In this document: piece by piece, positions 1 through 40,010 of the stretch
Layout of the letters: the number at the start of each line of letters is the position of its first letter
Position numbering within the stretch: position 1 is the first letter of the stretch
Origin: Ferruginibacter sp.
GTDB taxonomy: Bacteria > Bacteroidota > Bacteroidia > Chitinophagales > Chitinophagaceae
Direction: 5' to 3'
Length of the DNA stretch: 40,010 nucleotides
Assembly: GCA_030157685.1 (NCBI GenBank)
Contig: JAOAUI010000359.1
Span: 3,825 to 43,834 of the forward strand
Translations under genes and position numbers: made by a program
Notes under the pieces: model-generated
Database searches by the model: none
What the model was told of the DNA's origin: nothing
Seen by the model: only the letters and a program-made list of their open reading frames with translations

Positions 1-172
1 CTGCTGCTTTATCAATACCGGGTGTAAAGGTTTTGCGGCCCTGCATATCATCGGCAGAGAGTATTTTTTCAATACGCTCCACTTCGGCAGCATTAATGAT
101 CTTATCAATTTGCTGCGAAAAAGAAAGCAGGCTTACAAAAATGCCGGTAAGTATTAAGAGCGTTTTTTTCAT
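1..172 (-). CDS. N-terminal fragment of a secreted peptidase, M28-like (runs off the window edge)
   Basis: Reverse strand from ATG at 172 reads MKKTLLILTGIFVSLLSFSQQIDKIINAAEVERIEKILSADDMQGRKTFTPGIDKAA: signal peptide plus the 'LSADDMQGRKTFTPGIDKAA' style of Bacteroidota M28 peptidases. Too short for the ORF track. Confidence 0.6.
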   Translation of the reverse strand, partial: MKKTLLILTGIFVSLLSFSQQIDKIINAAEVERIEKILSADDMQGRKTFTPGIDKAA

Positions 173-178
173 GGCTAA

Positions 179-277
179 AAAAGTAAAAAGTCAAAAATAG
201 AAATTCAAAAAAGGGGAAACTAATAGTCATTTGCAGAGTGTTACAACTCATAACTCCTGACTCATAACTCATAACTG
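179..277. repeat. Degenerate heptamer array filling the gap between the M28-like peptidase and the LytTR regulator
   Basis: AAAAGTA AAAAGTC AAAAATA GAAATTC AAAAAAG GGGAAAC TAATAGT CATTTGC AGAGTGT TACAACT CATAACT CCTGACT CATAACT CATAACT: in-register 7-nt units, strongest at the right end. Confidence 0.7.
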
Positions 278-279
278 AA

Positions 280-1011
280 TCAAAGGCTCATCATCTCCTT
301 AAACTTCACCGCCTGCCTGCGGCTTACTTCTATTTTTTCGCCGCCATGCAGCTCCAGTAAAAGGCCACCGTTAAAATAGGGTTCAATTTTTTCAATCATA
401 CGCAGGTTTACAATATGCTTGCGGTTTGCCCTGAAGAAAAGTTTTTCATCAAGCCTTTCTTCCAGCGCATTCAGCGATTTTAAAATTAACGGCTTGTAGC
501 TGCCAAAAAATACTTTGGCATAATTGCCCACACTTTCAAATAATCTTACTTCGCCCAGTTTTACAAACCAGCAGCGTTCGCCGTCTTTTACAAAAATCTG
601 GTCTTTATCGCCTAATATGCCCCGGTTAATGCCGGCCATGGTTACAGCCATTTCTTTTTCATCGGCCAGGTGCAGTTTTTGAATGGCATCGGCCAGGCGC
701 TTTGGTTCTACAGGTTTCATTAAATAATCAAGTGCATTTACTTCAAAAGCTTTTAATGCATACTCATCATAAGCGGTTGTAAAAATAACATGGGGGGCGC
801 TGTCCAGTTCGGTAAGCATATCAAAGCCGGTTTTGCCGGGCATTTGTATATCTAAAAAAATAAGATCGGGGCTCAGGTTCTCTATCTTTTCCAAACCTTC
901 GGCTGCATTGGCTGCTTCGCCAATCACTTCAATTTCCGGGAACTCCAGCAACAGTTTTTTTAATTCATTTCTGGCTAAACGTTCGTCATCAATTATTAAG
1001 ACCTTCTGCAT
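280..1011 (-). CDS. LytTR-family response regulator (receiver + LytTR DNA-binding domain)
   Basis: IIDDERLARNELKKLL, FLDIQMPGKTGFD, TTAYDEYALKAFEVNALDYLMKP, and C-terminal LytTR motif FFRANRKHIVNL. Confidence 0.95.
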   Translation of the reverse strand: MQKVLIIDDERLARNELKKLLLEFPEIEVIGEAANAAEGLEKIENLSPDLIFLDIQMPGKTGFDMLTELDSAPHVIFTTAYDEYALKAFEVNALDYLMKPVEPKRLADAIQKLHLADEKEMAVTMAGINRGILGDKDQIFVKDGERCWFVKLGEVRLFESVGNYAKVFFGSYKPLILKSLNALEERLDEKLFFRANRKHIVNLRMIEKIEPYFNGGLLLELHGGEKIEVSRRQAVKFKEMMSL

Positions 1012-1035
1012 TATATAAATTTTTTGAGTTGATTT

Positions 1036-2262
1036 TTAAACAAGAACCGGTAATGTTACTTTAGATTCAACCATGGCAGCACTCAGGTTTTTAATTTCAA
1101 AAACTGCTTTTCCCTGGTACATCAGATTTAACCTGTCCTGGGTACTTTTTATTCCAAAACCCTCGCCATTGGGGTTGGCCAGTAGTTGCCCGGTGTTTTG
1201 TACCTGCAACTGCATCACATTATCTTTAAAAACGGCAACAATACGCACCACACCACCCAATACCTGTTTGCTGATGCCGTGCTTGATGGCATTTTCAACC
1301 AATGTCTGCAGCATCATGGGCGGTACCTGCTGCTGCAAAGTATCTTCATCAATATCAAATTCTATTTTCAGCCTTTCTTCAAAACGCATTTGCTCAAGGG
1401 CTAAATAATCTTTTACAATATCCAGTTCTCTTTCCAGCGTTACTGTTTCCGATTTTTCGGCCTGCATACTGCTTCGCAGGATATTGCTTAACTCGGTAAT
1501 GGCTCTTCTGGCACGTTTGGGGTTTTCATCAACCAATGCACGTATGCTGTTAAGCGAATTAAAAATAAAATGTGGATTGATATGCGATTTGATGGTTTTT
1601 AATTCCAGTTCTTTTACGGTTGTTTCCAGTTTCAGGCGGTCAAGCTGGTCGTTCCTGTTTTTTTCTACATAATGATAAACAATATAGATAAGCATCCAGA
1701 TGGCAATCAGCATTAAGGTATAATAAATGCCCACCAGGTCCGACTTGTTTTCATACACCCATTCGCCCTTTTTATTTTTTGCCCAGCCGGTTGCTTTTTT
1801 TATTTCCGAAATTCCTTTTTGAACTGAAGTGTCTTTGCTGAAGGTATTTATTTTGTAGTAGGCAAGTGAATCCATACCAAACTGCTTTTCCATCTTAACA
1901 GCCTTCTCCAGCTTTTGATTGTTGTAGTATTTATCGTAAGAATATCCTGAATGGGCTTCAATATAATCACTGCCGTAGTACAACAGCGTACCGGTTGCAC
2001 CAACCGATATGATGAACATGTAAAAGATACGGTTAAAGGAAAATTTTAACCAGTTGGTTTTTTTAATGATTAATCGCAGCAGGTGTGTGGTTAATATACC
2101 CGATACCAGCAGTATAGCCAGGCTTATCAGGTATTCCTTTTGGCCGCCCTGTTCTTTAAACCTGTCGCCAAAAACAACAAAATTAAAGTACAGCAAAATC
2201 AGGCCCCAAACGCCCCAGCCTGTTACCTGGCAAAGCCAATATCTTACATTCATTTTACCCAT
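1036..2262 (-). CDS. LytS-like sensor histidine kinase (His_kinase/HATPase_c), cognate of the LytTR regulator
   Basis: TM segments, INPHFIFNSLNSIRAL phosphoacceptor box, LVENAIKHG N-box; directly upstream of the LytTR gene on the same strand. Confidence 0.95.
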   Translation of the reverse strand: MGKMNVRYWLCQVTGWGVWGLILLYFNFVVFGDRFKEQGGQKEYLISLAILLVSGILTTHLLRLIIKKTNWLKFSFNRIFYMFIISVGATGTLLYYGSDYIEAHSGYSYDKYYNNQKLEKAVKMEKQFGMDSLAYYKINTFSKDTSVQKGISEIKKATGWAKNKKGEWVYENKSDLVGIYYTLMLIAIWMLIYIVYHYVEKNRNDQLDRLKLETTVKELELKTIKSHINPHFIFNSLNSIRALVDENPKRARRAITELSNILRSSMQAEKSETVTLERELDIVKDYLALEQMRFEERLKIEFDIDEDTLQQQVPPMMLQTLVENAIKHGISKQVLGGVVRIVAVFKDNVMQLQVQNTGQLLANPNGEGFGIKSTQDRLNLMYQGKAVFEIKNLSAAMVESKVTLPVLV

Positions 2263-2386
2263 GCTGCAAAATTACCACTCAATATAGTGAATTTAACTGC
2301 TGTTTTGATTAATGGCGAAATGATGGTACGGGAGGTTGTCATTGTCTGTTTTATATGACAATGCCCCTTTGTATGTGCATTTTATG

Positions 2387-3037
2387 CTATTTTTTAAGTA
2401 GTTTAAAGGCATGTGTCCATTGGTTTCGCAATAAACCCGGTATACACCAGAGAATGCAAAGAGGTTCAATGGCACGGGCAGCTTCAGCTTTGCCCATGTC
2501 TTCTGTTTCCCAGCCAAAAGCATCTAAAATTGCAGTAACAGATCTTTTGGCATTTTCATCATTACCGCAAATAAACATAGTTGGTTTTTGGCTGCCAAAA
2601 TCGGGTTTATACATAAATGCATTTCCCACGCTGTTAAAAGACTTTACCAGCTTTGCTTCGGGTAAAAGTTTCTGCAGTTGCTCCATCAGCGATTCATCTG
2701 TTGTTGTAAAATATGGCAACACTCCGTTTGCAGGTGGCCTGGTATGGTCAATTGGATTGGTAGTATCAATTACCACTTTGTTGTTAAAATTCCGGATGCC
2801 AGCGGTTTTTATAATTTCAGCCATAATATCACCAGATGCAGCCAGTACAATCATTTCACCAAAGCCTGCAGTATCTACAAATGATCCTGCTTTAGCGCCG
2901 GGGTTTTCTGCCAGCCATTTTACCACTTCAGGTTTTTGTACATCCCTGGTTCCCAGCATCACTTCATGTCCTTCGGCAATAAATGCGCTACCCAAAACAC
3001 GGCCAACAATGCCGCTGCCTAATATTCCTATTTTCAT
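2387..3037 (-). CDS. NADPH-dependent F420 reductase-like / NAD(P)-binding oxidoreductase
   Basis: MKIGILGSGIVGRVLGSAFIAEGHEVMLGTRD Rossmann motif; VIDTTNPI. Confidence 0.85.
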   Translation of the reverse strand: MKIGILGSGIVGRVLGSAFIAEGHEVMLGTRDVQKPEVVKWLAENPGAKAGSFVDTAGFGEMIVLAASGDIMAEIIKTAGIRNFNNKVVIDTTNPIDHTRPPANGVLPYFTTTDESLMEQLQKLLPEAKLVKSFNSVGNAFMYKPDFGSQKPTMFICGNDENAKRSVTAILDAFGWETEDMGKAEAARAIEPLCILWCIPGLLRNQWTHAFKLLKK

Positions 3038-3093
3038 AAAAAATATTTTTAGTGATTAATGATTAGTTTTACAAAATTCAAATAAAATTGTTC

Positions 3094-4137
3094 ATGGCCA
3101 ACCCCAATTTAAATAATGAATCTGAATTTTTAAATTCTGCCGAAAAAGAATTTGAAAATACCATCAGGCCGGCGGCTATTGACGATTTTTCGGGCCAGAG
3201 CCAGATCATTGATAATATTACCATCTTCATCAAAGCTGCCAAAATGCGAGGCGAAGCTTTGGACCATATTTTGTTTCATGGCCCGCCGGGATTGGGGAAA
3301 ACAACCCTGAGCCGCATTGTAGCCAATGAGCTGGGCGTAAGCATTCGTGAAACCAGCGGCCCAGTAATTGAAAAAGCCGGCGACCTGGCAGGCCTGCTTA
3401 CCAACCTGGAGCCCAATGATGTTTTGTTTATAGATGAAATTCACCGGCTGAGTACCGTGGTAGAAGAATATTTATATGCGGCTATGGAAGATTTCCGCAT
3501 AGATATTATGATTGACAGCGGCCCCAATGCAAGAAGCGTACAGATAAACCTGAATCCGTTTACATTAATTGGTGCTACCACCAGAAGTGGATTGCTTACA
3601 GCTCCGTTACTTTCCAGGTTTGGTATAAAATCACGGTTGGAATATTACGATGCTATAACCCTCAAAAATATTATTCTGCGTTCATCAAAAATACTGAGCA
3701 CCAAAATTACCAGCGATGCTGCCGAAGAAATTGCCCGTCGCAGCCGTGGTACACCACGTATTGCCAATGGCCTTTTACGCCGTGTACGTGATTTTGCGCA
3801 GGTGATTGGCAATGGCATAATTGACCTTGCCATTACCGAACATGCATTAAAGGCATTGAATGTAGATAAGCACGGGCTTGATGAAATGGACAACCGCATC
3901 TTGCACACCATCATTGATAAATTTAAAGGCGGCCCTGTGGGCATCACCACCATTGCAACTGCTGTGGGCGAAGAAGTGGGTACACTGGAAGAAGTGTACG
4001 AGCCATTTTTAATACAGGAAGGTTTTTTACAACGCACAGCCAGGGGAAGAGAAGCCACTGCAAAAGCTTATGAGCATTTGGGGAAGAAATCGGCGTTTGG
4101 AGGAAATGACAATCTACTTTTTGGAGATACTAAATAA
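3094..4137 (+). CDS. ruvB: Holliday junction branch migration DNA helicase RuvB
   Basis: Walker [21 protein letters not shown] Walker [36 protein letters not shown]. Start placed at the MANPNL methionine. Confidence 0.97.
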
Positions 4138-4154
4138 CTGTGTAAGACACATAA

Positions 4155-4186
4155 AAAAATGCCGCTCTGTATAAAGCGGCATTTTT
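4155..4186. terminator. Bidirectional intrinsic terminator between ruvB and the convergent response regulator gene
   Basis: AAAAATGCCGCT-CTGTATAA-AGCGGCATTTTT, perfect 12-bp stem with A/T tracts on both sides. Confidence 0.85.
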
Positions 4187-4205
4187 AATTTTATGCATAA
4201 GGAAA

Positions 4206-4904
4206 TTACTCTGTAACCACCAGCCTGAAACCGTTTCCATGAATGTTCACGATTTCCAGTGCAGGATCTTCTTTTAAATATTTACGCAGTTTGGCAATGT
4301 ACACATCCATGCTGCGGCCATTAAAGTAGGTATCGCTTCCCCATATTTTTTTCAGGGCAATTTCACGGCTAAGCAAATCGTTTTTGTATTCGCTCAGCAT
4401 TTTCAGCAATTCATTTTCCTTTGGCGAAAGTGTTTGTGTTTTACCATCAATAATCAGTTCACGCAGGCGTGGGTTAAAATGGTATTTACCCAAATCGTAT
4501 TCTGCATTCACTTCTTCACGATGTAATTCTTCATTACGTTTTAAGATAGCTTTTATCTTGTGCAGCAAAACTTCACTGTCAAAAGGCTTGGTAATATAAT
4601 CATCAGCGCCCAGTTTATAGCCCTGTATTATATCATCCTTCATGGTCTTCGCACTTAAAAAGAACAAAGGCACATCCGGGTTTACATCCCGTATTTCTTC
4701 TGCCAGGGTAAAGCCATCCATATTCGGCATCATTACATCCAGCAGGCAAAGGTCAAATTTTTCACGTTGAAATGCAGCCAGTCCAAGCTTTCCGTCTCTT
4801 TCCAGGGTTACATTGTAATCATTCAATTCCAGGTAATTCTTCAATACCATGCCAAGGTTTGTATCATCTTCGCAAAGCAGAATTTGTGGTTTAATTGGGT
4901 CCAT
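4206..4904 (-). CDS. OmpR/PhoB-family response regulator (no adjacent kinase)
   Basis: LLCEDDTNLG, LLDVMMPNMDGF, FFLSAKTMKDD, GADDYITKPF; C-terminal winged helix (LSPKENELLKML, SMDVYIAKLRKYL, NIHGNGFRLV). Confidence 0.93.
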   Translation of the reverse strand: MDPIKPQILLCEDDTNLGMVLKNYLELNDYNVTLERDGKLGLAAFQREKFDLCLLDVMMPNMDGFTLAEEIRDVNPDVPLFFLSAKTMKDDIIQGYKLGADDYITKPFDSEVLLHKIKAILKRNEELHREEVNAEYDLGKYHFNPRLRELIIDGKTQTLSPKENELLKMLSEYKNDLLSREIALKKIWGSDTYFNGRSMDVYIAKLRKYLKEDPALEIVNIHGNGFRLVVTE

Positions 4905-4992
4905 GTTTTTTAGGTTTATCAGCAAATAAAATTAAATCAAAGTTTATACAGCGAATATAGTGCCTAATTTTTTGTTAAAGGTAGATTGTTGC

Positions 4993-5016
4993 CACAGAAG
5001 CACGGAAACACAGAAA
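4993..5016. repeat. Octamer-periodic short repeat CACAGAAG/CACGGAAA/CACAGAAA
   Basis: Three 8-nt units in phase in the gap downstream of the cytochrome c peroxidase gene. Confidence 0.5.
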
Positions 5017-5967
5017 TTATTTTTTGATGAATTTCTTGTCTGTAAGGGTCTTTAAAAACCTGACTAAATCCTTTTTCTCATTTTCAGAAAGATTCAAAGG
5101 ATTTTTTAAAGCGTCATCTATATTGACAGCATCTGGTACAAATTTTTGCGGATTGTTATAGTAGTCCACCACTTCTTCCAGTGTTTTAAACATACCATTG
5201 TGCATATAAGGTGCTGTTACGGCAATATTGCGCAGCCCAGGTGTTTTAAATTTGCCTTTATCGGCTTCTTTATTGGTAATGTTGAACAAGCCGGCATCAT
5301 TCAGCTCTTTTCCATTATACAGGCCGATATTTTTAAATTCATCAGTTGTAAAATCTTCCATACGGTGGCAATCAAAACACTTGGCTTTATCGCCCACAAA
5401 TAATTCCCTGCCTCTTTCTTCAGCAGCTGTTAAATTTTTAAGGTTATTACTCCAGTCGTCAAATTTACTGTCAACTGTTTCCAATGTTTTTTCATAAGCC
5501 GAAAAGGCAGCTGCCAGGTTTTTTGCAGTAGGTTTTTGGTTGAATATTTTTTGAAACAGCTGTTTATATTCCCGTGATTGGTTTAATCTTTTCACCGCTT
5601 CATCAATGGGCAATCCCATTTCATCGGGGTTTTGTATGGGCATTAAAGATTGTTCTTCCAGCGTTGTTGCCCTGCCATCCCAAAAATAGTAAGGGCGGTT
5701 TTTCATGTTCAGTACAGATGGGGTATTGCGTTTGGTTAGTTTGCCTTCTATACCAATGCTAAAGGCAACCGTATCGGCAAATGCAAATTTGGGTATGTGG
5801 CAGCTGGCACAGCTTACCGAAGAATCTTTGGAAAGTATTTTTTCGGAGAATAATTTTTTACCCAAGGCTGCTTTTGTATTTATGTCGGCATTTTCTTTTT
5901 CAAAAAAAGAACTGGTGCCAATCAGGGTAACACCAACAATAAAAAAAGATAACAAGGCTGTTTTCAT
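5017..5967 (-). CDS. Di-haem cytochrome c peroxidase (MauG/CcpA family)
   Basis: Two CXXCH haem motifs (CASCHIPKFAF, CFDCHRMEDF), signal peptide, GLRNIAVTAPYMHNGMFKTLEEVVDYYN. Confidence 0.95.
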   Translation of the reverse strand: MKTALLSFFIVGVTLIGTSSFFEKENADINTKAALGKKLFSEKILSKDSSVSCASCHIPKFAFADTVAFSIGIEGKLTKRNTPSVLNMKNRPYYFWDGRATTLEEQSLMPIQNPDEMGLPIDEAVKRLNQSREYKQLFQKIFNQKPTAKNLAAAFSAYEKTLETVDSKFDDWSNNLKNLTAAEERGRELFVGDKAKCFDCHRMEDFTTDEFKNIGLYNGKELNDAGLFNITNKEADKGKFKTPGLRNIAVTAPYMHNGMFKTLEEVVDYYNNPQKFVPDAVNIDDALKNPLNLSENEKKDLVRFLKTLTDKKFIKK

Positions 5968-6049
5968 CAGCTCAAATTTACGACCGATGTTTCAAAAATC
6001 TTCATCAACATATAAATTACTGTTTGTACCTTTCAAAAAATAATTTTCA

Positions 6050-7615
6050 ATGGCAAACAAAGAAGCATTTATAGAAGCAATAAAAAACGGTTACACTTTT
6101 AAAGGCGAAGCAGTAAAAATAGGCGCCGCCATACTGGATGGTGAGCTTGTGCCCGAAGCCGGCATTTACCTGCCGCTTAAAACCTTAAACCGCCACGGCC
6201 TTATTGCCGGCGCAACCGGTACCGGTAAAACAAAGACACTGCAGGTTATCAGCGAGTTTTTAAGCGATAACAGCGTACCGGTTATGATGATGGATATTAA
6301 AGGAGACCTGAGCGGCATTGCTGCCATGGGTGCCATAAATGATAAAATAAAAGACCGTTACCAGAAACTTAATATCGAGTATAAACCATCTTTATTTCCG
6401 GTTGAGCTGATGACATTAACCGGGCAGAAAGGTGTTCATTTAAGAGCAACAGTAAGCGAGTTTGGCCCCATATTATTAAGTAAGATTTTGGAACTGAACG
6501 ATACGCAGGGCGGCGTAGTTGCTATGATATTTAAATACTGCGATGATACAAAACTGCCCCTGCTCGACTTAAAAGATTTTATAAAAGTGCTTCAGTACAT
6601 TGGCGATGAAGGCAAGGCCGAAATTGAAAAACAGTACGGAAAAATTTCAACCTCATCTACCGGCACCATCCTGCGCAAAGTAATTGAACTGCAGCAACAG
6701 GGCGCCGATATTTTTTTTGGTGAAAGAAGTTTTGAAGTAGATGACCTGATGCGTATTGCTGATGATGGCCGTGGAATGATAAGTGTATTGCGGGTTACCG
6801 ATCTGCAGGATAAACCAAAATTATTTTCAACATTTATGTTGCAGATGCTGGCCGAACTTTATGCCAGCTGCCCCGAGGAAGGCGATATGGACAAACCCAA
6901 ACTGGTGATGTTTATTGATGAGGCACATTTGATCTTTAATGAAGCAAGCCCGGCATTGCTGCAGCAGATTGAAACAATTGTAAAACTGATACGCTCAAAA
7001 GGCATTGGTATTTTCTTTTGTACACAAAACCCGATGGATGTACCTGCAAGTGTATTGAGCCAGCTTGGTTTAAAAGTGCAGCATGCTTTACGTGCCTTTA
7101 CAGCTGCAGATAGAAAAGTGATAAAACAAACAGCAGAAAATTATCCCGAAACAGAATTTTATAAAACCGAAGACCTGATTACCCAAATGGGAATTGGCGA
7201 AGCATTGATAACCATGCTGAATGAAAAAGGTATTCCCACACCGCTGGCGCATACCATGCTTTGTGCGCCACGCAGCCGTATGGATGTGTTGACGGAAGAA
7301 GAGATTGATGCCATCAACACCAGATCGAAAATGGTGGCCAAGTACAACAAAACAGTTGACAGCGAAAGTGCCTACGAAATATTAACCGCCAAGCTTGAAG
7401 AAGCTGCAGAAAGATCGGCGCAGGAAGAAGCGGAAGAAACAACCACCTCTAAAAAATCAACCAAAGAAGAAAAATCAACATTGGAAAAAGTGGCCGACAA
7501 TACCATTGTGAAGAGTATGGTGCGTACAGCAGGTAATACTATTGTGCGTAGTTTGCTGGGTATTTTGGGTTTGGGCGGCAGAAGCAGGAGTTCGAAAAGC
7601 AAGAGCTGGTTCTGA
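6050..7615 (+). CDS. HerA-like ATPase, DUF853-type
   Basis: GLIAGATGTGKTKTLQ Walker A, MMDIKGDLSG, VMFIDEAHLIF Walker B, IFFCTQNPMDVPASVLSQLG. Confidence 0.93.
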   Translation: MANKEAFIEAIKNGYTFKGEAVKIGAAILDGELVPEAGIYLPLKTLNRHGLIAGATGTGKTKTLQVISEFLSDNSVPVMMMDIKGDLSGIAAMGAINDKIKDRYQKLNIEYKPSLFPVELMTLTGQKGVHLRATVSEFGPILLSKILELNDTQGGVVAMIFKYCDDTKLPLLDLKDFIKVLQYIGDEGKAEIEKQYGKISTSSTGTILRKVIELQQQGADIFFGERSFEVDDLMRIADDGRGMISVLRVTDLQDKPKLFSTFMLQMLAELYASCPEEGDMDKPKLVMFIDEAHLIFNEASPALLQQIETIVKLIRSKGIGIFFCTQNPMDVPASVLSQLGLKVQHALRAFTAADRKVIKQTAENYPETEFYKTEDLITQMGIGEALITMLNEKGIPTPLAHTMLCAPRSRMDVLTEEEIDAINTRSKMVAKYNKTVDSESAYEILTAKLEEAAERSAQEEAEETTTSKKSTKEEKSTLEKVADNTIVKSMVRTAGNTIVRSLLGILGLGGRSRSSKSKSWF

Positions 7616-7637
7616 TTTTATTTTATCAATTATTCGC

Positions 7638-7663
7638 AAGTGCCGGTTATTAAACCGGCACTT
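7638..7663. terminator. Strong intergenic hairpin, possible terminator
   Basis: AAGTGCCGGTT-ATTA-AACCGGCACTT, perfect 11-bp stem; T-rich stretch (CGTATTTTTA) follows after 2 nt. Confidence 0.5.
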
Positions 7664-7677
7664 CGTATTTTTACAGC

Positions 7678-9615
7678 ATGAGAAAATTGCAAGCTGCTTT
7701 CCGGCACCGCTTTGGCCCATTGGCAGTATTGGCGCTTATTTTGTTTACACTGAGTTTTATTACCCGGTTAACTTTGTTTATTATCAGCTGGTCAAATCTT
7801 GAACTTAGTTTCCTCCGCTTGCTTGGCATATTTTTTATCGGCTTCTTTTACGATATTATTGTCTGGAGTTTCTTTGCAATACCGGTTGCATTTTATTGCT
7901 GGTTGATGAAGGACAGCTGGTATCAAAAAAAATGGCAGCGTATTCCGCTTTTCTTTCTTTTCTTTTTAATTACACTTATTCTGGTTTTAAATGTTGGCGG
8001 CGAGATCATTTTCTGGGATGAATTTAATGTGCGCTATAATTTCATAGCGGTTGATTACCTGGTTTATACCACCGAAGTGATCGGCAATATTATAGAGTCG
8101 TACAACATTCCACTGATTGGTGCTGCTGTAGCCATAGCAACAGCAGCAGTTCTTTTTTTGGTAAGAAAAAAGTTAACTGCTTCGCAGGAAATAAGCATGC
8201 GCTTTGGAAAAAGAACTATTTTCTTTTTTGGCTTTATGCTGTTGCCTGTTGCCGGATATTTTTTGGTGAACAACCGCATTAAGAACAGCAGCAACAATAA
8301 TTATGTGAATGAACTGGGCGGCAATGGTATTTATGAATTCGGCTCTGCTTTCTGGAACAATGAAATTGAGTACAGCAAATTTTATGTTACCCGTAACGAT
8401 ACTGCCAATTTTAAAATACTGCGCAATATGCTGCAGGCGCCCAATGCTACTTTCAGCAACGACCCGCTGAGTATTGAACGACAAATAAAAAGCGACAGTC
8501 CTGAGCATATATGGAATGTAGTACTCATCAGCGTTGAAAGTTATAGCGGCGATTATTTAAAAAGATTTGGCAACAAAGAAAACATCACGCCATATCTAGA
8601 TTCATTAATTCCACATGGCTTATGGTTCGATCAGTTTTATGCATCCGGCACCAGAACCGTAAGGGGTTTGGAAGCCCTGTCTATGGGTATTCCGCCCACA
8701 CCGGGCCAATCTATTGTGCGCCGTCCCGATAATGATGATATGTTTACAATGGGCAGCGTGTTAAAAACCAAAGGGTATGATGTGCATTATATTTATGGCG
8801 GTAATTCTTTCTTCGACAACATGGGTAAATTTTTCAGCAACAGCAGTTATACTGTTTTAGATGAAAGAGATATTCCTGACAGCCTTGTTCATCTTACTAC
8901 TGCCTGGGGTGCCGATGATGAAGCTTCTTTTGATTATACCTTGCAGCAATGCGATAAAAGTTTCAGCAGCAATAAACCTTTCTTTAATCATATCATGACG
9001 GTGAGTAATCACCGGCCATATACTTACCCCGAAGGAAGGATAGATATTTCCCCAAAGCATCAATCTATACAGGGAGCAGTTAAATACACCGATTATGCCA
9101 TCAATAAATTTATTAAAGACGCTCAGCAAAAACCCTGGTTCAACAATACCCTGTTTGTAATTGTGGCCGATCATTGTTCAAAAAGTGCCGGCAAGACCGA
9201 CCTGCCGGTAAACCGCTACCATATACCCTGTATTATTTATGCGCCACAATTAATTAAACCGGCTATTGAAAATAGGCTGGTTAGCCAGATCGACCTTGCC
9301 CCCACCATTTTGGGCCTGATGAACCTGAATTATACCAGCCGCTTTTTTGGCTATGATGTATACAATATGACCCCCGGAAATGAACGTGCTTTCATAAGTA
9401 CCTACCAGGATATGGGCTATATTAAAGATGGGAAGCTGGTCATTTTATCGCCCCAGCAAAAGGCGCAACTGTTTAAACCCGATTTTACAACCGGTGCTAA
9501 TGTGCAGATTGCAAGCTCAAATGAGCTGGTAAATGAAGCAATTGCCTGGTACCAGGGAGCAAGTTTTCAATATAAAACAGGCAGGTATAAAAGTGTTAAA
9601 CCGGCAAGCCGGTAA
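7678..9615 (+). CDS. LTA synthase-like membrane sulfatase (phosphoglycerol/phosphoethanolamine transferase superfamily)
   Basis: N-terminal TM region, VVLISVESYSGDYLKRFG, GTRTVRGLEALSMG, HIMTVSNHRPYTYPEG, VIVADHCSKSAG. Confidence 0.92.
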   Translation: MRKLQAAFRHRFGPLAVLALILFTLSFITRLTLFIISWSNLELSFLRLLGIFFIGFFYDIIVWSFFAIPVAFYCWLMKDSWYQKKWQRIPLFFLFFLITLILVLNVGGEIIFWDEFNVRYNFIAVDYLVYTTEVIGNIIESYNIPLIGAAVAIATAAVLFLVRKKLTASQEISMRFGKRTIFFFGFMLLPVAGYFLVNNRIKNSSNNNYVNELGGNGIYEFGSAFWNNEIEYSKFYVTRNDTANFKILRNMLQAPNATFSNDPLSIERQIKSDSPEHIWNVVLISVESYSGDYLKRFGNKENITPYLDSLIPHGLWFDQFYASGTRTVRGLEALSMGIPPTPGQSIVRRPDNDDMFTMGSVLKTKGYDVHYIYGGNSFFDNMGKFFSNSSYTVLDERDIPDSLVHLTTAWGADDEASFDYTLQQCDKSFSSNKPFFNHIMTVSNHRPYTYPEGRIDISPKHQSIQGAVKYTDYAINKFIKDAQQKPWFNNTLFVIVADHCSKSAGKTDLPVNRYHIPCIIYAPQLIKPAIENRLVSQIDLAPTILGLMNLNYTSRFFGYDVYNMTPGNERAFISTYQDMGYIKDGKLVILSPQQKAQLFKPDFTTGANVQIASSNELVNEAIAWYQGASFQYKTGRYKSVKPASR

Positions 9616-9789
9616 AACTTAAAAAGTTGATAACCAGTTGTATAAACAGGTAAAAAACGCTGTCGGTTTGTATTTTTTACACATTTTCGGTGTATAAAAA
9701 CTTTCAAAATACTTTAGTGAAATGTTGTATAATAGTGAAAACCACATTATCTTCGTTTCGGTTTTTCATAGGATATTGGATTTTAAAGC

Positions 9790-9820
9790 GGGACTAGATT
9801 TCTATCTTGGTCCCTTTTTT
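9790..9820 (+). terminator. Intrinsic terminator-like hairpin with T6 tract
   Basis: GGGACTAGAT-TTCT-ATCTTGGTCCC followed by TTTTTT; about 175 nt beyond the sulfatase stop. Confidence 0.6.
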
Positions 9821-9832
9821 ATTTTATATACC

Positions 9833-11746
9833 TTAAGTTTTTGCCTGAAAAGAGATTTTGCCATCTTTGTCAGACCGCAATTTACCCTCTGCCATCAGGT
9901 AATTGAGCACCTGCCATACCTTTTCCTTTTTTATACTTTTCAGGCTCGCTAAAATATTTTCAACAGTAACAGCCATATCTTTTGTACAGCTAATGAGTTG
10001 ATTGGCAATGTGGTTAAATTCTTCTGTTGAGATGTGGATGACTTTATCATTTATACAATTATCGCAAATACCACAGGCATTAATTTTTAAAGGGGTAAAA
10101 TAAGCTGCAATATGCTGGCTTCGGCAACCGCTCGGTTTTTTTATATAACCGATCATGGCTTCGGCACGTTCTTCAAAATTTTGTTTACGTTTCAGGTATT
10201 CGCTGGTATTTATCCTGTAATTATCATTATACATCCTGTTTTGTAAAAGTGTTATCTGTGGCTTGTCTTTTTGAGCTGAATAACTAATGATACCATAGTC
10301 ATTCAGTTTTTTCAAATCTTTCTTCAGGGTTTCAATATCAACCTGTATAAATTTTGCCAGCTTGCTTTCATAAACTGTTGCCGGAAAATCAAAAATGCCC
10401 TCATAAGAACGAAGCAACCCTTTCAACAAAGGCTCCAATGCAGGATTTTGTTTTTCAAAATCGGTAAGCTCTTCCCGGTTGGTAGTAAAAACAACTGTTG
10501 ATGGTTTAAAAACAACTTCATTAAAGCTGATGATATCTTCCTGCTCCAATGCTTTAATGGCATAGGTGGCAGTAAGTATGTTTATTTTAAAGGCTGTAGT
10601 AAAAACTGCGATGTCAAAATCGAAACTGATGCCTTCACCCGATCCGGCAGGAACCTGCAGGTGGTTCATCATGCATATATAAACATGTTTAATCTCTTCT
10701 TCTTTTGGAAAACGGATGGCAGATTGTTCCTGAAGGTTTTCAATTTCTTTATTGTTGTACAACAAAACGGCATAGGCTCTTTTACCATCCCTGCCTGCAC
10801 GTCCGGCTTCCTGGTAATAATTTTCCAGGCAATCGGGAACATCATAATGAACCACAACCCTTACATCGGGTTTATCTATACCCATGCCAAAAGCATTGGT
10901 GCTTACAATCACCCTTGTTTTATTGGTAATCCAGTTCTCCTGTTTTTTATTTCGTTCATCATTGCTTAAGCCTGCGTGGTAATAATCTGCATTGATCTGA
11001 TGCAGCCTCAGCAGGTCGGCCATTTCTCTTGTGTGCTTGCGGCTTTTACAATACACAATGGCAGTGCCGGGTACATTTTTAAGTATCTCCAGTAATTTAT
11101 TTTGTTTGGATGCTACATTAAAAACTGAATAGGAAAGATTGAGCCGTTCGAAAGATTGTTGAAACCGTTGCTGTGTTTTACCAAACAACAATTTATCGCA
11201 AATATCATCCTGCACAACTTTGGTTGCAGAGGCGGTAAGCGCCAATACCGGAACACCCGGCAACAATTCCCTCAGGGCAGCTATTCGCATGTAGGGTGGC
11301 CTGAAATCGTATCCCCATTGAGAAATGCAATGAGCTTCATCTACAGCCAGCAAATTAATATTCATGGCTGGCAGGAATTCTAAAAAAAGATTTGTTTCTA
11401 AACGCTCAGGAGAAACATAGAGGAATTTATAATTACCATAAGCTGCATTCTGCAATGTTTTTTTTATTTCTAAAAAACTCATGCCCGAGTAAATTGCCAG
11501 GGATGGAATACCTTTTTGTTTTAAACTTTCTACCTGGTCTTTCATTAAAGCAATCAGCGGACTAACCACCAAACACAAGCCATCTTTTGCCAAAGCAGGT
11601 ACCTGGAAACATATGGATTTACCTCCGCCGGTTGGCAGTAATGCCAGTGTATCTTTTCCATCCAGTACCGCATTAATAATATCTTCCTGCAGCGGACGAA
11701 AACTGTTGTACCCCCAATATTGTTTTAAGATTTCGTGAATAGTCAA
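9833..11746 (-). CDS. recQ: ATP-dependent DNA helicase RecQ (apparent TTG start)
   Basis: FRPLQEDIINAVLDGKDTLALLPTGGGKSICFQVPA, AVDEAHCISQWGYDFRPPY, VSTNAFGMGIDKPDVRVVVHYDVP, EAGRAGRDG, RQC zinc cysteines (GCRSQHIAAYF...CGICDNC). Confidence 0.96.
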   Translation of the reverse strand: MTIHEILKQYWGYNSFRPLQEDIINAVLDGKDTLALLPTGGGKSICFQVPALAKDGLCLVVSPLIALMKDQVESLKQKGIPSLAIYSGMSFLEIKKTLQNAAYGNYKFLYVSPERLETNLFLEFLPAMNINLLAVDEAHCISQWGYDFRPPYMRIAALRELLPGVPVLALTASATKVVQDDICDKLLFGKTQQRFQQSFERLNLSYSVFNVASKQNKLLEILKNVPGTAIVYCKSRKHTREMADLLRLHQINADYYHAGLSNDERNKKQENWITNKTRVIVSTNAFGMGIDKPDVRVVVHYDVPDCLENYYQEAGRAGRDGKRAYAVLLYNNKEIENLQEQSAIRFPKEEEIKHVYICMMNHLQVPAGSGEGISFDFDIAVFTTAFKINILTATYAIKALEQEDIISFNEVVFKPSTVVFTTNREELTDFEKQNPALEPLLKGLLRSYEGIFDFPATVYESKLAKFIQVDIETLKKDLKKLNDYGIISYSAQKDKPQITLLQNRMYNDNYRINTSEYLKRKQNFEERAEAMIGYIKKPSGCRSQHIAAYFTPLKINACGICDNCINDKVIHISTEEFNHIANQLISCTKDMAVTVENILASLKSIKKEKVWQVLNYLMAEGKLRSDKDGKISFQAKT

Positions 11747-11768
11747 TGCTGATAATTGTGGCCTGAAA

Positions 11769-13883
11769 TTAAACCACTTTCTTAAATTTAAGCCAGATAG
11801 AATTTATGGCCAGCACTACATCACTGAAACCCATAGCCAGCGCAGCAAGGCCGGGTTGTAATAAACCAACCGCAGCAATGGGTATGGCAACAATATTGTA
11901 AATAAATGCCCAGAAGAGATTTCCCTTAATTGTGATGAAAGTATGTTTACCCAAGCCCAAAGCCAGCGGTAAATGCTGAATACCTTTATTCATTAAAACC
12001 ACCTGTGCACTTTGTACGGCTAACTGGGTAGCATCGCTCATGGAAATACCGATGGTTGCTTTGGCAAGTGCTGGCGCATCATTTACACCGTCACCAACCA
12101 TTGCAACAGGTGTTTGGCTGTTTAAGTTTCCAATTATCTGTAGTTTTTCTTCGGGTGTTTTTTCGGCAAACACTTTATCTATGCCTAAAGCGTCAGCAAT
12201 TTTTTGGGTACGTTCCAAACTATCACCACTTAATAAAATGGTTTGTATATTTTTTGAATGCAGGTAACTGATTACTTCTTTTGCTTCTGTTCTGATTTCA
12301 TCTTCCACATCAAACCAGCCAACCAGTTTTTCATTCTGTAATAAATAAGCGGTATGAGATGGATCTTCTGTAAGTGATGAAGCAAGTTTATAAGAACCTA
12401 ATTGGTAAATATTACCGGCTGCATCTTCAGCCTTCATACCCAAACCTTTTATCTCTTCAATTTTTTTCCAGCTAAGCGGATTGTTTATTTTCCAACCGGT
12501 AGTTATTGCTTTTGCTATGGGGTGATTGGAATATTTCTCCAGCGAAAAAATAATTTGCTTAAACAAATTTTCATCAATAATGCTTTGCCATTTGCTGATG
12601 CTCATTTGTCCTTTGGTAAGTGTTCCGGTTTTATCAAATACAACGGTTGTAATGCTTTTAAACAGCTCCAGGCTTTTTGCGTTGCGGAACAGAATACCGT
12701 TTTTAGCAGCACGGCCCAGCCCAACAGCAATGGCAGCAGGCGTTGCAAGGCCCATGGCACAGGGACAACTGATTACCAGTACAGCAATACTTCTCATTAG
12801 TGAATTGGTGCCGCTAACATCAAAAGCAAAATAATTAATTAAAAAAGTAAGTACTGCAATGCCTAAAACTGCCGGCACAAAAATGGCGCTGATCTTATCT
12901 GCCAGTTGTTGAATGGGTGGTTTTTCTCCCTGTGCCTGTTTTACCAGTGTAAGTATATTGCTGAGAACCGTATCCTTACCAACAGCAGTAACCTGTGCCT
13001 TAACAGTGCCATCTGTAATGATACTTCCACCAATCAAAGCATCTTTTTTTGTTTTGTGGATGGGTTTACTTTCGCCGGTTAATAATGCTTCGTTCACATG
13101 TACATCGCCCCAAAGAATTTTACAATCAATGGGAACCTGCTCCCCGGTTTTTATTAAGATCAAATCACCAACATGCAGGCTGGTATTCTCAACCGGGAAA
13201 ATCAGTTCTTTATGTTCTTCATCAAAAGCGATCATATTGGCCATTACTTTTTGTTGTGCGGCCAATTTGTTCAATTCTTTTTGTGTTCCGGCAACAGATT
13301 TATGTTCTATCCATTCGCCCAAAAATACCAGGGTGATGATGGTGGCAGCGGTTTCGTAAAAAATATAATCCATGCCCAGGTTGCCAATGCTGCCGATGAG
13401 GCTATACACAAAAGCTGCGGTGGCACCAATGGCAATCAGCACATTCATGTTGGGAATACCCCGGCGTAAACTTTTAACCGCACTCACGCCAAAATAACCC
13501 ATACCAACAATGTAGACGGGAATGCAGATTGCCAGCTGTATCCATGGATTCATAAGAAAATGAATATGCCATGGTAACATGTGCAGCATTAAAACAAGGG
13601 TAAAGGGCAGGCAGAAGAGGAAGCGTTGTAAATGGTTGGAGAAAAATTTTGTTTGTGCTTTGTTGTTTGTTGTTTGTTGTTCGTTTACAACTTTGTACCC
13701 TAAATCAGCTATTCCTTTAGTCAGCTCTTCTTTTGTTTTGTTACCATTTAGTTCAAAACTTACTTCGCCACCAATAAAATTCACTTTCACCGATTGCATA
13801 CCTTCTTTTTGAAGATACCTGTTTATAGTTAAAGCACAGTTGGTGCAATCCATTCCTTCTACTTTCCAGTCAACTTTTTCCAT
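11769..13883 (-). CDS. copA: Heavy-metal (copper-type) P1B ATPase
   Basis: N-terminal HMA GMDCTNCALTINRYL, TGES, SCPCAMGLATP, DKTGTLT, MVGDGVNDAPAL. Confidence 0.95.
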   Translation of the reverse strand: MEKVDWKVEGMDCTNCALTINRYLQKEGMQSVKVNFIGGEVSFELNGNKTKEELTKGIADLGYKVVNEQQTTNNKAQTKFFSNHLQRFLFCLPFTLVLMLHMLPWHIHFLMNPWIQLAICIPVYIVGMGYFGVSAVKSLRRGIPNMNVLIAIGATAAFVYSLIGSIGNLGMDYIFYETAATIITLVFLGEWIEHKSVAGTQKELNKLAAQQKVMANMIAFDEEHKELIFPVENTSLHVGDLILIKTGEQVPIDCKILWGDVHVNEALLTGESKPIHKTKKDALIGGSIITDGTVKAQVTAVGKDTVLSNILTLVKQAQGEKPPIQQLADKISAIFVPAVLGIAVLTFLINYFAFDVSGTNSLMRSIAVLVISCPCAMGLATPAAIAVGLGRAAKNGILFRNAKSLELFKSITTVVFDKTGTLTKGQMSISKWQSIIDENLFKQIIFSLEKYSNHPIAKAITTGWKINNPLSWKKIEEIKGLGMKAEDAAGNIYQLGSYKLASSLTEDPSHTAYLLQNEKLVGWFDVEDEIRTEAKEVISYLHSKNIQTILLSGDSLERTQKIADALGIDKVFAEKTPEEKLQIIGNLNSQTPVAMVGDGVNDAPALAKATIGISMSDATQLAVQSAQVVLMNKGIQHLPLALGLGKHTFITIKGNLFWAFIYNIVAIPIAAVGLLQPGLAALAMGFSDVVLAINSIWLKFKKVV
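13651..13685. repeat. Heptamer array inside copA: GTTTGTG CTTTGTT GTTTGTT GTTTGTT GTTCGTT
   Basis: Five consecutive 7-nt units in register; encodes NEQQTTNNKAQT in the linker after the HMA domain. Confidence 0.8.
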
Positions 13884-13887
13884 AATG

Positions 13888-13895
13888 CAAAATTA
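13888..13895 (-). promoter_or_regulatory. Candidate Bacteroidota -7 element TAATTTTG for copA
   Basis: CAAAATTA on + strand matches the TAnnTTTG consensus on the minus strand, 4 nt before the start codon. Confidence 0.35.
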
Positions 13896-13933
13896 TTCTT
13901 TGATATTGTGACACGATTACTAATGAAGGAAAA

Positions 13934-13941
13934 TATCTTTG
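13934..13941 (+). promoter_or_regulatory. Candidate Bacteroidota -7 element TATCTTTG for tsaE
   Basis: TATCTTTG matches TAnnTTTG, only 4 nt before the tsaE ATG at 13946. Confidence 0.4.
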
Positions 13942-13945
13942 CAAC

Positions 13946-14359
13946 ATGGAGGTAAATTTTTCACTGAACGGGATAGCCAGAGCTGCTGAAAAGCTGCTGA
14001 CTGAAGCCGGCGATTACAAAGTATTTGCTTTTCATGGAGACATGGGTGCCGGCAAAACAACTTTTATACATGCACTTTGTCATGCTATGAACATTACCGA
14101 CGTTGTTACCAGTCCTACATTTTCCATTATCAACCAGTATAAAACTCTTGATGGACAAACGGTTTACCATATGGACCTGTACCGTATTAAAGATGAAAAT
14201 GAAGCTATTAATGCCGGTGTGGAAGATTGTTTATTTTCGGGAAACAGGTGCCTGGTTGAGTGGCCGGAGAAAGCGCCAGGAGTTTTTCCTGATGAGACTT
14301 TGCACGTATACATTACTTCAATTGATGATAATACCAGAAAGCTGAAATATAATTTGTAA
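13946..14359 (+). CDS. tsaE: tRNA threonylcarbamoyladenosine biosynthesis ATPase TsaE
   Basis: FHGDMGAGKTTFIHALC, VTSPTFSIINQY, YHMDLYRI, CLVEWPEKA. Confidence 0.95.
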   Translation: MEVNFSLNGIARAAEKLLTEAGDYKVFAFHGDMGAGKTTFIHALCHAMNITDVVTSPTFSIINQYKTLDGQTVYHMDLYRIKDENEAINAGVEDCLFSGNRCLVEWPEKAPGVFPDETLHVYITSIDDNTRKLKYNL

Positions 14360-14379
14360 ATTGTAACCTTACAATTTTA

Positions 14380-15600
14380 TTGCTTATGGCCTCATCAAAA
14401 CCCTTTATATCTTCTTCATTCAGTTACGAAACCCTGGAAGAAACCCTGGATATAAAACCCAAGGGAGCAGAGCTGCTGATTGGTATACCCAAGGAAAATT
14501 CTTTTAACGAAAACAGGATTGCCCTAACACCAGAAGCAGTTGGCGTGATGATTGCCAACGGCCACCAGGTGGTGGTAGAAACCAAGGCAGGCGACGGAGC
14601 CAGTTATACCGACAAGGATTACAGCGAGGCCGGTGCAAAAATTGCATACGATAAAAAAGAAGTTTTTGAATGTGATATACTGGTTAAAAGCGCCCCGGTG
14701 AGTGAAAGTGAATGTGAACTGCTGAAACCAAACCAATACATCATTTCTCCCATTCACCTGGCTGTGATGAAACGTGAGATTTTGCAGAAGATGATGGACA
14801 AAAAAATTACCGCACTTAGTTTTGAAAACCTGAAAGATGATACCGGCCATAATCCTATAGTACGCAGCATGAGTGAGATTGCGGGCAGCGCAGTGATGCT
14901 GATTGCCGGGCAATACCTGAGCAAGGCAAACAATGGTAAAGGCGTTTTGGTAGGAGGCATCAGCGGTATACCACCAACAAAAGTTATTATTATTGGTGCC
15001 GGTATTGTGGGTGAATATGCAGCCCGTACAGCTTTGGCTATGGGAGCCAGTGTAAAAGTTTTTGACAATAGTATTTACCGCTTAAAGCGTTTGCAGAATA
15101 ATATTGGTGTACGCATGTGGACATCGGTAATTGAGCCCAAGATTTTAGCCAAGCAATTAAAAACCTGCGATGTGGCTGTGGGTGCTTTAAGTGGTGCAGC
15201 TGGCAGAACGCCGGTTGTGGTTACTGAAGAAACTGTAAGCAACATGCGGCCCGGTAGTGTTATTGTAGATGTTAGTATTGACCATGGAGGTTGTTTTGAA
15301 ACCAGTAAAGTAACCAGCCATGAAAAACCTGTTTTTACAAAGTATGATGTGATACATTATTGCGTACCCAATATACCCAGCGGCTTTGCCCGTACTGCTT
15401 CCCAAGCCATCAGCAATGTATTGATGCCGTTGATGCTTGAAACCGGTGAGGATGGCGGCATAGACCATATTATCTGGCATAAGATAAATATCCGCAGCGG
15501 TATTTATTTATATAAAGGAAGCCTTACCAATTTTTATTTGAGTGAAAGGTTTGATTTAAAATTTACTGATTTGAATTTGCTGATAGCGAGTAAGAGATAG
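14380..15600 (+). CDS. ald: Alanine dehydrogenase
   Basis: IGIPKENSFNENRIALTPEAV, KSAPVSESE, IIGAGIVGEYAARTALAMGASVKVFD, VDVSIDHGGCFETSK. Confidence 0.93.
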   Translation: MLMASSKPFISSSFSYETLEETLDIKPKGAELLIGIPKENSFNENRIALTPEAVGVMIANGHQVVVETKAGDGASYTDKDYSEAGAKIAYDKKEVFECDILVKSAPVSESECELLKPNQYIISPIHLAVMKREILQKMMDKKITALSFENLKDDTGHNPIVRSMSEIAGSAVMLIAGQYLSKANNGKGVLVGGISGIPPTKVIIIGAGIVGEYAARTALAMGASVKVFDNSIYRLKRLQNNIGVRMWTSVIEPKILAKQLKTCDVAVGALSGAAGRTPVVVTEETVSNMRPGSVIVDVSIDHGGCFETSKVTSHEKPVFTKYDVIHYCVPNIPSGFARTASQAISNVLMPLMLETGEDGGIDHIIWHKINIRSGIYLYKGSLTNFYLSERFDLKFTDLNLLIASKR

Positions 15601-15614
15601 ATTTTTGATGAGCT

Positions 15615-16457
15615 TTAGTTATATGGTGTTACTATAAAACCTTCTTTTCTTAATAAATTGATAAGGCCATTGTTCCTGGCTAAATGTAAATACCCTACTG
15701 CAAAAAAACAGCTTTCTTTTTTTATTGCAAGTGTAATTTTTGGCAACCAACTTAAATTCCTTTTATCTAAAACATCAATTGTCCATTGTGTGGCACCTTT
15801 TAGAGAGTTAATGTTGTGACTTAGATATTCTTTTATGCTTCTTTTGTATAGCTCAAGATGAATATCAATGTTGTCGATAAAATTTGATAAGTAGGTGAAT
15901 CCTTTTTCCGGGAAATAGGTTTTTATCAGTGGAGCTGTTTCTTCAAAAGTTTCTAATCCGTCTGCAAGAATATTTTTAGAGTTTGCAAGTAGTATTAAAT
16001 ACTCTTCATACGAAGTAAAATAGACCTCTGCTTTATATCCCAACATTATATTTGTGTAGTAATTTGAATTCATTTTATAAATACTATCTGTTTCAATTGA
16101 ATTGGGGGAATAAAATTCAATCGCTTTTTTCAGTTGTTTATAATGCCGCTTTTTCAAATGATTTTTTGCATAATCATCACCGGGTAAAAAAGCATTTGCG
16201 ATAAATGAAGAGTCACTTTTTTCTGTAAACAGCCTTTTGCAGCTGAAAATCAGATCTTTAAGTTTTTGTGTGGTGTCAATATTACCGATTGGTATAGAAT
16301 GTATGGTTCCCATTAAATAGGAAGGGAATTGGAGCCCGTTTCCTTCAATTTTCCAGATCAGTGAATTCTCTACCGGTTTTACTAAAGAGTCAGTTTGAGC
16401 AGTTAAATTGCAGCAATGAAATAAAAGGATAACGAAATAAAATAGCTTTATTAACAT
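15615..16457 (-). CDS. TraB/GumN-family protein
   Basis: SLIWKIEGNGLQFPSYLMGTIHSIP, GLETFEE, C-terminal FFAVGYLHLARNNGLINLLRKEGF. Confidence 0.88.
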   Translation of the reverse strand: MLIKLFYFVILLFHCCNLTAQTDSLVKPVENSLIWKIEGNGLQFPSYLMGTIHSIPIGNIDTTQKLKDLIFSCKRLFTEKSDSSFIANAFLPGDDYAKNHLKKRHYKQLKKAIEFYSPNSIETDSIYKMNSNYYTNIMLGYKAEVYFTSYEEYLILLANSKNILADGLETFEETAPLIKTYFPEKGFTYLSNFIDNIDIHLELYKRSIKEYLSHNINSLKGATQWTIDVLDKRNLSWLPKITLAIKKESCFFAVGYLHLARNNGLINLLRKEGFIVTPYN

Positions 16458-16462
16458 TGTTA

Positions 16463-17080
16463 CTATTTATACTTTCCAATCTCAATCACTTCCTCACAAA
16501 AACCATATTCTTCTTTTACATTACTGCTTACAATTACCAGTTTGTCTTTTGTATAATTGCTTACAAGGCTTTGGTACAAAGCAATGCCATCTGCATCTAA
16601 ATTGGTAGTTGGTTCATCCAGTAAAAGAACCGGTGTATTGCTGAAGAATGCCTGTGCCAGTTTCAGCCTTTGTTTCATACCACTGCTGAAATAGCGGAGC
16701 TGTTTGTTAACCGCCTTTTCCAACCCCACAATTTTAAGCATCTCTTCAATAGCAAGTGATTGTATTAAAGGTTTAAATTTTGAATGAAAGGCCAGCATTT
16801 CTTTAGCTGTCATTTCTTCAATCAGTTCCAGGTATGGGGCGGCTATTGAAATATTGGAGTAATGTTTCTCGTTGTTGGTTGTTCGTTGTCCGTCATTGTA
16901 TTCAATCGTTCCTTCGTTGTGTAAGGTGGCACCGGCTATAACCTGCAGCAGGGTTGATTTTCCGGAGCCATTGGGGCCCGTGATGGCGTAATTTTTACCG
17001 GAGATAAATGTATAACTGCAGTGACGGAATATCCACTCACGGTTAAATCGTTTGCCGGTATTTAATAAAGTGATATTCAT
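16463..17080 (-). CDS. ABC transporter ATP-binding protein
   Basis: Walker A GPNGSGKSTLLQ, signature YFSSGMKQRLKLAQ, Walker B VLLLDEPTTNLD. Confidence 0.93.
   Translation of the reverse strand: MNITLLNTGKRFNREWIFRHCSYTFISGKNYAITGPNGSGKSTLLQVIAGATLHNEGTIEYNDGQRTTNNEKHYSNISIAAPYLELIEEMTAKEMLAFHSKFKPLIQSLAIEEMLKIVGLEKAVNKQLRYFSSGMKQRLKLAQAFFSNTPVLLLDEPTTNLDADGIALYQSLVSNYTKDKLVIVSSNVKEEYGFCEEVIEIGKYK
16864..16898. repeat. Heptamer array inside the ABC ATPase gene: GTTTCTC GTTGTTG GTTGTTC GTTGTCC GTCATTG
   Basis: Five 7-nt units in register; encodes NDGQRTTNNEK between Walker A and the signature motif. Confidence 0.75.
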
Positions 17081-17103
17081 GCCCCAAACCCCTAAAGGGG
17101 CAT
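17079..17103. repeat. Palindromic hairpin ATGCCCC...GGGGCAT overlapping the ABC ATPase start codon
   Basis: ATGCCCC-AAACCCCTAAA-GGGGCAT on + strand; minus strand reads ATGCCCCTTTAGGGGTTTGGGGCATG with the start ATG at 17080 in the 3' arm. Confidence 0.75.
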
Positions 17104-17106
17104 TTT

Positions 17107-17904
17107 TTATTCGTCCTCCGTACTTCCTTTTGTAAACCGCTTAATAATTCCACGGCCACTCTCCCTGATAAAAGTTACAATTTCATCACGTTCATCTGTT
17201 GCCGGTAATTCTTCTTCAATATAATTAAGCGCCTGCGAAGTGTTCATGCCTTTGTTGTAAATAATACGATAGATATCAAGTATTTTATTGATCCTGTCTA
17301 GTGAAAAACCCCGTCGTTTTAAACCAACAGAATTTACACCTGCATAGCTCAATGGTGTTCGGCCGGCCTTGATATAAGGAGGAACATCTTTACCAACAAG
17401 CGAACCGCCGCTGATGAATGTATGCTGCCCAACCTGTACAAACTGGTGTATGGCACACATGCCGCCAACAATGGCATAATCGCCTAAAATAACATGGCCT
17501 GCCACCTGAGTGTTATTGCTTAAAATACAGTTATTACCTACAATGCAGTCGTGTGCAATATGGCTGTATGCCATTATCAGGCAATTGTTTCCAACTTTGG
17601 TGGTCCACCTGTCTTTACTGCCACGGTTTACTGTTACAAACTCACGAATGGTTGTATTATCTCCAATCTCTACGGTAGTATGCTCACCTTCGTATTTAAG
17701 ATCCTGTGGAATGGCAGCAATTACAGAGCCCGGAAAAATGCGGCAGTTCTTGCCAATTCTTGCGCCTTCCATGATAGTTACATTACTGCCTATCCAGGTT
17801 CCTTCGCCAATTTCTACGTTCTGGTGAATAACACTAAAGGGATCAACCTTTACGTTGGTAGCAAGATTGGCATTCGGATGAATGTACGTATGGGGATGAA
17901 TCAT
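17107..17904 (-). CDS. lpxA: UDP-N-acetylglucosamine acyltransferase
   Basis: Hexapeptide repeats, DLKYEGEHTTVEIGDNTTIREFVTVNRGS, IAHDCIVGNNCI, GLKRRGFS. Confidence 0.96.
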   Translation of the reverse strand: MIHPHTYIHPNANLATNVKVDPFSVIHQNVEIGEGTWIGSNVTIMEGARIGKNCRIFPGSVIAAIPQDLKYEGEHTTVEIGDNTTIREFVTVNRGSKDRWTTKVGNNCLIMAYSHIAHDCIVGNNCILSNNTQVAGHVILGDYAIVGGMCAIHQFVQVGQHTFISGGSLVGKDVPPYIKAGRTPLSYAGVNSVGLKRRGFSLDRINKILDIYRIIYNKGMNTSQALNYIEEELPATDERDEIVTFIRESGRGIIKRFTKGSTEDE

Positions 17905-17959
17905 TTAGTTTAATTATCGAATTAGCAAATTTGCATTTACGGGCTATTAAGCGAATATA

Positions 17960-19366
17960 TTAATTTCTTTTTACCAATTGAGCGGTTAAATCGGCTTCGG
18001 TACATAATTTATTGCCTACATAAACACTTCCTTTCATTACACATATTCCCCGGCGGATGGGTTCTGTCAGTTCCATTTTTAAAATTAATGTATCGCCGGG
18101 CACTACTTTTTGTTTGAATTTGCAGTTATCAATCTTTAAAAAATAAGTATCGTACTGTCCGTCGGGCATGGCATTAATACAAAGCAGCCCGCCGGTTTGT
18201 GCCAGTGCCTCAATCTGTAAAACACCCGGCATGATAGGGTTTCCGGGAAAGTGGCCCTGGAAAAAATATTCATTTACCGTAACATTTTTTACACCTACTA
18301 TCATCGTATCTGTTAATTCAATGATCTTATCAACCATTATAAAAGGAAAACGGTGCGGCAGTGTTTTTTCAATTTGCTGCTGTGTATAAACGGGCTCCTG
18401 GTTGGGGTTGTAAACAGGAATATCCCGGGTGTGCTTATTTTTTTTGATATACTGTTTTATTTTTTTTGCAAACTCCACATTGCTGCTATGGCCGGGGCGG
18501 TTTGCTATAATGTGCGCTTTAATGGGATAACCTATCAAGGCCAGGTCGCCAACCACATCTAATAATTTATGACGGGCGGGCTCGTTTGAAAAGCGGAGTT
18601 CAAGATTATTTAAATAGCCTTCGCTTTTTATTTCCATTTTTTTTCTGCCGAAAGCTTTTGCAAGCCGGTCCATTTCTTCATCGGTAACGGGCTTATCAAC
18701 TACCACAATGGCATTGTTGATGTCGCCGCCTTTTACCAGGTTATTATCCAGCAGCATTTCCAGTTCGTGTAAAAAACAAAAAGTGCGGCATGGCGCTATT
18801 TCAACCTGAAAATCCTTCATGGCCTTCAAACTGGCATGCTGTGTACCTAAAACGGGGCTGTTAAAATCGATAAGGGTTGTAATCTGGTAGTTTAATGCAG
18901 GCAATGCCGTCATTTCCACTTTCTTTAAATCATCAAAATAAGAGATATTAGTATCAATAGTGTACCAAACTTTTGCAGCATCCTGTTCCAGTACACCACT
19001 TTTTTCAATGATCTCAACAAAGGGTTTACTGCTTCCATCTATGATGGGTATTTCGGGGCCGTTTAATTCAATCAGGCAATTATCTACTCCCATACCAACC
19101 AGTGCTGCTAAAATATGTTCTATCGTACTCACTTTACAATCACCTTTCTCTAAAGTTGTTCCCCTGGATGTATCAGTAACCAGATCGCAATCTGCTTTTA
19201 TAATGGGAGAATCCGGCAGATCGGTACGCTGAAACTGGTAACCAAATCCGGGATTGGCAGGCCTGAGAGTCATATCCACATTTATACCCGAATGCAGGCC
19301 AGTACCCGAAATACTGACAGCTTTAACCAAAGTATGTTGCTTATCTGGATTAAAGTTTTTATCCAT
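17960..19366 (-). CDS. lpxC-fabZ: Bifunctional UDP-3-O-acyl-GlcNAc deacetylase / 3-hydroxyacyl-ACP dehydratase (LpxC-FabZ fusion)
   Basis: N-terminal LpxC (VSISGTGLHSG, STIEHILAAL, RHKLLDVVGDLALIG, GHSSNVEFAK), C-terminal FabZ (LPHRFPFIMVDKI, QGHFPGNPIMPGVLQIEALAQTGG). Confidence 0.97.
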   Translation of the reverse strand: MDKNFNPDKQHTLVKAVSISGTGLHSGINVDMTLRPANPGFGYQFQRTDLPDSPIIKADCDLVTDTSRGTTLEKGDCKVSTIEHILAALVGMGVDNCLIELNGPEIPIIDGSSKPFVEIIEKSGVLEQDAAKVWYTIDTNISYFDDLKKVEMTALPALNYQITTLIDFNSPVLGTQHASLKAMKDFQVEIAPCRTFCFLHELEMLLDNNLVKGGDINNAIVVVDKPVTDEEMDRLAKAFGRKKMEIKSEGYLNNLELRFSNEPARHKLLDVVGDLALIGYPIKAHIIANRPGHSSNVEFAKKIKQYIKKNKHTRDIPVYNPNQEPVYTQQQIEKTLPHRFPFIMVDKIIELTDTMIVGVKNVTVNEYFFQGHFPGNPIMPGVLQIEALAQTGGLLCINAMPDGQYDTYFLKIDNCKFKQKVVPGDTLILKMELTEPIRRGICVMKGSVYVGNKLCTEADLTAQLVKRN

Positions 19367-19388
19367 GTGTATTGCTGAATTTTGTTGG

Positions 19389-19396
19389 CAAAGATA
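19389..19396 (-). promoter_or_regulatory. Candidate -7 element TATCTTTG upstream of lpxC-fabZ
   Basis: CAAAGATA on + strand is TATCTTTG on the minus strand, 22 nt before the ATG; no convincing -33 seen. Confidence 0.35.
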
Positions 19397-19446
19397 TTTA
19401 AAATATGCTGCCAGCGCACTTATAAACTAATGTAGTTGCAAGGGGG

Positions 19447-21930
19447 CTAAAACTGTATCTGAAAACTTCCGAAAATACCAAATTTAGAGCCTGAACCAGC
19501 GTAAGAAGATGAAGGAGAAAGCCGCCAAACAAAGTCGAGCCGGAATACTTTGAAGATGTTATCAATACCGGTACCAACCTCTATATAGGTTTTACCGTTT
19601 AATGTTTTAAAAGTACCGGCTTTATTATTGATAGCAGTATTCTCGGCGCTTAAAGAACCCCAAAGTGTTTTTGCGGTGTAAAACTGCCGCCATTTTAATT
19701 TACGGGTAAGTGGAATAAAGCGGAAAAGGCCCGAACCGATATTATGCTCCATATTTATACCGGCATATTTATCACTTAAATATTCAAACCGGTTCATCAG
19801 GTTAAAGGCAAAGGGGTTGTAATAAAAAAGATCATTGCCCGGGTGATTCTCGAGGTTGGTAAAGGGCATGGCGCCGTTTATTTTTCCGCCATAAACCCTG
19901 TAATATAAAGTTCCGTAGGGAGATATTTTCATCATATCTTTTATGAGCAAAGAATATTTAGTGTAGTTGTATGCACTGTTAAATACGCCTGCAATGCCTT
20001 TAGCAAACATGGCCTCAACAATTGGGTATTTTGTGCCGATTGAATACCTGTTATAATCAGTTTCAATAAACCGCTCCAGGTAGGCAAACCGTAATTTTAA
20101 AGCCAGCTCAAAATTGGTAAGCGGTGTACCGCTGTTTGCTGTAAAGCTTGATAATGTTGGCAGATTAAGCAATGGTGTGTATTGCCTGTGCGATACAAAC
20201 AGTTCAGAAGAAAAGCCTTTGCCCAGATCGCTGAATACATCAAACCTGTAATCTTTTACATTGATGAACTTTCTGTAGTTTCTTGGTTTGCGTATGGCAA
20301 GCGAAAAAATATTATCCTGGCTTACTTCGCCAACCTGGCTGATGCCGTTGTCTACGTCGTTTTGATAAGAAAGATGCAGGCGGATTCTTTTAGGCTCACG
20401 TTGTAAAAGCCAGTAGGCTTCTGCCTGTCCTTTAAATCTTTTATCTCTGAAACCATAAGCCAGGTAACCATGCAGGTAAACATTTTTAAACAGTTTTTTA
20501 TTGGTACCCAGGTCAAAGCGTAACCTGGTACCCTGCACGGTATCAGCACTTATCCAGTTAAACCAGGGACCAATTTCAAACTTGCCGATATTGCGGTAGC
20601 CACCAAACAAAAACTTTAAGTTGGTTTGCAATTTTTTAAACTTAGGCATTTCCATCAGCTTATCAATGGTTGTATAAATTGCTTTTTCATTCTTCGATAA
20701 GGTGTCATGCCGCAGGCTGGTCCAGGCAGAATCGGAATTTTGTACAACTGATTTTTCTGTTTTTACCAGTTCCTCAATATGCTGATCTTTAAAAGTAGCA
20801 GTTAAGGAATCACTGTTAATGACAATATCTTTATAGGAAGTTGTCTTTCGGCCAATGAGAGTGAGCGAATTTTTGCCCAGCACACGGAAATCGGCAAAGA
20901 ATTTATCACGGTTTAAAAATATTACCGAATCGTTGATGGGGATGTACTCCTGAAAAACACTGATGCGGTCAATAAAATTAATGTTGGCCTCTTTGCCCAG
21001 GTACATAGATATTTTGCGTATCTGGTAAGTTTTTTCTGTTACCCATGCATCTCCTTCAAAAGTATTTTGCCCGGCACGCTTTGGACGAAATACAAAATGA
21101 TATTGTTTGCCGCCATTTACAACTTGTGTATCGGGTACGGTAAAAATATAATAGGCATCGGCATTATCATTAAAGGGGCTGATGAAATCCTTGTCCATTA
21201 CATTTACAAAATTGCTGTAAATGCTTACGTTCTGGTTCATTACGCCCAGCAGTTTGCTGAAGCTTTCGTTGTTAAAACCTTTGGTCTGGCTGGCCTTGAT
21301 ATTTTCGTAAAACTTTTTTGGATTTTTCTGATAGGCATAATCACTCAGGCTTTCTATCAGGTATGCCGGTAAAAAAGGAGCAGCTTCGGATGTGCTGTCC
21401 ATATTATCAAAAATGAAGGAGAAGTTTTTTAAAAGAAAATTTTTCTTTGCCTTATCGGCGTTAAAATTCTTGATATCAATTTCCAGTTTATTGTATGCTT
21501 CGTAGCTGAAGTTACCCAGGTCGTAGCGGTTGTACTGCTTCTTTTTGGTCATTATTTTTTTCCATAAATAAAGGCCCCTGTTCCATTTGGCTTTAATAAT
21601 TACTTCGCCTTTTGCAGTTCCTCTTTCCAGCTGAATTTTAAGGGATGTATTGTTTTGCAGATGAGTGATGGGCATTTTATAAATTTCAAAGCCAATGAAA
21701 CTTACTTTTAAAGTATCGTCTTTAAAATTATTGAGCGTAAAAGAAAAATGTCCGGCACTGTCGGTTGATTTACCAATGCCCGAACGGGCAAAATAAACCG
21801 AAGCAAAACTTACCGGCTCTTTGGTATGTCCATCAATTACGGTTCCGGAAAAAGATATTGGTTGTGCAAAAGACTGGGTGGAAAAGAAAATGAATACAAG
21901 TAATGATATGCAGTGCCTGAAGATATTCAA
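19447..21930 (-). CDS. DUF5686-type outer-membrane protein with N-terminal carboxypeptidase-regulatory-like (CarboxypepD_reg) domain
   Basis: Signal peptide, FSGTVIDGHTKEPVSFASVYFARSGIGKSTDSAGHFSF, long beta-rich C-terminus ending FGIFGSFQIQF. Confidence 0.85.
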   Translation of the reverse strand: MNIFRHCISLLVFIFFSTQSFAQPISFSGTVIDGHTKEPVSFASVYFARSGIGKSTDSAGHFSFTLNNFKDDTLKVSFIGFEIYKMPITHLQNNTSLKIQLERGTAKGEVIIKAKWNRGLYLWKKIMTKKKQYNRYDLGNFSYEAYNKLEIDIKNFNADKAKKNFLLKNFSFIFDNMDSTSEAAPFLPAYLIESLSDYAYQKNPKKFYENIKASQTKGFNNESFSKLLGVMNQNVSIYSNFVNVMDKDFISPFNDNADAYYIFTVPDTQVVNGGKQYHFVFRPKRAGQNTFEGDAWVTEKTYQIRKISMYLGKEANINFIDRISVFQEYIPINDSVIFLNRDKFFADFRVLGKNSLTLIGRKTTSYKDIVINSDSLTATFKDQHIEELVKTEKSVVQNSDSAWTSLRHDTLSKNEKAIYTTIDKLMEMPKFKKLQTNLKFLFGGYRNIGKFEIGPWFNWISADTVQGTRLRFDLGTNKKLFKNVYLHGYLAYGFRDKRFKGQAEAYWLLQREPKRIRLHLSYQNDVDNGISQVGEVSQDNIFSLAIRKPRNYRKFINVKDYRFDVFSDLGKGFSSELFVSHRQYTPLLNLPTLSSFTANSGTPLTNFELALKLRFAYLERFIETDYNRYSIGTKYPIVEAMFAKGIAGVFNSAYNYTKYSLLIKDMMKISPYGTLYYRVYGGKINGAMPFTNLENHPGNDLFYYNPFAFNLMNRFEYLSDKYAGINMEHNIGSGLFRFIPLTRKLKWRQFYTAKTLWGSLSAENTAINNKAGTFKTLNGKTYIEVGTGIDNIFKVFRLDFVWRLSPSSSYAGSGSKFGIFGSFQIQF

Positions 21931-22081
21931 AAAATAAATTTTAATAGTTGGGTATGGTGTTTATTCAGATTTCTGAAGCATCAAAGGTATTTCATTTTTC
22001 AGCTGGTAAGCTAAAGAAAATGTTAAGTAGTTGTTTTAGGGCAACAGGCGGGTAATTGAGGAAATATATTTTTTAAGGGCT

Positions 22082-23131
22082 TTAAATGTTGTTTTTTTCC
22101 ATTAATTCTTTCAGCATTTTCTCAAGCTCAATTACCTTTTTTTCCAATGCAGGTAAATTTCTAACTACGGCCTGAGAGCGCATAGAAGTCAGATAATCAA
22201 TTGCCGGAACACCGGTAACAGAAGTATTAGGTGTTTTTATAGATTTACTTACACCGCTTTTTCCATTAATTTTTGTGCCATCAGCAATTTGAAGATGGCC
22301 TGCCAGGCCTGCCTGTCCGCCTATAATAACATTGTTGCCAATTTTAGTACTGCCGCTTACCCCGGTTAATGCAGCAATGGCGGTATTATTTCCCACTTCT
22401 ACATTATGGGCAATCTGGAGCAGGTTATCTAATTTGGCGCCCGATTTTATCAGGGTACTTCCTATGGTTGCCCTGTCAATGGTAGTATTGGCGCCTATTT
22501 CAACATAATCCTCAATGATCACATTTCCTATCTGGGGAATTTTTTTAAAACTGCCATCTGCCTCAGGTGCAAAACCAAATCCATCGCTGCCAATAACAGC
22601 ACCGGCATGTATAATAACACTTTTGCCAACAATACAATCATGATAAACAATTGCGCCGGGGTTTATCACCGTATCTTTTCCAATAGTAACATTATTACCT
22701 AAATAGGCATTCGGATAAATTTTTGCACCATCTGCCACAATTACATTTTCGCCCACATAGGCAAAAGCTCCAATGTATACATTTTGGCCAATTTTTGCAG
22801 TGGCATGCACAAAGGAAGGTTGCTGAATACCGGTTAATTGTTGCCTTTGTATCTGCTGATATTTATCTAATAGTGTTGCAAAAGCCAGATAAGCATCGGG
22901 TACTTTTATCAGGGTAGCATCAATTGGCTGCTTTAGCTCCTGTGTATCATTTACAATGATGATGCTGGCCTTTGTGCTGTACAGGAATTCTTCGTATTTA
23001 GGATTGGCCAAAAAAGCCAGTTGCCCGTTTTGGGCTTCTTCAATTTTACCAAAAGAACCTACGGCAGTATCGGCATTGCCTTCAACTTTTCCGTTGATCA
23101 TCATGGCTATTTGTGCTGCGGTGAATTGCAT
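22082..23131 (-). CDS. lpxD: UDP-3-O-acylglucosamine N-acyltransferase
   Basis: Hexapeptide repeats, GSDGFGFAPEADGSFKKIPQIGNVIIEDYVEIGANTTIDRATIGSTLI, QIAHNVEVG. Confidence 0.96.
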   Translation of the reverse strand: MQFTAAQIAMMINGKVEGNADTAVGSFGKIEEAQNGQLAFLANPKYEEFLYSTKASIIIVNDTQELKQPIDATLIKVPDAYLAFATLLDKYQQIQRQQLTGIQQPSFVHATAKIGQNVYIGAFAYVGENVIVADGAKIYPNAYLGNNVTIGKDTVINPGAIVYHDCIVGKSVIIHAGAVIGSDGFGFAPEADGSFKKIPQIGNVIIEDYVEIGANTTIDRATIGSTLIKSGAKLDNLLQIAHNVEVGNNTAIAALTGVSGSTKIGNNVIIGGQAGLAGHLQIADGTKINGKSGVSKSIKTPNTSVTGVPAIDYLTSMRSQAVVRNLPALEKKVIELEKMLKELMEKNNI

Positions 23132-23134
23132 AAT

Positions 23135-23211
23135 GAGCTTTTAGCTTTTAGCTATGAGCTATGAGCCGGGCACTTACGAAGTGCTAACAGCTCATAGCTC
23201 ACAGCTATCTT
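23135..23211. repeat. Heptamer-periodic palindrome between lpxD and the HD gene
   Basis: GAGCTTT TAGCTTT TAGCTAT GAGCTAT GAGCCGG GCACTTA CGAAGTG CTAACAG CTCATAG CTCACAG CTATCTT. Arms 23149-23166 and 23190-23207 match 17/18, with an inner GCACTT-ACG-AAGTGC hairpin. Confidence 0.85.
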
Positions 23212-24386
23212 AAGTAACAAATGTAATATTTTTTAACCTTGCCCATCAGGTTTTGATTGATCAGGGCATTATCCACTTCCGAAATATCTTTTACCGTGCC
23301 ATCTTTAAAAAGAATATGAATGTGCTCATCTTCCAGATTGTAGGTGCTGCTGGCTACTTCGCCGGTAAATACCAGCCAACCGGCTTCTTCGTTACTCAGG
23401 TTAAGTTTTGTTGCAGCTTTGGCCAGTTTTTCCTGTACCAGTACTTCATCAACCGGGTTGCCAAAGTACTGAACTTTCAGCAGCTGCCGGTTAATAATGC
23501 CATTGCAAAGAGTTGATAAAATTTTGTCTTCGTGATGGCACCAGCCTTTGATGGCTGCCGTTACATCGTAATCATCCAGGCTACAGAATTCTTCAAGTGT
23601 AACAGTTTGTATGGGTTTTGTAATAAAATTATGCAATGGTTGCTGTGTAGCCGCTTTAATATATTTAGCTCTTTTAATAATACGCTTCAACATCTGCTCG
23701 GCACACAACACGGTTTTGTGCAGGTAAACCTGCCAGTACATCAGGCGGCGGGCCACTAAAAATTTTTCTATTGAATAGATGGATTTTTCTTCCACCATCA
23801 GCTCGCCGTTATGCACGGTAAGCATTTTAATAATGCGGTCGTAACCGATAACACCCTCATTTACGCCGGAGAAAAAACTGTCTCTTGTTAAATAATCCAA
23901 CCGGTCCACATCTAATTGCCCGCTGATGAGCTGAAAAAGAAATTTTTTATGATAACTGTCGGTAAAAATTTCCAGAGCAAGGCCAAGCTTACCATCAAAC
24001 TGTTTGTTAAGTTCCTGAATGATCATCAGCGAAAGGTCTTCGTGATGCATACTTTCAACCAGCTCATGCTCCAGCGCATGGCTAAAAGGCCCGTGGCCGA
24101 TATCATGCAAAAGGATGGCAATTTTTGCAGCCTGTTCTTCGGCTGCCGTTATTTCAATGCCTTTATTTTTTAATTCAGACAGGGCATTACTCATTAAATG
24201 ATAGGCACCCAGTGCATGGTGCAGCCTGCTGTGTACAGCACCGGGGTAAACCAGGCTTGCCATCGCCATCTGGCTGATGCGACGCAGCCGCTGAAAATAA
24301 GGATGGCTGATTACTGCATAGATCAATTCATCATCAATGGTAATAAAACCATATACCGGATCGTTGATAATTTTTCTGAAAGGCAT
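23205..24386 (-). CDS. HD-domain phosphohydrolase (dGTPase-like/YdhJ type)
   Basis: MPFRKIINDPVYGFITIDDEL, YPGAVHSRLHHALGAYHL, ILLHDIGHGPFSHALEHEL, DVDRLDYLTRDSFFSGV. Confidence 0.93.
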   Translation of the reverse strand: MPFRKIINDPVYGFITIDDELIYAVISHPYFQRLRRISQMAMASLVYPGAVHSRLHHALGAYHLMSNALSELKNKGIEITAAEEQAAKIAILLHDIGHGPFSHALEHELVESMHHEDLSLMIIQELNKQFDGKLGLALEIFTDSYHKKFLFQLISGQLDVDRLDYLTRDSFFSGVNEGVIGYDRIIKMLTVHNGELMVEEKSIYSIEKFLVARRLMYWQVYLHKTVLCAEQMLKRIIKRAKYIKAATQQPLHNFITKPIQTVTLEEFCSLDDYDVTAAIKGWCHHEDKILSTLCNGIINRQLLKVQYFGNPVDEVLVQEKLAKAATKLNLSNEEAGWLVFTGEVASSTYNLEDEHIHILFKDGTVKDISEVDNALINQNLMGKVKKYYICYLR

Positions 24387-24391
24387 TAAAA

Positions 24392-24426
24392 GTTTGTTGT
24401 TGCTGGTTTGTTGTTTGTGGTTATGC
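24392..24426. repeat. Heptamer array upstream of the HD gene: GTTTGTT GTTGCTG GTTTGTT GTTTGTG GTTATGC
   Basis: Five 7-nt units in register, starting 6 nt upstream of the start codon. Confidence 0.7.
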
Positions 24427-24648
24427 CTTTGGCATTACCGGTATTTGTTAAAAGATGCACAAAGCTAAATAAAGTGCCTCAGCATTAACATAAAAAATTA
24501 AATTTGTGAGAACAGTAAAAACTACTCACTTTTAATCCATACTTACTTCGCTTAGATAAAAGTTCAATAAAGCTATGCAGTACAAGTGAGTGACACAACG
24601 ATGATGACCAATGATAAAATGCCCGTAACAAAAAACTAAAAAAACCAC

Positions 24649-24664
24649 CCGCAGGGTCCTGCGG
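24649..24664. promoter_or_regulatory. GC-rich hairpin immediately upstream of porX
   Basis: CCGCAGG-GT-CCTGCGG, perfect 7-bp inverted repeat ending 13 nt before the porX ATG. Confidence 0.5.
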
Positions 24665-24677
24665 ACAAACCAATAAT

Positions 24678-26234
24678 ATGAGTGTAGCAAAAATTCTTTG
24701 GGTAGATGATGAAATAGACAGCCTTACATCGCAGGTGATGTTTTTGGAAAACAAAGGATATGAAGTGCATACCAAAACCAATGGATTTGATGCGATAGAA
24801 TACGTGAAGGATAATATTGTAGATGTGGTGTTGCTTGATGAAACCATGCCGGGCATAACCGGCCTGCAAACCCTGCAGCAGATAAAGGAATTGAAAAGTA
24901 ATTTACCGGTGGTTTTAATTACAAAGAACGAAGCGGAGAATTTGATGGACGAAGCCATCGGATCGCAGATAAGTGATTATTTGATTAAACCGGTTAACCC
25001 CAACCAGGTTTGGCTTAGCCTGAAAAAACTGATTGATAATAAAAGACTGGTTGCCGAAAAAACAACTTCTGCTTATCAGCAGGAGTTTAGAAGTTTGTTT
25101 ACTTCGTTAAACAGCAACCCCAATTATAATGAGTGGATGGAGATTTACCGTAAACTGGTTTATTGGGAGCTGGAGATGAAAAAGAGCGACAGTCCGGAAA
25201 TGCAGGAAGTTTTTCAGGCGCAAAAAACAGAGGCCAATACAGAGTTTTTTAAATTCATTAGCCGCAATTATGCAGGCTGGGTAAATCCTAAAAGTGACGA
25301 TGCACCCATCATGAGCCATAACCTGCTGAAGTTTAAAGTGCTGCCGCATGTAGAAAAAGGCATACCATTATTTTTTGTGCTGATCGATAATTTACGGTTT
25401 GATCAATGGAAAACGATACAGCCAATTTTTGCCGAAAGTTTTAGAATACATGAAGAAGAAACTTTTTACGCCATACTGCCAACGGCTACACAGTATGCAC
25501 GTAATGCCATTTTTGCCGGTATGATGCCGGTTGATATTGAAAAGAAATTTCCGGTACAATGGAAAAATGACGATGAGGATGGCGGAAAAAATATGTTTGA
25601 AGAAGATTTTTTTAAGGCACATTTAAAAAGTTTGGGTAAGGCCGATTTAAAATACTCTTACACCAAAATTACCAATAACCACGACGGGCAAAAATTAGTT
25701 GATAATATTCACAACATGCTGGATAACGATATTAATGTGATCGTTTACAATTTTGTGGATATGCTGAGCCATGCCCGTACCGAAATGGAAGTGCTTAAAG
25801 AACTGGCCGGCGACGAAACCAGTTACCGCAGCATTACCGAAAGCTGGTTTATGCACTCCCCGCTGCACCAGGCGCTTAAAAAAATTGCTGATAAAAAATT
25901 AACCATGATCGTGGCAACAGACCATGGCAGCGTGCGGGTGAATACCCCTGCAAAAGTTATTGGTGATAAACAAACCACCGCCAACCTGCGCTACAAACAT
26001 GGGCGCAATTTAAATTACGAACCTAAAGATGTGCTGGCTTTCAGAGACCCACGGGAAGCAGGTTTGCCTGTGCCTAATGTAAACTCTTCTTTCATATTTG
26101 CAAAAGGCGATCTGTATTTATGTTATCCTAATAATTATAATCACTTTGCCAATTATTACCGTAATACTTTTCAGCATGGTGGTATAAGTTTGGAAGAGAT
26201 GATTGTGCCGGTGATAAGGATGACGAATAAGTAA
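24678..26234 (+). CDS. porX: PorX: response regulator fused to PglZ/alkaline-phosphatase-like effector domain (type IX secretion regulator)
   Basis: Receiver ILWVDDEIDSLTSQ, VVLLDETMPGITGLQTLQQIKE, ITKNEAENLMDEAIGSQISDYLIKPVNPNQVWLSLKK; effector FFVLIDNLRFDQWKTIQPIF, ILPTATQYARNAIFAGMMP, ATDHGSVRVNTPAKVIGDK. Confidence 0.96.
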   Translation: MSVAKILWVDDEIDSLTSQVMFLENKGYEVHTKTNGFDAIEYVKDNIVDVVLLDETMPGITGLQTLQQIKELKSNLPVVLITKNEAENLMDEAIGSQISDYLIKPVNPNQVWLSLKKLIDNKRLVAEKTTSAYQQEFRSLFTSLNSNPNYNEWMEIYRKLVYWELEMKKSDSPEMQEVFQAQKTEANTEFFKFISRNYAGWVNPKSDDAPIMSHNLLKFKVLPHVEKGIPLFFVLIDNLRFDQWKTIQPIFAESFRIHEEETFYAILPTATQYARNAIFAGMMPVDIEKKFPVQWKNDDEDGGKNMFEEDFFKAHLKSLGKADLKYSYTKITNNHDGQKLVDNIHNMLDNDINVIVYNFVDMLSHARTEMEVLKELAGDETSYRSITESWFMHSPLHQALKKIADKKLTMIVATDHGSVRVNTPAKVIGDKQTTANLRYKHGRNLNYEPKDVLAFRDPREAGLPVPNVNSSFIFAKGDLYLCYPNNYNHFANYYRNTFQHGGISLEEMIVPVIRMTNK

Positions 26235-26275
26235 AACGCAGATTAATCTGATTATAATTGATTTCGCAGATTTTT
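26235..26275. repeat. Degenerate CGCAGATT-type intergenic repeat 3' of porX
   Basis: ACGCAGATTAATCTGATTATAATTGATTTCGCAGATTT, with CGCAGATT at both ends. Confidence 0.4.
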
Positions 26276-26374
26276 TTATCAACGTTTGTTGAAAACCTTT
26301 TTTTTTATTGTATCTCATTTGTTGGAGTTTGCAATTAAAATAAAAGGGTTCATTTCCTTTAACCGGGATAAACT

Positions 26375-26638
26375 ATGAAATACACACAACATAATTTAGA
26401 TAAGATAGAAAAAGTGGCGGAAGAATGTGGTTATGTTATCCGTTACGAAAGAGGAACTTTTCAAAGCGGTTACTGCATTCTGCAGGACCGGAAAGTGATC
26501 GTTATCAATAAATTTTTTCAGACAGAAGGCAGGATGAATGCCCTCATTGACCTGATGCCACAACTTGAAATAAGTTTTGACGCCCTTACACATGAAAGTC
26601 AGAAGGTGTATGACGAAGTGATGAGTGTTGTTAAATAG
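26375..26638 (+). CDS. Small hypothetical protein (87 aa)
   Basis: ATG ORF in the porX downstream interval, soluble and compact: MKYTQHNLDKIEKVAEECGYVIRYERGTFQSGYCILQDRKVIVINKFFQTEGRMNALIDLMPQL. Confidence 0.75.
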   Translation: MKYTQHNLDKIEKVAEECGYVIRYERGTFQSGYCILQDRKVIVINKFFQTEGRMNALIDLMPQLEISFDALTHESQKVYDEVMSVVK

Positions 26639-26647
26639 ACAATAGTA

Positions 26648-26724
26648 ATTGAGTCATTGGTCAATCGCAATGGCTTTTAATTATAAGGCCTCTCAAAGAC
26701 TTAATGACCATTGCACAATGACTC
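26648..26724. repeat. Heptamer-periodic palindrome upstream of the MBL hydrolase
   Basis: ATTGAGT CATTGGT CAATCGC AATGGCT TTTAATT ATAAGGC CTCTCAA AGACTTA ATGACCA TTGCACA ATGACTC; TGAGTCATTG (26650-26659) pairs with CAATGACTCA (26716-26725). Confidence 0.75.
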
Positions 26725-26746
26725 ACAAAAGGCCTATTTTTGCCAG

Positions 26747-27526
26747 GTGCAAACTCCTCCATTAAAAATAACTTTCCTTGGTACCGGCACCAGCAGTGGT
26801 GTACCCATGATTGGCTGCAGTTGCGAAGTATGCACATCTGCCAATAAAAAAGACAAACGCTTACGCAGCAGTATTTTAGTTGAAAGCGAAACCACAAGCA
26901 TTGTTGTTGATACCACGCCCGATTTCAGGTACCAGATGCTGAGGGCCAATGTTAAAAAGCTCGACGCTGTTTTATTTACACACCCACATAAAGATCATAT
27001 TGCCGGGCTGGATGATGTAAGAGCCTTTAATTATTTTCAGCAAAAACCAATGGAGTTATATGCCAACTCATTAACCGAGGAGGCAATTAAAAGAGAATTT
27101 GCTTACGCTTTTTCTGATAAAAAATATCCGGGCATACCCAACCTTAATTTAAATACCATAGATGATAAACCGTTTATAGTGGGCGATATTCCGGTAGTTC
27201 CGATTTTAGTATGGCATTTAAAAATGCCGGTGCTGGGTTTCAGGTTTGGTAAGTTTACTTACATAACCGATGCCAATAAAATAGACGATGATGAAAAAGA
27301 AAAAATAAAAGGAAGCGATGCAATGGTATTAAATGCATTGCGGAAAGAAAGCCATATTTCTCATTTTACATTAGATGAAGCAGTTGCCATGGTTCAGGAA
27401 TTAGCTGTGCCGAGAGCATATTTTACACATATAAGTCACCAACTGGGCAGGCACGAAGATATCAATGCATGTCTGCCAAAGGGAATTGAATTGGCAAGTG
27501 ACCATATACAACTTTTTTTTGAATAA
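26747..27526 (+). CDS. MBL-fold metallo-hydrolase (PhnP/beta-CASP-less type)
   Basis: ITFLGTGTSSGVPMIGCSCEVC, LFTHPHKDHIAGLDDVRAFNYF, FTYITDANKI. The tracked start at 26711 is TTG inside a repeat; GTG at 26747 is more plausible. Confidence 0.9.
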   Translation: MQTPPLKITFLGTGTSSGVPMIGCSCEVCTSANKKDKRLRSSILVESETTSIVVDTTPDFRYQMLRANVKKLDAVLFTHPHKDHIAGLDDVRAFNYFQQKPMELYANSLTEEAIKREFAYAFSDKKYPGIPNLNLNTIDDKPFIVGDIPVVPILVWHLKMPVLGFRFGKFTYITDANKIDDDEKEKIKGSDAMVLNALRKESHISHFTLDEAVAMVQELAVPRAYFTHISHQLGRHEDINACLPKGIELASDHIQLFFE

Positions 27527-27604
27527 AAATTGAGGAAAATAACTACTTTTTTATGTAGTTTTTCTCAAGGATAGGTTACTCCGTGTAATTATCTTGGGGG
27601 CTCA

Positions 27605-28564
27605 ATGGCCCAACAAAAAAATCATAAACCTGAGTATCTTTCCTTTACCCGAAGGGAGCGTATTGGTATCATTACTGTTGTAATGATCATGATGGTTTAT
27701 CCAACGATTCCGATCCTGTTCGCCATATTCTACAAGCCCGAACCGGTTGACCATACAGCATTTGAAAAAGAGATAGCCGGACTTAATGTACAAGAACCGG
27801 ATAGCAGTTCGTCATACGCAAAAAGAAACTATGACGGCTATCTTCACTACCAGCCTTCAGAAAAAAATTATTACGATAAGCCAATCAAGGGAGAACTGTT
27901 TTATTTTGATCCAAACACTTTATCTGCTGATGGCTGGGTAAAATTGGGAGTAAGAGAAAAAACTGCCAATACCATTCAAAATTATATTTTAAAAGGGGGC
28001 AGGTTTTATAAGCCTGAAGATATCAGTAAAATATGGGGCCTGCATGAAGATGAAGTGAAAAGGCTTTTACCATATGTAAGGATAGAATCAAAACCCACAA
28101 AGGACTACAATAAATATCCCGACCGGGAGAAAGCTAAAACTTACGAAAAACCCACATACACTATTACACCCTGTGATGTTAACTACAGCGATACGGCTGC
28201 CTTTATTGCCTTGCCGGGCATTGGCAGTAAACTGGCAGCACGTATCGTTGCTTTCAGGGAAAAACTGGGTGGCTTTTATAAAACCGAACAGGTTGCAGAA
28301 ACTTACGGATTGCCAGATTCTACTTTTCAGAAAATAAAAAGCATGCTGGTAATTGGCAACATCAGTGTGAAAAAACTGAATATTAATACCGCCACGGTTG
28401 ATGAATTAAAAACGCATCCTTACCTGCGTTACAATATTGCCAATGCAATTGTGCAATACAGGCAGCAGCATGGCAGCTTTTCATCGGTAAGCGATATCAA
28501 AAAAATAATGGTGATTACTGAAGAGATTTACAATAAAGCGGCTCCTTATCTTATCATCAAATAA
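27605..28564 (+). CDS. Helix-hairpin-helix (ComEA-like) domain protein with N-terminal TM segment
   Basis: TM near the N-terminus; ALPGIGSKLAARIVAFREKLGGFYKTEQVAETYGL and NINTATVDELKTHPYLRYNIANAIVQYRQQHGSFSSVSDIKKI. Confidence 0.9.
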   Translation: MAQQKNHKPEYLSFTRRERIGIITVVMIMMVYPTIPILFAIFYKPEPVDHTAFEKEIAGLNVQEPDSSSSYAKRNYDGYLHYQPSEKNYYDKPIKGELFYFDPNTLSADGWVKLGVREKTANTIQNYILKGGRFYKPEDISKIWGLHEDEVKRLLPYVRIESKPTKDYNKYPDREKAKTYEKPTYTITPCDVNYSDTAAFIALPGIGSKLAARIVAFREKLGGFYKTEQVAETYGLPDSTFQKIKSMLVIGNISVKKLNINTATVDELKTHPYLRYNIANAIVQYRQQHGSFSSVSDIKKIMVITEEIYNKAAPYLIIK

Positions 28565-28603
28565 GATAACTTATATGCATCTTTAATCTAAAATAATCTA
28601 CAC

Positions 28604-28822
28604 TTAATTGAGGATTGTATTTTTTAAGATAAGCATCAATATAACAGTAATTGCAAACCCCAATAAAACCATAACCCGAAAATACCCTGTCCTAAATCCA
28701 CTTAATTTCCATCTTTTGCCATATTCATTTTCATAACGTTTATAATTAAACCTGATAAGCATAATAGTAGCAAGAAGGAATATTCCAAGTGCTATAAATA
28801 TTTGATAAGGCGATAGGTCCAT
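28604..28822 (-). CDS. Small two-TM hypothetical protein
   Basis: 72 aa with two hydrophobic stretches; fills a gap between annotated genes. Confidence 0.55.
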   Translation of the reverse strand: MDLSPYQIFIALGIFLLATIMLIRFNYKRYENEYGKRWKLSGFRTGYFRVMVLLGFAITVILMLILKNTILN

Positions 28823-28918
28823 TAATGGTATTTTTTTATTTATGTTTATCCTGGCTGATTTTTTATACCTGATATTAAAGGTAGGAGTAATTTAGCTGCC
28901 ATAATTCCTTTAATAAAG

Positions 28919-28934
28919 ACTAACATTCGTTAGT
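28919..28934. promoter_or_regulatory. Operator-like palindrome ACTAAC-ATTC-GTTAGT
   Basis: 6-bp perfect arms, 4-nt spacer, 41 nt upstream of the acyl-CoA dehydrogenase ATG. Confidence 0.5.
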
Positions 28935-28974
28935 ATTTAAAATTCTGTAAATTGCGTCCTTAAGATTGCTATTT

Positions 28975-30114
28975 ATGAATTTTATTACAACAGAACTTAC
29001 AGAGCAAGTTGCACATACTGCCAGGGATTTTGCTCAACAACATATTAAGCCACATTTAATGGAATGGGACGAAAGCCAGGAATTTCCGGTACACATTTTT
29101 AAAGAAATGGGTAAACTGGGATTGATGGGTGTATTGGTGCCCGAAGCGTATGGCGGCAGCGGCATGGGTTATTATGAGTACAGTACCATCATACAGGAAA
29201 TTGCAAAAGTTTGCGGCTCTATCGGCTTATCGCTGGCTGCACACAACTCACTTTGCACCGGCCATATTTTAACTTTTGGTAGTGAGGAACAAAAGAAAAA
29301 ATATTTACCAAAACTTGCCACTGCCGAGTTTATTGGCGCCTGGGGCTTGACAGAAGCCAATACCGGAAGCGATGCCGGTAATATGAAAACAACAGCAGTA
29401 AAAGATGGTGATGACTGGATCATTAACGGAACCAAATCGTGGATTACACATGGTAAGAGTGGCGATGTAGCTGTTATTATTTGCAGAACAGGTGAACCAC
29501 GTACAAAAGATAATTCAACTGCTTTTATTGTGGAGAGAGGAACCGCTGGTTTTAGTGCCGGTAAAAAAGAAAACAAACTGGGCATGCGTGCCAGCGAAAC
29601 AGCCGAAATGATATTTGACAATTGCCGCATACCTGATGCAAACCGCATGGGAGAAGTTGGACAAGGGTTTAAACAAAGCATGAAAATATTAGATGGTGGC
29701 CGCATATCTATTGCAGCACTGGGTTTGGGCATTGCAAAAGGGGCTTATGAAGCATCGCTGCAATATGCAAAAGAGCGTCACCAGTTCGATCAGCCTATTG
29801 CCAGTTTTCAGGGAATTAGTTTTAAACTGGCCGATATGGCTACAGAAATTGAAGCGGCTGACCTGTTGATAAAACAAGCATGCGATTTAAAAATGAGAGG
29901 ACTACCCATGACCAAAGAATCGGCAATGGCAAAATATTACAGCAGCGAAGTTGCAGTAAGGGTAAGTACCGATGCAGTGCAGATATTTGGCGGCTATGGA
30001 TATACAAAAGATTTTCCTGTAGAGAAATTTTACAGAGACAGCAAACTATGCACCATTGGTGAAGGAACCAGTGAAATTCAAAAGCTGGTTATCAGCAGGG
30101 AAGTGTTGAAATAA
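28975..30114 (+). CDS. Acyl-CoA dehydrogenase
   Basis: LGLMGVLVPEAYGGSGMGYYEY, WGLTEANTGSDAGNMKTTA, GGRISIAALGLGIAKGAYEAS, QIFGGYGYTKDFPVEKFYRDSKLCTIGEGTSEIQKLVISR. Confidence 0.95.
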   Translation: MNFITTELTEQVAHTARDFAQQHIKPHLMEWDESQEFPVHIFKEMGKLGLMGVLVPEAYGGSGMGYYEYSTIIQEIAKVCGSIGLSLAAHNSLCTGHILTFGSEEQKKKYLPKLATAEFIGAWGLTEANTGSDAGNMKTTAVKDGDDWIINGTKSWITHGKSGDVAVIICRTGEPRTKDNSTAFIVERGTAGFSAGKKENKLGMRASETAEMIFDNCRIPDANRMGEVGQGFKQSMKILDGGRISIAALGLGIAKGAYEASLQYAKERHQFDQPIASFQGISFKLADMATEIEAADLLIKQACDLKMRGLPMTKESAMAKYYSSEVAVRVSTDAVQIFGGYGYTKDFPVEKFYRDSKLCTIGEGTSEIQKLVISREVLK

Positions 30115-30119
30115 ATTAT

Positions 30120-30150
30120 AAACTCCGGTATTTTTACCGGAGTTTTTTTA
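30120..30150 (+). terminator. Intrinsic terminator of the acyl-CoA dehydrogenase gene
   Basis: AACTCCGGTA-TTTT-TACCGGAGTT followed by TTTTT. Confidence 0.9.
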
Positions 30151-30318
30151 TATATCATCTTCATTATTCTTACCTGCACTGCCAAACATATTATCTACAG
30201 CACCGCCCAGCATTGGGAATTTTTCTTTTACAAAATCTTTAATAGTTTCCAGCGCTTTGGTAGCCTGTTCATCAGTGATGCCAGCATTTGCTTTTAAGCG
30301 ATCTATTAATTCCTGCAT
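30148..30318 (-). CDS. Small hypothetical protein (56 aa), below the ORF-track cutoff
   Basis: Reverse strand ATG at 30318 to TAA at 30148: MQELIDRLKANAGITDEQATKALETIKDFVKEKFPMLGGAVDNMFGSAGKNNEDDI. Confidence 0.7.
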   Translation of the reverse strand: MQELIDRLKANAGITDEQATKALETIKDFVKEKFPMLGGAVDNMFGSAGKNNEDDI

Positions 30319-30428
30319 AGTTTTTTGTTTTTTTGATGTATAAATACGATGTTTTTTATAAAGCTCAATATATTTTCAAAAGTTGAACGGAGCGTCGCCA
30401 ATAAAGTTAAATCAGGGAACGACTGCTG

Positions 30429-30463
30429 GTAACCCAAAACCACAAGCTCAAAACCACAAATTA
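30429..30463. repeat. Weak heptamer array at the 3' end of rel/spoT
   Basis: GTAACCC AAAACCA CAAGCTC AAAACCA CAAATTA; AAAACCACAA repeated at 14-nt (2 x 7) spacing. Confidence 0.45.
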
Positions 30464-32704
30464 CTCTGTATCATACCTGTCCACCCTTTCAATGCCACTC
30501 ATCGATACCAACCGGTTAACCAGTTCGTCCAGTTCTTCTTTATCGTGTACAAATATTTTTACATTCCCTTCAAAAATACCTTCTTTCGCTTCAATGGTCA
30601 TAGCCGAGATATTGAATTTTAATTCGCCGCTGATGAGGTTGGTTATTTTATGAATAACACCCACATCATCTAAACCAATAATTTTTAAACCGGTAAGGAA
30701 GGATATCTCTTTGTTTTTTGCCCATTTTGTTTTTACTACGCGGTGGCCATAGTTTGCCAGTAACCGGGTAGCATTGGGACAATTGGTTCGGTGAATTTTG
30801 AGGCCTTCGCCGGTGGTTACAAAACCAAATACATCATCGCCGGGTATGGGTTTACAGCAATTGGCCAGGGAGTATTGTATCTTATCGCTGCTTTCACCAA
30901 AAATGATCAGCTCTGCCTCTTTTTTATCGTAGGTTTTTGCAGTAAAATCTTTGTCTGTTTTTTCTTCAACAACCGGTTTTACGGGTTTGGGCGGTACCAG
31001 TTTATCGCCGTGTACAGTAAACTCTTTTAACTCCTTAAGGTCTATTTTTTTTATGGCTATTTCATACCACAGATCAAGGGTTGAATTTAATTTATAAAAA
31101 GCAGTAAGTTCTTCCAGGTTATGCTGGCTTGTAGCTGCTCCCATGCCTTCCAGCTTTCGTTGCAGTATATATTTTCCTTCATCGGCAATGGCTCTTTTTT
31201 CTTCCTTTAAGGTATCCTTTATTTTAGATTTTGCCTTGCTGGTTACAACAAAATTCAGCCACTCAATATTGGGTTTTTGTTTGGCACTGGTAATGATTTC
31301 AATCTGGTCACCGCTGCGTAATTTATGACTGATAGGCACCAGCTTATGATTTACTTTGGCGCCAATACACCTGCTGCCAACGGCGGTGTGAACGCCAAAA
31401 GCAAAGTCTAGTGCAGATGCGCCGATGGGCAGCATCTTTACTTCTCCCTTAGGAGTATACACATAAATTTCTTCTGCAAGAAAAGATGTTTTAAAATCCT
31501 GTAAAAAATCTATTGAATTATCATCGGGTTTGTTGAGTGCTTCCCTGATCTGGTGAAACCATTTGTCAAAGCGGCTTTCGTCTTCCTTGCCTTCTTTGTA
31601 TTTCCAGTGTGCGGCTAAACCTTTTTCGGCAATTTCATTCATGCGCTTGGTGCGTATCTGTACTTCTACCCATTTGCCATGCGGGCCCATAACGGTAGTG
31701 TGCAGGGCTTCGTAACCATTGCTTTTAGGGTTGCTTAACCAATCTCGTAATCTTTCCGGCGATGGATTGTATTCATCTGTAATAATGCTGTACACTTTCC
31801 AGCATTCTTCTTTTTCTTTTTCAAGCGAACTGTTTACAAGTATGCGGATAGCAAACAGATCATACACTTCTTCAAAACTCACTCCCTTTTTTTTCATCTT
31901 GTTCCAGATGGAGTGAATACTTTTGGGGCGACCATAAATTTCAAAATCGAAACCGGCTTTTTCCAGTTTATCTTTTAATGGCCTGATGAAGTCGTTTATA
32001 TATTTTGTGCGCTCCCTTTTGGTATCGCTTAATTTTTGAGCAATGTATTTGTAGGTATCCGGCTCCATGTATTTCATGGCCAGATCTTCCAGTTCAGTTT
32101 TAATATTGTATAGGCCCATGCGGTGGGCAAGCGGGGCGTAAACAAATATTGTCTCGCTGGAAATTTTTAACTGCTTCTCCCTTTTCATACTCTCCAGCGT
32201 ACGCATATTATGGAGCCGGTCGGCAAGCTTTATCAATATCACCCTGGGATCGTCGGTAAGGGTGAGTAAGATCTTTTTGAAATTTTCGGCCTGCTGGGTA
32301 CTGTTGGTGTCCATTACCGTGCTTATCTTGGTAAGGCCATCAACAATTTTGGTTACTTCGGTGCCAAATTCACGCTGTATATCTTCTAAACTGATGTCGG
32401 TATCTTCAACTGTATCGTGTAATAAGGCACAAATGGTACTTCGTATACCCAGGCCAATTTCCTCCACACAAATTTTAGCTACGGCAATGGGATGAAGAAT
32501 ATACGGTTCACCGCTTTTGCGCCGCATGGTTTCATGGGCTTTGGCAGCCATTTCAAAAGCTGTACGCAGCAGTTGTTTATCGCCTGGCTTCAGTTTTTGC
32601 TTTAAAACACGCAAAAGCCCGCGGTAATGCCGCAGTATCTCTTTCTTTTCCTCTTCTTCGTTGAGATTGTATTTAGGTATGTCCATGGTAGTTTCCATCG
32701 TCAA
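30461..32704 (-). CDS. RelA/SpoT bifunctional (p)ppGpp synthetase/hydrolase
   Basis: HD hydrolase (EPYILHPIAVAKICVEE, ALLHDTVEDTDISLEDI), synthetase YGRPKSIHSIWNKMKKKGVSFEEVYDLFAIRILV, TGS (VYTPKGEVKMLPIGASALDFAFGVHT), C-terminal ACT. Confidence 0.97.
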   Translation of the reverse strand: MTMETTMDIPKYNLNEEEEKKEILRHYRGLLRVLKQKLKPGDKQLLRTAFEMAAKAHETMRRKSGEPYILHPIAVAKICVEEIGLGIRSTICALLHDTVEDTDISLEDIQREFGTEVTKIVDGLTKISTVMDTNSTQQAENFKKILLTLTDDPRVILIKLADRLHNMRTLESMKREKQLKISSETIFVYAPLAHRMGLYNIKTELEDLAMKYMEPDTYKYIAQKLSDTKRERTKYINDFIRPLKDKLEKAGFDFEIYGRPKSIHSIWNKMKKKGVSFEEVYDLFAIRILVNSSLEKEKEECWKVYSIITDEYNPSPERLRDWLSNPKSNGYEALHTTVMGPHGKWVEVQIRTKRMNEIAEKGLAAHWKYKEGKEDESRFDKWFHQIREALNKPDDNSIDFLQDFKTSFLAEEIYVYTPKGEVKMLPIGASALDFAFGVHTAVGSRCIGAKVNHKLVPISHKLRSGDQIEIITSAKQKPNIEWLNFVVTSKAKSKIKDTLKEEKRAIADEGKYILQRKLEGMGAATSQHNLEELTAFYKLNSTLDLWYEIAIKKIDLKELKEFTVHGDKLVPPKPVKPVVEEKTDKDFTAKTYDKKEAELIIFGESSDKIQYSLANCCKPIPGDDVFGFVTTGEGLKIHRTNCPNATRLLANYGHRVVKTKWAKNKEISFLTGLKIIGLDDVGVIHKITNLISGELKFNISAMTIEAKEGIFEGNVKIFVHDKEELDELVNRLVSMSGIERVDRYDTE

Positions 32705-32752
32705 ATACGAATTTACGTAAACAAATCTGTTTTCTGTTTTGCATAAATCCCT

Positions 32753-32760
32753 TACTTTTG
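32753..32760 (+). promoter_or_regulatory. Candidate -7 element TACTTTTG upstream of tRNA-Leu
   Basis: Matches TAnnTTTG, 10 nt before the tRNA 5' end. Confidence 0.45.
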
Positions 32761-32770
32761 CAGCCCCTTT

Positions 32771-32852
32771 GCGGATATGGCGAAATTGGCAGACGCACCA
32801 GACTTAGGATCTGGCGGAGCAATCCATGTAGGTTCGACCCCTATTATCCGCA
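32771..32852 (+). tRNA. tRNA-Leu (anticodon TAG)
   Basis: GCGGATA...TATCCGC acceptor, anticodon stem-loop CCAGA-CTTAGGA-TCTGG, T arm GTAGG-TTCGACC-CCTAT, long variable arm. Confidence 0.95.
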
Positions 32853-32857
32853 CTTAC

Positions 32858-32927
32858 GAATACAGAACAAGGAACAAGGAATATCGAATTTTGAAGTTCA
32901 TCATTCAGCATTCCTTGTTCCTTGTTC
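32858..32927. repeat. Heptamer-periodic palindrome between tRNA-Leu and tig
   Basis: GAATACA GAACAAG GAACAAG GAATATC GAATTTT GAAGTTC ATCATTC AGCATTC CTTGTTC CTTGTTC: ten in-register heptads; 18-bp perfect arms 32865-32882 / 32910-32927. Confidence 0.9.
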
Positions 32928-32954
32928 AATATTAAAAAGTTAAATAAAAATAAA

Positions 32955-34322
32955 ATGGCAACAGTTACAAGAGAAAATATTGGTCTTTTACATGATAAAC
33001 TGACTGTGAAAGTGAGCAAAGATGACTATTTACCGGCTTTTGATAAAAAACTGAAAGAATACAGCAAAACAGCTAATATACCCGGTTTTAGAAAAGGAAT
33101 GGTACCCGCAGGGATGATCAAAAAAATGTACGGCCCTTCTATTTTCAGCGATGAAATTTTAAAATCGGTTGAAAAGGAATTATACACCTGGCTAAATGCT
33201 GAAAAGCCTGAAATATTTGGACAGCCTTTGCCATTAAGTACGGATTTGCGTGATATCAATATGAACACCCCGGCTGATTATGAATTTGGTTTCGAAATTG
33301 GTTTGAAACCTGATTATACCCTGGCTGATATTGCAAAAGCAAAAGTTACCCTGCATAAAGTAGCAGCAACTGATGCGATGGTTGATGAAGAAATTGGCCG
33401 CATGCAGATAAAGGGCGGTAAAATGACCGAGCCCGAAACCGTTGACAATGATGAGAATGTTTTGAATATACTGTTTACTGAGGCTGATAAAGATGGTGTT
33501 ATGGTTGAAGGTGGTGTAAGCAAAGAAAATTCTGTTATACTGAAGTATTTAACTGCTGCTACCCAAAAGAAATTTATGGGTAAAAAAGTTGGTGAATCAG
33601 TTACCGTGCAGTTAAGCAAAGCTTTTGATGATGATAAACTGGAAATGTTTTTACAGGATCTTGGTTTTGATAAAGATGATAAAGAAGCGGCAAAAAAGTA
33701 TTTTAACCTGGAGATTGTAAAAATCGGCTTGGTTGAAAAGCGTGACCTGACCGAAGATTTCTTTAAAGAGATATTTCCTGCAAAAGAAATTAAAACCGAA
33801 GCAGAATTAAGAGAAGCACTTAAAGAAGAAATTGAAAATTACTGGCTGGGCCAAAGCCGCAACCAGTTGCAGGATCAATTGTATCATTACCTGCTGGATG
33901 AAACCAAGATGGAATTCCCGGTGGAGTTTTTAAAGCGCTGGTTACAAACCGGTGGCGATAAAGAAAAAACGGCTGAGCAGGTTGAAACTGAATTCCCTTC
34001 TTTCAGCAACCAGTTAAAGTGGACTTTGATAAGCGATAAACTGATTAAAGAAAACGGACTGGAAGTTGGCAACGAAGAACTGCGTGAATATATGAAAGTG
34101 GAGATCATGCGCTATTTTGGCACCATGAACCTGGGTGAAGATACCGGCTGGATTGAAAGCTATATTGACCGCATGATGAAGGATGAAAAGCAGGTTGACA
34201 GCAGCTATCGCCGTTTGATCACCGATAAATTGTTTAACTGGATTGAAGGACAGGCAAAGGCAAAAGAGAAAGTTGTTACTGCGGAAGAGTTAACTGCCAT
34301 GCAACATCATCACGGGCATTGA
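32955..34322 (+). CDS. tig: Trigger factor
   Basis: MATVTRENIGLLHDKLTVKVSKDDYLPAFDKKLKEYSKTANIPGFRKGMVPAGMIKKMYG, C-terminal chaperone region. Start placed at the internal MATV. Confidence 0.93.
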   Translation: MATVTRENIGLLHDKLTVKVSKDDYLPAFDKKLKEYSKTANIPGFRKGMVPAGMIKKMYGPSIFSDEILKSVEKELYTWLNAEKPEIFGQPLPLSTDLRDINMNTPADYEFGFEIGLKPDYTLADIAKAKVTLHKVAATDAMVDEEIGRMQIKGGKMTEPETVDNDENVLNILFTEADKDGVMVEGGVSKENSVILKYLTAATQKKFMGKKVGESVTVQLSKAFDDDKLEMFLQDLGFDKDDKEAAKKYFNLEIVKIGLVEKRDLTEDFFKEIFPAKEIKTEAELREALKEEIENYWLGQSRNQLQDQLYHYLLDETKMEFPVEFLKRWLQTGGDKEKTAEQVETEFPSFSNQLKWTLISDKLIKENGLEVGNEELREYMKVEIMRYFGTMNLGEDTGWIESYIDRMMKDEKQVDSSYRRLITDKLFNWIEGQAKAKEKVVTAEELTAMQHHHGH

Positions 34323-34343
34323 AAAAATAATACTTATTAAATG

Positions 34344-34371
34344 ATCCCCTGAATTTTCGGGGGATTTTTTA
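34344..34371 (+). terminator. Intrinsic terminator after tig
   Basis: ATCCCCTGAA-TT-TTCGGGGGAT followed by TTTTT. Confidence 0.85.
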
Positions 34372-34408
34372 TATTTAATTATTAAAATCAATAATAGATT
34401 CGTGGGTT

Positions 34409-35008
34409 ATGCATAATTTTTTTAAAATACTTGTATTAGGGATTTCAATTAATTCAATTAACTGCAGAAGCCCCATTAATTGTACTAAAAACTTTATTAC
34501 TTATAAAGAGCCTATATTTCATAACAATGAAAAAATATCGTTGAGAACCGATGGTATTTATATATCTGAAAACGGAAGAGCATCTTTTTTTCTTTATAAC
34601 AACGGCAGGGTAAAAATCCACAGCCCTTTTTTTGACACATTGCAACAGGAACTTTGGGCTACTCCTCAAAAAGTCGTAAAAGAAATGCAAAATGACTGGG
34701 AATTTAAACAAAAAGAACGATGGGGCGATTATTCTATCAAAGGAAATGAAATAACTATTCAACACTTTAACCGAAACAATGAGGAAGTTTGCAAACGCTC
34801 AGTTTTTGAAGAAAAAGGCCGGATACTAAATGATTCCACAATTGAAATATATTCAGAGTATTCTTATTGGTGGAAAGATAAACTGCCTGCTTTATACACT
34901 CCTTGTATTTTGAAGTTTTATAAAACTGATATCAAGTCCGATAGTACTATCGCCTGGTTTATAAATAAAAACTGGTATAAGAAGGAATTGGATAATAGTA
35001 GAAGGTAA
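34409..35008 (+). CDS. Hypothetical protein (199 aa), possible lipoprotein
   Basis: MHNFFKILVLGISINSINCRSPIN: hydrophobic N-terminus followed by Cys; no family recognised. Confidence 0.65.
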   Translation: MHNFFKILVLGISINSINCRSPINCTKNFITYKEPIFHNNEKISLRTDGIYISENGRASFFLYNNGRVKIHSPFFDTLQQELWATPQKVVKEMQNDWEFKQKERWGDYSIKGNEITIQHFNRNNEEVCKRSVFEEKGRILNDSTIEIYSEYSYWWKDKLPALYTPCILKFYKTDIKSDSTIAWFINKNWYKKELDNSRR

Positions 35009-35031
35009 ACTGTTTTTTTTACTGCTTTTCA

Positions 35032-36582
35032 CTAAAGCTTTATCTCTTCATCACTATCATCAAAAAAATGAAACTCGGTTAAGTGATAATTGCTGTTGGC
35101 TTTTAATTTAATGCGCTGTTTGTATTTGCGGCGCCACTTGCTCAGTTTTGAAAAGAAAATACCCTTGGTCATATAAGCATGTAAAATAGGATGAATCTCC
35201 ACCGTTAAACCGGTATGCTTTTGCATAATAAGGTAACTCAGGTTCTTTTCTATCTCGTCTTCTAAAATAAGGGTAGATGAAATTTTTCCGGTACCGTTGC
35301 AGCTTGGGCAAACTTCGGTGGTGTTGATATTCATTTCCGGCTTCATACGCTGCCGGGTAATTTGCATTAAGCCAAATTTGCTGATGGCCAGTACGGCATG
35401 TTTAGCCCTGTCAGGGCGCATATAGCCGTCCATCGCATCGGCCAGTTTCTTTTTGTTCTCCATCAACTTCATATCAATGAAGTCAACCACAATAATACCG
35501 CCCAGGTCTCTCAGGCGCATTTGCCTGGCAATTTCTTCAGCCGCTTCCAGGTTGGTTTCCAGGGCATTTTGCTCCTGGTTATTGCTTACACTTTTATAGC
35601 CGCTGTTTACATCAATTACATGCAATGCTTCGGTATGTTCTACAATTAGATAGGCGCCGCTTGGCAGGTTAACCGTTTTACCAAAAGCAGCTTTTACCTG
35701 CTTGGTAATACCAAAACTGTCAAAAATAGGAGAGCCGTTGTTGTAATAAGAAACGATATCCGCTTTATCGGGTGCAATACGCTGTATATAGGTTTTTGCA
35801 TCGCCAAAAATGTTCTTATCATTAACAACGATCTTATTAAAATCTTCGTTCAGCAGATCCCTGAGTATACTTGTTGTTTTGCCTTGTTCGCTTAATATTT
35901 TTGCAGGAGGTGTTGCTCCTCTTAAGTTTGTCTGAATGGTTTTCCAGGTTGCTATCAGGCTTAACAGGTCTTCATGTAATTCGGCAGTATGTTTGCCTTC
36001 TGCAGCTGTTCTTACAATTACACCCAGGTTCTTAGGCTTAATGGCCTCAATAATCTTGTGTAATCTTTTCCTTTCGTCAGAGGAATGTATTTTCCTGGAA
36101 ATGGCGATGATATCGTTAAACGGTGTTACTACCACAAAGCGGCCCGGTAAAGAAAGTTCGCAGCTAAGCCTTGGCCCTTTGGCAGCAATGGGTTCTTTTA
36201 ATATCTGAACCAGTACATTGGGTTTGCCATTCATCACCTCGGCAATTTTGCCTGTCTTTACAATCTCAGGCTCAACTTTAAATTTTGAAAAATCGAATCC
36301 GCCTTCAGATTTATCATTAATAGATTCTGTAGTGAATTTAAGAATAGAACGAACGTAAGGGCTTAGGTCGGTATAGTGAAGGAAAGCATCTTTTTCAAAG
36401 CCTACGTCGATGAAGGCTGCATTAAGTCCGGGAATAAGTTTTTTAACTTTCCCAAGGTACAGATCGCCCACGCCAAAGCTTGCATCAGCTTTTTCGCTAT
36501 GCAGCTCTACCAGTTTTTTGTCCTCTAACAGGGCAATTTCAACCCCCTGAGGAGCAGAATTAATAATAAGTTCCTTGGTCAA
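35032..36582 (-). CDS. rng: Ribonuclease E/G family protein (RNase G)
   Basis: MTKELIINSAPQGVEIALLEDKKLVELHSE, S1 segment GDLYLGKVKKLIPGLNAAFIDVGFEKDAFLHYTDL, GGIIVVDFIDMKLMENKK, MTRQRMKPE-like QITRQRMKPEMN, CPSCNGTG. Confidence 0.96.
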   Translation of the reverse strand: MTKELIINSAPQGVEIALLEDKKLVELHSEKADASFGVGDLYLGKVKKLIPGLNAAFIDVGFEKDAFLHYTDLSPYVRSILKFTTESINDKSEGGFDFSKFKVEPEIVKTGKIAEVMNGKPNVLVQILKEPIAAKGPRLSCELSLPGRFVVVTPFNDIIAISRKIHSSDERKRLHKIIEAIKPKNLGVIVRTAAEGKHTAELHEDLLSLIATWKTIQTNLRGATPPAKILSEQGKTTSILRDLLNEDFNKIVVNDKNIFGDAKTYIQRIAPDKADIVSYYNNGSPIFDSFGITKQVKAAFGKTVNLPSGAYLIVEHTEALHVIDVNSGYKSVSNNQEQNALETNLEAAEEIARQMRLRDLGGIIVVDFIDMKLMENKKKLADAMDGYMRPDRAKHAVLAISKFGLMQITRQRMKPEMNINTTEVCPSCNGTGKISSTLILEDEIEKNLSYLIMQKHTGLTVEIHPILHAYMTKGIFFSKLSKWRRKYKQRIKLKANSNYHLTEFHFFDDSDEEIKL

Positions 36583-36626
36583 TCTTAATTTTTTGGCAAG
36601 ACCAGTATATCGTTAAAAACAAAAGA

Positions 36627-36699
36627 TACATGCATACAGTAACAACTAACATAGGTTGAGGTATATGCATGTAAATCACACCCGGATGAGGCTTCCGGG
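36627..36699. promoter_or_regulatory. Structured region upstream of rng: 10-bp inverted repeat plus CCCGGA/TCCGGG hairpin
   Basis: TACATGCATA (36627-36636) / TATGCATGTA (36664-36673); CCCGGA (36681-36686) / TCCGGG (36694-36699). Confidence 0.5.
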
Positions 36700-36714
36700 C
36701 ACCGCTAAGAAAAA

Positions 36715-36804
36715 TTACTTCTTCTTATGACGGTTCTTTCTTAAACGTTTTTTACGCTTGTGTGTTGCAATTTTATGACGTTTTCTCTTTTTACCACAAG
36801 GCAT
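36715..36804 (-). CDS. AURKAIP1/COX24-domain small basic protein (29 aa), putative ribosome-associated
   Basis: Reverse strand MPCGKKRKRHKIATHKRKKRLRKNRHKKK*; missed by the ORF track. Confidence 0.88.
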   Translation of the reverse strand: MPCGKKRKRHKIATHKRKKRLRKNRHKKK

Positions 36805-36870
36805 AACTAGTCTTTTTTGTGTTTAAAATAATTTTTTTAAAATATGTAAATCGAATTTTACTTCGATGTT

Positions 36871-37719
36871 TTACTGTAATCCTTTGATCCTTTCATCTAC
36901 TTCCTGGCTGTAATGCGAATCGTTCACCAGCCTTTTACTTATCGTGTACCACTTGATCGCTTCTGCTTTATCACCTTTAGCTGCATATGCATCAGCTAAA
37001 AATGCAATAGCTTCAATATTATCAGGCTGAGCTTTAATTACCTTTTGTAAACGCTCTATCGCTTTATCATATTGCCCCGAAACATAACCACCTACTCCCA
37101 GCATCATCTGCGCTTTCATGTTGTTTGAGTCTTTACGAACAACACTTAACAGCTGCTGAATACCTTTCATTGTTTGTTCCGGTCCGCCTGTACGACCTTT
37201 TCCAAATATGTAGCAACTTCCCAAACCAACTTTCAAATCGTCATTATCGGGGTTCAGTTCCAATGCTTTTTCAAATAAGGCCACTGCTGTTGCTGTTTTC
37301 CAGTTTAATTTTGCCTCATCCTGTTCTGCTCTGAGGTTGTTTAAAATTAATTGGGCAGCAAAGGTGAGGTTTTTTTCCGACTTATCCAACTTAGCAGCCT
37401 CCGATAAATAATAAGCATAGGGCTCAAAGGATTTTGCACTGTCTTTCCAGAAATTGGCAAGCTGCGTATTTGCTGTAATTAATTGACTGCTAACATCTCC
37501 ACGTGTTACACTATTTTCTAATTTACTGAGATTAATTAGTTGAGAAGCAGATAAATGTTTTTTTTCTTCCTCAATAAATTGAGCGATATCGAAGCTTTTT
37601 ATAGCTTTTGCAACCGGGGCCTGTACTTTAGTTTTAGGAGCAACGGTAGATCCGAATATAAAAAGAAGGATTACCAGGGCAAGTCCGGCAATGGCAATGA
37701 TGAGTTGTTTTTTAGGCAT
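36871..37719 (-). CDS. Tetratricopeptide repeat protein with N-terminal TM anchor
   Basis: LIIAIAGLALVILLFIFG anchor; TPR units ALFEKALELNPDNDDLKVGLG, AIERLQKVIKAQPDNIEAIAFLADAYAAKGDKAEAIKWY. Confidence 0.9.
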   Translation of the reverse strand: MPKKQLIIAIAGLALVILLFIFGSTVAPKTKVQAPVAKAIKSFDIAQFIEEEKKHLSASQLINLSKLENSVTRGDVSSQLITANTQLANFWKDSAKSFEPYAYYLSEAAKLDKSEKNLTFAAQLILNNLRAEQDEAKLNWKTATAVALFEKALELNPDNDDLKVGLGSCYIFGKGRTGGPEQTMKGIQQLLSVVRKDSNNMKAQMMLGVGGYVSGQYDKAIERLQKVIKAQPDNIEAIAFLADAYAAKGDKAEAIKWYTISKRLVNDSHYSQEVDERIKGLQ

Positions 37720-37763
37720 TTAGTAAACCCTGCGCTTCTTTTTTACAGGAAGGCAAAGTTACA

Positions 37764-38087
37764 TCAGTCTTCATTGTCTTCGTCTGTTTCTGTAGTTTCT
37801 TTTATGTTTTTCGAAGATTTTATTTCCAGCATAAATTCCTTGGCTGGTTTAAAGGCGGGAATAAAGTGTTCCGGAATTTCTACAGCAATATTTTTTTTGA
37901 TATTACGGCCTATCTTAGCAGCTCTTTTCTTGGTAATAAAACTGCCAAAACCACGTATGTAAATGTTTTCGCCTGCGGCTAAACTGTTTTTAACTGATTT
38001 AAACATGGTTTCCAGCGTTACCAGAACATCCACTTTTGGAATGCCTGTTTTATCGGAAATTTCGTTAATGAGGTCTGCTTTTCTCAT
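37764..38087 (-). CDS. HU/IHF-family DNA-binding protein
   Basis: MRKADLINEISDKTGIPKVDVLVTLETMFKSVKNSLAAGENIYIRGFGSFITKKRAAKIGRN. Start trimmed to 38087 on family homology. Confidence 0.95.
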   Translation of the reverse strand: MRKADLINEISDKTGIPKVDVLVTLETMFKSVKNSLAAGENIYIRGFGSFITKKRAAKIGRNIKKNIAVEIPEHFIPAFKPAKEFMLEIKSSKNIKETTETDEDNED

Positions 38088-38289
38088 AAAGATTTGTTTA
38101 AGAATTGTAACTGATAGAAATATACAACAAAAAAATTGAATTTTCCAAAATAAGTTGATGATTATCAGGTACTTTGTAAAAAAACAGTACAATATCTGGA
38201 ATATATGAGCTTTTATAAGATATTGGTTATTAGAGATATGTGAACTATATAGATGGTTTTAAAATTACTGAATGTATATATTACAGAAA

Positions 38290-39369
38290 ATGGATACTGG
38301 TAGAAAATATTTTTCAAAACAGCTTTTGCAGTGGAATAAAATGCAAAATAAAAGAGCCATGCCCTGGAAAGGCGAGAAAGACCCCTATAAAATATGGCTT
38401 AGCGAAATTATTCTGCAACAAACCAGGGTTGAACAGGGCTGGGCTTATTATAACCGCTTTGTTTCAACTTTTCCCCATATAAAAAAGCTAGCCGCTGCGT
38501 CTGAAGAAAAAGTATTTAAACTCTGGGAAGGTCTTGGATATTACACTCGCTGCAAAAACCTGATTGCCACAGCAAAATTTATTGCAAACGAAAAGCAGGG
38601 TAAATTTCCGGATAGTTATGAGGAGATTTTAAGCCTGAAGGGAATTGGGCCATACACGGCTGCAGCTATTGCTTCTTTCGCTTTTAATTTACCACATGCT
38701 GTGGTTGATGGCAATGTGTTTAGGGTACTGTCTCGTTTTTTTGGAATTGATACGCCTACAGACAGCACAGCCGGAAAAAAACTATTTACAGAGCTGGCAG
38801 AAGCGCTTTTGGATAAAAAACTTCCCGGCATTTACAACCAGGCTATTATGGATTTTGGTGCTGTGATCTGTAAACCTCAAAATCCATTGTGTACAGCTTG
38901 TCCGTTAAAAACCAGGTGTACAGCGCTTTTGCAAGCTAAAGTTGATGTGCTTCCTGTTAAAGCAAGCAAGCTGATAAAAAAAGAGCGTTGGTTGTATTAT
39001 TTAATAGTTGAGTACAATGGAAAAATTTATGTAAGAAAAAGAGGGGCAAAAGAAATCTGGGAAAACCTGTATGAATTTGTTCTGCTGGAAACCGATAAAT
39101 TATTTTCTTTTGAAGAGATAAAAAACTCAAAATTTTTCAAAAATATTACGGGTAAAAACAAAGCAACCATACTGCATGTTTCAAAAATATACAAACAACA
39201 GCTTACTCACCAGACCATACATGGCAATTTTATTCAGCTTAAAGTAAATAACGTACCTCCTTTAAAGGATTATAAAGCAGTAACTTATAAGCAGCTGAAC
39301 AAACTTCCCTTTCCCAAATTTATAACCGGTTACCTGGCCGAAAATGAGCTAAAGGCATTTGAAAGATAA
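38290..39369 (+). CDS. mutY: A/G-specific adenine glycosylase MutY
   Basis: MPWKGEKDPYKIWLSEIILQQTRVEQG, LKGIGPYTAAAIASFAF, VVDGNVFRVLSR, Fe-S cysteines CKPQNPLCTACPLKTRC. Confidence 0.96.
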   Translation: MDTGRKYFSKQLLQWNKMQNKRAMPWKGEKDPYKIWLSEIILQQTRVEQGWAYYNRFVSTFPHIKKLAAASEEKVFKLWEGLGYYTRCKNLIATAKFIANEKQGKFPDSYEEILSLKGIGPYTAAAIASFAFNLPHAVVDGNVFRVLSRFFGIDTPTDSTAGKKLFTELAEALLDKKLPGIYNQAIMDFGAVICKPQNPLCTACPLKTRCTALLQAKVDVLPVKASKLIKKERWLYYLIVEYNGKIYVRKRGAKEIWENLYEFVLLETDKLFSFEEIKNSKFFKNITGKNKATILHVSKIYKQQLTHQTIHGNFIQLKVNNVPPLKDYKAVTYKQLNKLPFPKFITGYLAENELKAFER

Positions 39370-39410
39370 TGCCATCTTTTTCAATGGATATTGAAATTAG
39401 ATGGCATTAT
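39366..39410. repeat. Long hairpin overlapping the mutY stop codon
   Basis: ATAATGCCATCT (39366-39377) / AGATGGCATTAT (39399-39410), nested TTTCAAT-GGAT-ATTGAAA. Confidence 0.85.
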
Positions 39411-39456
39411 GCCGATGGTATAATCTGAGCCATTTTTTCTGGTACCAATCGGCATA
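39408..39456. repeat. Second hairpin in the mutY-ssb interval
   Basis: TATGCCGATGGTA (39408-39420) / TACC-A-ATCGGCATA (39443-39456), 13 bp with one bulged A. Confidence 0.8.
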
Positions 39457-39529
39457 AAAATGTATCTTTAAATTTGTTGTACCGGTAAACATAGTTTTAA
39501 TTCAACAGCAACGACTTAAATTAAATTTT

Positions 39530-39964
39530 ATGAGAGGCGTAAACAGGGTAATGTTAATTGGTAACCTGGGAAAAGACCCGGATATGCAGTTTCTGGAAGG
39601 CAATATCGCAGTAGCAAAATTTTCGCTGGCTACAACAGAAACCTATAAAGACAGAAGTGGCAAGCTGATCTCTCAAACCGAATGGCATACCGTTGTGCTG
39701 TGGCGTGGTTTGGCCGAGCTTGCCCAAAAATATTTACACAAGGGTAGTTTGGTTTACATAGAAGGCCGCTTAAAAACACGTAGCTGGGAAGATAAAGAAG
39801 GCAATAAAAAATTTGCAACAGAAGTGGTTGGCGATAACCTCATCATGCTTGATAAAAGAACAGATGGCAGCCAGTTGCCGCATGGGCTAGAAGGGCTGGA
39901 TGGGCCAGATGATCATCCGGATATTCCGACGGCTGAAGATGGTTCGGAGCGTTTACCTTTTTAA
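39530..39964 (+). CDS. ssb: Single-stranded DNA-binding protein
   Basis: MRGVNRVMLIGNLGKDPDMQFLEGNIAVAKFSLATTETYKDRSGKLISQTEWHTVVLWRGLAELAQKYLHKGSLVYIEGRLKTRSW; C-terminus ...SERLPF. Confidence 0.96.
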   Translation: MRGVNRVMLIGNLGKDPDMQFLEGNIAVAKFSLATTETYKDRSGKLISQTEWHTVVLWRGLAELAQKYLHKGSLVYIEGRLKTRSWEDKEGNKKFATEVVGDNLIMLDKRTDGSQLPHGLEGLDGPDDHPDIPTAEDGSERLPF

Positions 39965-40010
39965 CCGGTTTTGTAATTTGTATTTATAAATAAACCTATT
40001 CTATTTTTAA

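Follow-up and report, generated by a model that had tools for sequence, protein, structure and literature searches.

Degenerate heptanucleotide arrays in a loop of an ABC-type ATPase and in other conserved proteins of Ferruginibacter and related Chitinophagaceae

The peptide GQRTTNNE of a Ferruginibacter ABC-type ATPase is encoded by a tandem array of 7-nt units. Our results suggest that this array is one of a set of dispersed, degenerate heptanucleotide arrays in Ferruginibacter and Chitinophagaceae, which would be made and homogenised at a 7-nt lag and kept where sequence is free; we give this reading a probability of roughly 0.6. Such arrays were found both in intergenic DNA and in the loops and linkers of unrelated conserved proteins. 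The stretch of DNA analysed here (40,010 nt, hereafter the window) belongs to a genome of 3.18 Mb recovered as a 457-contig bin, and it was compared with relatives from Ferruginibacter and other Chitinophagaceae, using one genome per species.

The array was recovered from the sequence, by TRF and by a period scan at 16871-16893 (+ strand), as GTTGTTG GTTGTTC GTTGTCC GT. Its three full heptads occupy 16871-16891 and are read on the complementary, coding strand as GGACAAC GAACAAC CAACAAC. The head-to-tail 7-nt units extend beyond chance length (period-7 score 11 over 23 nt) and mismatch at one or two of seven positions, while longer arrays usually have two or three variable columns. The host gene (16463-17080, - strand; Pfam ABC_tran, E 6.9e-27) encodes 205 residues and is present in 55 of the 59 genomes of the genus. 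Within it, the codons at 16868-16891 (- strand) specify residues 64-71, in the context D63-GQRTTNNE-K72. The preliminary description placed the array between Walker A and the signature motif, where insertions are tolerated, and the AlphaFold2 model agrees with a tolerant site: residues 63-72 form the loop joining strands 55-62 and 77-80, a beta hairpin (mean pLDDT 93.4), which presumably sits ahead of the Q-loop region. GQRTTNNE is most likely an inert beta-hairpin loop, with no function implied for the peptide.

A companion array of the TTGTTTG type (13652-13685, + strand; translation, TRF and period scan) is read as NEQQTTNNK in a linker of CopA, a copper-type P-ATPase (11769-13883, - strand; Pfam, with NCBIfam heavy-metal and copper P-type ATPase subfamilies). 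The two peptides had been called near-identical; they have QxTTNN in common, but no longer identity. This motif recurs because (AACAACN)n encodes the cyclic heptapeptide NN[EQK]Q[RPQ]TT in every phase. Their agreement in strand and frame had also been considered telling. Since 7 mod 3 = 1, any (AACAACN)n array of at least three units passes through all three reading frames, so the shared frame is no coincidence; and because the heptapeptide is identical in any phase, frame agreement carries no extra information. The agreement in strand is a matter of selection for the hydrophilic strand, acting as a filter: the sense strand was the more hydrophilic one in 27 of 29 in-gene arrays, and was usually free of stops in all frames.

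Related arrays lie in frame in several unrelated genes of the window's genome, those for CopA, Mfd, the E2 acyltransferase and RsmE besides the ABC ATPase. The search of the proteome that had been recommended returned heptadic peptides in three or more other unrelated proteins encoded by this genome, including Mfd (TNNQQRSTINFA), the 2-oxo acid dehydrogenase E2 component (EQQTTNNKPQTE, in the linker preceding the catalytic domain) and the 16S rRNA methyltransferase RsmE (TTNNQQYSTNN). Among relatives, comparable peptides were found in phosphoglycerate kinase (NNEQPTTNNEQP), MetH (KPTTNNQQPTT), a DNA polymerase III delta-type subunit (RPTTNNQPT) and an amine-oxidase-family protein (GNNQQPTTN). 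Counts of QxTTNN were similar to those of a reversed-pattern control (7 vs 8), which is no clean control because AAC-rich heptads match the reversed pattern too; the matches were then judged singly, and two or three of the seven were not heptadic. Two different arrays flank the E3-binding domain in the E2 acyltransferase gene of the window's genome (L280:1244-1282 and 1499-1529, on contig C115).

We followed three linkers across relatives: the ABC ATPase loop (81 homologues), the linker that follows the HMA domain of CopA (56) and that of Mfd around residue 350 (63). Tandem segments were present in 11, 8 and 12 of these, respectively, and all 31 had a period of 7, with none of periods 4-6 or 8-13. 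The same linker carried different heptads in different species. Linkers bearing heptads were also longer (one-sided p of 0.0012, 0.01 and 2e-6 for ATPase, CopA and Mfd, respectively), these values being approximate because the homologues are akin and a few genomes were added for heptads elsewhere. No heptad array was present in the Mfd linker of 29 genomes drawn from the class. Several Mfd matches (e.g., L325, L341, L344) were reported with an in-match stop codon although the open frame covers almost the full length. Separately, a record titled Streptomyces griseus (L240) encodes this Chitinophagaceae ATPase at 66% identity, and its name is probably wrong.

It had been suggested to check whether the array site is a gap in alignments with homologues. 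This holds for distant relatives, in which heptads lengthen the ATPase loop by 12 to 41 residues (L251, L258, L262, L268, L272, L276, L277), but not for the nearest three, L199, L200 and L201 (88, 85 and 80% identity), in which the loop is as long as in the window's ATPase. A clean insertion in the window's ATPase was therefore rejected. The heptads of L199 are almost identical to those of the window's ATPase and in the same register. L200 reads GGTCAAT GGCCAAT CACCAAT with the register unchanged, and the last base of each of its three units differs jointly from that in the window's ATPase, falling at codon positions 1, 2 and 3, as expected of DNA-level homogenisation between units. As the preliminary description had predicted, the peptide was absent from homologues that lack heptads, at most its NNE/NEQ end being kept (L031, L036, L038); this end may have been part of the array seed. 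That the peptide stems from a shared family of DNA heptads and not from protein homology is thus well supported, both by the exclusive period of 7 and by the variation of heptads among species.

Six segments of period 7 were found in the window by the period scan, and none of periods 4-6, 8-11 or 13; no other short period gave several segments. Outside the two genes, the arrays of the window include an intergenic one of the AACTCAT type (245-276; TRF and period scan) and an intergenic inverted pair of the AGCTATG type, with its left arm at 23136-23166 (TRF and period scan) and its right, complementary arm at 23183-23207 (TRF). TRF also reported a weak GTTTGTG-type array (24392-24422) just upstream of the start codon of the gene at 23205-24386 (- strand). 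Another intergenic inverted pair, GAACAAG / CTTGTTC (32865-32927; TRF and period scan), lies in the spacer that separates tRNA-Leu (32771-32853) from the next gene. The pairs at 23136-23207 and 32865-32927 are hairpin-capable, one of them just upstream of a start codon and the other after tRNA-Leu. In a survey of 100 distinct arrays, 28 had a reverse-complement partner no more than 160 nt away, against 2.1 expected; the ATPase array was without an inverted partner at the threshold used.

Across about 360 kb of unmasked sequence from the window's genome, we counted 16 period-7 arrays. Ten of them fell in the 31 kb of noncoding DNA, the other 6 in the 328 kb called as coding by simple ORF rules. 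Periods 4, 5, 8, 10 and 11 together gave three arrays in the same coding DNA. The relative G035 was richer, with 12 arrays in 65 kb, several of its stretches having been picked for heptads or for a studied gene, and a 50-kb stretch of E. coli K-12 had none. Array density is thus higher in noncoding DNA, yet the mid-gene linkers of three proteins are recurrently hit, and the mid-gene suppression expected of a simple sequence repeat with a non-triplet unit was not seen in them. A single fixed heptad dispersed in the genus was rejected, as three copies of GTTGTYS occurred in just 3 of the 59 genomes. We also dropped a scheme of five conserved and two variable bases per unit, since the variable columns showed no preference for adjacent positions (9 of 20 cases, with one third expected). 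One 12-unit array near a gene end (L197:12419-12505) has TGAAT every 7 nt, and the two bases between vary (TG, GG, TA, GT, TT).

These patterns are consistent with a DNA-level process that works at a 7-nt lag and both creates the arrays and homogenises them. Slippage during replication, misalignment or template switching would be candidates for this process, possibly with spread between loci. Persistence would then be limited to sites that tolerate arbitrary sequence, and within genes the filter would be an open, hydrophilic sense strand together with a net length change divisible by three. Because a 7-nt slip shifts the frame, growth within genes needs steps of 21 nt or length-neutral conversion. 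We set aside templating by a telomerase-like enzyme or another reverse transcriptase, there being no evidence for it.

Heptads are partly shared between the loci of one genome. Sharing of 5-mers between array loci was 0.181 within genomes and 0.114 between genomes, a value as high being reached in 1 of 2000 label shuffles, and within-genome sharing of heptads was uneven, being low in G014 and G040. ACCGTTT/CGGTTAA is common to the ATPase and Mfd linkers of all three of G198, G199 and G200, and GAAACAA to CopA and Mfd of G195. Purely local slippage alone does not predict heptads common to unlinked loci, though these could follow from base composition or from a starting vocabulary that the loci have in common. 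We tentatively raise the possibility that Chitinophagaceae harbour a genome-wide heptad-generating process, the products of which, in a species-specific vocabulary, would spread between unlinked loci and continually seed new loops of conserved proteins. If true, this would be a case of protein-loop evolution driven by a non-triplet DNA repeat outside the Rickettsiales. In a further observation, the CATCCAG/TATCCAG class (or its complement) was seen in three genomes (L009:8127-8153, L276:1720-1764, L311:2751-2817), a hint of a limited heptad vocabulary in the family.

The heptads in common at unlinked loci would also be expected of a dispersed mobile or selfish element which, in the manner of the Rickettsia palindromic elements, would spread by copying to new loci and persist in frame within protein loops. 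The greater length of heptad-bearing linkers (as many as 41 extra residues in the ATPase) and the frequency of inverted arms fit this explanation as well. Against it, neither common ends nor a constant element sequence were found, many heptads exist per genome, and the ATPase site of the window has no gap relative to its nearest homologues. We found no discrete mobile element, a MITE-type empty site was absent for the window's ATPase among these homologues, and the sole match in a plasmid search was 47 bases of another ABC ATPase gene. We therefore consider a mobile element unlikely. The original proposal that the same DNA element is translated in both proteins survives in part: a heptad family is indeed common to them, but heptads differ within and between genomes, and neither fixed ends nor an empty site were found.

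The many hairpin-capable inverted pairs could alternatively indicate that heptads are functional sites, recognised by a nucleic-acid-binding protein or acting as terminator or attenuator hairpins, with in-gene copies kept for that function. There is a precedent in Beggiatoaceae, where TAACTGA heptamers lie just upstream of start codons and a regulatory role has been proposed (PMC4679880). The same site nonetheless has another sequence in other species, and most species have no array, which argues against a conserved binding site. The heptads also matched no Rfam family (tRNA was the sole match in the window), and the ATPase array is among those without an inverted partner. A functional origin thus appears improbable.

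Ordinary evolution of low-complexity N/Q/T linkers, giving rise to heptad-like DNA by chance and codon bias, is disfavoured and very hard to sustain. These loops do vary in sequence and length, relatives without arrays have the NNE/NEQ end, and random synonymous recoding of CopA yields a score of 11 in 4% of trials. The observed CopA score, however, is 19.5, which none of 4000 recodings reached. For the ATPase, the observed score was attained in 0.4% of 4000 random synonymous recodings of the same protein (P 0.004) and in none of 4000 shufflings of the linker's own codons; together with the sequence itself, this confirms the initial claim that a heptad array lies inside the ATPase gene. Shuffled-codon DNA gave 2.2 period-7 arrays per Mb, against the 6 observed in 328 kb. 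Moreover, triplet periods (6, 9, 12) are absent from the linkers, and the same heptad family also occurs in intergenic DNA, such as (GTTGTCC)n at L010:1583-1648. That the arrays are assembly or binning artefacts of metagenome-derived genomes is scarcely credible: the window's genome is a bin of 457 contigs and five isolate loci of about 3.6 kb each are without arrays, but arrays occur in few-contig genomes (L352 of the single-contig G113; L189 of the 5-contig G043), their reading frames are open and independent genomes agree on position.

Dispersed, degenerate arrays homogenised at a 7-nt lag, the reading we prefer, bear on how protein segments are compared and how they arise. Suppression within genes has been reported for repeats whose unit length is not divisible by three (PMC4692102, PMC4679880), and a survey found repeat density in coding sequence to be high in Bacteroidota (PMC12699852). 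Despite the reported suppression, the Mfd, CopA and ABC ATPase loops are hit across many species, each time by another heptad. They form a natural series in which to ask how simple DNA gives rise to new protein segments, why a unit of seven is preferred and whether such repeats move between loci. They also call for caution, as short peptide matches between unrelated proteins of Ferruginibacter and related bacteria can mean DNA repeats and not homology or shared function. Our literature search, which had most subscription journals and all preprints outside its scope, turned up no account of conserved proteins in which the same loops repeatedly hold heptad arrays.

Three known systems invite comparison. 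Heptameric simple sequence repeats have been described in bacteria, with GGGAATC in Xanthomonas and GGGGAYT in Nostoc (Mrazek 2007, as summarised in PMC4679880 and PMC4692102), and the excess of heptamers was earlier linked to polymerase slippage (Mrazek 2007, as cited in the same two papers). The Ferruginibacter arrays resemble them in their 7-nt unit, degenerate copies, many loci, variation among close relatives and frequent inverted pairs, 70 cases of convergent inverted heptamer pairs being known from X. campestris (PMC4692102). According to these summaries, the bacterial repeats comprise one G-rich, quadruplex-forming heptamer per genome and are 7-11% intragenic; the Ferruginibacter arrays differ in having many AT-richer heptads per genome and in that conserved proteins carry them repeatedly in the same loops. 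TAACTGA direct repeats of Beggiatoaceae, Cyanobacteria and some Bacteroidetes (MacGregor 2015, PMC4679880) are likewise built of directly repeated heptamers; most lie between genes close to start codons, and some occupy tolerant positions in ORFs. They consist of one fixed heptamer, related heptamers being rarely repeated, whereas the unit of the Ferruginibacter arrays varies by locus; TRF listed no TAACTGA tandem unit in the window.

The closest parallel in protein-coding genes is offered by the Rickettsia palindromic elements (Ogata 2000, as described in PMC10969869 and PMC3767692). As portrayed there, these too are in-frame repeat DNA in unrelated essential genes, at exposed sites, and give similar peptides in unrelated proteins; one and the same site is occupied by different groups of elements in different orthologues (PMC3767692, PMC10969869). 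The solvent exposure of the ATPase site rests on the AlphaFold2 model, and that of the other proteins is suggested by interdomain position. In the same accounts, the elements measure about 100-150 bp and have defined families and palindromic structure. No family consensus of that length was found here: the ATPase array is 23 nt long, and heptads differ by species at the same site. The arrays described here are thus short, have no fixed ends, are not always palindromic and belong to another phylum. Heptamer repeats as such are already known; their recurrence in the same loops of conserved proteins is the part that appears to be new.
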